Origin: Chloroflexota bacterium
GTDB taxonomy: Bacteria > Chloroflexota > Anaerolineae > Anaerolineales > Anaerolineaceae
Reading direction: 5' to 3'
DNA: 64,000 nucleotides
NCBI GenBank assembly: GCA_009773005.1
Contig: WOUT01000017.1
Location: 30,721 to 94,720, forward strand
Positions 1 through 64,000 of this stretch are shown here, in pieces. The translations under genes were made by a program, and so were the position numbers. The notes beneath the pieces were generated by a model, which was not told where the DNA came from, made no database searches, and was given only the letters and a program-made list of their open reading frames with translations. Position 1 is the stretch's first letter; the number at the start of each line of letters is the position of its first letter.

Positions 1-80
1 AGAGATACCTCCTTACCGCTGCTTCCTCTCGGACCTGACGGGGTTCGCAGGGCTCTGCCGCGCCGGTCCCATCCGGGCGC
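1..80 (-). ncRNA. ffs: Signal recognition particle RNA (small bacterial type), 3' part cut off by window edge
   Basis: Read on the minus strand, this stretch carries the conserved tip of bacterial SRP RNA: GTCAGGTCC (complement of 31-39), a GAGA tetraloop (27-30) and GGAAGCAGC directly after it. This is the known binding site for the Ffh M-domain. A promoter just upstream predicts a transcription start near 80, which gives a 5' arm of about 50 nt, the right size for a 4.5S-type RNA of about 100 nt. Only about 26 nt of the 3' arm are inside the window, so the end cannot be placed. The RNA acts in co-translational membrane targeting. Confidence 0.9.
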
Positions 81-86
81 GCCCTA

Positions 87-115
87 AGGATACCGCAGGA
101 CGGGCGAGGTGTCAA
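87..115 (-). promoter_or_regulatory. Sigma70-type promoter of the SRP RNA gene
   Basis: On the minus strand a perfect -35 box TTGACA (110-115) is followed after exactly 17 bases by TATCCT (87-92). The predicted start, about seven bases downstream near 80, agrees with the expected 5' end of the SRP RNA. Confidence 0.75.
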
Positions 116-120
116 TTGAC

Positions 121-282
121 CACGACCCCACTCACTACGTTCGGGGGCACAATGGCCTTTACCCCATTATTGGCGATGATCGCGAATATGAAAATATCGC
201 AGAATACATTTATGCGAATCCCCGTAACTGGGGAAAAGATGATGAAAACCAACCGACGCAAGAGCATGTCCTGGATGCATAA
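121..282 (+). pseudogene. 3' remnant of a REP-associated (RAYT/IS200-like Y1) transposase
   Basis: The plus-strand frame running through 148-282 and stopping at TAA 280-282 encodes a peptide containing DDREYENIAEYIYANPRNW and then GKDDEN. This closely resembles the C-terminal end of REP-associated tyrosine transposases, in which an aspartate-rich REYxxIxxYIxxNPxxW pattern follows the catalytic Tyr region. No start codon, HUH motif or catalytic tyrosine precedes it; the open frame fades out against the SRP RNA promoter at about 115. It is therefore a dead fragment. The assignment rests on my recognition of the motif. Confidence 0.7.
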
Positions 283-392
283 ATCAATAACTATCTCTTT
301 ATCGCGCAAGCTTCGATATGCTTAAGGTGCTCAAATTTACTACAAGAAGCATTCGTGCGAAAGACAGGACGACGAATTTATGGAAGAAACAA

Positions 393-553
393 TTCTTTAG
401 AGCAAAACGAGCGGGGTCGCGATGGCAGCGCCCCGGAGTGGATTTTCATATGTACAAATTTGGGGATTGCTTCAGGCTCAAACACTGAGCCTTCGCATAC
501 GAATGACAGGTTCTTTAAACCAAAACGAGCGGCGTTGTGTTCCGCTCGTTTTG
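393..553. repeat. Pair of imperfect direct repeats with three hairpins (REP-like)
   Basis: A 22-base unit starting TTCTTTA and ending CAAAACGAGCGG occurs at 393-414 and 511-532 with only a few differences. Each copy runs into a hairpin: GGGG-T-CGC (413-420) pairs with GCGCCCC (428-434), and CAAAACGAGCGG (521-532) pairs perfectly with its complement at 542-553. Between them AGGCTCA (474-480) pairs with TGAGCCT (486-492). Lying close to the RAYT remnant, these may be the REP-like palindromes such transposases act on, but this link is inference. Confidence 0.55.
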
Positions 554-678
554 ATCTGATCACTCAGAAAAAACCATAATCCATTAAGGAGGAAAACACT
601 TTTTTATTTGTTGCTGCCAATCAAATATCGCCCAAACATTAACATAAACGAAACACTAACCAGGAGTTTATTAAGATT

Positions 679-1575
679 TCAAACGATCTTCACCCCGTAG
701 GTATCTGCCAACACCTCCTCCAGGCTGGGTTGGAAACTGAGAAAATCAGTGACATGGTGCTGGCTGGCGGACTTGATCAGGCTGTCCGGTTCCCCGTTGA
801 GCACGCAGCGCACCTTGTTATCTTCGAAGGTGAGGTTGTGGATGTTGGTAATGCCGGCGAAGATATCTTTTGGCACCGGGTTGGCAAAACGCATTTCGAT
901 CTTGCGGATGGCGCGGCTGCGCAGCTGCACTCCCCGTTCCACCGAGATCAGTTTGCCTTGATGCAGAATGGCGACACGGTCACAAATCCTTTCCATTTCA
1001 TAAAAGGATTTTGACGTGATAAAGACAGTCCGGCCGGCATGGCGGGCATCGGCGATCAGGCGGTAGAAGACATCTGCAATAGCGGGGTTCAGATCGTCCA
1101 TTGGTTCATCCAGCAGAAGCAGCTCCGGGCGGTGCACGAAAGCCTGCAGCAGATCAAAGACCTGGCGGTCGTGGCGTGAGAGCGTTGCTGCCGATTGAGA
1201 CAGGTCAAGGTCAACCTGTTTGGAGATCTTCTGGATCTCCGTCCATAGCATGCCGCCCTGTTGGTGCCCAAGCGACCGCAGAAGTTCACCTACGGTAAGG
1301 CGGCTGGTTGAGGGGTAATTGCCGGGATAGATGCCAATTTTTTCACGAATAAAACGGGCATCGCGGTAAGAATCCTTGCCAAAAACCAGCAATCTGCCGC
1401 TGGAAGGGCGCAAATAGCCCGCCAGCAGGCTGATCAAGGTTGATTTTCCGGCGTGGTCGGTTCCGAGTAAACCGTAAATTTCACCGGGTTCGACGTCCAG
1501 CGTGATGTTTTCGACCCCTTGACGGCGATTGTGCGTCTTTGTTAATTTTTCCGCTTTGATCACTAAATAGCGCAT
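679..1575 (-). CDS. ABC transporter ATP-binding protein with degenerate signature motif
   Basis: This 298-residue protein has the fold-defining parts of an ABC-type ATPase: a Walker A loop GTDHAGKST (about residues 38-46) and a Walker B strand LLLLDEP. It resembles the CcmA/YbhF branch that drives ABC-2 type exporters. The signature region, normally LSGGQ, reads LSRHDRQ, and Walker A has TDH where PNG is usual, so ATP-dependent dimerisation may be impaired or altered. No permease lies next to it, and it stands alone between two non-coding stretches. A good Shine-Dalgarno sequence (AGGAGG) precedes the ATG. It is either an orphan subunit working with a distant permease or a gene starting to decay. 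Confidence 0.8.
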   Translation of the reverse strand: MRYLVIKAEKLTKTHNRRQGVENITLDVEPGEIYGLLGTDHAGKSTLISLLAGYLRPSSGRLLVFGKDSYRDARFIREKIGIYPGNYPSTSRLTVGELLRSLGHQQGGMLWTEIQKISKQVDLDLSQSAATLSRHDRQVFDLLQAFVHRPELLLLDEPMDDLNPAIADVFYRLIADARHAGRTVFITSKSFYEMERICDRVAILHQGKLISVERGVQLRSRAIRKIEMRFANPVPKDIFAGITNIHNLTFEDNKVRCVLNGEPDSLIKSASQHHVTDFLSFQPSLEEVLADTYGVKIV

Positions 1576-2219
1576 CTCGGCCTCCTGTGTGAAGAGAATT
1601 TGTCATTCCCCGGCGAAGATTCGCAGAGGAACGCAGGTGCCCTAAGGCTTGTATTGTGCCGGGATAAGAAAACCGGCTGGTAGCGGAAGTACCAGCCGGC
1701 AGTGGTTGTATGCCGTTTTAGATCAGAGAGATCTGATCAGTCCAGTACTTCCTGAGAGGCGTTCACTCCGAATGGACGTGGAAGATGGCTGCAAGGTTTA
1801 ATGCAGAGGATCAGTCCAAATCCAAACGCGCTTACGACTCGATTTTCAACGAACGTGGATAACCCGGATTTTCCCCAGCAACTAAGGGGAGGCACATCTT
1901 TTGAGTTACCCGATTCTTCCAACGGCATTGTGAGGCCTTTCTTCCAACGTATAATTTTTGGATGTTTATTTTGCAACTGCACCTATTTTAGTTTTTAAGC
2001 AGCTTAAAGTCAAGATGAAACATTACTCAGGTTACAAATAATCAGGTTTTCGAGCAAGCAGGCGCTCATAACCAGGCATACAGGGCGTTTTCACACCGGT
2101 TCGCCTATGGCATAACATTGTACAGTAATACATTCGCAACGGTCATAGTTTTGCACTCCTTCCGGGTTTGATATAATCGGATTATCTATCGGTAAATCAT
2201 GATGTAAAGGCGGAAAACC
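1576..2219. other. Non-coding stretch between divergent genes
   Basis: About 640 bases without a convincing gene. It holds a terminator-like hairpin (1673-1699), a second palindrome GATCAGA-GAGA-TCTGATC at 1721-1738, and the promoter of the DUF362 gene (TATAAT at 2172-2177, TTGCAC at 2151-2156, spacing 15). Open frames of 65-81 codons on both strands show no recognisable protein features. Confidence 0.6.
1664..1699 (-). terminator. Rho-independent terminator-like hairpin
   Basis: CCGGCTGGTA (1673-1682) and TACCAGCCGG (1690-1699) form a perfect 10-bp stem with a 7-base loop. On the minus strand it is followed by TTTTCTTAT. No identified gene ends just upstream of it on that strand. Confidence 0.5.
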
Positions 2220-3386
2220 ATGACTTCGAAAGTGTTTTACGGCTCTCCGCGCCAGACACGCCTGTGTGCGGATGAAACATTGCCTGCTAAATTGGATCTG
2301 ATCATGGGCGCCCTTCACCTGCGCGACCGGGTCAAAAAAGAATTGGTGTGCCTCAAACTGCATGTGGGCAATAACATCGGCTATTCGGTCATCCACCCCG
2401 TCTTCATCCGCAAGGTGGTGCAGGCCATCAAAGACGGCGGAGGCAAGCCCTTCATCGTGGATGTGGATTGGGATGTAGCGGGCTGCGAAACACGCGGCTA
2501 TACAACTGAAGTGCTCGGCTGCCCGGTCTACCCGGCCGCCGGACCAATGGACAATTATCATTATGAACACGAGTGGGAATACAAGAACATGAAGACCTGG
2601 AAGGTGGCGGGGATGGTAGAAGATGCATCCTTCCTAGTCAACTTTGCGCATGTTAAAGGCCACCCTTCCTGTGGTTTTGGCGCGGCTTTCAAGAACATTG
2701 CTCTGGGCTGCATGGTGGGTGATACTCGCGGCAAGATCCACGATACCAATCACTACGACAAATACTGGTTTAAAGAGAATTGCAGCGACCGCGCGCTGAT
2801 GCAGAAAATTGTGGATTCCTGCCCGTTCGGAGCGATTGTGTTTGATAAAAAAGACCCGGATGAACTGCATCTGCATTTTGAGCCGTGCAACCAGTGCATG
2901 CGCTGCCAGCAGGTGGCACCAGCCGGCAGCCTGAAAATCGACCCGGTCAACTTCCACTCTTTCCAGGAGGCTTGCGCCATCTCCACCGCCATCACACTTT
3001 CCACTTTTGCCAAAGAGAAAACCGTACATCTGGCGCTGGCTAACCAGATGACCCCGGTATGCGACTGCTTCGGGTTCACCGGCATGCCCATCCTCAATGA
3101 CGAAGGCGTTTTTGGTTCGGATGATATTGTCGCGCTTGATAAAGCAGTTCTGGATAAAACTGCCATCCGGCCCCTGTTGCTGGATAACGTCCCCGATTGC
3201 ATGGAACCTCAAATGATCGACGCGCATCCCTTCTCGCAGCTGCACGGACCTTTTAAAGATCCGTATGTGGTAGTACGCTACGCTGAACAATTGGGTTTAG
3301 GCAGCCAAGATTATGAACTGGTGGACGTGCTGCCGTTCGAACGCAAGGGTCCTGCCCCGATGGGTTACTACATCGCGGCGAAGTAG
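2220..3386 (+). CDS. DUF362 domain protein with Fe-S cluster cysteines
   Basis: A 388-residue cytoplasmic protein of the DUF362 family. The N-terminal two thirds contain the family's mixed alpha/beta core, including NFAHVKGHPSCGFGAAFKN, which is typical of DUF362. A ferredoxin-like insert follows: CPFGAI at about residues 201-206 and then CNQCMRC (C223, C226, C229), enough for one [4Fe-4S] cluster. The function of DUF362 is not established; members often sit beside redox enzymes, but none is adjacent here. It is transcribed alone, from TATAAT at 2172-2177 to the strong hairpin terminator at 3402-3444. The family assignment is firm, the biochemical role unknown. Confidence 0.85.
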   Translation: MTSKVFYGSPRQTRLCADETLPAKLDLIMGALHLRDRVKKELVCLKLHVGNNIGYSVIHPVFIRKVVQAIKDGGGKPFIVDVDWDVAGCETRGYTTEVLGCPVYPAAGPMDNYHYEHEWEYKNMKTWKVAGMVEDASFLVNFAHVKGHPSCGFGAAFKNIALGCMVGDTRGKIHDTNHYDKYWFKENCSDRALMQKIVDSCPFGAIVFDKKDPDELHLHFEPCNQCMRCQQVAPAGSLKIDPVNFHSFQEACAISTAITLSTFAKEKTVHLALANQMTPVCDCFGFTGMPILNDEGVFGSDDIVALDKAVLDKTAIRPLLLDNVPDCMEPQMIDAHPFSQLHGPFKDPYVVVRYAEQLGLGSQDYELVDVLPFERKGPAPMGYYIAAK

Positions 3387-3401
3387 GGCAGAAAACCACT
3401 T

Positions 3402-3444
3402 AACACAACTCCGGCAGCCGAATCTAAGCCGGAGTTGTGTTTTG
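3402..3444 (+). terminator. Terminator after the DUF362 gene
   Basis: AACACAACTCCGGC (3402-3415) pairs perfectly over 14 bp with GCCGGAGTTGTGTT (3428-3441), followed by a short T run. The arms would work on either strand, but only the upstream gene ends here. Confidence 0.8.
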
Positions 3445-3502
3445 CAACCAATTCTTTTCTCTCTGCGTATATGTTGGTAGATCACACAGGAGAAAAATCA
3501 AG

Positions 3503-4366
3503 TTGAAGAAAACCTTATTTCTATTTATTTTATTCGCACTAACACTTTCAGCCTGCACCGTAAATGGATATCCGATCTCGGTTGTCAATGAGCGTGTCAA
3601 CGGATCCGGTAAAATTATCACCGAGACCCGCTATGTGAGCGGTTTCAATAAAGTGGACCTGCAGGGCATTGGCAACCTGACCATCGTTCAGGGGAGCGAT
3701 GAATTGCTGACGATCACAAGTGATGACAACTTCATGGATTACATCACCACCGAAGTGGTCAACGGCACGCTGGAGATTGGGATGAAGCCCAACCTCTCAC
3801 TCAACCCTACAGGCACTATCGATTACAAACTGACGGTGAAGTCACTTTCCAGCGTTGTGTTGTCAGGGTTTGGCAGCATCACTGCAGGCAAACTGACGAG
3901 AAATGAGCTGGAAGTAAGACTCGCGGGATCAGGTGAAATAAATCTGGGTATGCTTGAGAGCGACACGCTCCTGCTGCGGGTTTCAGGTTTTGGCGATATC
4001 AATGTGGAAAACATGAACGTCAAACAGCCAAACCTTGAGATCACCGGCTCCGGCGATATTAATGTGGATCAAATGGATGTGGAAGACCTGGCTGTCAAAA
4101 TCAGCGGTTTCGGCAACACAGATTTAACTGGAAAAGCGGAGACTCAGGAAGTCCAGATTCTTGGCTCTGGCAACTATAGAGCCGGCAACCTCGAAAGTGA
4201 ACGTGCTATTGCGAAAATTACCGGTTTTGGTGATGCAAAGGTATGGGCGAAGAGCGATCTGGATGTAACCATCACCGGCAGCGGCAACCTGGATTACTAC
4301 GGCAGCCCGCGCGTGACCCAATCCGTGACCAGCTTTGGCAAGATTAATTCACTCGGCGAACATTAA
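3503..4366 (+). CDS. GIN-domain (DUF2807) putative auto-transporter-like adhesin lipoprotein
   Basis: The mature gene most likely starts at TTG 3503, ten bases after an AGGAG box (3488-3492). This gives 287 residues beginning KKTLFLF, with a lipobox LSAC, so it is an exported lipoprotein anchored to the membrane face. The rest is a DUF2807 (GIN) right-handed beta-helix with a visible repeat in which SGFG and GSG turns alternate about every 18-20 residues (for example SGFGDINVEN, TGSGDINVDQ, SGFGNTDLTG). The family is widespread in Bacteroidota and Chloroflexota and thought to be surface-exposed; no substrate is known. It stands alone, with a terminator on either side. Confidence 0.82.
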   Translation: MKKTLFLFILFALTLSACTVNGYPISVVNERVNGSGKIITETRYVSGFNKVDLQGIGNLTIVQGSDELLTITSDDNFMDYITTEVVNGTLEIGMKPNLSLNPTGTIDYKLTVKSLSSVVLSGFGSITAGKLTRNELEVRLAGSGEINLGMLESDTLLLRVSGFGDINVENMNVKQPNLEITGSGDINVDQMDVEDLAVKISGFGNTDLTGKAETQEVQILGSGNYRAGNLESERAIAKITGFGDAKVWAKSDLDVTITGSGNLDYYGSPRVTQSVTSFGKINSLGEH

Positions 4367-4382
4367 GCACACGGGATTTCAC

Positions 4383-4412
4383 CGGAGAGCAAGAGCGCTC
4401 TCCGTTTTTTTT
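4383..4412 (+). terminator. Rho-independent terminator after the GIN lipoprotein
   Basis: CGGAGAGC (4383-4390) and GCTCTCCG (4397-4404) form a stem followed by eight T residues (4405-4412). Confidence 0.9.
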
Positions 4413-4428
4413 GCATGGTTTTAGAGAA

Positions 4429-4626
4429 TCATTCAGCAATTGCAATGGGCTGAGTTGCCTGCAGCGCATCCTGCAATTTCAACAATACAGCCTTGCGGCC
4501 TTTCAACATCATCTTGTAATCGATATTATCCGTTGCGGCGATCTGCATGCGAAGGTCAGAGAGACAGTTTTCTAGCAATTGAAGCAGCACGGTTTTCTCT
4601 TCTTCCTCAAGTTGAAGCCGTATCAT
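4429..4626 (-). CDS. Small conserved-looking helical protein of unknown function
   Basis: This 65-residue reading frame starts at an ATG preceded by a strong GAGGAGG box with good spacing, which argues that it is translated. The product is highly charged (LEEEEK near the N-terminus) and predicted from its heptad pattern to be two amphipathic helices. It resembles small uncharacterised proteins of the form LEEEE-x-LLxxLLExxLSDLRMxIAxTDN found in many bacteria. No function can be given. It lies head-on to the GIN gene terminator and has no clear operon partner. Confidence 0.7.
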   Translation of the reverse strand: MIRLQLEEEEKTVLLQLLENCLSDLRMQIAATDNIDYKMMLKGRKAVLLKLQDALQATQPIAIAE

Positions 4627-4806
4627 GGGATCCTCCTCTCAAAAGACCAATAAAAAAAGCTGTCCGTCCATGACGAACAGCCCGATAGAGACTGGTGATG
4701 ATTTTTCAAGCAGAGCTGACAGCAACGCTTTTTTCTATTTTCATTATAGAATGTTCGAGGCTGCCAGTCAAGTGATTTTTATCAAAATCAAGAAGCGGTT
4801 GAATGG

Positions 4807-5919
4807 TCAAATTGGCATCTCATAAACACGGTAGCGGCGCAGGTTTTTGACCCCCATCTTGTAAAGGGCATTGTTCATCCGGACATTATCTTCAAGCACG
4901 TAGTTGATCTCTAGCCGAACTTTATTGGAGTTTAAGGCGTCGTAGGTGGCGCGGTAAAGCAGGGTGTCGATGGCTTTTCCCTGATATTCGGGGATGACGC
5001 CAAGCGCCCACATGCGGTACTGCGTGATACGCGGCAGCATGTAGAGCAGTTTTATCCAGCCAAAGGGCAGCAGACGTCCGTTCAACCCTTTGAGAATAAC
5101 GTTGATATCCGGGAGCGTCATGGCGAACCCGATCGGTTTACCACCGGCGGTCTCGGCGATCAACACAGCTTTCGGGTTGATGATCTGTTTCAGGTCGCGA
5201 GCCATTGCTCTGCCCTCTTCTTCTGTTACCGGGTAGAACCCCCAATTGTCCGAGATCGAGACGTTGGCAAGGTTAACAATCGTGACCACATCTTGCTCAA
5301 GACTCTTCATGTTCACCGGGCGAATGGTGACTCCATAACGTTTTTGCACTTTCTCGGTCAGGGTCAGATAGCGCTCCGGGAATTGATACCCGTCCTTCGC
5401 GTCCATTATGTAAACCATCAGATCTTTGGCTTTTGCCAATCCAAAGGAAGTCAAAAGGTCATTGTAGTATGGAGGGTTATAGGGAGCCAGAATGACTGGC
5501 GAGGGTTCATAGCCTTCAACAACCAACCCCCATTCCTGCGAGGCGAAACTCCAGGGTCCGCGCATGCTGGTCATGCCTTTCTTGCGCAGCCACTCACGAG
5601 CGGCAGAAAGCAGTGCCTTTGCAATCACGGGATCATTGTTGCATTCGAATGAACCAAAAAGACCGATGGGCTGCTTCCAGTGATCCAATGCCAGTTTGTC
5701 CAAGAAAGCAGAAACCCGGCCAACGACTTTGCCATTCTCCCTGGCGAGAAAGAGCGCATAAATGCAGTGATTCAGCATCGGATTATTCTCAGGTACGTAC
5801 TGGGCTTGTTGTTCCGAGCGCAATGGAGCCACCCAAACCGGATCATTTCGATATAACTGATAAGGAAGGTCAATAAATGCTTTTAAATCCTGCCGGGTTT
5901 GAACCTCGATGATCTCCAT
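4807..5919 (-). CDS. GNAT-like acetyltransferase family protein (YghO type)
   Basis: A 370-residue soluble protein starting at the ATG of MEIIEVQTR, which has a GAGGAG box just upstream; an in-frame TTG five codons earlier lacks one. The N-terminal part (YQLYRNDPVWVAPL) and the block MRGPWSFASQEWGLVVEGYE are typical of the large N-acetyltransferase-like proteins called YghO. The C-terminal part has a GNAT-like core: WALGVIPEYQGKAID would be the acetyl-CoA binding segment, followed by NYVLEDNVRMNNALYKMG. The acceptor substrate is not known. It is monocistronic as far as can be seen. Confidence 0.75.
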   Translation of the reverse strand: MEIIEVQTRQDLKAFIDLPYQLYRNDPVWVAPLRSEQQAQYVPENNPMLNHCIYALFLARENGKVVGRVSAFLDKLALDHWKQPIGLFGSFECNNDPVIAKALLSAAREWLRKKGMTSMRGPWSFASQEWGLVVEGYEPSPVILAPYNPPYYNDLLTSFGLAKAKDLMVYIMDAKDGYQFPERYLTLTEKVQKRYGVTIRPVNMKSLEQDVVTIVNLANVSISDNWGFYPVTEEEGRAMARDLKQIINPKAVLIAETAGGKPIGFAMTLPDINVILKGLNGRLLPFGWIKLLYMLPRITQYRMWALGVIPEYQGKAIDTLLYRATYDALNSNKVRLEINYVLEDNVRMNNALYKMGVKNLRRYRVYEMPI

Positions 5920-6004
5920 AACCGCTCCTCGCAATGTTGACTATAGGTCAAAACAGTTTGTAATACAAGCGATTTTCAGAGAGATATTCTAATTGAGGAT
6001 GCGA

Positions 6005-6778
6005 TTATGATTTTGTTGCTGTCAACACCAGATTCCCGCTGGTTAGGGGCACGAATAGATCTCCGGTAAGACCGCCAAAACTGTGAATTTCACCAAAACC
6101 TGCCGTAGTTAAGGCATTGACCAACTCTTTTTGCAGTTGCGGCCTCAGATGAGTTGATGAAACACTGGATTCCCAGCTTGAGTTGCCAGAGCGTTTGAGT
6201 GTGACGATGTTGAATTGGATCAACCCGTCAGGCTCGAAATTGTAGAAGCGTTGGAACACCCACTCGCTTTTTTCTTCTTGATGCGTCTGGGGTTCCATCC
6301 AGCGCTCTTTTTTGGCCATTACAGCATCGAAATTGCGGTTCTGGATCAAGAGCAACCCACCAGGGCGCAGGCAGGAAGCAAAATCTTTTAGCGTTTCATC
6401 CACTTCGTTTTGAGTATGCAAATGCGGGAGTGAATTCCCAAGGCACAGGACGGCATCGAATTGTCCTGCGCCGAGGTTTTTTGCCAAAGAACCAAATCCA
6501 ATGACCTCAAACCTGGCTTTTAGGCCAATTTCAACTGAATTAGAACGGGCTTTCGCGATCATTTCACCGCTGAAGTCCGCACCGACTACCTCAAAGCCCA
6601 ATTTGGCAAGCGCCAGGGCGTGCATCCCTGTGCCGCAGGCAGAATCCAAAACCTTCTTGGGTACGCTGGCGGTTGATGGGTGCGCTGCCAACAACTTTTC
6701 AATGAACGGCATCTCCAGAGCAAGCCGGCTTTTCCAATTAACAAAGCGGTCATAATCGTTCGCGAACAGATCATACAT
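6005..6778 (-). CDS. Class I SAM-dependent methyltransferase
   Basis: A 257-residue protein with the Rossmann-type methyltransferase signature: motif I VLDSACGTG (residues 43-51), an acidic residue at the end of strand 2 (VVGADFS), and motif IV FDAVLCLGNSLPHL, followed by LRPGGLLLIQNRN. The N-terminus MYDLFANDYDRFVNW is common in small-molecule methyltransferases related to glycine/sarcosine N-methyltransferases, but that specificity cannot be claimed. It faces the DUF998 gene across a short divergent spacer. Confidence 0.85.
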   Translation of the reverse strand: MYDLFANDYDRFVNWKSRLALEMPFIEKLLAAHPSTASVPKKVLDSACGTGMHALALAKLGFEVVGADFSGEMIAKARSNSVEIGLKARFEVIGFGSLAKNLGAGQFDAVLCLGNSLPHLHTQNEVDETLKDFASCLRPGGLLLIQNRNFDAVMAKKERWMEPQTHQEEKSEWVFQRFYNFEPDGLIQFNIVTLKRSGNSSWESSVSSTHLRPQLQKELVNALTTAGFGEIHSFGGLTGDLFVPLTSGNLVLTATKS

Positions 6779-6865
6779 GCGGCAATCCTTTTCACATAGC
6801 TAACGAAAGACTCTAGAAAGTTCAACGAAATGATAAAATGAGGTCATCTTAGACCGGGGTGATCC

Positions 6866-7564
6866 ATGACTGACGCAACTTTTTTACAATCCTTCTTGCA
6901 AGTTTACCCTCATTTTGGCTGGATTGGCAGCCTGATTATTTTAACAGGGTGTCTGGTTTCTGCAGTGGCTTACACGGGCAAAGCGGATGAGCGCTATTCC
7001 ATACTCAACCATTTCATTTCCGAGTTGGGCGAGATTGGTATCTCAAGGTCAGCGGCGGTGTTCAACACTGCCATGGTAATTGGTGGAATCCTCTTTATCC
7101 CTTATATGGTGGGGCTGGGGTTAACCATTGGTTCGTGGTGGGCAATCATTGGGATGTCTGCCGGGTTGCTGGCGGCAGTATCGAGTATCCTGGTTGGCAT
7201 TTTTTCAATGGACAGGCTTACCCCGCACCGCCGGGCAGCCATGACCTTTTTCAGGTCCGGGCTGGTGACGGTTGTTTTCTTCACTATCGCAGTGTTTGCC
7301 CAGCCAGCCGGGCACCGGACGATTCCGCTGGTGGTCAATATGTTCGGGATCATCGCAATAATTTCCTATGCCGCCTTCCTGGCGATCGTTGGCCGCAAGA
7401 TGGATACGAACAACCAGCCAAATTACATCCTTGATCCATCCGTAATGCCAGAGAGACCAAAGTTTTGGCGCACCGCATTCCTGGAATGGATGTTGTTTTT
7501 CTCGACGATTGCGTGGTTCTTATTGGTCAGTCTTTTTGTCTTGGGGCCACAGATTGTCGTTTAA
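6866..7564 (+). CDS. DUF998 integral membrane protein
   Basis: A 232-residue protein with about six hydrophobic segments, starting at an ATG preceded by GGGGTGATCC. The motif ILNHFISELGEIG between helices 1 and 2 is characteristic of DUF998 (an eight- or six-helix family that often has an SELG motif). Its role is unknown. It ends against a hairpin terminator shared with the convergent ABC exporter genes. Confidence 0.8.
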   Translation: MTDATFLQSFLQVYPHFGWIGSLIILTGCLVSAVAYTGKADERYSILNHFISELGEIGISRSAAVFNTAMVIGGILFIPYMVGLGLTIGSWWAIIGMSAGLLAAVSSILVGIFSMDRLTPHRRAAMTFFRSGLVTVVFFTIAVFAQPAGHRTIPLVVNMFGIIAIISYAAFLAIVGRKMDTNNQPNYILDPSVMPERPKFWRTAFLEWMLFFSTIAWFLLVSLFVLGPQIVV

Positions 7565-7568
7565 TAAA

Positions 7569-7607
7569 AAAACCACCCGGAAGATTCTTTGATTGACGGG
7601 TGATTTT
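7569..7607. terminator. Bidirectional terminator between convergent genes
   Basis: CACCCG (7574-7579) pairs with CGGGTG (7597-7602); the flanks are A-rich on the left and T-rich on the right, so it can end transcripts from both the DUF998 gene and the exporter operon. Confidence 0.65.
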
Positions 7608-7620
7608 TCTAAGGTTGAGT

Positions 7621-8430
7621 CTATTTAAGGAAAATGCTGATCACGAAAGGGAGAAGCACTAATATTGCAAGCAAGGTATTTCCTCGCCTTTTTGTGTTTC
7701 TGTTATCCCAACTGAAAAGAAAAATCGCCAACAAAAACGCTAGAACTCCACTTAAGATAAGCACGATCACAGAACCCCACGGTGAAAAATCCGCGGCCTT
7801 GCCCATCGCCAGACTGTTGAACGCATTCATTGCGTGGGAGGCGGGCAAGAGCCGGGCAGCTTTTCCGGCAATTTCAGGGAGCATGTTGTAAGGCAGCATG
7901 AGACCCCCCAGCAGCATTGATGGAACGAAAATGATCTGTGACCACAGGACGGTCATCCGTGATGAGGGGGAGACTACACCGATCAAGACGCTAATACAAG
8001 CCGAAGAAAAAGTAATTGCCAGAAAAACGATGACGAAATTTATCCAATTAACCGGTAATGGCGCTTTGAAGAATAATGGTGCTGTTATGGTGATGACCGC
8101 AGTTACCAAAGCGAGATGAAGGGTTGTGGTTAAAGCCGGAATGGATAAAACCGATATTGAAGGAACGCCATTGATCTTGAAGCTTCTGAAAATCCCATTT
8201 TCACGGGCATTCACCAACGGGTCGGGGATGCCAAGAAGCGTGGATGCCAAAACTGAAAACACGACCAGCGCAGGAACTAATGTTTCCAAAAAGGGAGGGT
8301 TAATTGATGGCATGATGAAGCCCATTAATAAATAGAATCCTAGCGGGAACAGGTAGTTCATCAACAGCAACTGTTTATTCCTTACACCTGAGCGAAATTC
8401 AAACATAAAGTGATGGATGAATGCTTTCAA
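7621..8430 (-). CDS. ABC-2 type exporter permease
   Basis: A 269-residue membrane protein with six hydrophobic segments in the ABC-2 layout. A short cytoplasmic N-terminus is followed by a helix pair, a re-entrant region near LLGGLMLPYNMLPEIAGKAARLLPASHAMNAF, which is the conserved periplasmic end of ABC-2 permeases, and a last helix. Its start overlaps the stop of the upstream ATPase gene by four bases (ATGA-type coupling), so the two subunits are made together. The substrate is unknown; drugs, lipids or peptides are all possible. Confidence 0.85.
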   Translation of the reverse strand: MKAFIHHFMFEFRSGVRNKQLLLMNYLFPLGFYLLMGFIMPSINPPFLETLVPALVVFSVLASTLLGIPDPLVNARENGIFRSFKINGVPSISVLSIPALTTTLHLALVTAVITITAPLFFKAPLPVNWINFVIVFLAITFSSACISVLIGVVSPSSRMTVLWSQIIFVPSMLLGGLMLPYNMLPEIAGKAARLLPASHAMNAFNSLAMGKAADFSPWGSVIVLILSGVLAFLLAIFLFSWDNRNTKRRGNTLLAILVLLPFVISIFLK

Positions 8431-9344
8431 TTCGCACCTCCTATGTTCGTAATTTCGAGGAACCGATCTTCAAGCGAAGGGCGCTCGACGCGCAAATCGA
8501 TCAGAATATCTTTATGCTTTTCAATGTGGGTTATGATGGCAATGATGGTTGAACTAATATCAGCGCTGAAGTAAATCTCGTAATCTTCTTTTGTGATCTG
8601 CCGGCTCACAGCCGGGAACTGGACAGTTTGATTGGAAAGGCACGCGTTTTGAGTTCTGGCAGATACTTTGGTCAGACCGGCGCCGGCGGCAGTTATTTCC
8701 ATTGGTGTCCCGGTGGCTACGATTTTACCATTAAGGAGAATTGCGACCCGGTCAGACATCTCTTCTGCTTCTGCCATATCGTGAGTCGCGAGGACGATGG
8801 TGGTTCCTGCAGCTTTTAATTCGCGCATTAAATTGTGAAGCTCTACCCGTGATGCTACATCTAAACCTGCTGTGGGCTCATCCAGGAAGAGAATCTGGGG
8901 TTTGTGGGCAACTGCAAGAGCAAGCGAGAGCCGCCTCTGCTGTCCGGTAGAAAGTTCGTAGAATTGTGTGTTTTGTTTAATTTGAATCCCAAGTCTTTCC
9001 AGAAGGTCAAACCGTGGGGAAACGCTGTGATAGGCACAGAAGAATTTCATCGCCTCATTTGGAGTGATACTTTCAGGAAGTCCAGAACTCTGAAGCTGAA
9101 CGCCAATCAGATTTCTTAGTTTTGCGGGTTCACGATGCGGGTCAACCCCGCCCACTTTGAGTGAACCGTTGTCTGGTTTGCGGAGACCTTCCAGACATTC
9201 AAGGGTACTGGTTTTACCTGCGCCGTTCGGTCCAAGCAAACCAAATATCTCTCCGTGAAAAACCTGAAAACTGATCCCATCAACAGCCGTAAATGCACCA
9301 TACTTTTTTTGAAAATGGGATACTTCAATTACTGCATCACCCAT
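8427..9344 (-). CDS. ABC exporter ATP-binding protein
   Basis: A 305-residue ATPase of the CcmA/NatA family. Walker A GPNGAGKTST, signature LSTGQQRRLSLA and Walker B ILFLDEPTAGLD are intact, with the switch histidine in ATHDMAEAEEMSDR. About 80 residues after the nucleotide-binding domain form the usual C-terminal extension of exporters of this class. It is the first gene of a two-gene operon with the ABC-2 permease at 7621-8430. Confidence 0.9.
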   Translation of the reverse strand: MGDAVIEVSHFQKKYGAFTAVDGISFQVFHGEIFGLLGPNGAGKTSTLECLEGLRKPDNGSLKVGGVDPHREPAKLRNLIGVQLQSSGLPESITPNEAMKFFCAYHSVSPRFDLLERLGIQIKQNTQFYELSTGQQRRLSLALAVAHKPQILFLDEPTAGLDVASRVELHNLMRELKAAGTTIVLATHDMAEAEEMSDRVAILLNGKIVATGTPMEITAAGAGLTKVSARTQNACLSNQTVQFPAVSRQITKEDYEIYFSADISSTIIAIITHIEKHKDILIDLRVERPSLEDRFLEITNIGGAN

Positions 9345-9526
9345 CCTTCATTCTCCTCTGGAAGAATTTCCTTCTCCACAACCTGTCAAAGAAACCAACA
9401 CCTGTATTGTGAACAACCTTAGTTCGAGAGACAAATTATACTTATGTCCGGGTATCCTGTATATGTAAATCATTGGAACGATTCGATTTTTAAGATCGTC
9501 ATTTCAGTAAAAAAAGAGGATGTTCT

Positions 9527-9916
9527 ATGAAAAAGTATCTTGCTCTGATTGTGATTGGGTTGCTTTTTTCAGGGTTTCTCGCCGGGTGTGACGCGAAAAA
9601 CGTGAAAATCACGAAAGATATGAATGGTGAAACCATTTCTGTTGAAAAAGGAGACTCGATAACCTTATCCCTCGCGGGCAACCCGACCACTGGTTTCAAC
9701 TGGGAGTTGATCGAAATGAGCCAAAGCATTCTTGTTCCGGAGGGCGAACCTGATTACAAATCGGGGTCCATGTTGATCGGTTCTAGCGGCGTATATACCT
9801 ACAAATTCAACGCAGTCCAAGCGGGAAGCACCACTCTCAAGTTGGTTTATCATCGCTCGTGGGAAAAGGATATCCCGCCAGCGGAAATGTTTGAAGTCTT
9901 CATCAAAGTCAAATAA
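9527..9916 (+). CDS. Chagasin-type (I42) cysteine protease inhibitor lipoprotein
   Basis: A 129-residue exported lipoprotein: the signal peptide ends in LAGC with the lipidated cysteine at residue 21. The mature part has the three loops by which chagasin-family inhibitors block papain-like proteases: NPTTGFNW (52-59), the GVYTYKF segment (88-94), and RSWEKD (110-115), matching the family's NPTTGY/F, GxGG-like and RPW motifs. It would protect the cell surface from secreted cysteine proteases. The gene is alone, preceded by an AGAGGATG ribosome site. Confidence 0.85.
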   Translation: MKKYLALIVIGLLFSGFLAGCDAKNVKITKDMNGETISVEKGDSITLSLAGNPTTGFNWELIEMSQSILVPEGEPDYKSGSMLIGSSGVYTYKFNAVQAGSTTLKLVYHRSWEKDIPPAEMFEVFIKVK

Positions 9917-9999
9917 ACCACCAAGACCTTTGAAAGCAGGTTTTTGTTAATACAATCGATTGAGATCTGTAGAAACATGTTTTCTGAACACGCTTAAAT

Positions 10000-10917
10000 T
10001 CAGGATTTCTGTGTAAGACTCATAAACACATCTTCAAGAGTGATCTCGCTCGCGGCAATGTGAACTCCGGAAATTCCTTTTTCCGATAACCGGGATTCAA
10101 GTTGGTTTTTTTTGATCGCACCCGGCTTTGTATTCACATGAACAAGATCGCCCAAAAGACTGGTTTGCACGACTTCATTCATTTGGTTAAGACATTCGAG
10201 CGTATCCAGGAGCGAATCGGCGGTGACATTCCAGGCTTGGCCCTTGAGGGTTGTGGTTTTCAGGCTGGAGGGTTTATCAAACGCGAGCAGTTTTCCGTTG
10301 CGCATTAGCCCCACCCGGTTGCAGTATTCCGCCTCGTCCATATAATGGGTCGTGATGAAGATGGTCACTCCATTGGTAGCCAGTTGATAGATCAGATCCC
10401 AAAATTCGCGTCTTGCAACCGGGTCAACCCCCGAAGTGGGCTCATCCAGGAAGAGAAGTTTGGGTTGGTGCACAAGGGCAATTGCCAACGCCAGGCGCTG
10501 CCGCCACCCGGCTGAGAGACCGCGAGTCAATTCACTGTTACGACCGGTCAGACCGACCAGGGACAGGGTTTCTTCTATCTTTTTCTTTTCTCTAACCCCA
10601 TATACTCCCCCATAAAAGGCAAGATTTTCCCACACAGTCAAGTCATCATAAAGAGCAAATTTTTGTGACATATATCCTGAACGCGACCGCACTTCTTCGG
10701 TTTGTTTAAACGCGTCAAAACCCAGGACGGAGGCGCTTCCTTCAGAAGGTTCAAGCAAACCCAGTAACATGCGGATGGTGGTAGTCTTTCCGCAACCATT
10801 TGGTCCCAGGTACCCCACGATCTCGCCGGCGCCAACCTCAAAATTGAGATGGTCCACTGCTGTGAAATCGCCGAAGCGACGGGTCAGGTTATTGGCTTTA
10901 ACGATGCTGTCAGGCAT
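10000..10917 (-). CDS. Efflux ABC ATPase, second half of a YbhF-like pair
   Basis: A 305-residue ATP-binding subunit starting at the ATG of MPDSIVKANN, which follows GGTGAGCACT and overlaps the preceding ATPase gene by eight bases; upstream in-frame starts lack a ribosome site. Walker A GPNGCGKTTTI, a variant signature LSAGWRQRLALA, Walker B LLFLDEPTSGVDP and the switch histidine TTHYMDEAE are present. In enterobacterial YbhF two such domains are fused in one chain; here they are two adjacent genes. It is the last gene of the TetR-controlled operon. Confidence 0.88.
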   Translation of the reverse strand: MPDSIVKANNLTRRFGDFTAVDHLNFEVGAGEIVGYLGPNGCGKTTTIRMLLGLLEPSEGSASVLGFDAFKQTEEVRSRSGYMSQKFALYDDLTVWENLAFYGGVYGVREKKKIEETLSLVGLTGRNSELTRGLSAGWRQRLALAIALVHQPKLLFLDEPTSGVDPVARREFWDLIYQLATNGVTIFITTHYMDEAEYCNRVGLMRNGKLLAFDKPSSLKTTTLKGQAWNVTADSLLDTLECLNQMNEVVQTSLLGDLVHVNTKPGAIKKNQLESRLSEKGISGVHIAASEITLEDVFMSLTQKS

Positions 10918-11860
10918 AGTGCTCACCATTTTCGGTTGGATGATTTGACAATGAAATGAAAACATCTTCGAGGGTTGGCGGGATAACTCTGGCGGAATGG
11001 ATATTTCCGCTGTCGCCTGGAGTGTGCTTCATGAGTGAATCGATGATGTCCTCGGTTTTTCCGGAGGTGGAGCGCAAGTGAAGTTTGTCGCCAAAAGCGC
11101 GTGCATCCTCTACTCCGGGGATCTGAGAGACTTCCTCAAGCATTTTAAGCGGCGCACTGCTCTGCACTTCGATGATGCGCCCTTCCAGTTTAGCTCTTAG
11201 CTGAGACGGGGCTCCTTCCGCGATGATCCTGCCTGAGCGCATGAAACCCAGACGGTTGCAGCGGGCAGCCTCATCCATATAGGGAGTGGTCAGGATAACA
11301 GCCATACCCTCTTTTGCAACAATTCGGATAATGAGCTGCCAAAAATCCTGCCGGGTGACCGGATCAACCCCTGTAGTAGGCTCATCCAACAACAGAATCT
11401 GGGGTTGGGTCACCAGCGCGGAGGCGAGTCCCAGTTTCTGTTTCATCCCGCCAGAAAGTTGACCGGCTTTGCGGGCAGAAAACTCTTCCAGCCCCACAAA
11501 CCTGAGCAGTTCCAGGCAGCGTGGTTTCCACTCATTGGTTTGAATACCGCGTACCTCTGCGAAGAAACGGATGTTTTCAAGGACGGTGAGGTCTTCATAG
11601 AGAGAAAAGCGCTGAGAAAGGTAGCCGATCTTCCCGCGCGCCTGTTCGGTGTGTTTTTGGATATCAAAACCGCAAATGCAGATCTCGCCCTGGTCAGGTC
11701 GTAGAGCGCCAACCAACAGACGCAGGGTGGTCGTTTTACCCGCTCCGTCTGAGCCAACCAGTCCATAGATCTCGCCCGCCTGAACGGAAAGGTTCACATC
11801 ATTGACGGCAACATTTGTACCAAAAGTTCGATAAAGGTGTGACGCTTCAATTAATGCCAT
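10910..11860 (-). CDS. Efflux ABC ATPase, first half of a YbhF-like pair
   Basis: A 316-residue ATP-binding subunit with Walker A GSDGAGKTTTL, signature LSGGMKQKLGLA and Walker B ILLLDEPTTGVDP. The switch position reads TTPYMDEAARC: proline replaces the usual histidine of the H-loop, as in many YbhF N-terminal domains, so this site may be less active than the partner's. It lies 7 bases after the F420-type gene and overlaps the next ATPase. Confidence 0.88.
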   Translation of the reverse strand: MALIEASHLYRTFGTNVAVNDVNLSVQAGEIYGLVGSDGAGKTTTLRLLVGALRPDQGEICICGFDIQKHTEQARGKIGYLSQRFSLYEDLTVLENIRFFAEVRGIQTNEWKPRCLELLRFVGLEEFSARKAGQLSGGMKQKLGLASALVTQPQILLLDEPTTGVDPVTRQDFWQLIIRIVAKEGMAVILTTPYMDEAARCNRLGFMRSGRIIAEGAPSQLRAKLEGRIIEVQSSAPLKMLEEVSQIPGVEDARAFGDKLHLRSTSGKTEDIIDSLMKHTPGDSGNIHSARVIPPTLEDVFISLSNHPTENGEHYA

Positions 11861-11867
11861 TAAACGC

Positions 11868-12338
11868 TTATCCTCCTGCTGGGGTGATCACGATGACCAC
11901 TTCTTTGGCAGCAAGTTCTTCTAATTGCTGGCGGCTGGGATGACGTGGCAGATTGTGGGCTTTTTCCATAATCAGACCAATCATGAATGGATGACGGGAT
12001 AAACGAACTTCGAGAAAATCTGCAATTTGTTTTTGATCGGTGACTATCTCAGCAAGACCCCTGAAACAGCGATTCTTTACGCGCACCTCAACGTGATGAT
12101 CTGCTTCGATATTGCGCACCCAATCTGATTTCAAACCGCGTGCTGCACCAAGATAATATTTATCATCAATAATTTCGTATTGTAGTGGAGTGATCCGCTT
12201 GTGCCCGCTTTTTCGTCCAGTGGTGGTTAACAGCAGAACGAGGTGTCCGACCACAGACCCTAAACCAATCGTATACAAAAAGCGGTGCAATTTATGAGCA
12301 GGTCTCATGTTGCGCCAATCAAATTTGGCGATACCCAT
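11868..12338 (-). CDS. F420-dependent nitroreductase-like protein (DUF385/Ddn family)
   Basis: A 156-residue single-domain protein with the split beta-barrel pattern of the deazaflavin-dependent nitroreductase family: LLTTTGRKSGHKRITPLQY is the core signature and KSDWVRNIEADHHVEVRV the second conserved block. Characterised relatives bind coenzyme F420 and reduce quinones or nitro compounds. Its location inside an efflux operon suggests a role in chemical-stress defence, such as reducing compounds that the pump expels; this is inference. It overlaps the frameshifted HXXEE gene by 20 bases. Confidence 0.8.
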   Translation of the reverse strand: MGIAKFDWRNMRPAHKLHRFLYTIGLGSVVGHLVLLLTTTGRKSGHKRITPLQYEIIDDKYYLGAARGLKSDWVRNIEADHHVEVRVKNRCFRGLAEIVTDQKQIADFLEVRLSRHPFMIGLIMEKAHNLPRHPSRQQLEELAAKEVVIVITPAGG

Positions 12339-12745
12339 GTGCTTTTCTCCTCTCTAAAAGTAGCAGGATGCTGAACGTCAGCAGTGCTATCGTGGAGATA
12401 CTTCCAGAAAAGTAGGTTCCTCTCAAAAGAGCAACGCGCAGATGTATAAAGCCATTTAAAAATTCAATCACCGCGATGATCCTCACCAGCTTCCATGCCC
12501 AGGTATGGTTGAGAAACGGGAATGGACTGAACCCCAAAACCAGGGCAACAATAATCAAATTTGCTACCGCGAACCCTTCCCCAGACTCCTTCTAGCATCG
12601 GGACGAAATCTACCCGCGAGTGTATAAAGGAAGTGGCAATTAGTAGATTTTGCCAGAGACCGGTCATCACTTCTTCCACGCTGTGGGCGGCTTGGGTGAA
12701 TCCAAGACCGAGATAGAGCCAGGGAAGAAGCGCCTTTTTATCCAT
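12319..12745 (-). pseudogene. HXXEE-domain membrane protein, broken by a single frameshift
   Basis: Two overlapping minus-strand frames make one protein when joined. The first (from ATG 12745) runs YLGLGFTQAAHSVEEVMTG, which contains the family's His-x-x-Glu-Glu signature, and goes to about MLEGVWG near 12580. The second continues FAVANLIIVALVLGF and then hydrophobic helices to TAG at 12319. The shift lies in the G-rich run GGGGAAGGG (about 12576-12586), so a lost or gained base, real or by sequencing error, explains it. The intact protein would be about 140 residues with four membrane helices. Function is unknown. Confidence 0.7.
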
Positions 12746-12774
12746 ATTTCAATTTCCATCCTGTATTTGGATGG

Positions 12775-14124
12775 TCATTCTCCGTTGTTAAAAACAATGT
12801 CTGCCGGCATGCCGGGTTTGAGTTTGCCATCGGGGTTCGCAACTCGCAGTTTCACAGCGAACACGGTGGTTTTACGGCCTTCAGTAGTCTGAACATTACG
12901 GGGGGTGAATTCCGCTTGATCTGCAATGTGGATGACAGCGGCGGTAAACACAACTCCCGTGAAGGAATCGACTGTTAAATGGGCAGATTGACCGATGGAA
13001 AGTTTCCCGAATTCCGATTCTGGGATGTAGACAGTGATGGTAAGCGGGTCAAGCTGCGCCAAGGTGATTGCGGCTGCGCCGGGCGCCAACACTTCCCCGA
13101 CCTGGATCGAACGGGTTAGCACCACACCGTTGGAAGGGGCGAAAGTGGTCAGTTTTCCTAGTTGCACATCCAACAAAGCCAGGTTAGCCTCCGCCTGAGT
13201 AACCGCCTGATGAGCTTGCATTGCCGCTGCTTCAGCTTGGTGCAATGCCGCCTTGGCGGTTTGGACTTTGAGAGAGTATTCCCCGGTGCTCAGAGAAGTC
13301 AACCGCTCCTGGGCGGTCTGAACCCGTTCGGTGGCTAACACAAGATGCATTCGCGTGGATAAAACTTTAACAGCAAAATCGGTCTTTTTCAAGTCGTCAT
13401 AGGCGGCCTGGGCATCGTCAAGAGCAGTTTTCGCGTCGTTATAGGCTGTTTGGGCTGTGCTATACAGGTCAGAATTATTGCTTAAGGAAGCCTTGTTGAG
13501 CACATCTAGGGCGGATTGCACCGCGAAGCGCCGGATCAAGAGCGTCTTTTCGGCATCCACGAACCTGGTATTGGCTGGGTCTGATAACAAAGCGTTCAAC
13601 GAGTTTTCGGATTCGGATTTCGCTTCAACCGCATTATCGACCTCGGTTTGCGCGGCTGTAATCAGATCAACCAGAGTGAACGACCCTCCCGGCAAGGTAT
13701 AACCCGTCGGGTTTGGCATCCGCCATTCCGCGCTGCGTGCGGCTGTTGATTCAATCCGGGCTGCTGCCAGAGCAAACTCATAATTCGAACGAGCGGTGGC
13801 TGCGGCTGCGTCCGCTGTGGCTGTGGAACTGCGCGAGAATTCCAGGGCTGCAGAAGCGATCTTGCGTTGGGCCTGTAAAACAGCTCCATCAACATTAAAA
13901 AGCGGGCTGCCAGCGCTAACAGTGTCACCTTCCTCAATAAACACTTCAGAAACCCGCCCCCCGATTTCAGGCGAGAGGACAGCGCTGACCGCTTCGATCG
14001 TTCCGGAAACAGAAAGTTGCTGCGAGTTTTTATTTTCCAGACTGTTAATCAAAAAATATAAACCGACAGCGAGCGCTAAAATGATGACCGGAACGACAGG
14101 TTTTGGAAGATGTCTTTTTTGCAT
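12775..14124 (-). CDS. HlyD/YbhG-family membrane fusion protein
   Basis: A 449-residue periplasmic adaptor protein. It has one N-terminal membrane anchor (VIILALAVGLYFLINSL), a biotinyl-lipoyl-like first half (GTIEAVSAVLSPEIGGRVSEV), a very long alanine/glutamine-rich coiled coil (about residues 70-330), and the second lipoyl half plus beta-barrel (APSNGVVLTRSIQVGEVLAPG and beyond). It links the inner-membrane exporter to the exterior or cell envelope. It is longer than YbhG (about 330) because of an extended hairpin with an insert around residues 110-200. It follows the permease gene by 29 bases. Confidence 0.88.
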   Translation of the reverse strand: MQKRHLPKPVVPVIILALAVGLYFLINSLENKNSQQLSVSGTIEAVSAVLSPEIGGRVSEVFIEEGDTVSAGSPLFNVDGAVLQAQRKIASAALEFSRSSTATADAAAATARSNYEFALAAARIESTAARSAEWRMPNPTGYTLPGGSFTLVDLITAAQTEVDNAVEAKSESENSLNALLSDPANTRFVDAEKTLLIRRFAVQSALDVLNKASLSNNSDLYSTAQTAYNDAKTALDDAQAAYDDLKKTDFAVKVLSTRMHLVLATERVQTAQERLTSLSTGEYSLKVQTAKAALHQAEAAAMQAHQAVTQAEANLALLDVQLGKLTTFAPSNGVVLTRSIQVGEVLAPGAAAITLAQLDPLTITVYIPESEFGKLSIGQSAHLTVDSFTGVVFTAAVIHIADQAEFTPRNVQTTEGRKTTVFAVKLRVANPDGKLKPGMPADIVFNNGE

Positions 14125-14153
14125 GACTTAACTCCTCTATAAAGGATGCAGGA

Positions 14154-15284
14154 TTAATCCAAACGCTTTCTAAAGCGTAACGATGCAAACAACAAGATCA
14201 AGGTACCAAAGACTAACAAAGCCAGACATTCTTTCCAGACCGATTCAAGGCTGGAACCCTTGAGCATCACCGAACGGATGATCACCAGGTAGTAACGCAA
14301 GGGAATAATATTGGAGATCCAGCGTAACACAGCAGGCATGGCTTCAAGCGGGAAGAAGAATCCGGACAGAAAGATGGAAGGCAGAAGCGTCATCCAAACG
14401 GTCAGCATGGCTTCTTGCTGGGTGTTTGCCATAGTAGATGCGAAGAGACCGATGCCCAACCCTGAGAGAAGCAGCAGTCCGGAGGCGCCAATGATTAATC
14501 CCAGTGAGCCACGGATCGGAACCCCGAACCACAAGTACCCGATCGCCAGAACTTCAAAGGTGTTGATGAACGCCAGAATAACGTAAGGCAATACCTTGCC
14601 TACTACCAGTTCCCACGGGCGGATGGGGGTGACAATGAGCTGCTCGATCGTTCCTCGTTCACGCTCGCGCACCACCGAGGTGGCTGTGAGGATCGAGGTA
14701 ATGGCGAATAGGATCATGCCAATCACCCCCGGAATCATGAAATAATTGCTCACCAGATCGGGGTTGTACCACACTTGAGTACGGATCTCGAGCGGCGGCT
14801 GAAGTTTGTCGATATTTAATCCGGTGCGCTGCAGTTTTTCCACCATCAGTTTCGTGGCTTGAGATTGACCGATGAGGATTGCGGCTGAATAAGCGGTTGA
14901 CGCAGAGGTTGGATCTGAACCATCCAGGATAAACGCGGCCTGAGCGTCCCCTTTAGCCAGGCGGGTGTTGTAATCCGGAGGGATGATAATGGCTGCCCGC
15001 GCCTTGCCCTGTTCAATGAGCAGTTGGATCTCATCTTCAGAACTGACGCTATATGCCAGCCGGAAATAATCCGCTGCGCGGTAAGCATCCAGCAGCGCGC
15101 GGGATTCGGCGCAGCGGCATTGGTCATACACCGCCAGGGGAATATTGCGCACGTCATTGGTGGCGGCGTACCCCAGTAAAAAGAGCTGCATAATGGGGAT
15201 GATCAGGATGATTGCTAGCGCGCGTTTGTCACGCACGATCTGAATAAATTCCTTGCGGATAATGGATCGCAGGCGAGAGTTCAT
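14154..15284 (-). CDS. ABC-2 type efflux permease (YbhS/YbhR-like)
   Basis: A 376-residue membrane protein with the YbhS/YbhR layout: an N-terminal helix (ALAIILIIPIMQLFLLGYAA), a large extracytoplasmic domain of about 150 residues, and five C-terminal helices. It contains the conserved ERERGTIEQLIVTPIRPWELVVGK cytoplasmic loop (split: ERERGTIEQL and TPIRPWE) and SGFFFPLEAMP near the last helices. E. coli has two such permeases per transporter; only one is in this operon, so it probably acts as a homodimer. Its start touches the tetR stop (overlap of one base). Confidence 0.9.
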   Translation of the reverse strand: MNSRLRSIIRKEFIQIVRDKRALAIILIIPIMQLFLLGYAATNDVRNIPLAVYDQCRCAESRALLDAYRAADYFRLAYSVSSEDEIQLLIEQGKARAAIIIPPDYNTRLAKGDAQAAFILDGSDPTSASTAYSAAILIGQSQATKLMVEKLQRTGLNIDKLQPPLEIRTQVWYNPDLVSNYFMIPGVIGMILFAITSILTATSVVRERERGTIEQLIVTPIRPWELVVGKVLPYVILAFINTFEVLAIGYLWFGVPIRGSLGLIIGASGLLLLSGLGIGLFASTMANTQQEAMLTVWMTLLPSIFLSGFFFPLEAMPAVLRWISNIIPLRYYLVIIRSVMLKGSSLESVWKECLALLVFGTLILLFASLRFRKRLD

Positions 15285-15895
15285 TAATTGTCCTTTGCGG
15301 CAATGACGCCGTGTAGAAATATCTCGACAAAAGAATCAAAAGAATTTTCCGGTTTCAAAGCAGCGGGTATACCCGCCAGTAATAACTCGGTCATGTAATA
15401 TGAAATGAAAAGCCCCAGAAACGCACGGAACAGGATGAAGGGGTCAATGGGGCGCAGTTCACCCTCGTGGGATTGAAAACGCTGCACGAGGGGCAGTACC
15501 TGTGGGAAGATCACCTGAAACATCCTGGGAAGGTCGCGACCTTCAAACTCCACAAGCTCAACGAATATCAGCTTAATGAAATCAGGACGGCGGCCAAGTT
15601 CGGCGATCATGCGCTTCGCGGCATTGCGCACAAATTCTTCCACTGTATCACCGGGGGCGGCTTGCAGCAGCGGCAGCACCTGATGAAACGGATGTTTTGA
15701 GATGATAACCTCAACAAAAATCGCTTCTTTATTGGGGAAGTGGTTGTAGATTCCGCCCAGCGCCAACCCGGCGCGTTCAGAAATCTGGCGCATTGAGGTG
15801 CCAGCGTACCCCTGCTCGACGATCAGCGTGTGCGCTGCATCTATGATGGTCTGGCGAGTGCGCTCGCCCTTGGTAAGAGAGGATGGTTGCGGCAT
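15284..15895 (-). CDS. TetR-family transcriptional regulator of the efflux operon
   Basis: A 203-residue repressor with an N-terminal TetR helix-turn-helix: TRQTIIDAAHTLI, then GYAGTSMRQISERAGLALGG and IYNHFPNKEAIF (about residues 13-60). A ligand-binding helical domain follows. It is the first gene of the operon and shares the promoter with a palindrome right after the -10 box, so it very likely represses its own operon until a substrate of the pump binds. The arrangement parallels the CecR (YbiH)-ybhGFSR locus of E. coli. Confidence 0.9.
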   Translation of the reverse strand: MPQPSSLTKGERTRQTIIDAAHTLIVEQGYAGTSMRQISERAGLALGGIYNHFPNKEAIFVEVIISKHPFHQVLPLLQAAPGDTVEEFVRNAAKRMIAELGRRPDFIKLIFVELVEFEGRDLPRMFQVIFPQVLPLVQRFQSHEGELRPIDPFILFRAFLGLFISYYMTELLLAGIPAALKPENSFDSFVEIFLHGVIAAKDN

Positions 15896-15912
15896 TGAAA
15901 CCCCTGAAAAAA

Positions 15913-15957
15913 AACGAACGTTCGTTACTATTGTAAGTCGATTTTGAAGTTTGTCAA
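15913..15957 (-). promoter_or_regulatory. Promoter and palindromic TetR operator of the efflux operon
   Basis: On the minus strand TTGACA (15952-15957) and TACAAT (15930-15935) are 16 bases apart. Immediately downstream of the -10 box lies the perfect 14-base palindrome AACGAACGTTCGTT (15913-15926), the classic shape of a TetR-family operator (like the AcrR-type GAACGTTC core). Bound repressor there would block the polymerase at the start site. Confidence 0.8.
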
Positions 15958-16122
15958 GTGGGTAGGATCACAAAAACCGAAATTTATAACCACGAAAAAC
16001 ACGAAAGAAACCTAAGCATAAAATCAAATAGTGTTTAGCAGAGTCGAGAATAAAAATGAAAGAATTTCTTTGGAATTTGGATAGAGTTACATTAAAAAAA
16101 TTGATCTAAAACGGCAATATGT

Positions 16123-16150
16123 AAAAAAACCGTCAATAGACGGGTTTTTT
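16123..16150 (-). terminator. Terminator of the tRNA-Ser transcript
   Basis: A stem built from AAACCGTC and GACGGGTTT arms around AATA, flanked by A and T runs on both sides, lies right after the tRNA-Ser(GCU) 3' end. It can act in either direction. Confidence 0.7.
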
Positions 16151-16154
16151 AAGG

Positions 16155-16244
16155 CGGGGAGGGAGAGATTCGAACTCTCGGTCGAGTTTAAAGCCCGACA
16201 ATCACTTAGCAGGCGATCCCGTTCGGCCACTCCGGCACCTCCCC
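16155..16244 (-). tRNA. tRNA-Ser (anticodon GCU)
   Basis: The minus strand folds into a class II tRNA of 90 nt. Acceptor arms GGGGAGG (16238-16244) and CCTCCCC (16156-16162) pair fully; the anticodon loop contains GCT; a long variable arm as in serine tRNAs is present; and the T arm GAGAG-TTCGAAT-CTCTC is perfect. The terminal CC is encoded but the full CCA is not. It reads AGC/AGU codons. Confidence 0.95.
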
Positions 16245-16276
16245 AGGTATTCAATTGTTCTCTGCTGGCGGGTGTA

Positions 16277-16364
16277 TGGCGGAAGGGGAGGGATTCGAAC
16301 CCACGTTGGCTTGCACCAAACCTGTTTTCAAGACAGGCGCCTTAAACCGCTCGGCCACCCTTCC
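16277..16364 (-). tRNA. tRNA-Ser (anticodon UGA)
   Basis: A class II tRNA on the minus strand. Acceptor arms GGAAGGG (16358-16364) and CCCTTCC (16281-16287) pair, the anticodon stem CCTGT/ACAGG encloses CTTGAAA with anticodon TGA, a long variable arm is present, and CCA is encoded (16277-16279). The T stem GTGGG/CCCTC has one U-U mismatch. It is transcribed ahead of tRNA-Ser(GCU) in the same unit and reads UCN codons. Confidence 0.93.
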
Positions 16365-16385
16365 ATTTTACCTGCAGGGACTGTC

Positions 16386-16414
16386 ATTTTATCATGGTTG
16401 GGGATTGAAGACAA
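16386..16414 (-). promoter_or_regulatory. Promoter of the two tRNA-Ser genes
   Basis: On the minus strand TTGTCT (16409-16414) is followed after 17 bases by TAAAAT (16386-16391), about 22 bases before the tRNA-Ser(UGA) 5' end. Confidence 0.6.
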
Positions 16415-16542
16415 GCACCACGGACAGCACCACGGCCAGCCGACAGCCAGACTCACAGCCCGAACCTTCAAAACAGGACCCATAGCGGAGTTGCAATGCC
16501 AGGGCGCGAATACACAAAATAAACGAAATTTAAGTCCCAACC

Positions 16543-17169
16543 TTACAGTGTCATTTTCGATTGCTTCACTTGCGCGTAAAATTCCACTATATCACCCGAA
16601 TCGCGGACATAGACCTCTGCCGGGGTGCGCATCAAAGTTATGGCAACCCAAATGTCTCCTACAGATCCGCTGGTATTCAAAACCAGCATCCATAATAGCG
16701 CCGGTAACCAACTTAGGTTGACGAAAGCGATCAATGCCAAACAGGTCAGGGTGATGCCAGCCAATGGCGTGAGCGCGGTCACCAGATACTTGCCTTTCGG
16801 CAGGTACCAATCCGGGGCAGCGGCATAGGCATAGAACCCCTTGAATGCGAAACGAGGGTGGGTTTTTGTGAATGCCCAGAAGCAAACCCCGTGTAACCCT
16901 TCATGGAAGAATAGCATTACAGCAGTCACTAAAAGAAGAATTCCCAAAAATACCAGAGTATCCAATATCCCTTGCATACTGAAGAACAGTGTTTTATTTC
17001 CCAATTCCGGTCTGATCCAATAAACCAACTTTGTGAAGAGGAACCAGGAGGCAATCAACAGCACGACACCCAACATATTAATCAGAATCAGACTTTTTTT
17101 CTCGCGGATATCCAATCGTTTAACCAGGGAATACTCTTGAGATAATGCAAGGGTGGGGTCGAGATTCAT
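16543..17169 (-). CDS. DUF3267 putative zinc metallopeptidase-like membrane protein
   Basis: A 208-residue membrane protein starting at ATG 17169, which sits exactly six bases after a perfect TATAAT (17176-17181), so the message is probably leaderless; an upstream GTG lies inside that promoter. It has two helices, then the HExxH-type sequence HEGLH (residues 89-93) within FFHEGLHGVCFW, then two more helices. DUF3267 is described as a putative zincin family, and the HEGLH motif fits this, but activity is unproven. A third metal ligand may be D in NTSGSVGDIW. Confidence 0.78.
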   Translation of the reverse strand: MNLDPTLALSQEYSLVKRLDIREKKSLILINMLGVVLLIASWFLFTKLVYWIRPELGNKTLFFSMQGILDTLVFLGILLLVTAVMLFFHEGLHGVCFWAFTKTHPRFAFKGFYAYAAAPDWYLPKGKYLVTALTPLAGITLTCLALIAFVNLSWLPALLWMLVLNTSGSVGDIWVAITLMRTPAEVYVRDSGDIVEFYAQVKQSKMTL

Positions 17170-17199
17170 TCTTAAATTATACGGCACAGTGAATATAGA

Positions 17200-18105
17200 A
17201 TGGCAGGATATAATTTTAATGTTCCCGAATTGGAGGATATCAGAGCGCTTTTATATGTTCCCGGAAATGACCAAAAGAAGATAGCCAAAGCAGCCAGCCT
17301 GATGGTGGACGGCATCATCCTGGATCTGGAGGATGGCGTAGCGGATAACCGGAAAGATGAAGCGCGAGTCACCATCGCTGAAGCGCTTCGGACGATTGAC
17401 TTTGGCAACTCAGAACGCCTGGTCAGGATCAACCCATTTTATACAGGGCGAGCCGAGCGAGACCTGCAAGCGGTGATGCCTAGCAAACCGGATGCGATTG
17501 TTGTGCCCAAGGCGAATTCAGCCGAGATCATCCTGGAAACAGACCGGATCATCTCAGCCGCAGAGTTGGCTTTAGGGTTGAACAGTGGAAGCATCGCGAT
17601 CATCGCTCTCATCGAAAGCGCCAAAGCATTTGTGAACCTACCTTCGATCTGTTCAGCCAGCCCAAGAGTTCAAGGATTGATCTTCGGCGCGGAGGATCTG
17701 GCTGCCGATGTGGGCGTCACGCGCACTCCGTTTGCGCTTGAGCTGCTTTATGCACGCAGCACATTGGTCATGCACGCCACTGCGTTTGGTATGCAAGCCA
17801 TCGATATGGTGCAAACAAATTTTATTAACTTGGAACTACTCGAAACGGAATCCAGGCAGGGGGCTGAATTGGGCTTTTCAGGCAAACAGATTATTCATCC
17901 TGCCCAAATTGAAATTGTCCATGCAGCCTATACGCCCTCACCGGAGTCCATTGAACGGGCGCAAAAAATCCTTGAGGGAGCGCAAAAAACGCAAGCGGAT
18001 GGAAGAGGCGCATATAGTCTGGATGGTGAAATGGTGGATTTGCCTGTGGTCAAACGCGCGGAAACGATCCTCTCGCGCGCTCGAGCAGCCGGGTTGATCC
18101 CTTAG
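17200..18105 (+). CDS. CitE/HpcH-family lyase (citrate lyase beta-like, citramalyl-CoA lyase-like)
   Basis: A 301-residue TIM-barrel enzyme of the HpcH/HpaI-CitE family. Typical blocks are LLYVPGNDQKKI at the N-terminus, GIILDLEDGVADNRKDEAR with the metal-binding and CoA-side acidic residues, LVRINPF, ALIESAKAFVNL, LIFGAEDLAADVGV and GFSGKQIIHPAQIE. Relatives cleave citryl-, malyl- or citramalyl-CoA. No other citrate lyase subunits lie nearby, which favours a stand-alone acyl-CoA lyase over true CitE. It is divergent from the DUF3267 gene with a spacer of 30 bases, so the promoters must overlap. Confidence 0.82.
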   Translation: MAGYNFNVPELEDIRALLYVPGNDQKKIAKAASLMVDGIILDLEDGVADNRKDEARVTIAEALRTIDFGNSERLVRINPFYTGRAERDLQAVMPSKPDAIVVPKANSAEIILETDRIISAAELALGLNSGSIAIIALIESAKAFVNLPSICSASPRVQGLIFGAEDLAADVGVTRTPFALELLYARSTLVMHATAFGMQAIDMVQTNFINLELLETESRQGAELGFSGKQIIHPAQIEIVHAAYTPSPESIERAQKILEGAQKTQADGRGAYSLDGEMVDLPVVKRAETILSRARAAGLIP

Positions 18106-18252
18106 TCCTAAAGGAAGTTTTCAACGCGTTGATGCGGCCCGGTCGGATAATCAGTGGAAAAAAGTTGAATTGATCCCGCTTAATCCATCTTTGCCTGCAC
18201 TCGTTCTAATTAGCGGTGTAGAGACTGCCGGTGAAGGGAAGATCGGTGGTTA

Positions 18253-19158
18253 TTAGAGAGTGAGCCACGCGAGGATGATCCCCGTTAACGCTGCAACCAG
18301 TACGATGATTCCAAAAACCAACAACCTCAACCGCTTAACACGCGGTGCAACCGGTGGTTTTTGGGAGGGGATCTCAACAGCAATCATTGTCAAATTGTCG
18401 TAGGCTCCACGCTGGTAAGCAACCTGTTTTAATTCCTCAAGCGATGCCTCCAGGGAGCGGTTTTCAAAAATTTCAAAAATTTCATTTTCGTTAATCAGAT
18501 CGGAAATTCCGTCACTGCACAGGAAGACAATATCGCCGTGTTCCAGCAGCATCCCTTGATGGTTTTGTTCGGGTACTTCGGCTATTTTGAGCCGAATATC
18601 CACCTCTGGGGGGGTTTCGGAACCGATAAACCTGCGAATCATATGAGCATTCGGATGACCTTGAAAATCGGCCGGACCAATCACCCCTGCTTCAAGGGCT
18701 TCCTGCAACCAGGTGTGATCGGTGCTGATTTGTTGGATATATCCATGCGAGAGTAGATAAATTCTCGAATCACCTACAGTGGCAGTGAACAAACGCTGTC
18801 CGATGACCCAGGCGCAAGCTGTCGTTGAGGCCATTCCGTACAAGTTCTCAGAAGTCAGGGCAGCGCGATAAACCTGATTGCTGGCTGATTGGATTGCGCT
18901 GCATAATTGAAACGGAGGAGAAGTCCCATCACATTCTTCAATAAAACTTGTGATCTTATCCACGGCGATTTCTGCGGCGGTCTCGCCAGCCTGATGCCCA
19001 CCGACCCCGTCACAAAGCACACATAACAATGATTCTGGCACTAACTCGTTCTCAGCGGCAAACGCAGTAATGGCGAAGCGGTCTTCGTTATGTCCGCGCG
19101 TGAGACCCGGGTCTGTTAATGTGTTAAACGGGAGGTGCGAATGAGCGCTGCGCTTCAT
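18253..19158 (-). CDS. PP2C-family serine/threonine phosphatase with a membrane tail
   Basis: A 301-residue protein phosphatase of the PPM/Stp1 type. Metal-binding motifs are in place: RGHNEDRF (residues 21-28), CDGVGGHQAGE (49-59), GDSRIYLL, and CSDGISDLINEN near 215. A single hydrophobic helix (about 278-299) at the C-terminus anchors it in the membrane with the catalytic domain inside. Its ATG overlaps the stop of the FHA receptor gene upstream, so the two are co-translated and probably act on the same phospho-signal. Confidence 0.9.
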   Translation of the reverse strand: MKRSAHSHLPFNTLTDPGLTRGHNEDRFAITAFAAENELVPESLLCVLCDGVGGHQAGETAAEIAVDKITSFIEECDGTSPPFQLCSAIQSASNQVYRAALTSENLYGMASTTACAWVIGQRLFTATVGDSRIYLLSHGYIQQISTDHTWLQEALEAGVIGPADFQGHPNAHMIRRFIGSETPPEVDIRLKIAEVPEQNHQGMLLEHGDIVFLCSDGISDLINENEIFEIFENRSLEASLEELKQVAYQRGAYDNLTMIAVEIPSQKPPVAPRVKRLRLLVFGIIVLVAALTGIILAWLTL

Positions 19159-21086
19159 CCTTCATCCTGAAAAGGCAAGACTCGCATCTTTTTATTTTGC
19201 TCTCCAAAAACCTCAAAACGGTAGGCGATTTTTCCAAACTGCACCAAATCACCATGTTGCAGGCGCGCACCATACAAAGAAACTGGCGTGTAGTTCAACC
19301 ATGTTCCTGCGCCTGAACCCATGTCAAAGATTTTGAAATGATCCTGATCCTCTTTCGATATTTTGGCATGGCAGGCGCTGACAAGTAGATCATTGAGTAC
19401 AATTTTTGCCTTTTTGGAATCGCTTCCGATTGTGATCTCTTGATGGCTTAGCGGAATCTCAGCTTGATATTTTAACCCGGTCCCTTCGGTTGACAGGCGA
19501 ATCATACGAGCGGGAGCTAATCCTATCCCGGGTATATGCGGCCACTCCTCATCGTGTTTAGATTTAGAAGGAGGAGTCATTAACTCGCCGTTGATGACAA
19601 CAGGCTGAGTGACAGGGTCTTCCAGTCTATGGGATTTAATTCGCATTGAAGAGCGGTTCTTTTTTAAGTCTCTTGCAGCGAGCGAGACAAGAAGAATACC
19701 CGTGGCAGCAATCACTAGAAAAAGAATGATGGTCTGAGGGGTGATTGCAGAAAAAAGCTTTTCATACCATGTTAGGGGTCTGGCTTCCACAACAATTTCA
19801 ACAGGCAGCTCCACCGTTTCAGCAATGAAACCGGCATTATCTTGAATGACAACATTCATGACATGAGAGCCGGAAGTATCAATCCCTTGAATATCCCATT
19901 CAAAAGTATCGAAAGGTGGCGAGGTGTTCTCATCAACCAGTTTTTTGTCAATAAATAACCGGCTATATTCCAAATTCCGTTTCAATCCATCCGGGAATTC
20001 GATCATGATTCGGATGCTAATGCTATCAGGAGTTAGAACAGAATCTTTTCTTTTCTGGGCGTCAGTCCAGGATCGGTTGACCGAGGCGGGAGGTGAAAAA
20101 AAGATAGGGTTTGGCGGAAGGACTTTCAAACTAAATGGCGCAGGGTCAGATTCCAGCACGGTATCATTTTGGGTCACTTTCAGGGTCACAAAGTAATCGC
20201 CGCTTGTTTTGATCCGGGATTTGTATTTAAGGAGGTACACGTATCTCAACTGGTCAAGGTAACTGGACAAAACAGGTAGTTCTTCTGCCCCGGAAAACAC
20301 AAAAAAATCACCATTGGTTTGCTCCGCAGCTTGCCTTAGAAGATCAGCTTCTGATAAGGCGGCATAAGTGGGGGGTCCGGCTAACCATATGAAAAGACGA
20401 ACATCCGCTTGCAGAGCACGGCTGATGATGTCTTTCAATCCGGTGATTTGATCTGCGGTGGGCAAAGGCGTAAAGTATAGGATAGTGGGTGTTTTTTGTG
20501 TTGTCTTGGAAGCTGATGTTGCAAGATCCACAGCAGAAGAAAGGCTGGCTAACCCTGGTTGAGCCTGACGCATTTCAGGTTGGTAAGCCGCAATCGCTTT
20601 CACCCAATCTGTTGGCTTTGACAGCGTTGTGACTTGAGCCCCCGTGTTTGAGATCAGACTAAAGTCATCCATGGTGGTGACGGATTGAGCTTGCGCCCAG
20701 GCGGCAAGCGCTGTTTTAACCCTATCAATACGCGAGACTGCGGCGTATCGATTTGCCAGGGTGGGTCCTTCATTGACTGCAAATATGAAGCGAACTCCGG
20801 GTTCAAGCAAGTCCAGGCTATCTGGCGCGACCACTTGATCATTTTCCTGAATGCGCAGATTTTCCAGGCGGAGATTTTTTACAAAATTGCCATCAGAATC
20901 AAAAGCTCTAAAAAAAGCGCTAACCGTTGGGTAATGCGAAAGATCAGGCTTGGATAGTTCCAATTTATTCCTGGTCTGGGCATAAGCAGAATTGGCGAGA
21001 AAAAAGGAAAGACCCCCGATGATAAAAAAACAAAGACAAAGGCGAAAGCAGATTTTAATTGGGAGCCGTTGAATCAGGTTTTTCAT
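19155..21086 (-). CDS. Membrane receptor-like protein: exported VWA-like region, one helix, cytoplasmic FHA domain
   Basis: A 643-residue protein with a signal peptide (1-36, ending in SAYAQ) and a large exported part. The exported part resembles a von Willebrand A domain (about 70-290) but lacks the DxSxS metal site, having FAVNEGPT instead, and is followed by an Ig-like region. A membrane helix lies at about 449-470 and a cytoplasmic FHA domain at about 550-628 with SACHAKI and GTWLN; the usual GR at its start is GS. FHA domains bind phosphothreonine. TACAAT (21094-21099) is seven bases before the ATG, suggesting a leaderless message. It forms an operon with the PP2C phosphatase. Confidence 0.8.
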   Translation of the reverse strand: MKNLIQRLPIKICFRLCLCFFIIGGLSFFLANSAYAQTRNKLELSKPDLSHYPTVSAFFRAFDSDGNFVKNLRLENLRIQENDQVVAPDSLDLLEPGVRFIFAVNEGPTLANRYAAVSRIDRVKTALAAWAQAQSVTTMDDFSLISNTGAQVTTLSKPTDWVKAIAAYQPEMRQAQPGLASLSSAVDLATSASKTTQKTPTILYFTPLPTADQITGLKDIISRALQADVRLFIWLAGPPTYAALSEADLLRQAAEQTNGDFFVFSGAEELPVLSSYLDQLRYVYLLKYKSRIKTSGDYFVTLKVTQNDTVLESDPAPFSLKVLPPNPIFFSPPASVNRSWTDAQKRKDSVLTPDSISIRIMIEFPDGLKRNLEYSRLFIDKKLVDENTSPPFDTFEWDIQGIDTSGSHVMNVVIQDNAGFIAETVELPVEIVVEARPLTWYEKLFSAITPQTIILFLVIAATGILLVSLAARDLKKNRSSMRIKSHRLEDPVTQPVVINGELMTPPSKSKHDEEWPHIPGIGLAPARMIRLSTEGTGLKYQAEIPLSHQEITIGSDSKKAKIVLNDLLVSACHAKISKEDQDHFKIFDMGSGAGTWLNYTPVSLYGARLQHGDLVQFGKIAYRFEVFGEQNKKMRVLPFQDEG

Positions 21087-21144
21087 ATTTGTAATTGTAT
21101 GACAAAAATCAACATTTCAGCAGATTGAATATAAGCTTAAAAAC

Positions 21145-22701
21145 TCACTCCCATTCAATTGTAGCTGGCGGCTTGCTGGTGATATCGTAGACCACACGAT
21201 TTACCCCTTTGACCTCGTTTACGATTCGGTTCGAAACACGAGCTAACACCTGATGAGGGATGTGTGCCCAGTCGGCAGTCATGAAGTCCTCAGTGGTTAC
21301 TGCCCTTAGGGCTACGACTTCCTGATAGGTTCGCTGGTCGCCCATAACACCCACCGACCTGACAGGCAGGAGGACAGAAAATGCTTGCGAGATCAACCCA
21401 TCTTCCCAATTTGGTTTTTTATTGATCAATCCCTCCTCGGTTAATTCAGAGAGGAAGATATCATCTGCGTGCTGCAGTCGGTCGACACGTTCGGGGGTCA
21501 CCATGCCGAGACAGCGCACTGCCAAACCAGGTCCAGGGAATGGTTGGCGCCAAACCAATTCAGCGGGCAGCCCAAGGCTTTCCCCGATCTGGCGGACCTC
21601 ATCCTTAAAAAGATAACGCAATGGTTCAACAAGTTTGAACCGCATTCGCTCGGGTAATCCGCCGACGTTATGGTGTGTTTTGATCCGTTCAGCTTTATTT
21701 CGTTCAGGGGCGGATGACTCGACAACATCCGGATAGATCGTACCTTGCACAAGGAAACCCGGATTTCCGATTCGGGCTGCTTCTTTTTCAAATAGATGGA
21801 TGAACATTCCGCCAATGATCTTTCGTTTTTGTTCTGGCTCAATGACTCCTTCCAAAGCGCTGAAAAAATCTTTTTTCGCATGCACTGTATGGAGGGATAA
21901 CCCTATATGTTTTCCAAAAGCAGTTTCCACCTGACCCACTTCATTCTTTCGTAATAAACCGGTATCCACAAAAACAGCGTCCAACTGACTGCCAATTGCG
22001 CGATATACCAATGCTGTTGAAACGCTAGAATCCACTCCTCCGCTTACGGCAGAGATGACACGGTTTTGCCCAACTTGCTCGCGGATAGAATGGACAGTCT
22101 GTTCGATGATGTTTTCAGGGGTCCAATCCGGAGTAACCCCACATATCTTGAACACGAAGTTTTCCAACAATTGCTTGCCAAGAGCGGTGTGTCGTACTTC
22201 TGGGTGAAATTGAACGCCATAAAGACGCCGAGAGATATCACCCATTGCAGAAATTGGGCTATTGGAAGAACTGGCCAGAGAGACGAATCCTTGCGGGAGT
22301 GACTCCAGTCGGTCTCCATGAGACATCCATACCGTCAGGGAGGGTGCAGGGAGCAACGGGTTGGAACAAAGCTCTGTGACTTCTGCCAAACCATATTCAC
22401 ATGCCAAAGAGGAGGTGACTTTTCCACCCAGGTAATGGGCGAGGATTTGCATTCCGTAACAGATGCCCAATATGGGCAAACAGGCATTAAGAATAAAAGG
22501 CGCAAGCGCTGGAGCGTTTTCTGTATAGACTGATGCAGGACCACCGGACAGAATGAATCCTTTTGGGTTTAATTTCATAATCTGAATTTGAGAGGTGTCC
22601 CAGGGAAAAATTTCGCAATAGACGTGCATTTCGCGCACCCGCCGGGCGATCAATTGGGTGTACTGCGAGCCAAAATCCAGAACGACAATTGTGTCTGCCA
22701 T
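21145..22701 (-). CDS. guaA: GMP synthase (glutamine-hydrolysing)
   Basis: A full-length 518-residue GMP synthetase. The N-terminal class I glutamine amidotransferase domain has catalytic C81 in GICYGMQ and the H166-E168 pair in QFHPEV. The ATP-pyrophosphatase domain carries the P-loop SGGVDSS (220-226), and the C-terminal dimerisation domain ends in the conserved [14 protein letters not shown]. The enzyme makes GMP from XMP, ATP and glutamine. It lies 28 bases after xpt on the same strand, so xanthine salvage (to XMP) and its conversion to GMP are encoded together. Confidence 0.97.
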
Positions 22702-22729
22702 AGCTTTCCACCTGTACTTTTAGATATGC

Positions 22730-23302
22730 TTATTTGCTAAATTCGATCATGCCATCATCCAGGCTTGTGATTTGAACCAGAGCGATAATGGGAACATTCA
22801 GGTAAGCCAATACCTCTCTTCCCCCCTCAAAAGTTTTTTCGATCAATGCGCCAATTCCGCAGATCTCAGCCCCTGCAGCCTGAGCCAACCGTACCAGTCC
22901 CAAAATGGTAGCGCCTGAAGCTAAAAAGTCGTCGATGATCAAGACTTTCTCATTGGCTTGTAGATATTCAGGCGAGACGATCAATTCAACCATGTTGCCC
23001 TTGGTGTGCGATGGCGCAACGGTCAAATAGACAGTATTCGGCATTGTGATCGGCCGGGTCTTCCTTGCGTAGACGACAGGTACTCTTAAGTGTTTTGCGG
23101 TCATCAACGCCGGGGCGATCCCCGAGATTTCGGCGGTGAGAATGCGTGTGACTCCCGTAGCTGCAAAATGCCTGGCAAGTTCGACGCCACAAAGATCCAT
23201 GAGTTCGGGATCAACTTGATGATTAATGAGACTGTCCACCTTGAGAATTCCGCCACCAAGGTTTTTTCCTTCTGCAATGATCCTGTTTTTAAGTTCCTGC
23301 AT
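22730..23302 (-). CDS. xpt: Xanthine phosphoribosyltransferase
   Basis: A 190-residue type I phosphoribosyltransferase, the length of Bacillus Xpt, with KVDSLINHQVDPELM and AEISGIAPALMTA matching that family and the PRPP-binding loop VLIIDDFLASGAT (120-132). It converts xanthine plus PRPP to XMP, the substrate of the GuaA encoded next. AGGG-type ribosome site precedes the ATG. The 210-base upstream region has no recognisable purine riboswitch but does contain a palindrome at 23419-23436. Confidence 0.92.
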   Translation of the reverse strand: MQELKNRIIAEGKNLGGGILKVDSLINHQVDPELMDLCGVELARHFAATGVTRILTAEISGIAPALMTAKHLRVPVVYARKTRPITMPNTVYLTVAPSHTKGNMVELIVSPEYLQANEKVLIIDDFLASGATILGLVRLAQAAGAEICGIGALIEKTFEGGREVLAYLNVPIIALVQITSLDDGMIEFSK

Positions 23303-23418
23303 GTTTACCCTCCGCGAAAAGATGTATAGACATTTTACTAAATATCTTCCAACACCTGATATTTTTTAATATTGATATTAGAATTTCATTGCGGTTGCGG
23401 GTGTATTGAAAAGCATAA

Positions 23419-23436
23419 AATACTCTCAAGAGTATT
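23419..23436. promoter_or_regulatory. Palindrome in the divergent xpt/maf control region
   Basis: AATACTCT (23419-23426) and AGAGTATT (23429-23436) form a perfect 8-base inverted repeat around CA. It lies in an AT-rich spacer between the divergent xpt and maf genes and has no T run, so an operator is more likely than a terminator. The regulator is unknown. Confidence 0.45.
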
Positions 23437-23513
23437 GATATTCTTATATCACAATAATTGAAGATGCTCTTTCTCCTCGTGAACCCGCTTTGGGGGTGTG
23501 TTAGAATAAAAAC

Positions 23514-24182
23514 ATGAATGTCCCGGAAATCGTTCTTGCGTCAAACTCGCCACGCAGGCGGGAGATATTAAGCTGGACTGGTCTGGCGTTTACAACCCAC
23601 CCGGCAGATGTTGATGAAACTCCAAAGGATGGAGAATCTCCTGAGGATTATGTGCGGCGGCTTGCTGAAAATAAAGCCCATGTTTCTTCAGGTTTTGCGC
23701 CCTTTAACGGGCTGGTATTAGCCGCAGACACAACAGTTTCAGATGAACTGGATATTTTAGGGAAACCAAACGATATTGAAGACGCGCGCAAGATGTTATT
23801 GCGCCTGCGGGGACGGACACATCAAGTTCATACAGCCATAGTGGTTTACATCCCTTCCAAAGGAATAACTGAGAGGGCTTTATGTTCAACGGCGGTAAGA
23901 ATGAGGAAATATTCCGACGGAGAATTACAAGCCTACCTTGACACTGGCGACTCCATGGATAAAGCCGGAGCTTATGCCATTCAACATTCCGAGTTCCGCC
24001 CTGTCGTAAAATTTTCAGGTTGTTTCGCCAGTGTGATGGGCTTTCCTTTGTGTCATTTTGAGCGGACGCTACGGCGGATGGGATATGGAGAACGAAAAGA
24101 AATCCCATATCGGTGTCAGGATCAGTTATCATACTCGTGTCCGATCTATAAACATGTATTGAATGGTGAGGAAGTTGGTTGA
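23514..24182 (+). CDS. maf: Maf-family nucleoside triphosphate pyrophosphatase
   Basis: A 222-residue protein with the Maf signature near the N-terminus (LASNSPRRREIL), the substrate-binding block PADVDET, the catalytic acidic motif LAADTTVS and GKPNDIEDARKMLLRLRGRTHQV. Characterised Maf proteins hydrolyse dTTP, UTP or modified nucleotides. About 20 residues at the C-terminus (SYSCPIYKHVLNGEEVG) extend beyond the usual end. TAGAAT (23502-23507) lies six bases before the ATG and no ribosome site is visible, suggesting a leaderless message. The PBP and rsgA genes follow closely. Confidence 0.9.
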   Translation: MNVPEIVLASNSPRRREILSWTGLAFTTHPADVDETPKDGESPEDYVRRLAENKAHVSSGFAPFNGLVLAADTTVSDELDILGKPNDIEDARKMLLRLRGRTHQVHTAIVVYIPSKGITERALCSTAVRMRKYSDGELQAYLDTGDSMDKAGAYAIQHSEFRPVVKFSGCFASVMGFPLCHFERTLRRMGYGERKEIPYRCQDQLSYSCPIYKHVLNGEEVG

Positions 24183-24209
24183 ACCGGGGACATATTCCGC
24201 GAGGATGAT

Positions 24210-26393
24210 ATGAAAATATTTCGAATTCTTTTGTTAATGGCATTTTTGCTTTCTGCTTGTAAAGGTGTAAAACCGCAGCCAACGACTAATCCTGCAAACG
24301 GATTGCCCACACCGGTGGTTAAGACCACCAGCGTCCCTGATGTCTCGGCAACCACGATGAATTATTTGACAAAATGGAATGCAAATGATTATGCGGGAAT
24401 GTACGCTATGTTATCCAAAACAAGCAAAGATGCCATTACGGAAACCGATTTTGAAAAATTATATAAGGATACGGCGGTGAACCTGACGTTGAAACAGATT
24501 GACGCCGGGATAATTTCCACATTGATTAACCCGGCTTCTGCAAAAGTAAGTTATCAGGTGAATTTCATTACCAACCTATTTAACAATATTCAACGAAAGA
24601 TGGATATGAACCTTGTGTTGGAAGAAGGAGAGTGGAAAATCCAGTGGGAAGAGGGGTTGATTCTGCCCGAATTGACAGGCGGAAACAGGTTGATGTTAAG
24701 TCTTAAACCCCCTGCGCGAGGAAATATTAACGACAAAAATGGTAACACGTTGGTAACCCAAACTGAAGCTGTTGCTCTCGGGGTTATCCCAAGTCAGATC
24801 TCTGACGCCTACGAGCCAGCGCTTCTCCAGACGCTATCAGACATATTGGGGAAACCCAAAAATATCATTAAATCCTATTATCGGGATGAGGGTGCAAATT
24901 GGTATGTTCCTGTTGGAGAGGTTTCTCAAGCAGGTTATAACGAGGTAGCCACAACTCTAGACGCATTGAGTGGTTTGGTCACTAATCCTTATACTGCCCG
25001 TTATTATTTCAACGGCGGGGTTGCTCCACAAGTTATTGGTTATATGCTTAGCATTTCACCTGAACAATATGACGAATACCGCCGAAAGGGATATGCCGGG
25101 GATGAAAAGATTGGCGGGGCTGGTCTGGAAAAATGGGGAGAGTCCGATTTAGCAGGCACCCCTGCTGCGGATTTATATGTCGTGAAGCCAGATGGGACGT
25201 TTGAAACACGTTTGGCAAGTCTGGATCCCAAAGCCTCGAATAATATCTATACAACGCTAGACAAGAATTTCCAAATCCTTGTTCAAAAAGCTCTTTTAGG
25301 TTTCTCGGGCGCCATCGTAGTCATGGAAGTTGAGACTGGCAAAATTCTGGCCATGGCTTCATCGCCAGATTACGATCCCAATGTTTTTCAAACGAACAAT
25401 TTTAACAGTCAATACGTTTTAAGCGATCTTGTCAATGATGACCAAACTCCGTTATGGAATAGGGCTGCGCAATCTGCTTATCCGTTAGGGTCAGTATTCA
25501 AGTTGGTCACTGCAGCCGCTGCTTTGGAGTCAGGACTTTATGAACCTACCACAACTTATGAATGCACCAGTCAATTCACTGAACTCCCAGGTTATATAGG
25601 CGATGATTGGACATATACCAAAGGACTTCCGCCATCCGGAACGCTAACCTTGCTGGAAGGTATTATGCGGTCTTGCAACCCATGGTTCTATCACCTGGGA
25701 CTAGATCTATTTCGGCAAAAAGGGGCAACATACCTTTCTGACATGGCACGCGGATTTGGGTTAGGCGAGGCAACCGGCATTGGCGCTGTTGCGGAGGACG
25801 CAGGAAAGATCAATGACCCGGTGACAGAAGGGGATGCAGTTCAAATGGGCATCGGTCAGGGCAATATGCTTGTGACGCCTCTGCAAGTGGTGGATTTCAT
25901 TGCGGCAATTGGCAATGGTGGAATCCTCTATCGACCTCAGATCATTGATAAGATCACCACCATTGATGGCGAAGTAATTCAGTCTTTCACTCCTGAGGTT
26001 CGGGGAAAATTACCGGTGAGTCAAGAAACGCTGTCTGCTCTTAAAGAGGGAATGCGTATGGTTATAGAAGAAAAACGCGGAACGGCGCATTTAGTTTTCC
26101 TGGGAATGCAAACCCCGATTTATGGCAAGACCGGCACTGCGACAACTTCGATCATCGACCCTCATTCCTGGTTTGCTGGCTTCACAGACGCCAATCACAC
26201 GGATAAACCTGACATTGCAATTGTTGTCATCGCCGAAAATGCCGGGGACGGATCAAAATTTGCTGCCCCAATTTTTAAACGAGTTATTCAGGCTTATTTC
26301 CTCGGAACAGTCCAAACTCTCTATCCGTGGGAAAAAGACCTCTATTTGACCAAAACACCTACTCCAGAGGAAACGGTAACACCAGCGCCATGA
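24210..26393 (+). CDS. Class B penicillin-binding protein (MecA/PBP2-like lipoprotein)
   Basis: A 727-residue cell-wall transpeptidase. The N-terminus is a lipoprotein-type signal (LLSAC, C17), then a MecA-N/NTF2-like domain (about 45-150), a PBP dimerisation domain (PPARGNINDKNG onward), and the transpeptidase with SVFK active-site serine (about 428), SCN (about 488) and KTGTA (about 640). The MecA-N domain places it with low-affinity PBP2a-like proteins, although that does not prove resistance. A Pro/Thr-rich tail follows. Its stop overlaps the rsgA start (ATGA). Confidence 0.92.
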   Translation: MKIFRILLLMAFLLSACKGVKPQPTTNPANGLPTPVVKTTSVPDVSATTMNYLTKWNANDYAGMYAMLSKTSKDAITETDFEKLYKDTAVNLTLKQIDAGIISTLINPASAKVSYQVNFITNLFNNIQRKMDMNLVLEEGEWKIQWEEGLILPELTGGNRLMLSLKPPARGNINDKNGNTLVTQTEAVALGVIPSQISDAYEPALLQTLSDILGKPKNIIKSYYRDEGANWYVPVGEVSQAGYNEVATTLDALSGLVTNPYTARYYFNGGVAPQVIGYMLSISPEQYDEYRRKGYAGDEKIGGAGLEKWGESDLAGTPAADLYVVKPDGTFETRLASLDPKASNNIYTTLDKNFQILVQKALLGFSGAIVVMEVETGKILAMASSPDYDPNVFQTNNFNSQYVLSDLVNDDQTPLWNRAAQSAYPLGSVFKLVTAAAALESGLYEPTTTYECTSQFTELPGYIGDDWTYTKGLPPSGTLTLLEGIMRSCNPWFYHLGLDLFRQKGATYLSDMARGFGLGEATGIGAVAEDAGKINDPVTEGDAVQMGIGQGNMLVTPLQVVDFIAAIGNGGILYRPQIIDKITTIDGEVIQSFTPEVRGKLPVSQETLSALKEGMRMVIEEKRGTAHLVFLGMQTPIYGKTGTATTSIIDPHSWFAGFTDANHTDKPDIAIVVIAENAGDGSKFAAPIFKRVIQAYFLGTVQTLYPWEKDLYLTKTPTPEETVTPAP

Positions 26394-27301
26394 CAAAACT
26401 GACCGTTTCAGGGTGGGTAACCCGGTACCAATCCGGATTTTATACTATCCAAACGGAAAGTGGAAAAATTACCTGTATCTTGAGGGGTCGGTTAAAACGC
26501 AGAACCATTCAAGGGGATATCATCAGTATCGGTGACCGAGTTCAGATCAGTCTTCAGTCTGACGGGACTGGAGCGGTAGAGGTCATTGAACCCCGTCACA
26601 GCGAATTGGTTCGACTGGACCCTACTCCAAGAGGAGCTTTCCGACAAATTCTACTATCTAACCCAGATCAGGTGGTTGCTGTTTTTGCCTGCGCTCAACC
26701 CGAACCTCATTTGCGCATGTTGGATCGGTTTCTGGTGATTGCAGAAAAACAACAATTAAAAGCCGTTGTGGTTGCAAATAAAGTTGACCTGATCGGTTTA
26801 AAGAATGCCAAAAAAATCTTTTCTGACTATCCCCCTCTGGGTTACCCGGTGATCTATACTTCTGCGAAAAAAGGGGACGGACTAGAGGAATTGAAGGGCA
26901 TTCTTGAAGGCAAGATTTCCGCTTTGGCGGGTCCATCCGGGGTCGGAAAATCCAGTTTGTTAAACGCCATCCAACCTGGTTTAGGATTGGCAGTTCGAGA
27001 GATCGGGGCGCGTAACGAACGAGGCAGGCATACAACGGTTGTCCGTGAAATGTTCCCGATCGAGGGTGGCGGATACGTGGCTGACTTACCTGGCTTAAGA
27101 AAATTATCCTTATGGGATACGCAGCCTGAAGAATTGGATGGGTATTTCCCTGAAATACGCCATTTGGTCTCACAATGCCAATTCAATGATTGCGCCCATT
27201 TTGACGATCCTGGTTGCGCCGTGGTAAAGGCAGTTGAAGAAGGGGGCATCAGCGCTGAGCGGTATGAATCATACGTGCGTATGCGGCTTGGAGATGCGTA
27301 A
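26390..27301 (+). CDS. rsgA: Ribosome small subunit-dependent GTPase A
   Basis: A 303-residue circularly permuted GTPase of the RsgA/YjeQ family. The start is ATG 26390, overlapping the PBP stop. The order of motifs is the expected permuted one: an OB fold, NKVD (G4, about 130), GPSGVGKSSL (G1, about 180), RHTT (G2) and DLPG (G3), then a C-terminal zinc finger with cysteines in CQFNDCAHFDDPGC (about 263-276). RsgA helps in late 30S ribosome assembly. Confidence 0.95.
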   Translation: MTKLTVSGWVTRYQSGFYTIQTESGKITCILRGRLKRRTIQGDIISIGDRVQISLQSDGTGAVEVIEPRHSELVRLDPTPRGAFRQILLSNPDQVVAVFACAQPEPHLRMLDRFLVIAEKQQLKAVVVANKVDLIGLKNAKKIFSDYPPLGYPVIYTSAKKGDGLEELKGILEGKISALAGPSGVGKSSLLNAIQPGLGLAVREIGARNERGRHTTVVREMFPIEGGGYVADLPGLRKLSLWDTQPEELDGYFPEIRHLVSQCQFNDCAHFDDPGCAVVKAVEEGGISAERYESYVRMRLGDA

Positions 27302-27591
27302 GAAAAGTACAATCGGGAATCGAATGACCGCGCACATGTTTTATATCGATTAGTATTTGAAAATAGGAGATTAACCCACAATGTGAGAGCATTTCAGCAG
27401 GTGGTATAATTAAATTCATCAATAATAATTTCCAGGTAAACGAAATCAATGCTCTTCTGATCTCCGGTATATCGACAGTCTTTAAAATTGAGTGAATTTT
27501 AGTTTCGCAAATTATTTTTCGATAATTGTTATTTTCAATACAGTCGAATATTACAAAAGAAACAGGGTTTTTTAACCTGAGGTTTTGAATA
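27302..27591. other. AT-rich spacer with a promoter
   Basis: About 290 bases without a gene. An extended -10 box TGG-TATAAT (27402-27410) could serve the downstream membrane protein, leaving a leader of about 175 bases. Near its end CAGGGTT-TTTT-AACCTG can form a small hairpin. No coding signal is seen. Confidence 0.45.
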
Positions 27592-28485
27592 ATGAAACCT
27601 GTTTTGAAAAAGAAAATGCAATGGGCGGGTGTATTTTATGGACTCGCCGGCGGATTGGCTTTCGCGATCTTTACCTGGGGGGTAGATGGATTTTTATTGG
27701 CAAGCGCCCACGGTGCATACCCATGGGCAAAATTCATTCCCGGCTTGTTCATCTGCGCGCTTTCGGGCAGCCTGGCTGGATGGCTAACGATCCGGTTTCA
27801 AAACAATATTCTGGGCATTGTGTTATGGTTATCTTTGGCATTATTATATTCAAGACTAATCGTCTGGTTGCCTATTCGTGTTGTCCCGTTCATCATCAAG
27901 TTCTTCAATGGCGCCCTTGGCGAGTACCTGAAATACCCATATTACAAAAGCCTTGATCAAACCCAGTGGTTTGGATTCGTCATTTTAGCTATCGCTGCCA
28001 TTATCTGCGGTTTACTGGAGAATATCCTCATTGAGCAGTCTTTTTTTTCCTCTGGGACTTACGCGATTGCGATTCCACTGGTTGTCTGTTTTCTTTGTTT
28101 CAGCCTGATTGGTAATGCGGCAGATTCATTGCTCAATCAAAACATACGGAAGCCTCTTCAAGAAGTCGACAATTTGCTGCAATTTGCCCTGGATAATATT
28201 GATAAAGAAGTTCCGGGAGATATTGCCCGTTCCATGCACTTGGGAGCAGTCAACCCCATCAAAGAATTACTACCCAGGGAACGGCGGCTGATCTTGAGCA
28301 ATTTTGACGAGTCTATGGGACAGGTGGATATCCTGGTCGATTTCAGAGGAATATGGGCAAAGTGCACGACAATCTATAATCAAGTTACATTTTGCAAACC
28401 TGCTCTCGAGATACAATGGATCCGGCTTTCCAATCAAATGAAAATGGAAGCAAGATTCAACACCAAAGTATTCTTCGGCAATTAA
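27592..28485 (+). CDS. Membrane protein of unknown function with a soluble C-terminal domain
   Basis: A 297-residue protein I do not recognise. The first 185 residues contain about five or six hydrophobic helices, beginning with WAGVFYGLAGGLAFAIF; the last 110 residues are soluble, starting KPLQEVDNLLQFALDNIDKEV, and end with a mixed, beta-rich stretch. The glycine-rich first helix and the layout recall membrane proteins with an accessory sensor domain, but no motif supports a function. It sits alone in an AT-rich spacer region between rsgA and the peptide transport operon, and it has only a poor ribosome site. Confidence 0.65.
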   Translation: MKPVLKKKMQWAGVFYGLAGGLAFAIFTWGVDGFLLASAHGAYPWAKFIPGLFICALSGSLAGWLTIRFQNNILGIVLWLSLALLYSRLIVWLPIRVVPFIIKFFNGALGEYLKYPYYKSLDQTQWFGFVILAIAAIICGLLENILIEQSFFSSGTYAIAIPLVVCFLCFSLIGNAADSLLNQNIRKPLQEVDNLLQFALDNIDKEVPGDIARSMHLGAVNPIKELLPRERRLILSNFDESMGQVDILVDFRGIWAKCTTIYNQVTFCKPALEIQWIRLSNQMKMEARFNTKVFFGN

Positions 28486-28547
28486 TTTGTTTTTGTTACA
28501 ACATTAAAAAGTCTTTTCTATTGAATAATTATGAACTTTCTGTTATG

Positions 28548-28569
28548 GTAAACTATGTAATAGTAAACT
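28548..28569 (+). promoter_or_regulatory. Tandem GTAAACT repeats ahead of the peptide transporter operon
   Basis: GTAAACT occurs at 28548-28554 and again at 28563-28569, a 15-base period, inside the AT-rich 130-base region before the first ATPase gene. It may be an operator or part of the promoter; this is inference. Confidence 0.3.
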
Positions 28570-28618
28570 GTTATTGTTCAAGCTACAACATCTATACTAA
28601 ATTAAAGAGGCCCTGTAG

Positions 28619-29608
28619 ATGACTGATCAACTGTTAAATGTACAGAATCTGGAGACTATCTTTAAGACGCCGGAAGGCGTTGTTCACGCAGTTAACGGTG
28701 TTTCATTTAATTTGACTGAAGGAGAAACCCTTGGTGTTGTGGGAGAAAGCGGCTGCGGTAAAAGCGTCACTATGCTTTCATGTCTGCGGCTCATTCCATC
28801 GCCTCCTGGCAAGACGGTCGCCGGAGAAGCCTTTTTCCACGGACAGGATCTATTAAAAATGTCGACGGAAGAAATCCGCAACGTCCGCGGTGGGCAGATA
28901 AGTATGGTGTTCCAAGACCCCATGACCTCGTTGAATCCAGTCATGACAATAGGCAAGCAGCTTGCAGAACCGCTTATGCTGCACATGAACATGACCCGTG
29001 AACAAGCCCGCAAGCGCTCCATCGAGTTGCTTGGTTTAGTTGGAATTCCGAATGCGGGTGACCGGCTAAAAGATTATCCACACCAGTATTCCGGCGGGAT
29101 GCGGCAGCGGGTGATGATTGCGATGGCACTCTCCTGCAACCCGCAGATCCTGATCGCCGACGAACCTACCACCGCACTGGATGTGACGATTCAGGCACAA
29201 ATCGTAGAACTGGTCAAGCGCCTCCGTGATGAATTGGGCATGGCAATCATCTGGATCACTCATGATCTTGGCGTGGTGGCAAGCATCGCCCACCGCGTGG
29301 CGGTGATGTACGGCGGTTATATCATCGAAGACTCCGATGTAAAAGATTTGTATCTCAATCCCACCCATCCCTATACGCTTGGTTTATTGGGCAGCCTGCC
29401 CCAGATTAACGAAAAAGAGCATACGCGATTATTCTCCATTGAAGGGATGCCTCCCGTATTGTACAACAAACCGCAATCCTGCCCATTTGCTCCCCGCTGC
29501 ACCTGGGTGACAGAACGTTGCTGGATCGAAAATCCGACCCTGGAACCGGTCTCCCCCGGACATCGAGTGGCTTGCTGGGTTGATACTAAAACCGGGAGTA
29601 AACGATAA
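28619..29608 (+). CDS. Dipeptide/oligopeptide ABC transporter ATPase (DppD/OppD type)
   Basis: A 329-residue ATPase with Walker A GESGCGKS (about 41-48), Q-loop in [12 protein letters not shown], signature [12 protein letters not shown] and Walker [14 protein letters not shown]. The C-terminal oligopeptide extension has four cysteines ([14 protein letters not shown] and VACW), the site that binds an Fe-S cluster in DppD of several bacteria. It is the first gene of the operon, and its stop overlaps the start of the second ATPase. Confidence 0.94.
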
Positions 29609-30588
29609 TGACCGCTGATAATAACGTCCTGATTAAAGTTGAAAATCTTGTAATGCACTTTCCAATTTACCGCGGTGTCATTCGCCGGAAGGTGGGCGCT
29701 GTTCATGCGGTGGATGGAGTTTCCTTTAAAATCCATCAAGGTGAAACACTGGGTTTAGTAGGTGAATCCGGATGCGGCAAATCTACCACCGGACGTACGA
29801 TCCTGCAGCTTTACAAACCATCTGCCGGCCATGTTTTCTACAAAGATAAAGATCTGGTCAATTTAAAACCAGAAGCCATGCGTATGATGCGGCGCGAAAT
29901 GCAAATGATCTTCCAGGACCCTTATGCGAGCCTGAACCCTCGCATGACCTTGCGCGACATTGTCGGCGAGCCTTTGATGGCGTTCGGTGAAGCCGGCGGC
30001 AAACAAATTGATGAACGGGTTGCCAATTTACTTGAACTAGTAAAACTCAATCCTGATTTTGCCGGGCGATACCCACACGAATTTTCCGGCGGGCAACGGC
30101 AGCGTATCGGTGTTGCCCGAGCGTTGGCATTAAATCCTTCGTTTATTGTTTGTGACGAACCCATTTCTGCTCTGGATGTTTCAATCCAGGCGCAGGTTGT
30201 TAATCTGCTCGAAGATCTACAAAAAGAATTAGATCTTACTTATTTATTCATTGCCCACGATCTTTCAATGGTGAGACACATCAGCAACCGCGTGGCAGTG
30301 ATGTATCTAGGTGTTATTGTTGAACTTGCTGACCGCAATGAACTTTACAACAATCCGCTTCACCCGTACACTCAAGCTTTACTTTCAGCAATTCCGGTGG
30401 CAGATCCGGCTTTCTATAATAAACGTCACCGTATGGTTTTGGAAGGCGATGTGCCTTCACCTGTTAACCCGCCGTCCGGGTGCCGCTTCCGTACACGTTG
30501 CCCGATCGCTGATGGCTATTGTGCAGAAAAGAAACCCGAGTGGCGTGAAATCCGGCCAAATCACTTCGTGGCCTGTCATAAAGTATAA
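29608..30588 (+). CDS. Dipeptide/oligopeptide ABC transporter ATPase (DppF/OppF type)
   Basis: A 326-residue partner ATPase with Walker [26 protein letters not shown], signature [12 protein letters not shown] and Walker [12 protein letters not shown]. The C-terminal cysteine-bearing extension ([19 protein letters not shown]) matches the OppF/DppF type. Together with DppD it would form the asymmetric ATPase pair under the permeases encoded at 32895-35010. Confidence 0.94.
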
Positions 30589-30602
30589 CTCATGGCGTTT
30601 CT

Positions 30603-30614
30603 AAAGGAGGTGAT
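30603..30614 (+). promoter_or_regulatory. Full-length anti-16S complement with no well-placed start codon
   Basis: AAAGGAGGTGAT is the complete 12-base complement of the usual 16S rRNA 3' tail. The only ATG behind it (30613-30615) is too close for normal initiation, so a 35-codon leader frame from that ATG is doubtful. The binding protein's own ribosome site (AAGGAGGAG, 30684-30692) is separate. Confidence 0.5.
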
Positions 30615-30698
30615 GATAATTTCGGTTGAAAAAGCTTTTTTTCTGGCAACAAAGTACTCTTTCGATTCAAACGAATTTCTCACAAGGAGGAGAAACAA

Positions 30699-32750
30699 AT
30701 GCGTAAGTTATATGGTTTAATTGGTTTGTTGATGGTGATCAGCCTGGTGTTGTCTGCTTGTGCTAAACCAACCCCTGTTGCTGAAACCCCTGTTGCGGGA
30801 GAACCCGTTGTTACCGAAGAACCAGTGGTCGAAGAAGTTGTATTGAACCCATACCTTGGCTCTAACATGCTGGATGGTAACGGCGCCCCCAACACGTTCT
30901 TTGATGATGTTCACATCCGCAAAGCATTCGCCTATTGCTTTGACTGGGATACCCTCATCAATGAAATTTGGAAAGGCGAAGCTGTCCAATCTAGGACGCT
31001 TGCACTGCCTGGCATGCCTGGCTATAATCCCGATCAAGCAGTCTATTCGATGGATTTAGCAAAATGCGAAGAAGAGTTCAAACTGGCTGACGTTGACAAA
31101 GACGGCATCCCCGCTGGCGAAGATCCCGACGATGTTTGGGAAATGGGTTTCCGCTTGCAGATGGGCTACAACACCGGTAACACAACCCGGCAGCTCTATG
31201 CCGAGATCCTTCAGGGAAATCTTGCAACAGTTAACGATAAATTCACCCTCGAAGTTCTTGGTCTGCCCTGGCCTGCTTACCTCGCTTCAGTACGCGCCAA
31301 GAAAATGCCCATCATGGTTGCCGGATGGTTGGAAGATATCCACGACGCCCACAACTGGTATCAGCCTTACACGACCGGTACCTACGGTTCCCGACAGAAC
31401 ATGCCTGCTGAATTGAAAGAACAATTCGGGGCAATGCTGGATGAGGGCGTAGGCTATGTTGACCCAGCCAAACGCGCTGAGGTTTACTATAAATTCAATG
31501 AGTTGTACTTCAACGAGGTACCTGGCATCATCACCGTTCTGCCAACCTCACACGGTTATGAACAGACCTGGGTGCAGGGACGTGTTTTGAATCCCATCTA
31601 CTCTGGTGATGTTTTCAAGTTCATGTCAAAGGCTGCGGGAGCGAAGAACCCCACTGAATTGACTGAAGTCACTGCCGGTGATCTCGACACTCTGGATCCC
31701 GCGCTCTCTTATGACACTGCCAGTGGACAGCTCATTCAGAACATCTACGAGACACTGGTCTTCTACGATGGCGTAAAGACCGATGCCTTTGTCCCGATGC
31801 TGGCTACTGAAGTTCCGACTGTGGAAAATGGTGGAATCTCCGCTGATGGCACGGTCTGGACCTTCAAAATCCGCACCGGCGTCAAATTCCACGAAGGCGG
31901 CGATTTGACCCCGTCAGACGTTGCTTACTCCTTCCAGCGTGGTTTACTGCAGGGTGGACATTCCTCCCCGCAGTGGCTGCTGGCTGAACCCTTCTTTGGA
32001 ATTGGCAATGATGACATTACCATGCTTGTGGACGAAGGCGCTTCTGCTGACGACCGCGAAGCCCTGCTCAAGAACGACGCCGCAGTCCTCAAGTCTGCTT
32101 GCGAAAAAGTTCAGGCTGCGATCGTTGCTGATGATGCTGCCGGCACGGTGACCATGACCCTTGCTCAACCCTGGGGTCCCTTCCTGGCGACCATCGCCAA
32201 TGGCTGGGGTTCCGTTATGGACAAGGAATGGGTCATTGAAAAAGGCGGCTGGGATGGTTCCTGCGATACCTGGCAGAATACCTATGCTGTGACATCCGCT
32301 GAAAACATCTTCACCCCGATTGCCAATGGCACCGGCGCCTACAAGCTGGATCATTGGACTCCTGGCGAGGAACAGGTTCTAACCAAGTTTGCTGGTTACT
32401 GGGGCGAGCCTGCTAAGTTGGATCGCATCAATCTCAAGCTTGTCAATGAGTTCGGTACCCGCTTCCAGATGCTTCAGCAGGGAGATGCCGATATCATCTA
32501 TGTTCCCGCCGAGCAGCGACCACAGGTTGACCCATTGGTTGGTGAGCTTGCTGTCTATGATTTTGACACCCTCAGCTACAAAGCAGCAGTTCCAGTGTGC
32601 GGTTACGATAAAACACAGCTTGGTCAAGCCATGTACACCCCTTGTAAGGCTGGCGAGACTACAGCACAATCAAAACAATATCTGCGCATCTACATGGGAC
32701 GCCCTGCTTTATCACAGGATGTCTTGATCATGAACTTCAAAATCAAGTAA
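30699..32750 (+). CDS. Peptide-type substrate-binding lipoprotein (SBP_bac_5) with halves in permuted order
   Basis: A 683-residue lipoprotein (signal ends LSAC, C21; Pro/Val/Glu linker to about residue 48). After the linker comes what is normally the C-terminal half of an SBP_bac_5 protein: DDVHIRKAFAYCFDWDTLI near residue 70 (compare DppA DDVKVRQALTYAVNKDAII) through to WVQGRVLNPIYSGDVF near 305. Only then, from residue 317, comes the normal N-terminal half: LDTLDPALSYDTASGQLIQN, WTFKIRTGVKFHEGG, GTGAYKLDHW, ending at VLIMNFKIK, which in other members leads straight into the segment found here at residue 50. So the order is circularly permuted. All subdomains seem present, so it may still bind peptides for the operon's permeases. 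Confidence 0.85.
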   Translation: MRKLYGLIGLLMVISLVLSACAKPTPVAETPVAGEPVVTEEPVVEEVVLNPYLGSNMLDGNGAPNTFFDDVHIRKAFAYCFDWDTLINEIWKGEAVQSRTLALPGMPGYNPDQAVYSMDLAKCEEEFKLADVDKDGIPAGEDPDDVWEMGFRLQMGYNTGNTTRQLYAEILQGNLATVNDKFTLEVLGLPWPAYLASVRAKKMPIMVAGWLEDIHDAHNWYQPYTTGTYGSRQNMPAELKEQFGAMLDEGVGYVDPAKRAEVYYKFNELYFNEVPGIITVLPTSHGYEQTWVQGRVLNPIYSGDVFKFMSKAAGAKNPTELTEVTAGDLDTLDPALSYDTASGQLIQNIYETLVFYDGVKTDAFVPMLATEVPTVENGGISADGTVWTFKIRTGVKFHEGGDLTPSDVAYSFQRGLLQGGHSSPQWLLAEPFFGIGNDDITMLVDEGASADDREALLKNDAAVLKSACEKVQAAIVADDAAGTVTMTLAQPWGPFLATIANGWGSVMDKEWVIEKGGWDGSCDTWQNTYAVTSAENIFTPIANGTGAYKLDHWTPGEEQVLTKFAGYWGEPAKLDRINLKLVNEFGTRFQMLQQGDADIIYVPAEQRPQVDPLVGELAVYDFDTLSYKAAVPVCGYDKTQLGQAMYTPCKAGETTAQSKQYLRIYMGRPALSQDVLIMNFKIK

Positions 32751-32779
32751 ATTTTGAATTTTGCACATTAGTAATAACT

Positions 32780-32811
32780 GCATGCGGGGACGTGATAAAG
32801 TCCCCGCATGC
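32780..32811 (+). promoter_or_regulatory. Intercistronic hairpin between binding protein and permeases
   Basis: GCATGCGGGGAC (32780-32791) pairs perfectly with GTCCCCGCATGC (32800-32811) around an 8-base loop. There is no T run, so it is more like an mRNA-stabilising or processing hairpin than a terminator. Such hairpins after binding-protein genes are known to raise binding-protein levels relative to the membrane subunits. Confidence 0.6.
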
Positions 32812-32894
32812 AACACCAAATTTTGCCCTGCGGTATGCCTTGAACCTGTCGTTCAATTCATTCCGAACGGCAAAAACCAAGTTGAGGTGTATAA

Positions 32895-33959
32895 ATGACC
32901 AATTACATTATTCGCCGCTTGCTTCTCGTCCCGATATTACTGTTTGGGGTAACAGTGATTATTTTTGGACTGCTTCAATTTTTGGGCCCAGTCGAGCGGT
33001 CCGCGCTTTTTGTCAAGGACTTTCCCAAGAATGAAAAACAAATTCAAGGCATCATTCGCAATTATGGTCTTGATAAACCAGTGTATGAACAATACTGGAT
33101 TTGGTTAACCGGACGGAAGGATGTTGTAACCGGTCAACGCAAGGGCGGAATTCTTTTTGGCGACTTTGGATACTCCAGAACAGCATCGCAACCGGTGATC
33201 GATATCATCAAGAATCGTTTCCCAAATACCCTGGATTTAACCATCTGGGCAATATTCCCGATGTTATCAGTGGGTATCTGGTTGGGAGTTAAGGCAGCCG
33301 TCCACCAAAATGGATTTATTGACCAGGCCGCCCGCATCTTTAGTATAATCGGCACATCATTCCCGGTCTTTGTATTTGGTCTGTTGGTCTTGATGTTGTT
33401 CTACGGGAATCTAGGTTGGTTCCCGCCGGGAAAGATGTCGGAGTGGGTTAGTAAATTGATATACTCCGGTGAATTAATTCAATATACAAAGCTGCTCAGC
33501 ATTGACGCCCTTCTCAATGGCAGGTTTGATGTATTCCTGGATGCTTTGCGTCATATGTTTCTGCCAATTCTGACTCTTTCATATATCACCTGGGCGACAT
33601 TTGTCCGCGTTACCCGATCTTCCATGCTTGAAACCCTCCGCATGGACTATGTGACCACTGCCCGCGCCAAGGGATTGAAAGAAAAAGATGTAATCAATAG
33701 GCATGCCCGTCCTAACGCGATGATACCCATCACTACGTTGGCAGGATTCAGCATTGTTGGTCTACTGGGCGGAGTGGTAATCACAGAGACTGTTTTCAAC
33801 TACCCGGGTATTGGTCAAGCTGCCGCCAATGCGGCTCAACAGCTGGATGTCGTCACCGTGTTGGGATTTGCCATCTTTAACGGGTTGATCTTAATCGTTT
33901 CGAATTTGATAGTTGATATCCTGTACGGGATCATTGATCCGCGCGTGCGGTTATCTTAA
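32895..33959 (+). CDS. Dipeptide/oligopeptide ABC permease (DppB/OppB type)
   Basis: A 354-residue inner-membrane subunit. The N-terminal helix MTNYIIRRLLLVPILLFGVTV-type start, the extended extracytoplasmic region after it, and the EAA-loop RAKGLKEKDVINRHARPNA (about residues 258-276) are diagnostic for the B-type permease; GVVITETVFNYPGIGQ follows. It heterodimerises with the C-type permease encoded 10 bases downstream. Confidence 0.93.
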   Translation: MTNYIIRRLLLVPILLFGVTVIIFGLLQFLGPVERSALFVKDFPKNEKQIQGIIRNYGLDKPVYEQYWIWLTGRKDVVTGQRKGGILFGDFGYSRTASQPVIDIIKNRFPNTLDLTIWAIFPMLSVGIWLGVKAAVHQNGFIDQAARIFSIIGTSFPVFVFGLLVLMLFYGNLGWFPPGKMSEWVSKLIYSGELIQYTKLLSIDALLNGRFDVFLDALRHMFLPILTLSYITWATFVRVTRSSMLETLRMDYVTTARAKGLKEKDVINRHARPNAMIPITTLAGFSIVGLLGGVVITETVFNYPGIGQAAANAAQQLDVVTVLGFAIFNGLILIVSNLIVDILYGIIDPRVRLS

Positions 33960-33969
33960 GGAGATTTCC

Positions 33970-35010
33970 ATGACAGAAATTACAGTTCCAACTGGAGATA
34001 ACAGCTTGCTAAAAGAGTCGCTGCCCGAACGAAAGATCAGTCGTTTAGAGCGCATCCTCGGGCCCGAGAATTTCCGAATAGTCACAGGCTTGCTTAAAAC
34101 TCCTACTTCAATCATAGGGTTCATTCTCATCGGATTATTTATTTTGATCGCGATTTTTGCCCCTTTGATCGCCCCCCCGGTTTCAAAGGATCCATATAAG
34201 ATGCCAAGGGATGGTTTTTCTTCAGAGCCAAAACCGATGGGCGCAGAATGGATCAAGAACGTACCGGATATCCCTTTCTGGTACAAAGCAGTCACCGGCA
34301 AAGACAAATGGGTGCACCTGTTGGGGACTGCCCAAGGGCAATATGATATTTTTTACGGAATTATATGGGGTACCAGAACTGCCTTTAAAACCGGCTTTAT
34401 CGTGGTAGTTTCAACCTTTCTGATCGGTATCATCATTGGTTCTATCTCTGCCTATTATGGCGGTGTAGTTGACAATATCATCATGCGTATTGTGGATATC
34501 TTCATGACGCTTCCATTTATTCTGGCAGCTTTGATCATGGCTGCGGTGCTTACGCCTGTAATTGGAAGAAGCCTCCTCCCGTCTATCCTTGCGCTTGTTG
34601 CGTTCGGGTGGATGGGATACTCACGTATCATCCGAGGAGACATCCTCTCCATTAAAGAACGGGATTTTATCCTGGCAGCCCGGGTGGTCGGTGTGCGCGA
34701 CAGCCGCATCCTGTTCCGCCACATTTTGCCTAATGCGATCTTCCCGACCATGGTTTTGGCTTCGCTCGCTATAGGGGATGTCGTCTTATCTTTTGCCGCA
34801 CTTTCCTTTTTAGGGATTGGTACCCAGGTCGGATACGCCGACTGGGGACAGATCCTCAGTTTTGCGAGGAACTGGATCACCAGCCTGCAAGATTACTGGT
34901 ACATTGTGGTCTGGCCAGGTCTTACGCTCGTCTTTTTTGTGATGGGGTGGAACCTGGTGGGTGACGCCTTACGCGATGTGCTTGATCCGCGCATGCGTGG
35001 TAAAACATAA
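33970..35010 (+). CDS. Dipeptide/oligopeptide ABC permease (DppC/OppC type)
   Basis: A 346-residue membrane subunit; the start is ATG 33970, which follows AAGGAG with seven-base spacing, rather than the earlier in-frame ATG inside the upstream gene. It has the C-type N-terminal extension with one helix (IIGFILIGLFILIAIFAPLI), then the transport core of five helices, and the EAA loop AARVVGVRDSRILFRHILPNA. SFAALSFLGIGTQVGYADWG is typical of DppC/OppC. A strong terminator follows. Confidence 0.93.
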   Translation: MTEITVPTGDNSLLKESLPERKISRLERILGPENFRIVTGLLKTPTSIIGFILIGLFILIAIFAPLIAPPVSKDPYKMPRDGFSSEPKPMGAEWIKNVPDIPFWYKAVTGKDKWVHLLGTAQGQYDIFYGIIWGTRTAFKTGFIVVVSTFLIGIIIGSISAYYGGVVDNIIMRIVDIFMTLPFILAALIMAAVLTPVIGRSLLPSILALVAFGWMGYSRIIRGDILSIKERDFILAARVVGVRDSRILFRHILPNAIFPTMVLASLAIGDVVLSFAALSFLGIGTQVGYADWGQILSFARNWITSLQDYWYIVVWPGLTLVFFVMGWNLVGDALRDVLDPRMRGKT

Positions 35011-35035
35011 TCAACTTTCAAAACTCACGATTGAG

Positions 35036-35072
35036 ACTGACTCCTGAAAACAAAAACAGGGGTCAGTTTTTA
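35036..35072 (+). terminator. Rho-independent terminator of the peptide transporter operon
   Basis: ACTGACTCCTG (35036-35046) pairs with CAGGGGTCAGT (35057-35067), one G-U pair, followed by five T residues. Confidence 0.85.
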
Positions 35073-35088
35073 TATACATGCTATGCTT

Positions 35089-35094
35089 TATAAT
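35089..35094 (+). promoter_or_regulatory. -10 box for the second binding-protein gene
   Basis: A perfect TATAAT lies 35 bases before the start codon and just after the operon terminator, so the second binding protein has its own promoter. No clear -35 box is visible. Confidence 0.5.
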
Positions 35095-35129
35095 TGGATC
35101 ATAGTAAATAGAATCGAGGGATCCAACCC

Positions 35130-37100
35130 ATGAAACCTGAATACCGAAGAGTGCAATTGTTGGTATGTGTTGCTCTACTCGCTACGATTATGATTTCAGC
35201 TTGTGGCAACAATGTGACAAATCCAACAACCACGAACACCCCGGCGGCATCCATCACAGAGCCGACCATTCAACCGGCTGCCGTTGAACCGAAAACTCTG
35301 GTTGTTTGTCTTGGCGAAGAACCTCTATCCCTTTACCTGTACGGGGGTTCTTCTCAAGCAATGTGGAGCATTCTTGAAGCGATCTATGATGGTCCAATAG
35401 ATACCACTGATTACAGGCCAACACCGGTGATTCTTACTACCCTGCCAACAGTCGAGAATGGCGGAGTGGTATTGAGATCAGTTGCGGTAACTGCAGGCGA
35501 TAAGGTCGCCAATGTTGAAGGCGATCTGGTAGCTTTGGAAAAAGGGGTCAAGGTGTTTCCGGCAGGATGCGCTTCAGCGAATTGTGCAGCGGAATGGGAT
35601 GGTAAATCCGAGTTGGATCTCGTCCAGATGACCACAACTTTCACTCTTCTACCCGGTCTCAAGTGGTCAGATGGCCAACCCTTGACAGCGGAAGATTCAG
35701 TTTATTCTTTCGAGCTCAGCGCTGACTCAGCAACGAAAGTCTCAAAAAACACGATCAAACGAACTGCAGATTATCGCGCGGTGGATGCCCAAACTGTCCA
35801 ATGGACAGGCATACCAGGCTACCTGACGCTAACCCCGGCGGCATTTTTCTGGATCCCTCAGCCGAAACATTTGCTAAGCGCTTTTACGGCAGAACAATTG
35901 AATACTTCTGACTTGACAACCAAGAAACCGGTGGGTTGGGGACCATATCTGATCGATGAATGGACAGCAAACGATCATATCCGCCTGGTAAAGAACCCGA
36001 ATTATTTTAGATCTTCAGAAGGACTGCCAAAGTTTGACGTGCTGGTTTACCGGTTCCTTCCCGGCCTGCCTGAAGCCGATCTCTCACCTATCGTGACTGG
36101 AGAATGTGACATCATGGATCCTTCGGTTGGTCTTGAAAACCAGATCCAATCAGTACGCGAGCTTGAGATTGGCGGAAAACTTAAAGCATATTTCAGTCAT
36201 GGTCCGGCATGGGAACTGTTGAATTTTGGGATTAAACCCGCGTCTTATGACGAGGTTTTTAACCCCTATCTTGATCGCCAAGACTTCTTCGGAGATGTGC
36301 GAGTGAGACAGGCTTTTGCTAACTGTATTGACCGCGAAAAGATCATCAGCGAAGTCTTGTTCAGCCAATCGCAGATCCCGACTTCGTATCTGCCCGTTTC
36401 ACATCCGTATACCGCAACAGATTTACCTGTGATTGCTCACGATACGGCAAAAGGCATCCAGCTTCTTGAAGAAACGGGCTGGAGAGACAAAGACGGCGAC
36501 ATTAACACACCGCGGACGGCAGATGGAGTAAAACAAGTTATTAACGGCACTGAATTTACCATAAATTATTATCTCACCGAGACCACGGTTCACAATCAGG
36601 TTGCAGAAATTATCGTTTCCTCGTTAAAGGAATGTGGTGTGAGCGTGACCACAACTTACCTTCCTGCATCAGAGATGCTGGCTGCAGGACCTGACGGGGT
36701 CGTGTTTGGCCGCAATTTTGACCTGGCTGAATTAGCCTGGTCTTCGGGTAACCTGCCTCCCTGCTTTCTCTACACATCCTCAGAGATCCCTGATGAGAAA
36801 AACGCCTGGCTCGGGACGAAATATGGCGGCGTGAATTTTACCGGCTATTCAAACAAAGATTATGATAAAGCTTGTTCAAATCTGCTTTCTGCCGGAGTAG
36901 ATATTAACACATTTAATACCAATAATCAGGAAACACAACGATTGATCGCAGAAGAACTACCGGTACTTCCATTGTTCTACCACGTCAAAACGATGGTGTC
37001 GCGAGTTGATTTGTGCGGTCTTTCACTGGACGCAAGTTCCCGCAGCCCTATGAACACTGTTGAGGCTTTGTGGTTTGCAAACAACTGCGCCACAAAGTAA
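35130..37100 (+). CDS. Second peptide-type substrate-binding lipoprotein (SBP_bac_5), normal domain order
   Basis: A 656-residue lipoprotein with signal ISAC (C25) and a Thr/Pro-rich linker. Here the SBP_bac_5 landmarks are in the usual order: GLKWSDGQPLTAEDSVYSF (about 176-194), VGWGPYLIDEW, then VRVRQAFANCIDREKII (about 390-406) and the C-terminal lobe. It is only distantly similar to the binding protein at 30699-32750. Separate promotion from the transporter operon suggests that it supplies a second set of ligands to the same permease, or that it serves another transporter. Confidence 0.88.
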   Translation: MKPEYRRVQLLVCVALLATIMISACGNNVTNPTTTNTPAASITEPTIQPAAVEPKTLVVCLGEEPLSLYLYGGSSQAMWSILEAIYDGPIDTTDYRPTPVILTTLPTVENGGVVLRSVAVTAGDKVANVEGDLVALEKGVKVFPAGCASANCAAEWDGKSELDLVQMTTTFTLLPGLKWSDGQPLTAEDSVYSFELSADSATKVSKNTIKRTADYRAVDAQTVQWTGIPGYLTLTPAAFFWIPQPKHLLSAFTAEQLNTSDLTTKKPVGWGPYLIDEWTANDHIRLVKNPNYFRSSEGLPKFDVLVYRFLPGLPEADLSPIVTGECDIMDPSVGLENQIQSVRELEIGGKLKAYFSHGPAWELLNFGIKPASYDEVFNPYLDRQDFFGDVRVRQAFANCIDREKIISEVLFSQSQIPTSYLPVSHPYTATDLPVIAHDTAKGIQLLEETGWRDKDGDINTPRTADGVKQVINGTEFTINYYLTETTVHNQVAEIIVSSLKECGVSVTTTYLPASEMLAAGPDGVVFGRNFDLAELAWSSGNLPPCFLYTSSEIPDEKNAWLGTKYGGVNFTGYSNKDYDKACSNLLSAGVDINTFNTNNQETQRLIAEELPVLPLFYHVKTMVSRVDLCGLSLDASSRSPMNTVEALWFANNCATK

Positions 37101-37136
37101 GCCAGGATAATTGATCAGTCGTATTTGGAATAGTGG

Positions 37137-37166
37137 TTGGCGAAACACTCCTTTTTGTGTTAAAAT
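37137..37166 (+). promoter_or_regulatory. Likely promoter of tRNA-Gln
   Basis: TTGGCG (37137-37142) and TAAAAT (37161-37166) are 18 bases apart; the tRNA starts 26 bases further on. Confidence 0.5.
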
Positions 37167-37192
37167 CATCACCACTGAAAAGGAGTACCCCT

Positions 37193-37263
37193 TGGGGCAT
37201 GGTGCAACGGCAGCACACCAGACTTTGGATCTGAGGATCTTGGTTCGAATCCAGGTGCCCCAG
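37193..37263 (+). tRNA. tRNA-Gln (anticodon UUG)
   Basis: A cloverleaf with acceptor arms TGGGGCA (37193-37199) and TGCCCCA (37256-37262), discriminator G, anticodon stem CAGAC/ATCTG-type around CTTTGGA with anticodon TTG, and T loop TTCGAAT. CCA is not encoded. It reads CAA and CAG codons. Confidence 0.95.
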
Positions 37264-37329
37264 CCTGATAATTCTCACAATTTGGGAAAAACGAAAGAGA
37301 GTCCTTCTTTTTCAATTCCTACTTCCATG

Positions 37330-37370
37330 ACGAGCAGAGTGGCGTAATTCATGCCTGATGCTCGTTTTCG
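37330..37370 (+). terminator. Possible terminator downstream of tRNA-Gln
   Basis: ACGAGCA (37330-37336) can pair with TGCTCGT (37359-37365), followed by TTTCGTT. The loop is long (22 bases), so confidence is limited. Confidence 0.4.
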
Positions 37371-37413
37371 TTAACTTGAAAAGAGAGTCTTGGTCTTAAC
37401 CAAGGAGGTAACA

Positions 37414-38754
37414 ATGCAGGTATCAACGATCATATTAGCGGCTGGTCAGGGCACAAGAATGGTCTCCAATTTACCAAAAGTTTTGCATCCGGTCAATGGC
37501 AAGCCATTAATCCTATATTCAATTCAGGCCGCCAAAGCTGCAGGGTCGAACCGACCTGTGGTCGTCATAGGCAATGGCGCCGATGAAGTCAAGAAAACGG
37601 TTGGTGATGAAGCCATATTTGTATATCAGGAAAAACGGTTAGGCACTGCACACGCAGTAATGGCAGCAGAGCGCGCACTTTCAGAATTTACTGGATTGAT
37701 CCTGGTAATTGCGGGAGATATGCCGCTTTTGACCCCAGAGACTTTAAATCGGTTGATTGGGTGCCAACAAGATAACTCAGGCCCTTTTGCTATGCTCACG
37801 GTTCACTCTGAAGATTCACGCGGGTTTGGACGTGTTTTGCGGGGTATGAACGGAGAAGTTCGGGCTATCGTTGAAGAGTCGCAGGCAACATCTGTTGAGA
37901 TGAAAATTAACGAGCTAAACGTCGGCGCTTATTGTTTTTCTTCAGATTGGTTATGGGCGGCGCTCAAGAATATCGAACTTTCTCCAACAGGTGAATATTT
38001 CTTAACTGATCTTGTCTCTATCGCAGTTTCAGACGGAAAAAAGGTTCAGGCAATCGTTTTAGAGAATGAAGAGGAATCGCTGGGGGTCAATAACAGGATC
38101 CACTTGTCGGATGCCGAGCGGATCATCCGCCGGCGGGTGAATGAGTCTCATCTGTTGGCTGGCGTAACGATGGCAGACCCCAATCTTGTCTATATCGAAG
38201 AAGGTGTCAAGATCGGCAAAGACACCATTCTTTTTCCGAACACCCGGCTTACCGGAAAGACAGAAATCGGCGAGGGCTGCGAGATCGGCCCAAACACAAT
38301 AATTGATAATTCCAAAATAGGAGATCATTGCCATTTATTGGCTTCGGTGATCGAGTGTGCTGTGATTGAAGACAATGTTGAAATGGGTCCTTTTTGTCAT
38401 CTGCGCAAAGGCGCTCACCTTGGCAGTGGCGTACACATGGGCAATTTCGGAGAAGTAAAAGATTCATTTCTTGCCTCTGGTGTGAAGATGGGACATTTTT
38501 CGTATATCGGAAACGCAACTATTGGTGAGAACGTCAATATTGGGGCTGGCACGATCACTTGCAATTATGACGGCGAGCACAAATACTCCACAGAGATCGG
38601 TGAAGGGGCTTTTATCGGCAGCGATACCATGCTGGTTGCACCGCTAAAAATCGGAAAAGGTGCAAAAACCGGGGCAGGATCAGTGGTCACCCACGATGTA
38701 CCTGACGGCGAAGTGGTTGCGGGTGTGCCTGCCAGAAAACTAAAGGGAAAATAG
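37414..38754 (+). CDS. glmU: Bifunctional UDP-GlcNAc pyrophosphorylase / glucosamine-1-phosphate N-acetyltransferase
   Basis: A 447-residue enzyme; ATG 37414 follows AAGGAGG with ideal spacing. The N-terminal uridylyltransferase has the signature LAAGQGTRM with VLHPVNGKP, and AGDMPLL. From about residue 245 the chain becomes a left-handed beta-helix with hexapeptide repeats (IGKDTILFPNTRLTGKTEIG) and the acetyltransferase site near GAGTITCNYDGEHKYST. It makes UDP-GlcNAc for peptidoglycan. A hairpin (CTTGGT/ACCAAG, 37389-37404) abuts the ribosome site. It leads a four-gene operon. Confidence 0.96.
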   Translation: MQVSTIILAAGQGTRMVSNLPKVLHPVNGKPLILYSIQAAKAAGSNRPVVVIGNGADEVKKTVGDEAIFVYQEKRLGTAHAVMAAERALSEFTGLILVIAGDMPLLTPETLNRLIGCQQDNSGPFAMLTVHSEDSRGFGRVLRGMNGEVRAIVEESQATSVEMKINELNVGAYCFSSDWLWAALKNIELSPTGEYFLTDLVSIAVSDGKKVQAIVLENEEESLGVNNRIHLSDAERIIRRRVNESHLLAGVTMADPNLVYIEEGVKIGKDTILFPNTRLTGKTEIGEGCEIGPNTIIDNSKIGDHCHLLASVIECAVIEDNVEMGPFCHLRKGAHLGSGVHMGNFGEVKDSFLASGVKMGHFSYIGNATIGENVNIGAGTITCNYDGEHKYSTEIGEGAFIGSDTMLVAPLKIGKGAKTGAGSVVTHDVPDGEVVAGVPARKLKGK

Positions 38755-38756
38755 TC

Positions 38757-40010
38757 ATGTGGCTTGTCTGGTTTTTTGTAGTTTTGTTTTTTGTTTTGGA
38801 TTTATTCTTTGCGTTACTGAGAACGGCGCTTATTAACGTGAGAGTACCTCAGTTGATTGAGTTGGGAACTGAAGAACCTAAAAAACTGGCAGAAACCATT
38901 GCTTTTCTCGAAAAACCACGATTACGCGCCGCCTTGCGGTTAATGATTGGTTTGACCCATCTGCTTTTGGCAGCCTGTGTCTGGTATCTGTTTGACAGAT
39001 TATTTCAACCCCTGTCGCTTGGCGGAACAATCGGTGTATTAGCGGTTCTGCTTATTGTACTGCTAAGTTTTGAATTCGGACTTGAACGATTCCCGTTAGG
39101 CAACCCTGAAAAATGGGCACTCAAATTAACCCCGGTCGCCAGTTTTTTTGATATGTTGTTTAGCCCGCTGACGAAATTCTTGACCTTTTTGCAAGGGACG
39201 AACAATCAGGCGTTTAAAAAACTGGGGTCTGTTACAGAGGATGAACTACGGACGTGGGTGGAAGTAGGTCAGCCTGAAGGCGGATTGGAATTGGATGAAA
39301 GAAAGATGATCTATTCTATATTCCAATTCGGTGATACCTTATGCCGCGAGATCATGGTTCCACGCATGGAAGTTCTGGCGTTGGAGGTTAAGACTCCGCT
39401 AAATCAGGCTATCAACGCTTTTATCGAATCCGGTCATTCGCGTGTTCCAGTGTATGATGATACTATTGATAATGTAATAGGTTTGCTTTATGCAAAAGAC
39501 CTGCTCAAAATTCACGGCAATACGAGCGAAAAAATTTCGATCAGAAAATTCCTGCGTCCAGCTTATTTTGTTCCTGAGTCAAAGAAGGTGGATGAGTTAT
39601 TGGGGGAGATGCAGGCAAAGGGGATCCACATTGCCGTGGTGGTTGATGAATATGGCGGAATGGCCGGGCTGGTCACTTTGGAGGACATTGTTGAGGAGAT
39701 CGTAGGCGAGATCCGCGACGAGTATGACCAGAGTGAAGAATTGCTCGTACAGCATGTCACTCCTGATGAAGTTCTTTTTCGGGCTCGCGTTTCTCTGGAT
39801 GATTTCAACGACGCGCTTGGCACCAGCCTGGAGACTGACCAAACAGACACATTGGGTGGATTTTTTTACAGCGAATTGGGACGGGTACCGGTGGAGGGCG
39901 ATCAACTAAATATTGAAAAATGGTCTCTAACAGTGGAGGAAGTAAGAGGACGCCGGATCGGAACGATTCGGGCACGACGTAATAAACCCATCGAACTGGA
40001 GAAAGATTAA
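38757..40010 (+). CDS. CNNM/CorC-family membrane protein with CBS pair
   Basis: A 417-residue protein of the hemolysin-C/CNNM (DUF21) group. Four hydrophobic segments in the first 130 residues are followed by a linker (LDERKMIYSIFQFGDTLCREIMVPR), a CBS-domain pair (about 200-325) with SGHSRVPVYDDTIDNVIGLLY and IAVVVDEYGGMAGLVTLEDIVEEIVGEI-type blocks, and a CorC_HlyC domain (about 335-410). Relatives take part in magnesium or cobalt efflux. It starts two bases after glmU stops. The gene name cannot be fixed. Confidence 0.88.
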   Translation: MWLVWFFVVLFFVLDLFFALLRTALINVRVPQLIELGTEEPKKLAETIAFLEKPRLRAALRLMIGLTHLLLAACVWYLFDRLFQPLSLGGTIGVLAVLLIVLLSFEFGLERFPLGNPEKWALKLTPVASFFDMLFSPLTKFLTFLQGTNNQAFKKLGSVTEDELRTWVEVGQPEGGLELDERKMIYSIFQFGDTLCREIMVPRMEVLALEVKTPLNQAINAFIESGHSRVPVYDDTIDNVIGLLYAKDLLKIHGNTSEKISIRKFLRPAYFVPESKKVDELLGEMQAKGIHIAVVVDEYGGMAGLVTLEDIVEEIVGEIRDEYDQSEELLVQHVTPDEVLFRARVSLDDFNDALGTSLETDQTDTLGGFFYSELGRVPVEGDQLNIEKWSLTVEEVRGRRIGTIRARRNKPIELEKD

Positions 40011-40011
40011 T

Positions 40012-40416
40012 ATGCGATTGAACCCTGACATTCAAAAAAAGTTGATCGAGACTGCCATCAATGCACGGCAATGGGCATATGCTCCTTATTCTCATTACAC
40101 GGTTGGCGCGTCGGTGCTGACCGCTTCTGGAAAGGTTTATGAGGGTGTTAATATCGAAAACGCGGCTTATCCTACCAGCATTTGCGCTGAGAGAGTGGCG
40201 ATTTTCAAGGCGGTTTCTGAAGGGGAGAAGGAATTTACTGCCATTGTCGTGGCGACGGAAAACGGCGGCTCGCCATGTGGCTCATGCCGTCAAGTCATGG
40301 CAGAGTTTGGACTTGCCACACAGGTGCTAATTATTGATGCCGGGGGAAAAATCCACATGGAATCGACCGTCGAAGGGTTGCTGCCCGGAGCGTTCACACC
40401 CAAAGACTTGATCTGA
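40012..40416 (+). CDS. cdd: Cytidine deaminase
   Basis: A 134-residue homotetrameric-type cytidine deaminase. The zinc site is complete: C58-A59-E60 in SICAERVAIF, where glutamate is the proton shuttle, and C89 and C92 in PCGSCRQ. AYAPYSHYTVGAS and EGVNIENAAYP are family-typical. It deaminates cytidine to uridine in pyrimidine salvage and is translated directly after the CNNM gene. Confidence 0.95.
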   Translation: MRLNPDIQKKLIETAINARQWAYAPYSHYTVGASVLTASGKVYEGVNIENAAYPTSICAERVAIFKAVSEGEKEFTAIVVATENGGSPCGSCRQVMAEFGLATQVLIIDAGGKIHMESTVEGLLPGAFTPKDLI

Positions 40417-40423
40417 GTCCTTT

Positions 40424-41182
40424 ATGCCAAAAGCTGAACGTAGTTTGCGGGTCGATGCGGTCGTGCTCCGCCACATGGATTGGGGAGAAGCCGACCGCTT
40501 GTTAACGATATTTACCCGCGAGCACGGAAAACTGCGCGTAATTGCCAAGGGTGTGAGAAAAATGAAATCGCGTAAAGCCGGGCATCTCGAGCCTTTTTCA
40601 CATTCGACCTTAATGCTGGCGAAGGGGCACGACCTTTGGATCGTGACCGATGCGGAAACGATCGATGCCTTCACTCGATTGAGAGAAAACTTGCAATTGA
40701 TGACCCATGCTGCTTATGTAATTGAGCTTGTTGATCGCTTCACCTATGAGGAAGGGCAAAATTGGCAGCTCTATAAACTCGTTGTCGACACATTGACCAG
40801 ATTGACCGAGACCGAAGACACATTTATACCAACCCGTTATTATGAAATGCGCTTGCTGGATTTGCTTGGATTTCGACCGATGCTGTTCGAATGCGCAGCA
40901 TGCCGGAAAGGAATCATCGCTGAAGACCAGTTCTTTTCCGCGGAGCATGGCGGGGCGTTGTGTCCAAACTGCGGCGCCCGCGCTGACTGCTCCCGCTTGA
41001 TCTCGATGGATGCGCTGAGGTTTTTACGCCACTTTCAACGCAGCAGTTATACTGAATCGCTCAAAGCCGATCCATCTAAAATTACCCGGGCTGAGATGGA
41101 AGGGTTGATGAACCATTACCTGACCTATCTGCTGGAGCGCAAGTTAAACACTCCCGAATTCCTGAAGCAAATCCAAAATTGA
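40424..41182 (+). CDS. recO: DNA repair protein RecO
   Basis: A 252-residue RecO. The N-terminal OB fold contains VDAVVLRHMDWGEADRLLTIFT and GKLRVIAKGVRK; the C-terminal helical part has a four-cysteine zinc site (CAACRKG and CPNCGA), as in many RecO proteins. It loads RecA in the RecFOR gap repair pathway. Last gene of the glmU operon, seven bases after cdd. Confidence 0.95.
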   Translation: MPKAERSLRVDAVVLRHMDWGEADRLLTIFTREHGKLRVIAKGVRKMKSRKAGHLEPFSHSTLMLAKGHDLWIVTDAETIDAFTRLRENLQLMTHAAYVIELVDRFTYEEGQNWQLYKLVVDTLTRLTETEDTFIPTRYYEMRLLDLLGFRPMLFECAACRKGIIAEDQFFSAEHGGALCPNCGARADCSRLISMDALRFLRHFQRSSYTESLKADPSKITRAEMEGLMNHYLTYLLERKLNTPEFLKQIQN

Positions 41183-41238
41183 GCGTTGTTTTTCTTTCAC
41201 CCTATTAACGATTATTTATCACCAAACTTCCATCAGGG

Positions 41239-41244
41239 TATAAT
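41239..41244 (+). promoter_or_regulatory. -10 box for glyQS
   Basis: A perfect TATAAT lies 41 bases before the glyQS start and 57 bases after recO. No T-box leader is present in the 100-base spacer. Confidence 0.5.
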
Positions 41245-41284
41245 TGCATCACTTAAAAATACGCCGAACCGTCCGGGAGGATGA

Positions 41285-44281
41285 ATGAACCAACCCCTTG
41301 ATTTTCAGTCCGTGATCATGACTTTGCAAAAATACTGGGCAGACCAGGGCTGTTTGATCTGGCAGCCTTATTACAGCCAGATTGGCGCTGGAACAATGAA
41401 CCCGGGAACTTTCTTGCGCGTGCTTGGTCCTGAACCTTGGAACGTGGCGTATGTTGAACCCTCCATTCGGCCTGACGATGGCAGGTACGGCGAAAATCCA
41501 AACCGTTTTCAACAACACTATCAGTTTCAAGTCATCTTAAAACCGGACCCGGGTAACCCGCAGGAACTCTATTTGAAGTCGCTTGAAGCGCTGGGGATCA
41601 ATCCCCGCGAGCATGATATTCGTTTTGTTGAAGATAATTGGCAGCAGCCCGCGCTCGGCGCGTGGGGTCTGGGCTGGGAAGTGTGGCTGGATGGGCAGGA
41701 GATTACCCAGTTCACCTATTTTCAACAGGCGGGCGGCATTACCCTCGACCCGGTGGCGGTGGAAATCACTTACGGTCTGGAGCGCATCACAATGCCGTTG
41801 CAACGCGCCCCGCATTTCCGTAAAATGCAGTGGAATAAAACCCACACTTACGGAGACATCAATTATCAAGGAGAGGTGGAACACAGCAAGTATTACTTCG
41901 AGATTGCTGATGTTGACCGCATGCGGCAGCTCTACAAACTATATGAGTTGGAAGCAGAAGAAGCGCTGAAAAACGGGTTGGTTCTGCCAGCGCACGATTA
42001 TATTTTAAAATGCTCGCACACCTTTAATATCCTGGATACCCGCGGCGCAGTGGGTGTAACGGAACGCCAGGCCTTGTTTGGACGCATGCGGGAGTTAGCG
42101 CGACGGACTTCTGAAGCCTATGTGGAACAGCGTCAATTATTGGAATTCCCCTGGCTGGAAGAGAAAATACCTTCTTCCAGCGAAACAGCGATAAAAATAA
42201 TCCGTCCTGCAATTCCGTCCGGAGCTGCTCCATTCTTGTTGGAGATTGGTACGGAAGAACTCCCGGCTGCAGATTTTCGTTCTGCGCTTGACCAATTGAA
42301 AGAACGGATGCCGGCCCTTTTTGACGATCTGCGGCTCAACCATGGCAAGATCAACGTGTCAGGCACTCCCCGACGGTTGGTCGTGTTAGTCGAAGATGTT
42401 GCCACCCAACAGGCTGAACAGACTACTGTAGTCAAAGGACCTCCTGAAAACCGGGCGTATGATGCTGCCGGGCAGCCCTCCCGTGCTTTGGAAGGTTTCG
42501 CCCAAAGCAAGGGGTTGAGCGTGCATGATCTTGAAGTCCGCGAGATTGATGGCGGACGATACGTCGTGGCGCTTGTTAAAGAAATCAGCAGACCAGCTTA
42601 CGATGTCCTGTTGGAGGCGCTGCCTGCTTTGGCAGCCGGCATCAAATTCGATAAATCCATGCGCTGGAACTTCACCAATGTGGCATTCTCAAGACCCGTG
42701 CGCTGGTTATTGGCAATGCTTGGCGCCGCAGCCATCCCCTTTGAGTTTGCGGGGTTAACTGCTGATGCGGTAACACAAGGACTAAGATTCAGGGAACCAC
42801 AAATCCTGGCGATGGGTAATCCGGGTGAATATATTAGCCTTTTAAAAAATCAGGGCATAATTCTGGATCCAGCGCAAAGGAAAGAAACTATCCGGCAGCA
42901 AGTTCTCAAACTTGCCGCTGAAGTTGGCGGCTCCGAGAAGATTGATGAAGATCTATTAGAAGAAGTAAATCAACTGGTTGAGGCGCCGACCGCTTTGCGC
43001 GGTTCATTTGACGCAGCCCATTTACAACTGCCGTCTGAAGTTTTGATCTCCGTTATGAAGAAGCATCAACGCTATTTCCCGGTTCAAACAAACGAAGGGA
43101 AACTACTCCCCTATTTTATAGCAATCAGGAATGGAGACAAACAGGGGTTGGATGTGGTAACTGACGGGAACGAACAAGTGATCAGCGCTCGGTTTGCAGA
43201 TGCAAACTTCTTCATCAATGAAGATCTCAAACGCAAACTTCCAGACATGTTGGAAAAACTTGGAACTCTAACTTTCCAACAAAAGCTTGGTTCAATGCTC
43301 GATAAATCCAAACGCATCACAGTATTAGTAGAAACGCTTGGCCCTCAATTGGGGTTGTCCGCCTCTGAACAAAAGACCGCGCTTAGGGCAGCAGAATTAT
43401 GCAAAGCCGACCTGGTCACGCACATGGTAATTGAAATGACATCCTTGCAAGGTGTAATGGGGCGTTATTACGCCGGCCTCTCAGGCGAAACCGAAGAGGT
43501 GGCGCAAGCCATCTATGACCACTATCTCCCGCGGAATATGGGTGATGCTAATCCTTCCAATAAGATCGGGTTGGTGATTGGTTTGGCAGACCGCTTGGAT
43601 TCACTGGCGGGATTATTCGCGGCGGGTCTTGCACCCACCGGCACCAAAGACCCCTTTGCGCAGCGGCGCACAGCGCTTGGTTTGGTTCAGAGCCTCTCGG
43701 CGTTTGATTTCGATTTTGATCTGAAGTCAGGGTTGGCACTTGCGGCGAAGTATTTGCCGTTGCCAGCGAGCGAAGAAAACCTGAAAGCCAGTTTTGAATT
43801 TATTGTGGGTCGTTTGAAGAATAACCTTACTGACCAGGGGTATCGTTATGATGTGGTTGAAGCCGTGCTGGCAGAGCAACAATCCAACCCCGCTGGGGTT
43901 ATCCGTGCCGTGCGTGAATTGAGCGAGTGGGTTACCAAACCAGACTGGACGACAATCTTGCCAGCTTACGCACGCTGCGTGCGTATCACCCGCGACCAAA
44001 AATCAATTTTCACGATTGACCCGAAACATTTCGAAGAAACTTCAGAAACTGAATTACTCAAAGAAATAGAAAGGGTGGAAAAGACCACAATAAAACCTGG
44101 TTCAGTGAATGATTTGCTTAATGCCTTTGTTCCAATGATCCCGGCTGTTAACCGGTTCTTTGAAGATGTACTTGTGATGGCTGATGACGAAAAGATCCGT
44201 TCCAACCGATTGGGTCTATTGCAACGCATTGCAAGTTTGACTAAGGGAATCGCGGATTTCTCCTGTCTGGAAGGCTTTTAG
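41285..44281 (+). CDS. glyQS: Glycyl-tRNA synthetase, fused alpha and beta subunits
   Basis: A 998-residue single-chain enzyme. Residues 1 to about 295 are the alpha subunit (class II catalytic core: [36 protein letters not shown] motif 1/2 and TYGLERITM). A linker rich in Ser, Pro and Ala leads into the beta subunit from about 318 ([15 protein letters not shown]), including the B3/B4-like and HD-like regions ([20 protein letters not shown]) and a C-terminal anticodon-binding DALR domain. Most bacteria have glyQ and glyS as separate genes; the fusion is known in Chlamydia and a few other lineages. It has a ribosome site GGGAGG close to the ATG. Confidence 0.95.
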
Positions 44282-44351
44282 ATCGCGTTGAGACAATGGA
44301 TTTGATACTAGATAAACCTTTTCGATTGTGGGATAAAATTAACATTACCCT

Positions 44352-46259
44352 ATGACTGCTGTAGATGAAATCAAGGCGCGGCTGGATATTGTGGATCTCG
44401 TTTCTGAGACCGTTAAGCTGCGGCGTTCCGGCAAGAGTTATACCGGCTTTTGCCCATTCCATCCAAACTCCAAAACGCCGGCCTTTGCTGTCTTTCCGGA
44501 TTCGGGCACCTGGCGCTGCTTTGGTCAATGCAACGAGGGCGGGGACATCTTCAAGTATGTAATGAAGCGCGAAGGTTGGGATTTTACTGAATCCTTACGG
44601 TTTCTGGCAGAACGTGCTGGCGTCACCCTCGAACCGCTCACCCTTGAACGCAAAGCCGCCGAAGACCAATATGACCGGCTGCGAGAACTGCTCGAAGAGG
44701 CCGCGAATTTCTTTCAGTACCAGTTATTGAAAACCCCTGCCGGAAAAACCGCGGTGGATTTTTTAGTACGGCGTGGAGTGACACAAGAGAGCATTCAACT
44801 GTTTGGGCTTGGTTACGCGCCGGGCACTTATGACGCCATGACCAACCATTTCGGGGGGAAGGGTTTTTCAACCGACGAATTGATACAGGTTGGTCTGGTC
44901 AATGAGCGCGATTCCGGCGGGTTTTATGACAAATTCCGCAACCGGGTGATGTTCCCGATCCGCGATGCAGCCGGAAAAATGGCTGGTTTTGGAGCGAGAA
45001 TTCTGGATCCCGAAGACGTTCCAAAGTTTCTAAATTCCCCCCAAACGGTCTTGTTTGATAAAAGCCATTTACTGTATGGTTTGAATCTTTCCCGAAAACC
45101 TATCCGTACTCAAGATCAAGTGGTCATTGTTGAAGGCTATTTGGATGTTATCCTGCTGCATCAATGCGGTTTTGATAACACGGTCTCCCCTATGGGAACA
45201 GCACTCAATGAGGATCAGCTTCGCCTTCTGAAGAAATTCACACGCAGGATCGTTTTAGCGCTGGACGCAGATGCCGCTGGTGAAAAAGCAACGCTGCGGG
45301 GATTGGAATTAGCCCGTCACGCTTTGGATCACGAAACAGAGCTTGTTTTTGATGCCCACGGGTTGTTGCGGCATGAAGCTCGTTTGCAGGCAGACGTTCG
45401 CGTAACAACCCTGCCGCCCGGAATGGATCCAGACGAGGTGGTACTGCGCGATCCTGAAGAATGGCGGAATATCCTGGGTTCTGCCCAGCCGATTGTCGTG
45501 CATGTCATGGAAACCCTGGCGAAAAGCCAGAACCTCGAAGACGCAAAAGTCAAATCAGCGGTTGCCTCTCAGGTGATCCCGTTGATCGAAGACGTGCCGT
45601 CACCGATCGAGAGAGATGCGTATCGCCAGCAGTTGGCGCGCTTGCTCAAGATCGATGAACGTTCATTGTTAGGCAGTCAGAGGATTCGTGAAAAACCAAA
45701 ACGCAGAACAGAGCGGGTTGGCGATCAACTGCAAAACCGCATTCCGAAAGTTACAGAATCCGGAATTGATAAACGGATTTCCAATCTCGAATCACACTGC
45801 CTTTCGCTTTTAGTTAATCGCATTGAGTGGTTCTATGAATTGGAACGGTCCCTTAACCAGGCTGGTCTTGAAAAATTTACAGTTGCGGATTTCGACAGTT
45901 CGGAATTTCAGATCATTGCGGGACTGCTTATCGATGGGCTTGCTCAGGATGATATGGATCCATTGAGTTACATTCGCAAACTTTTGCCCGACCCCCTTTC
46001 AGATCGATTTGACCAATTATCATTAACAGCGGCGAAAACAGAAAAGAACAATGAAAAGCTGCTGGAAGATTTGGTGCGGACGGTGATCAACCTGAGGTTA
46101 ATCAGGATCAACACCACTCTAAATCAATTAAGGTTCGTTCAAGAGGATTTGGAAACATCTGACCTTGACAAAAACAACTTGCGTTCCGAAACATTAAAAT
46201 ATACAATTGCCAGAGGCAAGTTGGATCAAGCGCTTGCCAAACCACTCATGACAAATTGA
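44352..46259 (+). CDS. dnaG: DNA primase
   Basis: A 635-residue primase. The zinc-ribbon domain has C34, H37, C56 and C60; the Toprim core has EGYLDVI (about 260) and the metal-binding DADAAGEKA (about 304). A C-terminal helical domain of about 170 residues for helicase contact follows. TAAAAT (44334-44339) is 12 bases before the ATG. It lies 26 bases before sigA, recalling the dnaG-rpoD macromolecular-synthesis operon. Confidence 0.95.
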   Translation: MTAVDEIKARLDIVDLVSETVKLRRSGKSYTGFCPFHPNSKTPAFAVFPDSGTWRCFGQCNEGGDIFKYVMKREGWDFTESLRFLAERAGVTLEPLTLERKAAEDQYDRLRELLEEAANFFQYQLLKTPAGKTAVDFLVRRGVTQESIQLFGLGYAPGTYDAMTNHFGGKGFSTDELIQVGLVNERDSGGFYDKFRNRVMFPIRDAAGKMAGFGARILDPEDVPKFLNSPQTVLFDKSHLLYGLNLSRKPIRTQDQVVIVEGYLDVILLHQCGFDNTVSPMGTALNEDQLRLLKKFTRRIVLALDADAAGEKATLRGLELARHALDHETELVFDAHGLLRHEARLQADVRVTTLPPGMDPDEVVLRDPEEWRNILGSAQPIVVHVMETLAKSQNLEDAKVKSAVASQVIPLIEDVPSPIERDAYRQQLARLLKIDERSLLGSQRIREKPKRRTERVGDQLQNRIPKVTESGIDKRISNLESHCLSLLVNRIEWFYELERSLNQAGLEKFTVADFDSSEFQIIAGLLIDGLAQDDMDPLSYIRKLLPDPLSDRFDQLSLTAAKTEKNNEKLLEDLVRTVINLRLIRINTTLNQLRFVQEDLETSDLDKNNLRSETLKYTIARGKLDQALAKPLMTN

Positions 46260-46285
46260 TTTTTACACTATGGTATAGTTAACCC

Positions 46286-47935
46286 ATGTCTCAAACCGCC
46301 ACCAAAAATAAATCCATTCCTGCAAAAAATATCAAAACAAACAATGCCACCGGGATTAAAAAGACCGGCAAACCTGCTCGCTCTTCACGCGCAACCACAA
46401 AAACCCTACCACTAAAAATACCGCTAAGGTCCGGGAATCTGGACGAGGATCTCCTGGCAAAACAGGAACCGGATGAGAGTTCGCTGGCGCAGACACGTGA
46501 AGAATGGGGTGAAATCGTCGCGGAAGACCCATTAGAAATCCTCGAAGATCCATCCATTGCGCTTGAACTTTCTGAAGACCCTGTTCGTCTTTATCTCAAA
46601 GAAATTGGGCAAATTCACTTGCTCGATGCGGACTCTGAATTCAGGTTAGCTGCGCGAATTGAGGCGCTGGTCAGAGTTGAAACCTTGACCAATCATGTAA
46701 AACCCGAACTAGGTGTTGCAGGTCATTACCGCGCGTTATTCGTCGGGATTGTCACAGATCTGCTTACTTCGTGGACTCGGTTGCAAGAGGATGCCCAACG
46801 CATCGGACAAACAGAATGTCCTGATCTAGCTTTAACCCTGGCGGAATCACAGCTTTTACGGCGCACCTGGCAGGCAGAAGACCCTTCCTACTTACGGACC
46901 TATCTGGATAATGGCAGGTGGGGGAAAGATGCGATTTGGGAGGAACTGGTACGGCACGCTTACACGCTCTTCCTCGGCATGTATCTGCTGCCAGAGCAAT
47001 TGTCAGCAGTATTGTTGAAAAAACTCACAAAGACAGAAGAAATGCCAGAACTTGCCTGGTTCAAACGACAACTTCCAGAAGACCAGGAGTTGAGGTCTGA
47101 AATGGAAGGAATCAAACACCGGTCTGAGGAAGCCAATCAAACTTTGATCCGCGCTAATCTGAGATTGGTGGTCAGTATCGCAAAGCGATATTTGGGGCGC
47201 GGCATCTCTTTCCTTGATTTGATCCAGGAAGGAAATCTGGGTTTGCTGAGGGCAGTATCCAAATTTGACTCAACACGCGGTTTCAAATTCAGCACCTATG
47301 CCACATGGTGGATCAGGCAGTCGATCAGCCGTTATATTGCAGAACACGCCCGCACGATTCGTATTCCGGTGCATTTGTTTGAAGCGATAACGCGCATTTT
47401 ACGCATTCAGCGTTCGCTTGTGCAAGTCTTGGGGCGTGAACCAACTCAGGAAGAACTCGCGCTCGAAAGCGACCTGCTCTCTTTGGAAGATGCCGCTGCC
47501 ATTAAGCGTGCCCGGCAGACCAACCAGCCAATCGACGGCGAACTTCAAAAACGCTGGACATGGGCAACGGTCAAGGTTCAGCGCATTTTGCAATCCGCTG
47601 AAGAGCCAATCTCGCTTGAAAGGCCTGTCGGCGATGAGGAAAGCAGCCAGCTTGGCGATTTCATTGAGGATGATGACGCGCTTGAGCCAATGGATGCGGC
47701 TGCCCGCGAAATGTTGCGGGAGCAGGTCCAAAATGCTCTGGCGGCTCTTTCAGAACGCGAACGACAGGTGCTGGAGCTGCGTTTTGGTCTGATCGATGGA
47801 AAAGATCACACGCTTGAAGAAGTCAGCCGTTATTTCAATGTCACTCGTGAACGAATCCGGCAAATTGAAGCAAAAGCGCTGCGAAAGCTTCGCCATCCAA
47901 CCCGCAGCCGGCATCTCAGGGAATATCTTGGGTAA
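46286..47935 (+). CDS. sigA: Primary sigma factor (sigma70/SigA)
   Basis: A 549-residue group 1 sigma factor. A lysine/serine/threonine-rich N-terminus replaces region 1.1; region 1.2 has [11 protein letters not shown]; regions 2.1-2.4 (about 291-345) contain [31 protein letters not shown] for -10 recognition; region 4 (about 485-545) ends with [17 protein letters not shown] for the -35 box. A non-conserved stretch of about 130 residues separates 1.2 and 2.1. TATAGT (46274-46279) sits six bases before the ATG with no ribosome site, so a promoter here would give a leaderless message; co-transcription with dnaG is also likely. Confidence 0.95.
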
Positions 47936-47975
47936 AAAAGATAGGTAAATCGATTGGTTTTAACCTTTGTTTTAC

Positions 47976-48004
47976 TTGCATATGGCTTTTAACCATGTTA
48001 TACT
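47976..48004 (+). promoter_or_regulatory. Strong promoter for rho
   Basis: TTGCAT (47976-47981), 17-base spacer, TATACT (47999-48004). The predicted start near 48011 gives a leader of about 164 bases before the rho ATG. Confidence 0.7.
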
Positions 48005-48010
48005 CAGTTA

Positions 48011-48174
48011 ATTCATTATTTCTTACTGGATGTAGAAAATTGGGCAAACCTGTATCTCTCTGGGGGAACAGGCAGCCTAAAAACCCCTTGACACAAAAAT
48101 CAAAAAGACCCATTCCCCTGCCTGGCAGGTGAAAACGGCATAACTTTATAAAAATATTCACGGATGATAAATAA
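48011..48174 (+). promoter_or_regulatory. Long 5' leader of rho
   Basis: The leader is C-rich in parts and holds small hairpins: CCTGCC-T-GGCAGG around 48118-48130 and a GGGG/CCCC pairing around 48061-48089. Rho is known to terminate within its own leader in other bacteria, so attenuation is plausible, but this is inference. Confidence 0.4.
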
Positions 48175-49446
48175 ATGAAAATGATTGAAATGGAAAGCGC
48201 TCCGCTCGCTTCACTGCGTCAAATTGCAAATGAACTTAAAATCCCCAATGCAAACCGACTAAAAAAAGAAAACCTCATCATCAATATTCGTAAAGCTGAA
48301 GCAGCGGCTGAAGGAATTGAAGTAAGAGGCGGAGTTCTGGAGATCACACCTGAAGGGGTGGGTTTTTTGCGGAATAATTACTCCATCGGACCAGATGATG
48401 TGTATGTCTCGCAGGCACAATTGCGTCGTTACGAGCTGAGAATGGGCGATTTTGTGATCGGAGTTGTCAGACCTCCACGAGATGCTGAGCGTCATTATGG
48501 TTTACTAAAAGTTGAGACAGTCAATGCGGTAACCCCTGAAGAGATTCGCAGCAGAAAAACCTTCGAGTCTTTGACACCGATCTTCCCTGATAAGCGCTTT
48601 GATTTGGAAACTGATCGCAGCATCCTTTCTTCCCGGGTGATCAATTTGATCGCTCCAATAGGCCGCGGGCAGCGTGGTATGATCGTTTCGCCACCAAAAG
48701 CCGGCAAAACAACAATTTTAAAACAATTGGCAAATTCGATCTCGGCCAACAATCCCGAGATACATTTAATCATCGCTCTGATTGGTGAACGCCCCGAAGA
48801 GGTGACGGATATGGATCGGTCGGTTGATGCAGAAGTAGTCGCATCGACTTTCGACGAACCGGTAAGTTCCCACGTCCGCACGGCCGAGATCACGCTGGAA
48901 CGCGCCAAACGTCTGGTTGAAATTGGACGTGATGTGGTGATCTTGATGGATTCACTCACCCGGCTTGCCAGAGCCTATAACCTGGTGGTCAATCCTTCAG
49001 GGCGAACCCTTTCCGGTGGTATGGATCCATCCGCACTTTATCCCCCCAAGAAATTTTTTGGCGCGGCGCGTAACATCGAAGAAGGCGGTTCATTAACCAT
49101 TATTGCAACAGCATTGGTTGATACCGGTTCCCGCTTGGATGATGTGGTGTATGAAGAGTTTAAAGGCACCGGTAACATGGAATTACATCTATCGAGACGC
49201 TTGCAGGAGCGCAGGATCTTCCCGGCAATTGATATTGAACGTTCGTCCACCCGGCGCGAAGATCTGCTGCTTGGCCCCGATATTCTTTCAAGAGTGTGGC
49301 TGGTGCGCAGAATGTACTTGCAGATGATCACTCCCCCGCCAGGCGGCGCTGGAATGGATCCGGCAGTTGCAACTGAAGCAATATTGCAGCGCATGGCAAA
49401 GACCAAGAACAACCTGGAATTTTTGGAAAATATTACGGAGGACTAG
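48175..49446 (+). CDS. rho: Transcription termination factor Rho
   Basis: A 423-residue hexameric RNA helicase. The N-terminal Rho-N helical region (SLRQIANELKIPNANRLKKE) is followed by the RNA-binding OB fold with GFLRNNYSIGPDDVYVS, and the ATPase with GRGQRGMIVSPPKAGKTT (Walker A about 172-180) and Walker B VVILMDS (about 254). The Q-loop and R-loop segments are in place. It ends with TAG overlapping the GTG of the next gene. Confidence 0.96.
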   Translation: MKMIEMESAPLASLRQIANELKIPNANRLKKENLIINIRKAEAAAEGIEVRGGVLEITPEGVGFLRNNYSIGPDDVYVSQAQLRRYELRMGDFVIGVVRPPRDAERHYGLLKVETVNAVTPEEIRSRKTFESLTPIFPDKRFDLETDRSILSSRVINLIAPIGRGQRGMIVSPPKAGKTTILKQLANSISANNPEIHLIIALIGERPEEVTDMDRSVDAEVVASTFDEPVSSHVRTAEITLERAKRLVEIGRDVVILMDSLTRLARAYNLVVNPSGRTLSGGMDPSALYPPKKFFGAARNIEEGGSLTIIATALVDTGSRLDDVVYEEFKGTGNMELHLSRRLQERRIFPAIDIERSSTRREDLLLGPDILSRVWLVRRMYLQMITPPPGGAGMDPAVATEAILQRMAKTKNNLEFLENITED

Positions 49447-50540
49447 TGAGTTCTAAAAAAAACACTCGGGAGATTCCGGAAGTGGAGGCGACAAAAACTT
49501 CCATCCATCCAGTTAAATGGATACCCGTCCTCTCCTGGGGAGTAACGCTCTTATTGGTAGCATCAATGGTTATGGTGTTGGTGAAGTTCAATCCATTTAA
49601 ACAAAAAACCACAGACACCAATCCAAATGCATATATCCCTCAAAATAACATTCCATTACCGGATTTCACTGCGGGTTTTCCTGTTTACTCGCTAGTCAGA
49701 CTTGCGAACATAGATACGTCCATTCCAAATGGACAGCGCCAATTCCCGGTGAAATACACCATCGAAGCGGGGGATTCCATTTTCGCGATCGCCAAAAAGT
49801 TTAATATCAAGCCGGAGTCAATCCTTTGGGCGAATTATGACTTGTTAAATGATGACCCTACCTTCCTTTCGCCTGGCTGGAAGCTTACCATCCCCCCAAC
49901 GGATGGGATCTACTATAAATGGAAACCCGGCGATACGCTGCGGAAAGTGGCCGAAAAATATCATGCTGATGTGGAGAATATCATTAGCTGGCCATCAAAC
50001 CGGTTAGATATAACGAACCCGGTTGAGGATTCACTGGAATATGTGATGATCCCCGGTGGTTACCGCGAATTGCAGTCGTGGATCGTGGCGCTGCCATTTG
50101 CACCTCGATCTGGCGCGACCAGAGTGGTTGCTGGTCCCGGTGGATGCCAGGCGCCAGCCACAGGCCCTGTCGGGTCAACCGGCTTTATCTGGCCGGTAGC
50201 GAATAACTTCCTGTCAGGGTTTGATTTTTCAAGCTATCACCTTGGGATCGATATCGCTGCGGCTGTCGGAACACCTGTTTATGCTTCTGATTCGGGCACG
50301 GTGATCTATTCAGGCTGGAATGATACAGGATATGGTTATCTGATCGAAATTGACCATAATAACGGTTATCAGACCGTATATGCTCACCTTTCCACACTTA
50401 ATGTCAGATGTGGACAAAATATTTCTGCAGGCCAGACGATTGGATACTCAGGTTCAACCGGAAAATCAACAGGCGGACATCTTCACTTTGAAATACGGCT
50501 AAATGGCGGATTTATTAATCCATGGCAAGTTTTACCTTAG
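49446..50540 (+). CDS. LysM and M23 peptidase-domain cell-wall protein
   Basis: A 364-residue protein starting at GTG 49446 after a GGAGG box, overlapping the rho stop by one base. A single N-terminal membrane anchor (about 24-44), a LysM motif (YTIEAGDSIFAIAKKFNIKP, about 99-145), a second weaker LysM-like segment, and an M23 domain with the zinc ligands in YHLGIDIA (H about 265) and HLHFE (about 345-349). It should be an anchored peptidoglycan endopeptidase or an amidase activator. A paralogue of the same build lies at 54032-55240. Confidence 0.9.
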   Translation: MSSKKNTREIPEVEATKTSIHPVKWIPVLSWGVTLLLVASMVMVLVKFNPFKQKTTDTNPNAYIPQNNIPLPDFTAGFPVYSLVRLANIDTSIPNGQRQFPVKYTIEAGDSIFAIAKKFNIKPESILWANYDLLNDDPTFLSPGWKLTIPPTDGIYYKWKPGDTLRKVAEKYHADVENIISWPSNRLDITNPVEDSLEYVMIPGGYRELQSWIVALPFAPRSGATRVVAGPGGCQAPATGPVGSTGFIWPVANNFLSGFDFSSYHLGIDIAAAVGTPVYASDSGTVIYSGWNDTGYGYLIEIDHNNGYQTVYAHLSTLNVRCGQNISAGQTIGYSGSTGKSTGGHLHFEIRLNGGFINPWQVLP

Positions 50541-50559
50541 AATTTGAATACCCAAGCAG

Positions 50560-50589
50560 AAAAAGAGACCCACTTGTGAGTCTCTTTTT
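50560..50589. terminator. Bidirectional terminator
   Basis: AAAAAGAGAC (50560-50569) pairs with GTCTCTTTTT (50580-50589), serving both the LysM/M23 gene and the convergent priA operon. Confidence 0.85.
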
Positions 50590-50591
50590 AT

Positions 50592-53093
50592 TTATAACAG
50601 ATTCATTGGATCCACAGTTATCTCAACCCTGATCCCGGGCGGCTGCCAGGATGTTAAGGGATGCCCTTTTAATAGTTCTTTCGGGTTCGGTCCTCGCAGC
50701 AGGATCTGCCAGCGGTAAACTCCGGCTCTGCGCTGATAGAAGCAGGGAGCGGGACCGATCATGCTGGTGGAGGTTAAACTCATTTCGTTGATCCATGAAT
50801 TAAAGCTTTCTCCCACATCGTTCATTGCGCCTGCCAGAATAACCGGGTTCGAATGCTGAAACTCAAGTTTGATCAGTTTCGCAAATGGGGGATACCCGGT
50901 CTTTAGTCGGTAATCCAATTCAATTTGCTCGAACCCGCTAAAATCATAGGTGGATGCTTTTTGGATGGCGTAGTGGTCTGGTTGGAAAGTTTGCAAAACC
51001 ACCCTACCTCCAAGAGCACTTCTGCCTGCCCTGCCCGCTACCTGGGTCAGGATTTGAAAAGTCCGCTCAGCGGCTCGAAAATCCGGCAGGTTCAAACTTA
51101 CATCCGCCAGTACCACCCCCACAAGGGTAACCATTGGAAGGTCCAACCCCTTTGCGAGCATTTGCGTGCCGATGAGGATATCTGCGCGGCGCTGACTGAA
51201 GTGATCCAGGATCAGGTCATGCGCCCCTTTATATCTTGTCGTGTCGGCGTCCCAGCGCAAGACTCTTGCTGCGGGGAATTGCTCTATGACGAGTTTTTCA
51301 AGACTTTCTGTGCCCATGCCAAATTGTCGAATATTGACACTTGCACATGCCGGGCATTTCTTGGGCATTTGACGTTGATAATTACATTGATGACAGATCA
51401 AAGCGGCAGCGTTCTCATGGTATGTCAATTGTGTGTTGCAGCGGCTGCACTTTAACACAAAACCGCAATCCCGGCAAAACACATAAGAAGCGCTCCCGCG
51501 CCGGTTGAGAAAAAGAATGGCTTGTTCGTGACGCGCCAACACCTTTTCGATGCCTTTACGAAGCGAGCGGCTTAAGGCAGAACGGTTGCCTGCCACAAGT
51601 TCGCCGCGCATATCCACGATTTCAATATCAGGCAGCGGCAAATAATTGATATTTACCACTGTTGATTCTGTGGTCTCAGAGGAGTTTTGATGCGCCAATA
51701 CTCGATTAGGCAATTTCAACAAGTTCCATTTCTGACGCTGGAACTGATAGAGACTCTCCACTTCAGGCGTGGCTGACCCCAGCAGCAAGACTGATGCTGT
51801 GACCTCTGCATAAGCGCGTGCAGCATCCACCGTGTGGTAGCGCGGATCAGACTCCTCTTGATGATAAGAACCGTCGTGGCATTCATCGATCACGATCAGC
51901 CCCAGGTTTTGCATAGGGGCAAACAGAGCGCTACGAGCGCCAACCACCACAGTTAGAACGCCAGAGCGGATCCTTCGCCACGTATCGTAGCGTTCCCCCG
52001 GCGATAGTTTGGAATGGATGAGTCCTACCTTCCCCGGAAAGCGGGCAAAAAATCGCCGCACAGTCTGCGGTGTAAGTGAGATCTCAGGAACCAGGATAAT
52101 GGCTTGCTTACCGAGCGCCAGAGTTTCTTCAACCGCTATTAGATAAACCTCGGTTTTACCAGAACTTGTTACGCCCTGCAACAAATTTGGTTTAACGACA
52201 ATCTCTCTAATCAACTGTTTCTTAATATGCGTCACGACCAACTCTTGTTCAGGCGTCATGTGCGGGGAGGTTGCAAAAACGGGCAACAGGTTCGCCAGTG
52301 GATCACGCCAAATCTCGGTCTCACTCAAAAGAATCAATCCAAGTTCTGCCAAATGGGTAAGATCCGCGGAGTTGGCGCCCGTCTCGGCATAAACCCAGGT
52401 GACGTTTACCGGAATGGCTTCCTCTTGTAAAAAATCCAAAACCCTTTTTCTGCGCGCAAAACTCGGAGTATTTGCTCTGCCGAGTTGCTTCAGGTTTTCA
52501 TCACCTGCGAGGTTTGCCAGGAACTGGGCGGTGCGGATCACTTTTGGCCTTATGGCGGGTTGCTGCAAGATCGACTGTGATTGAACAATTCCTCGTTTGA
52601 CCAGACCCGGCAGACTCTTGCGCCAATCCGCCCGTGGCAGAGCGGCATCCATTTGGTGCCCGCGTAAGTCTCCGCGTTTTTTCAAGAGATTAACGATCCT
52701 GATCTGCAGTGGAGATAAATCCGGGAGGTCCTCATGATTTACAAGATGCAGCAGCACATCGGCATGCTGGCTCAATCCCGGAGGGAGCATCAGATGCAGG
52801 CAAGCTGACAGGCTGGTGAGATTTTCCTGTGCCATCCATTCTGCGAGTTTGATCTGATATTGGGTTACAACAGGTTCCTTCTCTAAAACCGACTCAATGG
52901 GTCTAGGTTCCATGACAGCCGGTTCTTCTGGCAGGGAGAAAACGATGCCTTGAACGGTTTGTTTTCCGAAGGGGACGATCACCAGTGAGCCGATGTGTAT
53001 TTGACCGTGCAGCTCGGGTGGGACGAGATAGTCGAACAGACCGCAGATTTGGGGAATGTTGACAGCAATGCGAGCATATTGAGAATTGATCAA
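50592..53093 (-). CDS. priA: Primosomal protein N' (replication restart helicase)
   Basis: An 833-residue PriA. The N-terminal 3'-DNA-binding domain (about 10-105) precedes a winged-helix part, then the helicase with Walker A GVTSSGKT (about 306-313), Walker B VIDECHDGSYH (DECH, about 398), and two zinc sites built from CRDCGF, CSRCN, CHQCN and CPACAS (about 538-590). GRAGRSALGGRV is motif VI. It starts seven bases after the Memo-family gene on the same strand. Confidence 0.95.
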   Translation of the reverse strand: MINSQYARIAVNIPQICGLFDYLVPPELHGQIHIGSLVIVPFGKQTVQGIVFSLPEEPAVMEPRPIESVLEKEPVVTQYQIKLAEWMAQENLTSLSACLHLMLPPGLSQHADVLLHLVNHEDLPDLSPLQIRIVNLLKKRGDLRGHQMDAALPRADWRKSLPGLVKRGIVQSQSILQQPAIRPKVIRTAQFLANLAGDENLKQLGRANTPSFARRKRVLDFLQEEAIPVNVTWVYAETGANSADLTHLAELGLILLSETEIWRDPLANLLPVFATSPHMTPEQELVVTHIKKQLIREIVVKPNLLQGVTSSGKTEVYLIAVEETLALGKQAIILVPEISLTPQTVRRFFARFPGKVGLIHSKLSPGERYDTWRRIRSGVLTVVVGARSALFAPMQNLGLIVIDECHDGSYHQEESDPRYHTVDAARAYAEVTASVLLLGSATPEVESLYQFQRQKWNLLKLPNRVLAHQNSSETTESTVVNINYLPLPDIEIVDMRGELVAGNRSALSRSLRKGIEKVLARHEQAILFLNRRGSASYVFCRDCGFVLKCSRCNTQLTYHENAAALICHQCNYQRQMPKKCPACASVNIRQFGMGTESLEKLVIEQFPAARVLRWDADTTRYKGAHDLILDHFSQRRADILIGTQMLAKGLDLPMVTLVGVVLADVSLNLPDFRAAERTFQILTQVAGRAGRSALGGRVVLQTFQPDHYAIQKASTYDFSGFEQIELDYRLKTGYPPFAKLIKLEFQHSNPVILAGAMNDVGESFNSWINEMSLTSTSMIGPAPCFYQRRAGVYRWQILLRGPNPKELLKGHPLTSWQPPGIRVEITVDPMNLL

Positions 53094-53100
53094 CGGATAT

Positions 53101-53949
53101 CTAACCTGTAATCGCCAGCGCGCCGTAGCCCACTACGCTCGATGTATCGCCAGAGGCTTTTGCGGATGTGCTGTGGTGCAGAAGGTGCACATTTTTTGCT
53201 CCAAGCCGTTTAGTTGTCCAAAGCACCAGCGCGACTGCTCCAGCGCCGCAGGCAAATCCTTCCTGATCAAGTTCTGCTTCCAACACGCCTTCAGGTGAGA
53301 AACCAGTCATGTAGTTAAGCATGACTTCATCAAATGAATTGGCCGTTTTATCATTATAAAAATGCGAGAGGTCGGTACTGGCGATAATCAAAGTGTTTGT
53401 ATTCTTTAACACTTCTGCCAGAGCGTGTGCGGTTTTTTGCAACATATCGGAATCATTAGTGCGTACCATGATGGGCAATAATTTGAAGTCACCCACAAGA
53501 CCGATCTGGAGGAATGGGAGCTGGATCTCAAGCGAATGTTCGCGGTCATTGGCGATAGGCTGAAGGATTGGAAGCGCATCGTTGTCGAGACGTTGGTTTA
53601 GCGCTGTGATTAAATCTTGCGCGACCTCCACTTGACCCAAAGGTGTGGCATAGGCGGAATGCGCGCTGGTCAGCAGAGGATGTGGCAGGTAGGCGTGCAG
53701 TGGTGAAATCACCACGCACAGGTCAAACGCGAGGCCTTGTACACAACGGTAGGAGTAACCGGCTGTCTCCCCTGAGTAGAAGTATCCGGCATGGGGTGCG
53801 ATCAACCCGATCACTGGATCCTCAAACCGGGGGATGACTGCATGGTTTATATATTCCTTGATCTCGGCTGCTAAGCTGGAGCGGTCTGCAGAATACCACG
53901 AGCCGGCAATGGGAGAAGGTCGAATGGGATTAATAGCATTCATATTCAC
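53101..53949 (-). CDS. Memo-family protein (AmmeMemoRadiSam system protein B-like)
   Basis: A 282-residue protein of the Memo family. Typical blocks are GLIAPHAGYFYSGETAGYSY with a putative metal-binding histidine, HSLEIQLPFLQ, and IASTDLSHF. In many bacteria and archaea Memo occurs with AMMECR1 and a radical SAM protein; neither is in this window. Its enzymatic function is not established. TATAAT about 30 bases upstream (minus strand) and an AGAGGTG box mark expression. It forms an operon with priA. Confidence 0.85.
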   Translation of the reverse strand: MNMNAINPIRPSPIAGSWYSADRSSLAAEIKEYINHAVIPRFEDPVIGLIAPHAGYFYSGETAGYSYRCVQGLAFDLCVVISPLHAYLPHPLLTSAHSAYATPLGQVEVAQDLITALNQRLDNDALPILQPIANDREHSLEIQLPFLQIGLVGDFKLLPIMVRTNDSDMLQKTAHALAEVLKNTNTLIIASTDLSHFYNDKTANSFDEVMLNYMTGFSPEGVLEAELDQEGFACGAGAVALVLWTTKRLGAKNVHLLHHSTSAKASGDTSSVVGYGALAITG

Positions 53950-53994
53950 CTCTTGTGGCTATTTTATTATACAGGTGGAGACTTCAAGTTACAA

Positions 53995-54020
53995 AAAAGG
54001 CAGCCGCCCGGCTGCCTTTT
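53995..54020 (-). terminator. Terminator of the second LysM/M23 gene
   Basis: AAAAGGCAGCC and GGCTGCCTTTT arms form an 11-bp stem; on the minus strand it ends in a run of T residues just past the LysM/M23 stop codon. Confidence 0.85.
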
Positions 54021-54031
54021 GATCAATCAAC

Positions 54032-55240
54032 TTATCTTAACAAGAAGTCCCACGGGTTGACTCTGCCAAAGACGGCATTGCGCAGTTCAAAGTGCAAATG
54101 CGGACCGGAGGAGTTGCCGGTGTTGCCTAAGCCTGCGATCACATCGCCCTGGTAGATATAATCTCCGCAGCCTTTTGCCATCGTATCCAAATGGGCATAA
54201 ACAGACTGCCATCCATTGCCATGGTCAACGATGATAAGATTGCCATAACCGTTGTTGTTCCATCCCGAGTAAACCACCACGCCGTCGTCAACTGCAAAAA
54301 TGGCATTGCCAATCTTACCGGCAATATCAATACCGTTGTGGTTGGTAGAAGGAGAGTAATCAAAGCCTGAGAGCCACGTTTCAGTGGATGGCCAGATAAA
54401 TGTGCCATTTCCGATTGGGCCGTCAAGGATTGCGCCGCAGAAGCCCGGTCCTAACGTGGAAGCAGTTGCCGCGTTCTCGCGTGTAAAAGTGGGCAGCCAA
54501 TCTGTAAATTCGCCGTAACCGTTAGGGACAAATACAAAAGTTCCTTCCGGGATATTTGGCAGTGAAAGATCACCGAGCGTGCTTCGATCAAGGTGATTGC
54601 CTGGCCAGTCAATGATCACATCAGGCGTGACGTTGAAAAACTTTGCTACGCCATTTAATCCGTCGCCGGTGAACCATTGGTGAATTGCGCCATCAAATGG
54701 AGGGATTAAAATTGCCACTCCTGGTAATATGTTGTTTGGGTTATCTCCAAGAATGTGCCGGTTGCTCCACAGCAGCGTTTCAGGTTTTAAACCAAATTTT
54801 TCAGCAATCCCAAAAAGGGTATCCCCTTTAACAATCTCATATTCGATTATATCTGCACGCTGTTTTGCCGGCTGGTTGGTGTGCAATTGCACCAGCCGGT
54901 TGATGCCAAAGCTACTGGAAAGGACTGGTAAAAAATCATCAGAAACCGGAAGGATTGGCGTGGTTGCAAGCGCTTCTGAGGTACTTGTTTCAATAGGGCT
55001 ATTCTTCTGCGCTTGCAGGAAGAACTTGCTCATCACCCACAACACCAGGATCACCAGAATGATGGATGCAGCGGCTGTGCCGATATGCAGTGCAGTTTCG
55101 CCTAATCCGAGATGCAAGATTCGATTCCAGATCTGTCCCGCTGATGCAGAGACTTTTTGGGTTGAAGTTTCTTCAAACTCAAGATTTTGCAATTCGTCTT
55201 CAGGTATTTTGCCTGAAGGGTTAGATGAATTTTGTGTCAT
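54032..55240 (-). CDS. LysM and M23 peptidase-domain cell-wall protein (paralogue)
   Basis: A 402-residue protein with the same architecture as 49446-50540: a cytoplasmic acidic N-terminus, one membrane helix (ASIILVILVLWVMSKFFL), a LysM motif (YEIVKGDTLFGIAEKFGLKP), a second LysM-like region and an M23 domain with HNGIDIA and HLHFELRN zinc-ligand motifs. It ends with RVNPWDFLLR, where the paralogue ends INPWQVLP. Both are probably used in cell-wall remodelling during growth or division. Monocistronic, with its own terminator. Confidence 0.9.
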   Translation of the reverse strand: MTQNSSNPSGKIPEDELQNLEFEETSTQKVSASAGQIWNRILHLGLGETALHIGTAAASIILVILVLWVMSKFFLQAQKNSPIETSTSEALATTPILPVSDDFLPVLSSSFGINRLVQLHTNQPAKQRADIIEYEIVKGDTLFGIAEKFGLKPETLLWSNRHILGDNPNNILPGVAILIPPFDGAIHQWFTGDGLNGVAKFFNVTPDVIIDWPGNHLDRSTLGDLSLPNIPEGTFVFVPNGYGEFTDWLPTFTRENAATASTLGPGFCGAILDGPIGNGTFIWPSTETWLSGFDYSPSTNHNGIDIAGKIGNAIFAVDDGVVVYSGWNNNGYGNLIIVDHGNGWQSVYAHLDTMAKGCGDYIYQGDVIAGLGNTGNSSGPHLHFELRNAVFGRVNPWDFLLR

Positions 55241-55410
55241 TCTTTACCTCGAAAAAAATCATAACATCTTGAACCCGAATGGTCAAGTTTGACGGATTTA
55301 GTGTTAACCCCTTTTATTTGGAGGTGGTCATATATCTAATGACCTGTAAAAATTTGGAGGTCCTGCGAATCGTGTTAAAATAAACCCATTCATCGATAGA
55401 GAGGTGTTCC

Positions 55411-57225
55411 ATGACTGAACCCATTCTTGTGGCTGTCGCCTGGCCTTATGCTAACGCCGAGATCCATGTTGGTAATCTGACAGGGTCATATCTGCCGGCT
55501 GATATTTTTGCGCGTTATCAACGCATGCAAGGTAGAAAAGTGTTAATGGTCTCAGGATCAGATTCTCATGGCACGCCCATCACCGTTCGGGCTGACGCTG
55601 AAAAGACGACCCCTTATGCTGTATATCAACGATATCATGCCGGATTCATTGAGCTCTTCCAACAACTTGGCTTAACCTATGATTTGTTCACGAGCACCCA
55701 TACTTACAACCACCAAAAAGTTGCCCAGAATATGTTTCTGGCATTAAAAAAGAATGGTTATTTATTTACCGAAAGTCAGATGCAATGGTACGCCCCCAGC
55801 CAGAAGAGGTTCTTGCCAGATCGATATGTTGAAGGAACGTGTTATATCTGCGGTTATGAGAATGCCCGCAGTGACCAATGTGATAAATGTGGCAGCCTCC
55901 TAGATTCCGGCAAATTGGTCAGTCCGCGTTCCAAGATAGACGACTCTACACCCGAGTTACGCGCTACTGAGCATTATTATCTTGATTTGAGCCGCCTGCA
56001 AGATCTGGTTGTGGAGTTTCTGAAGCTCAGGGATACTTATTGGCGCCCTAACGTGATACGACAGTCACTTGGTCAAATCCTCGCCGAGAATTTGCATGGC
56101 AGAGCCATCACGCGCGATCTGGATTGGGGAATTCCACTCCCGGAAGAAGGATTGCCTGAAGGTAAGGAATGGGAGAGTAAACGGCTCTATGTCTGGTTCG
56201 AGGCAGTCATTGGCTACCTTTCCGCGTCAATCGAATGGAGTCAGGCTACAGGCGACCCGCAAGCCTGGCGAACCTGGTGGCAAGATCAGGATTCCCGCGC
56301 CTATTATTTCATCGGAAAAGACAACATCCCTTTCCATGCCATCATTTGGCCGGCAGAATTGATCGGTGCGGGCAGACAGTTTGACGAACAAATGGGCAGC
56401 CCGAATCCTGCAACACTTGTGCTTCCCTATGATGTGCCTGCCAATGAGTTTATGAACCTCGAAGGTCAAAAGATCTCAGGCGGTCGCAACTGGGCTGTTT
56501 GGGCAAAAGATTTTCTCACGCGCTACGATGCGGATGCGTTACGATATTACCTGACAGTGAATATGCCCGAATCCAAAGACACCGATTGGGATTGGGATGA
56601 GTTTTTCCACCGTAACAATGATGAACTGGTAGCCACCTGGGGTAACCTTGCAAACCGGGTGCTTTCATTCGCATTCAAGTATTGGGATGGGATAGTGCCC
56701 GACCCAGGGAAATTAACCCCTCTGGATGTCGACCTTATAAACACGATTGAAGACGGATTCAAAACGGTCGGTGAAGAATTAGACAAAGTTCATCTTCGCA
56801 GCGCGCTGGCTGAAGTCATGCGCCTGGCATCAGAAGTGAACAAATATTTGGATCAGACCGCCCCTTGGCAGCAGGTGAAGATTGATAAGGATGTGGCAGG
56901 CAGAGCGATTTATGCTGCATTGAGAGCCATAGATTCCTTAAAGGTCCTCTTTGCCCCGTTCTTGCCCTTCAGCAGCGATAAACTGCATGGCTTTATGGGT
57001 TATTCGGGAAGCCTGTTTGGCACACAAAGCGTCGAGACTTGCTCTGACCAGCTGGGTGAGAACACTGTACTGCGGTATGATCCGAAGAGTGCAACCGGAA
57101 AGTGGGAACCCAGTCAGTTGCAACCTGGTCAGGTCTTGCAGCAGCCCCATGCTTTGTTTAAAAAATTGGACGCGGTCATTATTGAAGAGGAACGGGAAAG
57201 AATGGGTAAAGCAAAACCAGTTTAG
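55411..57225 (+). CDS. metG: Methionyl-tRNA synthetase
   Basis: A 604-residue class I synthetase. HIGH appears as HVGN (19-22) after WPYANAE, the zinc knuckle has C144, C147, C157 and C160, and the KMSKS loop is KISGG (about 354-358), a KISxS-like variant seen in several lineages. The anticodon-binding helical domain follows, with WGNLANRVLSFAFKYW. There is no C-terminal EMAP/tRNA-binding extension. A promoter-like TAAAAT (55376-55381) precedes it; no T-box is visible. Confidence 0.95.
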   Translation: MTEPILVAVAWPYANAEIHVGNLTGSYLPADIFARYQRMQGRKVLMVSGSDSHGTPITVRADAEKTTPYAVYQRYHAGFIELFQQLGLTYDLFTSTHTYNHQKVAQNMFLALKKNGYLFTESQMQWYAPSQKRFLPDRYVEGTCYICGYENARSDQCDKCGSLLDSGKLVSPRSKIDDSTPELRATEHYYLDLSRLQDLVVEFLKLRDTYWRPNVIRQSLGQILAENLHGRAITRDLDWGIPLPEEGLPEGKEWESKRLYVWFEAVIGYLSASIEWSQATGDPQAWRTWWQDQDSRAYYFIGKDNIPFHAIIWPAELIGAGRQFDEQMGSPNPATLVLPYDVPANEFMNLEGQKISGGRNWAVWAKDFLTRYDADALRYYLTVNMPESKDTDWDWDEFFHRNNDELVATWGNLANRVLSFAFKYWDGIVPDPGKLTPLDVDLINTIEDGFKTVGEELDKVHLRSALAEVMRLASEVNKYLDQTAPWQQVKIDKDVAGRAIYAALRAIDSLKVLFAPFLPFSSDKLHGFMGYSGSLFGTQSVETCSDQLGENTVLRYDPKSATGKWEPSQLQPGQVLQQPHALFKKLDAVIIEEERERMGKAKPV

Positions 57226-57233
57226 AAGAAATC

Positions 57234-57262
57234 GCCGGTGGGTATTCCCTCCGGCTTTTGAT
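57234..57262 (+). terminator. Terminator after metG
   Basis: GCCGG-T-GGG (57234-57242) pairs with CCC-T-CCGGC (57247-57255) with one internal mismatch, followed by TTTTGATTTA. Confidence 0.75.
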
Positions 57263-57973
57263 TTATTTTATACCCCACAACGCACAGCGGATCCAGTTTG
57301 GCAGCGCTTTGAGTATTGGGTACATGATCTCTTGAGCGCGGTCATGGAATTCACCGCTTTCATAGATCTCCCCTCCCAGTGGATCAACCAGATCGCTCAC
57401 CCCGCGCAAGATCAAGCAACGGATTTGATTTTGTTGAGCCGTCCAGGCAATCGCTCCGGATTCCCAATCCGCAGCAATGGCAGAATAATCATCCATCAGT
57501 TTATAGACGAGATCAGGGTCGATATCCTGATCCGCTGAGACTAAACGAACTTTTCTGACATTCTGTGGAAACGGCTCGTTGAGAAATGAAAGGTCAAGTT
57601 GCGTCGAATAATGAGAAATCGCTGCCGCCGGGTCTCCCATCCGTTCATAGATATCATAGACAAGGGTTTGCTCCACGAGAAGGAGTTCACCGACATGTGT
57701 TTTTCCAGCCAAACCGCCGCATGTGCCAATATTGATGAGCAATCCTGGGTTCCAGTGGTCGATCGCATATTGTGCGCTGGCAGCAGCCGAGATTTTTCCC
57801 CAACCACCGTGAAACAGAACCGTACTTTTTCCGGCAATTGAGGTGTAAAAATATGTTCCAAAAGGGGTTTTTTGAACAGTGGGGTCTTTATAAAATCTTA
57901 AAACAGTTTCCCATTCAGCATTGGCAGATACCAGAACAATAACCTGGAACTCTTCTTTTCGCCAAGAATGCAT
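57263..57973 (-). CDS. Nucleoside phosphorylase-family nucleosidase (MTA/SAH nucleosidase-like)
   Basis: A 236-residue enzyme of the PNP/UDP family; the ATG of MHSWRKEEF is preceded by GGGGAGGAAAC, so the earlier in-frame TTG is unlikely. The phosphate/ribose-side motif GLLINIGTCGGLAGKTHVGELLLV and the late DWESGAIAWTAQQNQ, RGVSDLVDPLGGEIY with the catalytic aspartate are typical of 5'-methylthioadenosine/S-adenosylhomocysteine nucleosidases. Exact substrate is not certain. It lies 38 bases after the glycosyltransferase gene. Confidence 0.82.
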   Translation of the reverse strand: MHSWRKEEFQVIVLVSANAEWETVLRFYKDPTVQKTPFGTYFYTSIAGKSTVLFHGGWGKISAAASAQYAIDHWNPGLLINIGTCGGLAGKTHVGELLLVEQTLVYDIYERMGDPAAAISHYSTQLDLSFLNEPFPQNVRKVRLVSADQDIDPDLVYKLMDDYSAIAADWESGAIAWTAQQNQIRCLILRGVSDLVDPLGGEIYESGEFHDRAQEIMYPILKALPNWIRCALWGIK

Positions 57974-58011
57974 GTTTCCTCCCCGGAAATCTGATAAGCG
58001 CTCTGGCGAAT

Positions 58012-59202
58012 TCAATTTATTTCCAGATGATGAGAATTGCGGCTTTGTTGTGATGCCTTTTGAAACTGATTAGATTCACAGGCCTTCCATAGAATTTCAG
58101 CGACTGCATAAGCCGATTGCGGGAGACCGAGCATTTGTGCGTTGATAGCCCTTTTCTTCAACAGTGTTCGGTCGTCTCTCATAAGGTGGCTGAGCATTTC
58201 AAGGATTTCAACAGGTGATTGCGCCATATCTGCTGCGCCGTAGGCTGTGACATATTCAGCATTACCGGTCTCTTGCCCCGGGATGACCTCGATCAACATC
58301 ATAGGCAAACCACTTGCTAAAGACTCGGTAACGATTAACCCGCCGGCTTTACAAATTAACAGGTCAGACGCTTTCATCAAGGCGGGCATATTTTCAACAA
58401 AGTCATATACGTAAGCAGGGATGTGCCAATCGAATTGGGTGATCTCATGGTATAGCGTTTGATCTTTTCCGGCAACCACGGCGACCTGCAGCCCGCCGCC
58501 AAAATGATTGATCACATTGAGCGCATCAATCAACCTGTCCACTCGTTTGCTGCCCACAGCCAGGATGGTTGGAATGTCTGGCTTCCAGCCCAATTCTTTT
58601 CGAATCGCGTTTTTATCTCTTTTCTCGTTGGCGATCGCAGGTGAAACAGGAATACCGGTGATAGCAATTTTCTCAGGGGGTAAACCGTAGCTCATGGCAA
58701 GATCGGCAACCAATTTATTAGGTACCAGGCAGCCAGTTACTTTGCGGTGGAACCAGAGCCTGTGCACCGTTGAAAGATCGGTCACCACGGTATAAAAAGG
58801 CGCCCTGTGTTTCTTGGTTGAAAAAAATGAACTGACTGGTGATTGATAAGACGGGTATGTGGATATAACGACATCCGGTTTATGCCGTCTGAATACTTCC
58901 CGCATTGTTTCGTTCATCAACACCACGAGGGACTGTTCCAACAAGATGGTCGGAATAGGGTTATCGCTGGCTTGATACCCCAATTGATATAGTTCAGGAA
59001 CATTGCGTATATAGTTATCATAATCGGACTGCGAATCGCGTAAAAATGCAGGCGTTGAAGGTTCATCCAGTGGATTGACGATCTCCACCTCAACGCTGTT
59101 TGCATATTTTTCTTCGAGCGCCTCCAGGATTGCATTTGCAGCGCTACGATGACCAAAACCAGCGTCGGCAGTCAAAATTAAAATACGTTTCTTTATTTCC
59201 AT
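58012..59202 (-). CDS. MGDG synthase-like glycosyltransferase (GT28-type)
   Basis: A 396-residue glycosyltransferase; start at ATG 59202 after GAGGGG, in place of an upstream TTG. The N-terminus ILILTADAGFGHRSAANAI is the glycine/histidine signature of the monogalactosyldiacylglycerol synthase and processive diacylglycerol glucosyltransferase group. The donor-binding half has GSKRVDRLIDAL and LLICKAGGLIVTESLASGLPMMLI, which fits UDP-sugar binding. It probably adds sugar to diacylglycerol to make membrane glycolipids; the sugar is unknown. Confidence 0.85.
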   Translation of the reverse strand: MEIKKRILILTADAGFGHRSAANAILEALEEKYANSVEVEIVNPLDEPSTPAFLRDSQSDYDNYIRNVPELYQLGYQASDNPIPTILLEQSLVVLMNETMREVFRRHKPDVVISTYPSYQSPVSSFFSTKKHRAPFYTVVTDLSTVHRLWFHRKVTGCLVPNKLVADLAMSYGLPPEKIAITGIPVSPAIANEKRDKNAIRKELGWKPDIPTILAVGSKRVDRLIDALNVINHFGGGLQVAVVAGKDQTLYHEITQFDWHIPAYVYDFVENMPALMKASDLLICKAGGLIVTESLASGLPMMLIEVIPGQETGNAEYVTAYGAADMAQSPVEILEMLSHLMRDDRTLLKKRAINAQMLGLPQSAYAVAEILWKACESNQFQKASQQSRNSHHLEIN

Positions 59203-59220
59203 ATTACCCCTCGGTGACAA

Positions 59221-59751
59221 TTAATTGCACTCTGACCAGTTTTCTGATGGCAAGTTGCCCTGTAGATACCTCACGATAAGCTGCAGCGCAACTCTGGCGG
59301 AGTCTTCTTTGTTTTTAACCCGATCACCCTTCCAGCAAAACCTCCATGCCCAATCCCCATCAGGGGCGCTCATGCCCACCCAGACCGTGCCGACCGGTTT
59401 TTCGGCAGTTCCACCGCCAGGGCCGGCGATCCCGCTGATTGAGACGCCCAGAATGGACTCCAATGGAAATCCGCCAGATAATGCTTTGCGAACCCCGCGC
59501 GCCATTTCGATCACGGTTTGTTTACTAACCGCGCCATATTTTTGCAGGGTTTCATGATTCACCCCTAACAGATACTCTTTTACTTCATAAGCGTATGCAG
59601 TTACGCTGCCCAGATAATATTCTGATGAACCCGGTATGTTGGTGACAAGGTGACCTACCAGACCACCGGTGCAAGATTCAGCTACGGTCAATTTCATCGC
59701 ATTGGCGCGCAAGAGATCCCCAATTTGTTCTTCCAGTAAAAGTTGGTTCAA
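59221..59751 (-). CDS. pncC: Nicotinamide-nucleotide amidase (CinA C-terminal domain type)
   Basis: A 176-residue protein equal to the CinA C-terminal domain alone, starting at TTG 59751 after GGAG. The key blocks LTVAESCTGGLVGHLVTNIPGSS and GVSISGIAGPGGGTAEKPVGTVW are intact, with the catalytic serine in the SCTGG motif. PncC deamidates nicotinamide mononucleotide in NAD recycling. It precedes the glycosyltransferase gene by 18 bases and may be co-transcribed with it. Confidence 0.92.
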   Translation of the reverse strand: MNQLLLEEQIGDLLRANAMKLTVAESCTGGLVGHLVTNIPGSSEYYLGSVTAYAYEVKEYLLGVNHETLQKYGAVSKQTVIEMARGVRKALSGGFPLESILGVSISGIAGPGGGTAEKPVGTVWVGMSAPDGDWAWRFCWKGDRVKNKEDSARVALQLIVRYLQGNLPSENWSECN

Positions 59752-59898
59752 TGCGTCTCCAAATAATCAAGATGGTTTATTATATCGCGATGGAGACTTC
59801 TTGGATGGAGTGTAATGAGCGAGTAACGCATTTTTTTGGCGAACTGCTTGACGATTTATTTGTTTTTGAATAGAATGTAATCAACTGAATAATGCTTT

Positions 59899-60012
59899 TC
59901 TGGTGCCTCTCCCCCGGATGGGAGGGCTTAAAGGCGAAACCGGTGCAAAGCCCGGTACTGTAGCGCAACTGTGATTCAGAAACCTTCTGATAAGTCAGGT
60001 CGCCCGCCAGAA
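59899..60012 (+). promoter_or_regulatory. Cobalamin riboswitch
   Basis: The conserved parts of a B12-sensing leader appear in order: GGTGCC (59902-59907), a GGGAGGG-type segment, AAAGGCGAAACCGGTGCAAA-like core, CGGTACTGTAGCGCAACTGT, a variable hairpin (CAGAA/TTCTG), and the B12 box AGTCAGGTCGCCCGCC (59993-60008). It controls the importer genes that follow, reducing expression when cobalamin is plentiful. Confidence 0.9.
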
Positions 60013-60072
60013 GAGCGTGTCACCACACTCTCGCATTAAGGAGGTGGGCACTCGTCAAAAAAGAACCGACGA

Positions 60073-60102
60073 AAACCCTGTCCAATGCGGCAGGGATTTT
60101 TA
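60073..60102 (+). terminator. Terminator-like expression platform of the riboswitch
   Basis: ACCCTG (about 60075-60080) and CAGGG (60091-60095) form a stem flanked by A and T runs (ending ATTTTT) 60 bases before the first importer gene, as expected for riboswitch-controlled termination. Confidence 0.6.
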
Positions 60103-60157
60103 ATTCCACTGCTGCCTGTCGTGAAGATTCATTTTTTAGATATGGAAAAGGTAAATC

Positions 60158-61111
60158 ATGAAAAAGTTCAAACAAAGTCTATTGTATTTGATCATCCTCG
60201 GCGCTTTGCTTGCAGGGTGTGTGTCACAACCAGCGCCCGTTATAGTTCCAACGCTTGAGCCGACCGCCACTTTTTCACCCATCCAGGTAGTGGATGGACT
60301 TGATCGGAGCATTACTCTTGACCAACCCGCACAGCGGATCGTCTCGTTAGCCCCATCAGCCAGCGAGATATTGTTCGCAGTGGGCGCTGGCAGCCAGGTG
60401 GTAGGGCGCGACAGTTTCTCAAATTACCCAGAAATGGTCAAGGAGATTCAAGACGTGGGTGGTTCGATGGGAAATTATTCTTATGAAATGATCGCAAGTC
60501 TCACCCCTGATTTAGTGGTGGCAGCGGAGATCAACACACCGGAGCAAGTCAAAGCGCTCGAAGACCTGGGTTTGACTGTTTACTATATCGCGAATCCGTC
60601 AGGTATGGATGGTTTGTATCCCATTCTGGATACTCTTGGAGCCCTTACCGGTCATTCAGCCGAGGCAACGGTTCTTGTGGATTCCCTAAAAGCCAGAGTG
60701 GAAGCTGTGGCTGGAACAATTGCGAAAACCGAGTCACGCCCGGTCGTGTTTTATGAATTGGACGGTTCTGAACCAGCAAAACCCTGGACGCCCGGCCCAG
60801 GCACTTTTTTGGATCAATTGATCCAGATGGCAGGGGGGATTAATTTGGGCTCATCCTTGACCAGCGCCTGGGCGCAAATCAGCGTAGAAGAGCTACTGGT
60901 GCAGGACCCGGATTTGATCTTGCTTGGGGATTCGATCTACGGGATGACTCCTGACCAAGTGGCTGCCCGACCCGGCTGGGAAAACCTGAAAGCGATCAAA
61001 CAGAACCAGATATTTGGTTTCAATGACGATCTGGTCAGCCGTCCCGGTCCACGGCTTGTGGACGGTCTTGAAGCATTGGCAAAATTGATCCATCCGGAGT
61101 TATACAAATAG
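60158..61111 (+). CDS. btuF: Cobalamin ABC importer, substrate-binding lipoprotein
   Basis: A 317-residue lipoprotein (LLAGC signal; Pro/Thr linker) with a class III periplasmic-binding fold: RIVSLAPSASEILFAVGAGSQVVGR at the N-terminal lobe, a long connecting helix (about 155-190), and GMTPDQVAARPGWENLKAIKQNQIF in the second lobe. It is the BtuF/FecB type. The cobalamin riboswitch upstream makes vitamin B12 or a corrinoid the likely ligand, rather than a siderophore. It overlaps no neighbour but lies one base before the permease gene. Confidence 0.88.
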   Translation: MKKFKQSLLYLIILGALLAGCVSQPAPVIVPTLEPTATFSPIQVVDGLDRSITLDQPAQRIVSLAPSASEILFAVGAGSQVVGRDSFSNYPEMVKEIQDVGGSMGNYSYEMIASLTPDLVVAAEINTPEQVKALEDLGLTVYYIANPSGMDGLYPILDTLGALTGHSAEATVLVDSLKARVEAVAGTIAKTESRPVVFYELDGSEPAKPWTPGPGTFLDQLIQMAGGINLGSSLTSAWAQISVEELLVQDPDLILLGDSIYGMTPDQVAARPGWENLKAIKQNQIFGFNDDLVSRPGPRLVDGLEALAKLIHPELYK

Positions 61112-61112
61112 C

Positions 61113-62141
61113 ATGAAGATAACTGCCCGCCCATTGCTGATCAGCCTTGGGTATCTCTGCGCTGCATTTCTCATCAGTATTGTGGTGGGCAGTGTTTTTA
61201 TTCCTCCAGCAACATTACTCGACCTGATCACTTCTGCCTTACGCGGTGAGTCGTCGCCCTTTGATCCGAATGGAAGTTTTTCGACCATCTTATTCCAACT
61301 TCGACTACCTCGCACCGTTCTACTTTTGTTGGTCGGAGCTTCGCTGGCGGGCAGTGGATCGGCTTATCAGGGACTTTTCCGCAACCCTTTGGCTGACCCG
61401 TTTTTAATCGGCGTAGCCTCAGGCGCGGGGATGGGCGCGGTGATAGCCATGACCATCCAATGGCCTTACACACCTCTGGGTTTGCTGGCCGTGCCATTGG
61501 CAGCTTTCATCGGTGCGCTGCTGGCGGTTCTGGTGGTTTCGCAACTTGCCAGGGTTGGTAAAACCATCCCGACCACCAATTTGATCCTGGCAGGCGTGTC
61601 TGTGAGCGCATTTTCTTCGGCGGTCAGCTCGCTGTTAATGATTAACTCTAGCGGTGAGCTGCGCCGGGCGATCGTCTGGCTAATGGGCGGGTCTACCATG
61701 ACTGGTTGGGGGCCGGTGTTGGGGGTTCTTCCTTACGCAGCCATTGGATTAACAGCACTGCTCTTGTTAGGACATCCTCTCAACGTGCTGCAGTTTGGGG
61801 ATGAACAAGCCCAACAACTTGGCGTTCCGGTTCAGAAAGTCCGCCGTATTGTCATTGTGGCAGCCACGCTGGTAACCGCCGCAGCAGTGGCATTTGCCGG
61901 AGTGATCGGGTTTGTTGGGTTGGTTGTTCCGCATATCGTTCGAATCTTGTGGGGTGGAGACTATCGTCGTCTACTTCCTCTCTCCATGATCTGTGGCGCG
62001 GGTCTTTTGTTGATCACAGACGTCGCAGCCCGCACGATCATCGCTCCGCAAGAGATCCCGGTGGGTATCATCACAGCGCTGATGGGAGCGCCCTTCTTCC
62101 TGTGGGTGCTCAAGCGATCAAAATCGCAGAACTATTGGTGA
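61113..62141 (+). CDS. btuC: Cobalamin ABC importer, permease
   Basis: A 342-residue FecCD-family permease with about ten membrane helices. The conserved RLPRTVLLLLVGASLAGSG, GLFRNPLADPFLIGVASGAG and GFVGLVVPHIVRILWGGDYRRLLPLS blocks are those of BtuC/FhuB-type proteins, including the L-loop that contacts the ATPase. It would form the dimeric B12 channel. Confidence 0.92.
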   Translation: MKITARPLLISLGYLCAAFLISIVVGSVFIPPATLLDLITSALRGESSPFDPNGSFSTILFQLRLPRTVLLLLVGASLAGSGSAYQGLFRNPLADPFLIGVASGAGMGAVIAMTIQWPYTPLGLLAVPLAAFIGALLAVLVVSQLARVGKTIPTTNLILAGVSVSAFSSAVSSLLMINSSGELRRAIVWLMGGSTMTGWGPVLGVLPYAAIGLTALLLLGHPLNVLQFGDEQAQQLGVPVQKVRRIVIVAATLVTAAAVAFAGVIGFVGLVVPHIVRILWGGDYRRLLPLSMICGAGLLLITDVAARTIIAPQEIPVGIITALMGAPFFLWVLKRSKSQNYW

Positions 62142-62145
62142 AACC

Positions 62146-62958
62146 ATGTTGACTATAAAGAAGATTTGCGCCGGTTACAACGGGAAGATAATCCTGAAGG
62201 AGATAAGTCTGAATGTTGCCCAAGGGTCAGTGATAGCGTTGATCGGCCCGAATGGATCTGGAAAAACAACCCTGATCCGGACAGTCAGCGGTGTACTCCC
62301 ACCTGCGTCAGGTGATCTTTTATTTAATCGGGAAGATCTCACTGCCCTGAGCGTTCAGGAGCGTTCACGTGTGATCGCAGTTGTTCCACAGATGCGCACC
62401 CTCCCCCCGGCGTTTACTGTCAGAGAAGCGGTCACTTTGGGGCGCACTCCATATCTGAACTGGTTGGGACAAATTTCAGATCATGACCTTGAGATTATCA
62501 ACCAGGCTTTGACGCAGACAGACCTGCTCGATCTGGCAGAGCGCAATATTGGCGAACTCTCCGGTGGAGAACAGCAGCGTGTGCTCCTCGCCAGAGCCCT
62601 GGCGCAGCAAACCCCGGTCTTGCTGCTCGACGAACCCACAGCGCATTTGGATCTCCAGTATCAGGTCAGTTTTTTGGAAAAAGTGTATCGTCTTGCACAT
62701 CCCTCTCTGGATGAAATAAATAATGGTATTGAGAAAAGGGCGGTTTTGGTGGCGATCCACGACCTCAATTTACTTTCCCGTTATGCTGATCAGGTAGCTC
62801 TCATGGTCAACGGCCGGCTTGAATGTTTGGGAACCCCGGCAGAAGTACTGCGCCCGGAAATCTTGAGTAAGGCATATAACCTGCCATTGACCATCATCCA
62901 GGATCAAGGTTCCGGACTTTCGGCAGTCTTACCGGATCAACGCCCTTTTGAATTATAA
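62146..62958 (+). CDS. btuD: Cobalamin ABC importer, ATPase
   Basis: A 270-residue FecE/BtuD-type ATPase with Walker A GPNGSGKTT (about 33-41), signature LSGGEQQRVLLA, Walker B VLLLDEPTAHLDL, and the H-loop VAIHDLNLLSRYAD. It follows the permease by four bases. With BtuF and BtuC it completes a type II importer. Confidence 0.92.
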   Translation: MLTIKKICAGYNGKIILKEISLNVAQGSVIALIGPNGSGKTTLIRTVSGVLPPASGDLLFNREDLTALSVQERSRVIAVVPQMRTLPPAFTVREAVTLGRTPYLNWLGQISDHDLEIINQALTQTDLLDLAERNIGELSGGEQQRVLLARALAQQTPVLLLDEPTAHLDLQYQVSFLEKVYRLAHPSLDEINNGIEKRAVLVAIHDLNLLSRYADQVALMVNGRLECLGTPAEVLRPEILSKAYNLPLTIIQDQGSGLSAVLPDQRPFEL

Positions 62959-62983
62959 TTAAAAGGTAAGCAGAAAGAGAGTG

Positions 62984-63271
62984 ATGATGCTAATCAAAGT
63001 TACCCTGATCGCTACTTTTAAGATGATCGCTGGACAAAAATCTGTTTCAATTGAATTGGCTGATGGAAGTACTGTGCGCGACGCGGTCGACGCCATAATG
63101 AAACGTATTCCGGCATTAAAACCACATTGGTTGAACAAAGAAGGTAAGATTCAGGCGCACGTTCATATTTTCCTGAATGGGGATGATGTTTCAACGCTTA
63201 GTCAGGGGCTTGGAACAGTTTTGGTAGAAAATGATACCCTTGATTTTATTCCCCCGGTTGCAGGGGGCTAA
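62984..63271 (+). CDS. ThiS/MoaD-like ubiquitin-fold small protein
   Basis: A 95-residue protein beginning at ATG 62984 after AGAGAG, with GTG 62981 and a following ATG as alternatives. It has the beta-grasp pattern of MoaD/ThiS sulfur carriers, including VRDAVDAIMKRIPALKPHWLNKEGKIQAHVHIFLNGDD, and ends in PPVAGG, the double glycine used for thiocarboxylation. No MoaE, MoeB or ThiF lies nearby. It follows the B12 ATPase by about 25 bases, so it is probably in the riboswitch operon; the reason is unknown. Confidence 0.85.
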   Translation: MMLIKVTLIATFKMIAGQKSVSIELADGSTVRDAVDAIMKRIPALKPHWLNKEGKIQAHVHIFLNGDDVSTLSQGLGTVLVENDTLDFIPPVAGG

Positions 63272-63284
63272 GAATTATTGAACG

Positions 63285-63311
63285 AAAAGCCCTGTTTTTC
63301 AGGGCTTTTTT
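63285..63311. terminator. Bidirectional terminator between the B12 operon and the OsmC gene
   Basis: AAAAGCCCTG (63285-63294) pairs with CAGGGCTTTT (63300-63309) around TTTTT, with T or A runs on either side. Confidence 0.88.
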
Positions 63312-63320
63312 GATCGGGTA

Positions 63321-63719
63321 TTATGCATTTACTTTGCTAAACACATTAAATTTCGGAGGTTTATCGAAGTGTTGTTTCACTTTGCATTGTTCCGCAGAGC
63401 GCACAAGAGCAGGGTAATACTTTTCGGGAAAATCAGGCGGCACCTGTATCTCCAGGTCAATTGAATCCACCATGCCCGTCACCGGGTTGGAATTGATCTG
63501 CTGGAGAATCTTTATTCCATTTGTCGGCAGATTGCGCTGCGTACAAAAACCGAGCACATAGATCCCAGCACAGGTTCCAATGGATGCCAGGAATAATGCA
63601 AAGGGGGTTGGCGCCGATGCCTGCCCTCCGCCCATAGGAGGCTGGTCAGTCTGCACAGTGTATGGACCAAAATGGGCGTCAACACGCGCTCCACCGGGAA
63701 AATCGATCAGCATTTCCAT
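63321..63719 (-). CDS. OsmC-family protein
   Basis: A 132-residue OsmC/Ohr-fold protein preceded by a good AGGAGATG ribosome site. The two conserved cysteines are in IGTCAGIYVLGFC and AEQCKVKQHF, the positions of the redox pair in peroxidase members of the family. ASAPTPFALFLASIG is the usual helix start. Whether it reduces hydroperoxides or has the broader OsmC-like role in sulfur compound handling cannot be told. Confidence 0.85.
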   Translation of the reverse strand: MEMLIDFPGGARVDAHFGPYTVQTDQPPMGGGQASAPTPFALFLASIGTCAGIYVLGFCTQRNLPTNGIKILQQINSNPVTGMVDSIDLEIQVPPDFPEKYYPALVRSAEQCKVKQHFDKPPKFNVFSKVNA

Positions 63720-63943
63720 AATTCATCTCCTAAAATAAGCACTAATTTTCTGATGCATAAAAAGGTTAAAAAGTGACAAACTTAGCCAACTAGTTGTGTA
63801 AAAGAACAGCGAATTCGTACTCCCGTATATTATTTAGAAACATAGTGGAGTTATGGTATTATTTTAACAACAACACGCATAGATTGCGTACGATAGGGTT
63901 TACTTGTAAACATTTAGCAGCTAGCAGAAATACAGAGGAAAAA
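63720..63943. other. Short AT-rich divergent control region
   Basis: About 220 bases with no gene. A TGG-TATTAT extended -10-like box near 63854-63862 may serve the gene at the window edge. Confidence 0.35.
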
Positions 63944-64000
63944 ATGACTGAACAAGCCACAGCTTTTTCGGAAAACGAACAATTGCGCGGTTTGATAGAG
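63944..64000 (+). CDS. Unidentified gene, first 19 codons only
   Basis: An ATG at 63944, eight bases after an AGAGG box (63933-63937), opens a frame MTEQATAFSENEQLRGLIE that runs off the window end without a stop. It is too short to identify. Confidence 0.6.
   Translation, partial: MTEQATAFSENEQLRGLIE

What the first reader, a model, noticed from the sequence alone, without database searches (positions are those of the whole stretch)
30699..32750. Circularly permuted peptide-binding protein inside a Dpp/Opp-type ABC operon
Seen in the sequence: after a normal lipoprotein signal and linker, the chain starts with the segment that is the C-terminal half of SBP_bac_5 proteins (DDVHIRKAFAYC near residue 70, then the C-terminal lobe ending near 305), and only then has the N-terminal half (LDTLDPALSYDTASG from about 328, KFHEGG near 398, GTGAYKL near 548), stopping at MNFKIK exactly where other members continue into the first half found here. 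Known: in DppA/OppA the order is the reverse and both chain ends lie in the same lobe, so a permutation can be structurally tolerated. Inference: tandem duplication with loss of the outer halves, or a block swap, gave a working permuted receptor. I know of no described permuted SBP_bac_5 receptor, but I could not search.
Basis: partly seen in the sequence, partly recalled or inferred. Interest (0 to 1): 0.93.

Follow-up and report, generated by a model that had tools for sequence, protein, structure and literature searches.

The report
Repeatedly permuted bacterial nutrient receptor
This bacterial gene encodes a nutrient-capture protein with its two halves in swapped order, the swap is conserved in dozens of related genomes, and relatives in the same phylum (two of them in this very genome) are cut and rejoined at other points, while the protein is predicted to keep the normal fold and likely still feeds its importer.

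Summary
Window 30699-32750 encodes a 683-aa lipoprotein of family SBP_bac_5 (PF00496, 200 bits) in circularly permuted order: profile 194-365 first, then 2-185. It is not an assembly artefact: 22 of 38 named loci carry the same swap, including the isolate Longilinea arvoryzae KOME-1, mostly in the oppD-oppF-SBP-oppB-oppC slot that normal-order relatives also use. AlphaFold2 gives one confident fold (pLDDT 91.7, pTM 0.86).

New here: the swap is one of a series. In this genome 3 of 6 SBP_bac_5 genes are permuted, each at a different cut site. Among 459 matched sequences (gathered by similarity, not a random sample) 271 are permuted, 263 of them at four sites (DppA precursor about 142/150, 200, 300, 366/375). 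A tree of canonically re-ordered sequences needs 10 changes of order; one origin of the finding's own permutation is rejected (AU p 8e-6), and one group is a permutation of an already permuted receptor. Natural permutants are known, one in a different receptor class (T. pallidum Tp0684); my searches found none described in SBP_bac_5. Substrate, transport and the genetic route are untested.

The parts
30699..32750 (+). Circularly permuted SBP_bac_5 substrate-binding lipoprotein (683 aa, P0001)
   Evidence: order conserved in relatives
30699..30761 (+). Signal peptide up to lipobox Cys21 (predicted lipid anchor)
   Evidence: Sequence; 158 of 161 permuted database proteins (after removing duplicates) have a lipobox-like motif (loose pattern) in the first 60 residues, median 30 residues before the first profile-matched residue
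30762..30842 (+). Flexible T/P/V/E-rich linker; pLDDT below 50 for residues 23-46
30843..31631 (+). C-terminal part of the canonical receptor, placed first (DppA precursor about 301-524)
31089..31136 (+). Loop DKDGIPAGEDPDD: the place where the second kind of permutant (cut D) is cut in relatives
31632..31643 (+). Short linker AAGA joining old C-terminus to old N-terminus
   Evidence: Sequence
31644..32747 (+). N-terminal part of the canonical receptor, placed second (DppA precursor about 36-300)
32779..32812 (+). 13-bp hairpin after the stop codon, before oppB
   Evidence: -32.9 kcal/mol for the 100-nt stretch, z -4.2
28619..29608 (+). OppD-type ATPase
   Evidence: ABC_tran and oligo_HPY
29608..30588 (+). 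OppF-type ATPase
   Evidence: ABC_tran and oligo_HPY
32895..33959 (+). OppB-type permease
   Evidence: BPD_transp_1 and BPD_transp_1_N
33913..35010 (+). OppC-type permease (listed from a TTG; the true start may be later)
35130..37100 (+). Second SBP_bac_5 of the operon, normal order
   Evidence: profile 17-358 in one piece

Best explanation
The gene encodes a natural circular permutant of an SBP_bac_5 receptor lipoprotein that is predicted to fold like DppA/OppA and likely delivers its substrate to the OppBCDF importer encoded around it. Shown: swapped order, conservation of that order, the operon slot shared with normal-order relatives, retained signal peptide and lipobox in the sequence. Predicted: one compact fold. 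Inferred: the old ends (both on one lobe in DppA, recalled) were joined by a short linker and the chain opened at DppA residue about 300, so the lipid tether now enters the protein at a different point; opening and closing on the ligand, and transport, would be as in other receptors. The same family changed order repeatedly in Chloroflexota, most likely because tandem or fused copies let start and stop points move while one complete copy stays intact. Neither that route nor any benefit is shown.
Against: No binding, transport or expression data. The model was built from an alignment of 103 relatives, all permuted, so it shows that the order is compatible with the fold, not that it folds; the structural aligner is sequential and compared mainly residues 311-677. 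No fused or half-deleted intermediate was found, so duplication is unproved, and stand-alone half receptors exist. The DppA-seeded profile sums give no preference for rotation. Substrate unknown: no NCBIfam equivalog cut-off is reached (DppA 85 of 1005 bits).
Confidence: 0.9

Rival explanations
1. Assembly artefact: a chimeric or rotated contig of a normal-order gene.
For: The genome is a fragmented draft of 105 contigs.
Against: Same order in 22 named loci of other records, among them the isolate Longilinea arvoryzae KOME-1, at 62-74% identity per half and with the expected flanking genes.
Confidence: 0.01
2. One ancient permutation at cut C, with later reversions or gene conversion between permuted and normal copies, rather than several independent events.
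For: The cut lies within a few residues of the same place in the cut-C groups of this subfamily; several SBP copies close together occur in some relatives (L069, L070, L092, L146, L150, L151), which would allow exchange.
Against: Monophyly of cut C in this subfamily is rejected on the whole alignment and on each half alone; the L245 group has normal-order relatives of its own at 45-50% identity; sites A, B and D need separate events anyway. Reversion would itself be another permutation.
Confidence: 0.2
3. Origin by fission and fusion: parts of the receptor became separate exported genes and were fused again in the other order.
For: Two stand-alone N-terminal half receptors with signal peptide and lipobox (280 and 296 aa, generic profile about 11-206 of 494) lie inside long contigs of two genomes of different families, one of them the Longilinea arvoryzae genome (L269, L270). 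The join in the finding is tight (about four residues) with no trace of an internal signal peptide.
Against: Those halves end at a place other than the four cut sites, and I found no separate partner half next to them; no tree places them yet. A third apparent split (L271) comes from an undetermined base in a draft contig.
Confidence: 0.3
4. The permuted protein no longer serves transport and is a decoy or sensor; the normal-order second SBP feeds the importer.
For: A second, normal-order SBP_bac_5 lies in the same operon (35130-37100).
Against: Relatives of the second SBP (41-46%) also lie near oppC in loci whose first SBP has normal order (L062, L066, L068, L071), so it does not look like a replacement; the permuted gene sits in the usual slot between oppF and oppB.
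Confidence: 0.08

Closest known systems
DppA / OppA and other SBP_bac_5 (cluster C) receptors
   Same: Same Pfam family (200 bits), same operon type, signal peptide, predicted same fold
   Different: Order of the two sequence halves is swapped; about 150 residues longer than E. coli DppA; substrate not assigned
Tp0684 (MglB-2) of Treponema pallidum, natural circularly permuted glucose-binding lipoprotein, 'cluster Bc' (PMC4990184; abstract, 12 of 14 passages and the discussion seen)
   Same: Natural circular permutant of a tethered ABC-importer receptor, with ligand binding and a conformational change shown there by experiment
   Different: Cluster B sugar-receptor fold; one permuted topology described in that paper as seen; here cluster C, four cut sites, repeated events
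DNA methyltransferases and saposin/swaposin as natural permutants (PMC3320104, part 1 of 3 read)
   Same: Gene-level circular permutation; the review cites documented intermediates for the methyltransferases
   Different: Not receptors; here permutations recur inside one phylum and three differ within one genome
RsgA/YjeQ circularly permuted GTPase (recalled; such a gene is in this window)
   Same: Natural permutant conserved across bacteria (recalled)
   Different: A single ancient permutation (recalled)

Membership tests
SBP_bac_5 (PF00496) | Sequence match over the curated cut-off | tested here: met
   200 bits against 32.4
SBP_bac_5 (PF00496) | Family order N half then C half in one chain | tested here: not met
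   194-365 then 2-185; filed therefore as a permuted variant, not a canonical member
SBP_bac_5 (PF00496) | Two-lobed cluster C fold | tested here: inconclusive
SBP_bac_5 (PF00496) | Export signal and membrane anchor | tested here: met
   Signal peptide and lipobox Cys21 in the sequence, by eye
SBP_bac_5 (PF00496) | Genetic link to Opp/Dpp permease and ATPase genes | tested here: met
SBP_bac_5 (PF00496) | Ligand binding and delivery to the importer | not testable with these tools
   No experiment
Natural circular permutation | Both parts homologous to the same parent, in exchanged order | tested here: met
Natural circular permutation | Normal-order homologs exist and the permuted order is inherited | tested here: met
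Tp0684 type (cluster Bc) | Cluster B (type I) receptor domain | tested here: not met
   Only PF00496 found by Pfam at E 0.001
DppA equivalog (NF043070) | Score over NCBIfam cut-off | tested here: not met
   85.4 bits against 1005

The most novel reading that the evidence does not exclude
SBP_bac_5 receptors of Chloroflexota are a natural circular-permutation scan: the chain has been re-cut at four places at least eight times, once on an already permuted receptor, and the re-cutting is selected because it moves the membrane tether to a new point of the receptor and so changes how it docks on, or reaches, its importer.
Probability: 0.3. Interest if true: 0.93.

Novelty: new variant of a known kind. 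Interest (0 to 1): 0.87.

Why it matters
Circular permutation is usually met as a rare, one-off curiosity. Here one receptor family in one phylum seems to have been permuted again and again at a small set of places, with three different permutants in a single genome, and an isolate (Longilinea arvoryzae) that appears to carry three permuted receptors and a stand-alone half. That would give a natural system for asking which cut points a two-lobed receptor tolerates, how permutations arise step by step, and whether the position of a membrane tether matters. It also warns that profile searches and annotation report such proteins as ordinary SBP_bac_5, and that sequential structure aligners see only part of them.

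Tried and rejected
Assembly artefact: rejected by conservation. Remnant of a C half downstream of the stop: one search shows no extra hit in the own locus; the 144-nt gap holds a hairpin. Direct repeats that would mark a block swap: only weak two-copy matches of 15-27 nt, none convincing at the junctions. Fused intermediates: none among the ORFs of 400-1500 aa and database proteins examined; every two-piece sequence starts at or after profile position 135 and only one (P0105) has pieces that overlap, by 31 positions. An apparent 1465-aa frame in G427 proved to be two tandem normal-order ORFs of 710 and 754 aa in the same frame. A possible further permuted group of about 870 aa (L249-L251) is not claimed: the generic profiles placed one piece only or an unsure pair. 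L247 and L248 (638-665 aa) look cut-C like but match weakly and are not in the trees. Eight permuted sequences without a clear site (six shortened ones, plus L251 and L261) were left out of the site counts. From the trees I dropped long or thinly filled rows: 5 of 82, 7 of 60; the trees with all rows need 5 and 9 changes against 5 and 10. The 459 sequences were fetched because they resemble permuted or normal-order queries of this kind, so the 271 to 175 ratio is no frequency. A census in seven other genomes gave 11 permuted of about 60 SBP_bac_5 genes, G038 having none of 13 (my script merged two neighbouring G070 genes, corrected here by hand; one of the 11 is the unsure 869-aa gene). I did not sample outside the phylum: no genome handle lay outside it, and I did not try the plasmid or viral collections. 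Foldseek and VIA gave no full-length match, as expected of sequential aligners. Literature one search was badly phrased and useless. On checking this report I withdrew the statement that no stand-alone half receptor exists and raised the odds of the fission and fusion rival from 0.25 to 0.3.

Full report
What was checked. The window gene 30699-32750 (+) encodes 683 aa with a signal peptide and lipobox Cys21, a low-confidence linker, then the C-terminal part of an SBP_bac_5 receptor (49-311), about four residues (AAGA), and the N-terminal part (316-683) ending MNFKIK-stop. Pfam PF00496 scores 200 bits and is hit as 194-365 followed by 2-185. HMMER against solved structures shows the same exchange on 5u4o and E. 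coli DppA. Rotating the chain raises the best local score against the normal-order relative L062 from 1269 to 2126 and against DppA from 172 to 269; summed HMMER scores do not change, since HMMER adds pieces irrespective of order.

Not an artefact. Of 147 genomes of the same family (this one included), 30 have a match of 58% identity or more that spans the junction in this order, three of them only in part (tally). L058 is the isolate Longilinea arvoryzae KOME-1. The 120 best of 2260 database proteins, the only ones listed, are all swapped. In 17 of the 22 loci the operon oppD-oppF-SBP-oppB-oppC is complete and in all 22 at least one pair of neighbours is present; 9 of 12 normal-order loci show the same complete operon. 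So the permuted protein occupies the slot of its normal-order relatives. The own genome holds one copy of this subfamily.

It is one of a series. Searching the relatives showed other orders. Sites are given in DppA precursor numbering. Cut C, about 300/301: the finding and its kin, the L061 group, the P0265 group, and a separate 560-600-aa subfamily (L245, L246, L252-L256). Cut D, 366/368-375: P0122-P0127, P0211, L078, L079, and, in another subfamily, L002 of this very genome with its same-genus relatives. Cut B, about 200: L120 and L122. Cut A, 142/150: L006 of this genome and a large group; 56 of 400 genomes sampled over the phylum have a single match spanning the join in this order, 24 of them outside the class (order read directly in the 20 loci fetched). 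In this genome PF00496 finds six genes: three normal, three permuted, each at a different site. Among 459 sequences matched by a family profile 175 are normal, 271 permuted (190 C, 53 A, 18 D, 2 B, 8 unsure) and 13 partial; the set was gathered by similarity, so this is no frequency. In seven further genomes 11 of about 60 genes are permuted, with none in G038. G070, whose main contig has the same length as the L. arvoryzae record, has three.

How often did it happen? I re-ordered every sequence into canonical order and built trees. In the finding's subfamily (82 rows) cut C falls in separate groups with normal-order relatives between them; forcing all cut-C rows, a group defined by order before any tree was made, into one clade costs 287 log units (AU p 8.4e-6), and each half alone also rejects it (N half p 0.0032, C half p 7e-11), which speaks against simple exchange of one half. 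The wider careful tree with E. coli OppA and DppA (53 rows) needs 10 changes among the five orders; starred branches alone force 8 changes of the label 'normal'; over bootstrap trees cut C needs 5-6, A 2, D 2-3, B 1; the quick tree with all 60 rows needs 9. The L002 group (cut D) lies inside the cut-A clade (99/95), so it is a permutation of a permutant, although the branch that sets it next to L175 alone has bootstrap 88. The L245 group has normal-order relatives at 45-50% identity. Reversion and gene conversion cannot be excluded for single steps.

How it may have come about. Relatives carry tandem normal-order copies; in L146 two lie head to tail in one frame with a stop and a short spacer between them. 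That fits permutation by duplication as described in PMC3320104 (part 1 of 3 read), but no fused intermediate was seen and the join here is only about four residues. Against it, or beside it, stand two N-terminal half receptors with their own signal peptide and lipobox, 280 and 296 aa, inside long contigs of G173 and G070 (L269, L270): stand-alone halves do exist, so fission and fusion stays open. The permuted gene keeps its flanks: signal peptide and linker in front and a strong hairpin behind. The route is inference.

How it likely works. As other receptors of the family do: lipid-anchored, two lobes closing on a ligand, delivery to OppBC with OppDF as motor. The permutation leaves the fold (predicted) and moves the point where the tether enters. 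A benefit of that move is speculation; the authors of PMC4990184 raised a similar idea for Tp0684 (discussion read). Substrate is unknown: no NCBIfam equivalog cut-off is reached.

What is known. A review counts hundreds of circularly permuted pairs, natural or engineered (PMC3320104), and one permuted ABC receptor, Tp0684, has been solved and shown to bind glucose (PMC4990184), in a different receptor class. My literature searches (listings only, listing 20 of 50 papers; open-licence PMC only) showed no permuted SBP_bac_5 receptor; in the CIRPIN preprint (PMC12667903) a search for five receptor words gave one unrelated passage. PMC2588589, the single hit, was not read. Subscription papers were not searched.

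Verdict. Real, conserved, predicted to fold and likely functional; natural permutation is a known kind, but its repetition at four sites within one receptor family, three of them in one genome, is new as far as these searches show.

Noticed in passing
G000:C37 (locus L002, 1207-3012 +): Second permuted SBP_bac_5 of the same genome, cut D order, close to DppA-like receptors (3m8u, E 2.5e-54); same-genus relatives share it, other genera have cut A order instead.
   Followed up: yes
G000:C33 (locus L006, 895-2544 +): Third permuted SBP_bac_5 of the same genome, cut A order, part of a group spread over the phylum.
   Followed up: yes
L120 730-2892 + and L122 1513-3639 -: Permutant cut just before the NGTGP motif (cut B), seen in two genomes of one genus.
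   Followed up: partly
L269 2033-2872 + and L270 2655-3542 -: Stand-alone N-terminal half receptors (280 and 296 aa) with signal peptide and lipobox, in two genomes of different families, one apparently Longilinea arvoryzae; no partner half found beside them.
   Followed up: partly
L249 1198-3804 - and L251 516-3143 -: SBP_bac_5 proteins of about 870 aa whose Pfam pieces may also lie in swapped order; not resolved.
   Followed up: partly
L080 1564-3843 -: Normal-order receptor with an alanine-rich insert of about 80 aa in the loop where cut D permutants are opened.
   Followed up: no
window 32779-32812: 13-bp hairpin between the receptor gene and oppB, perhaps an mRNA-stabilising or attenuating element.
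   Followed up: partly
window 26327-27301: RsgA-type GTPase; its motifs run NKVD, then GPSGVGKSS, then DLPG, the known permuted order of that GTPase family (recalled).
   Followed up: partly
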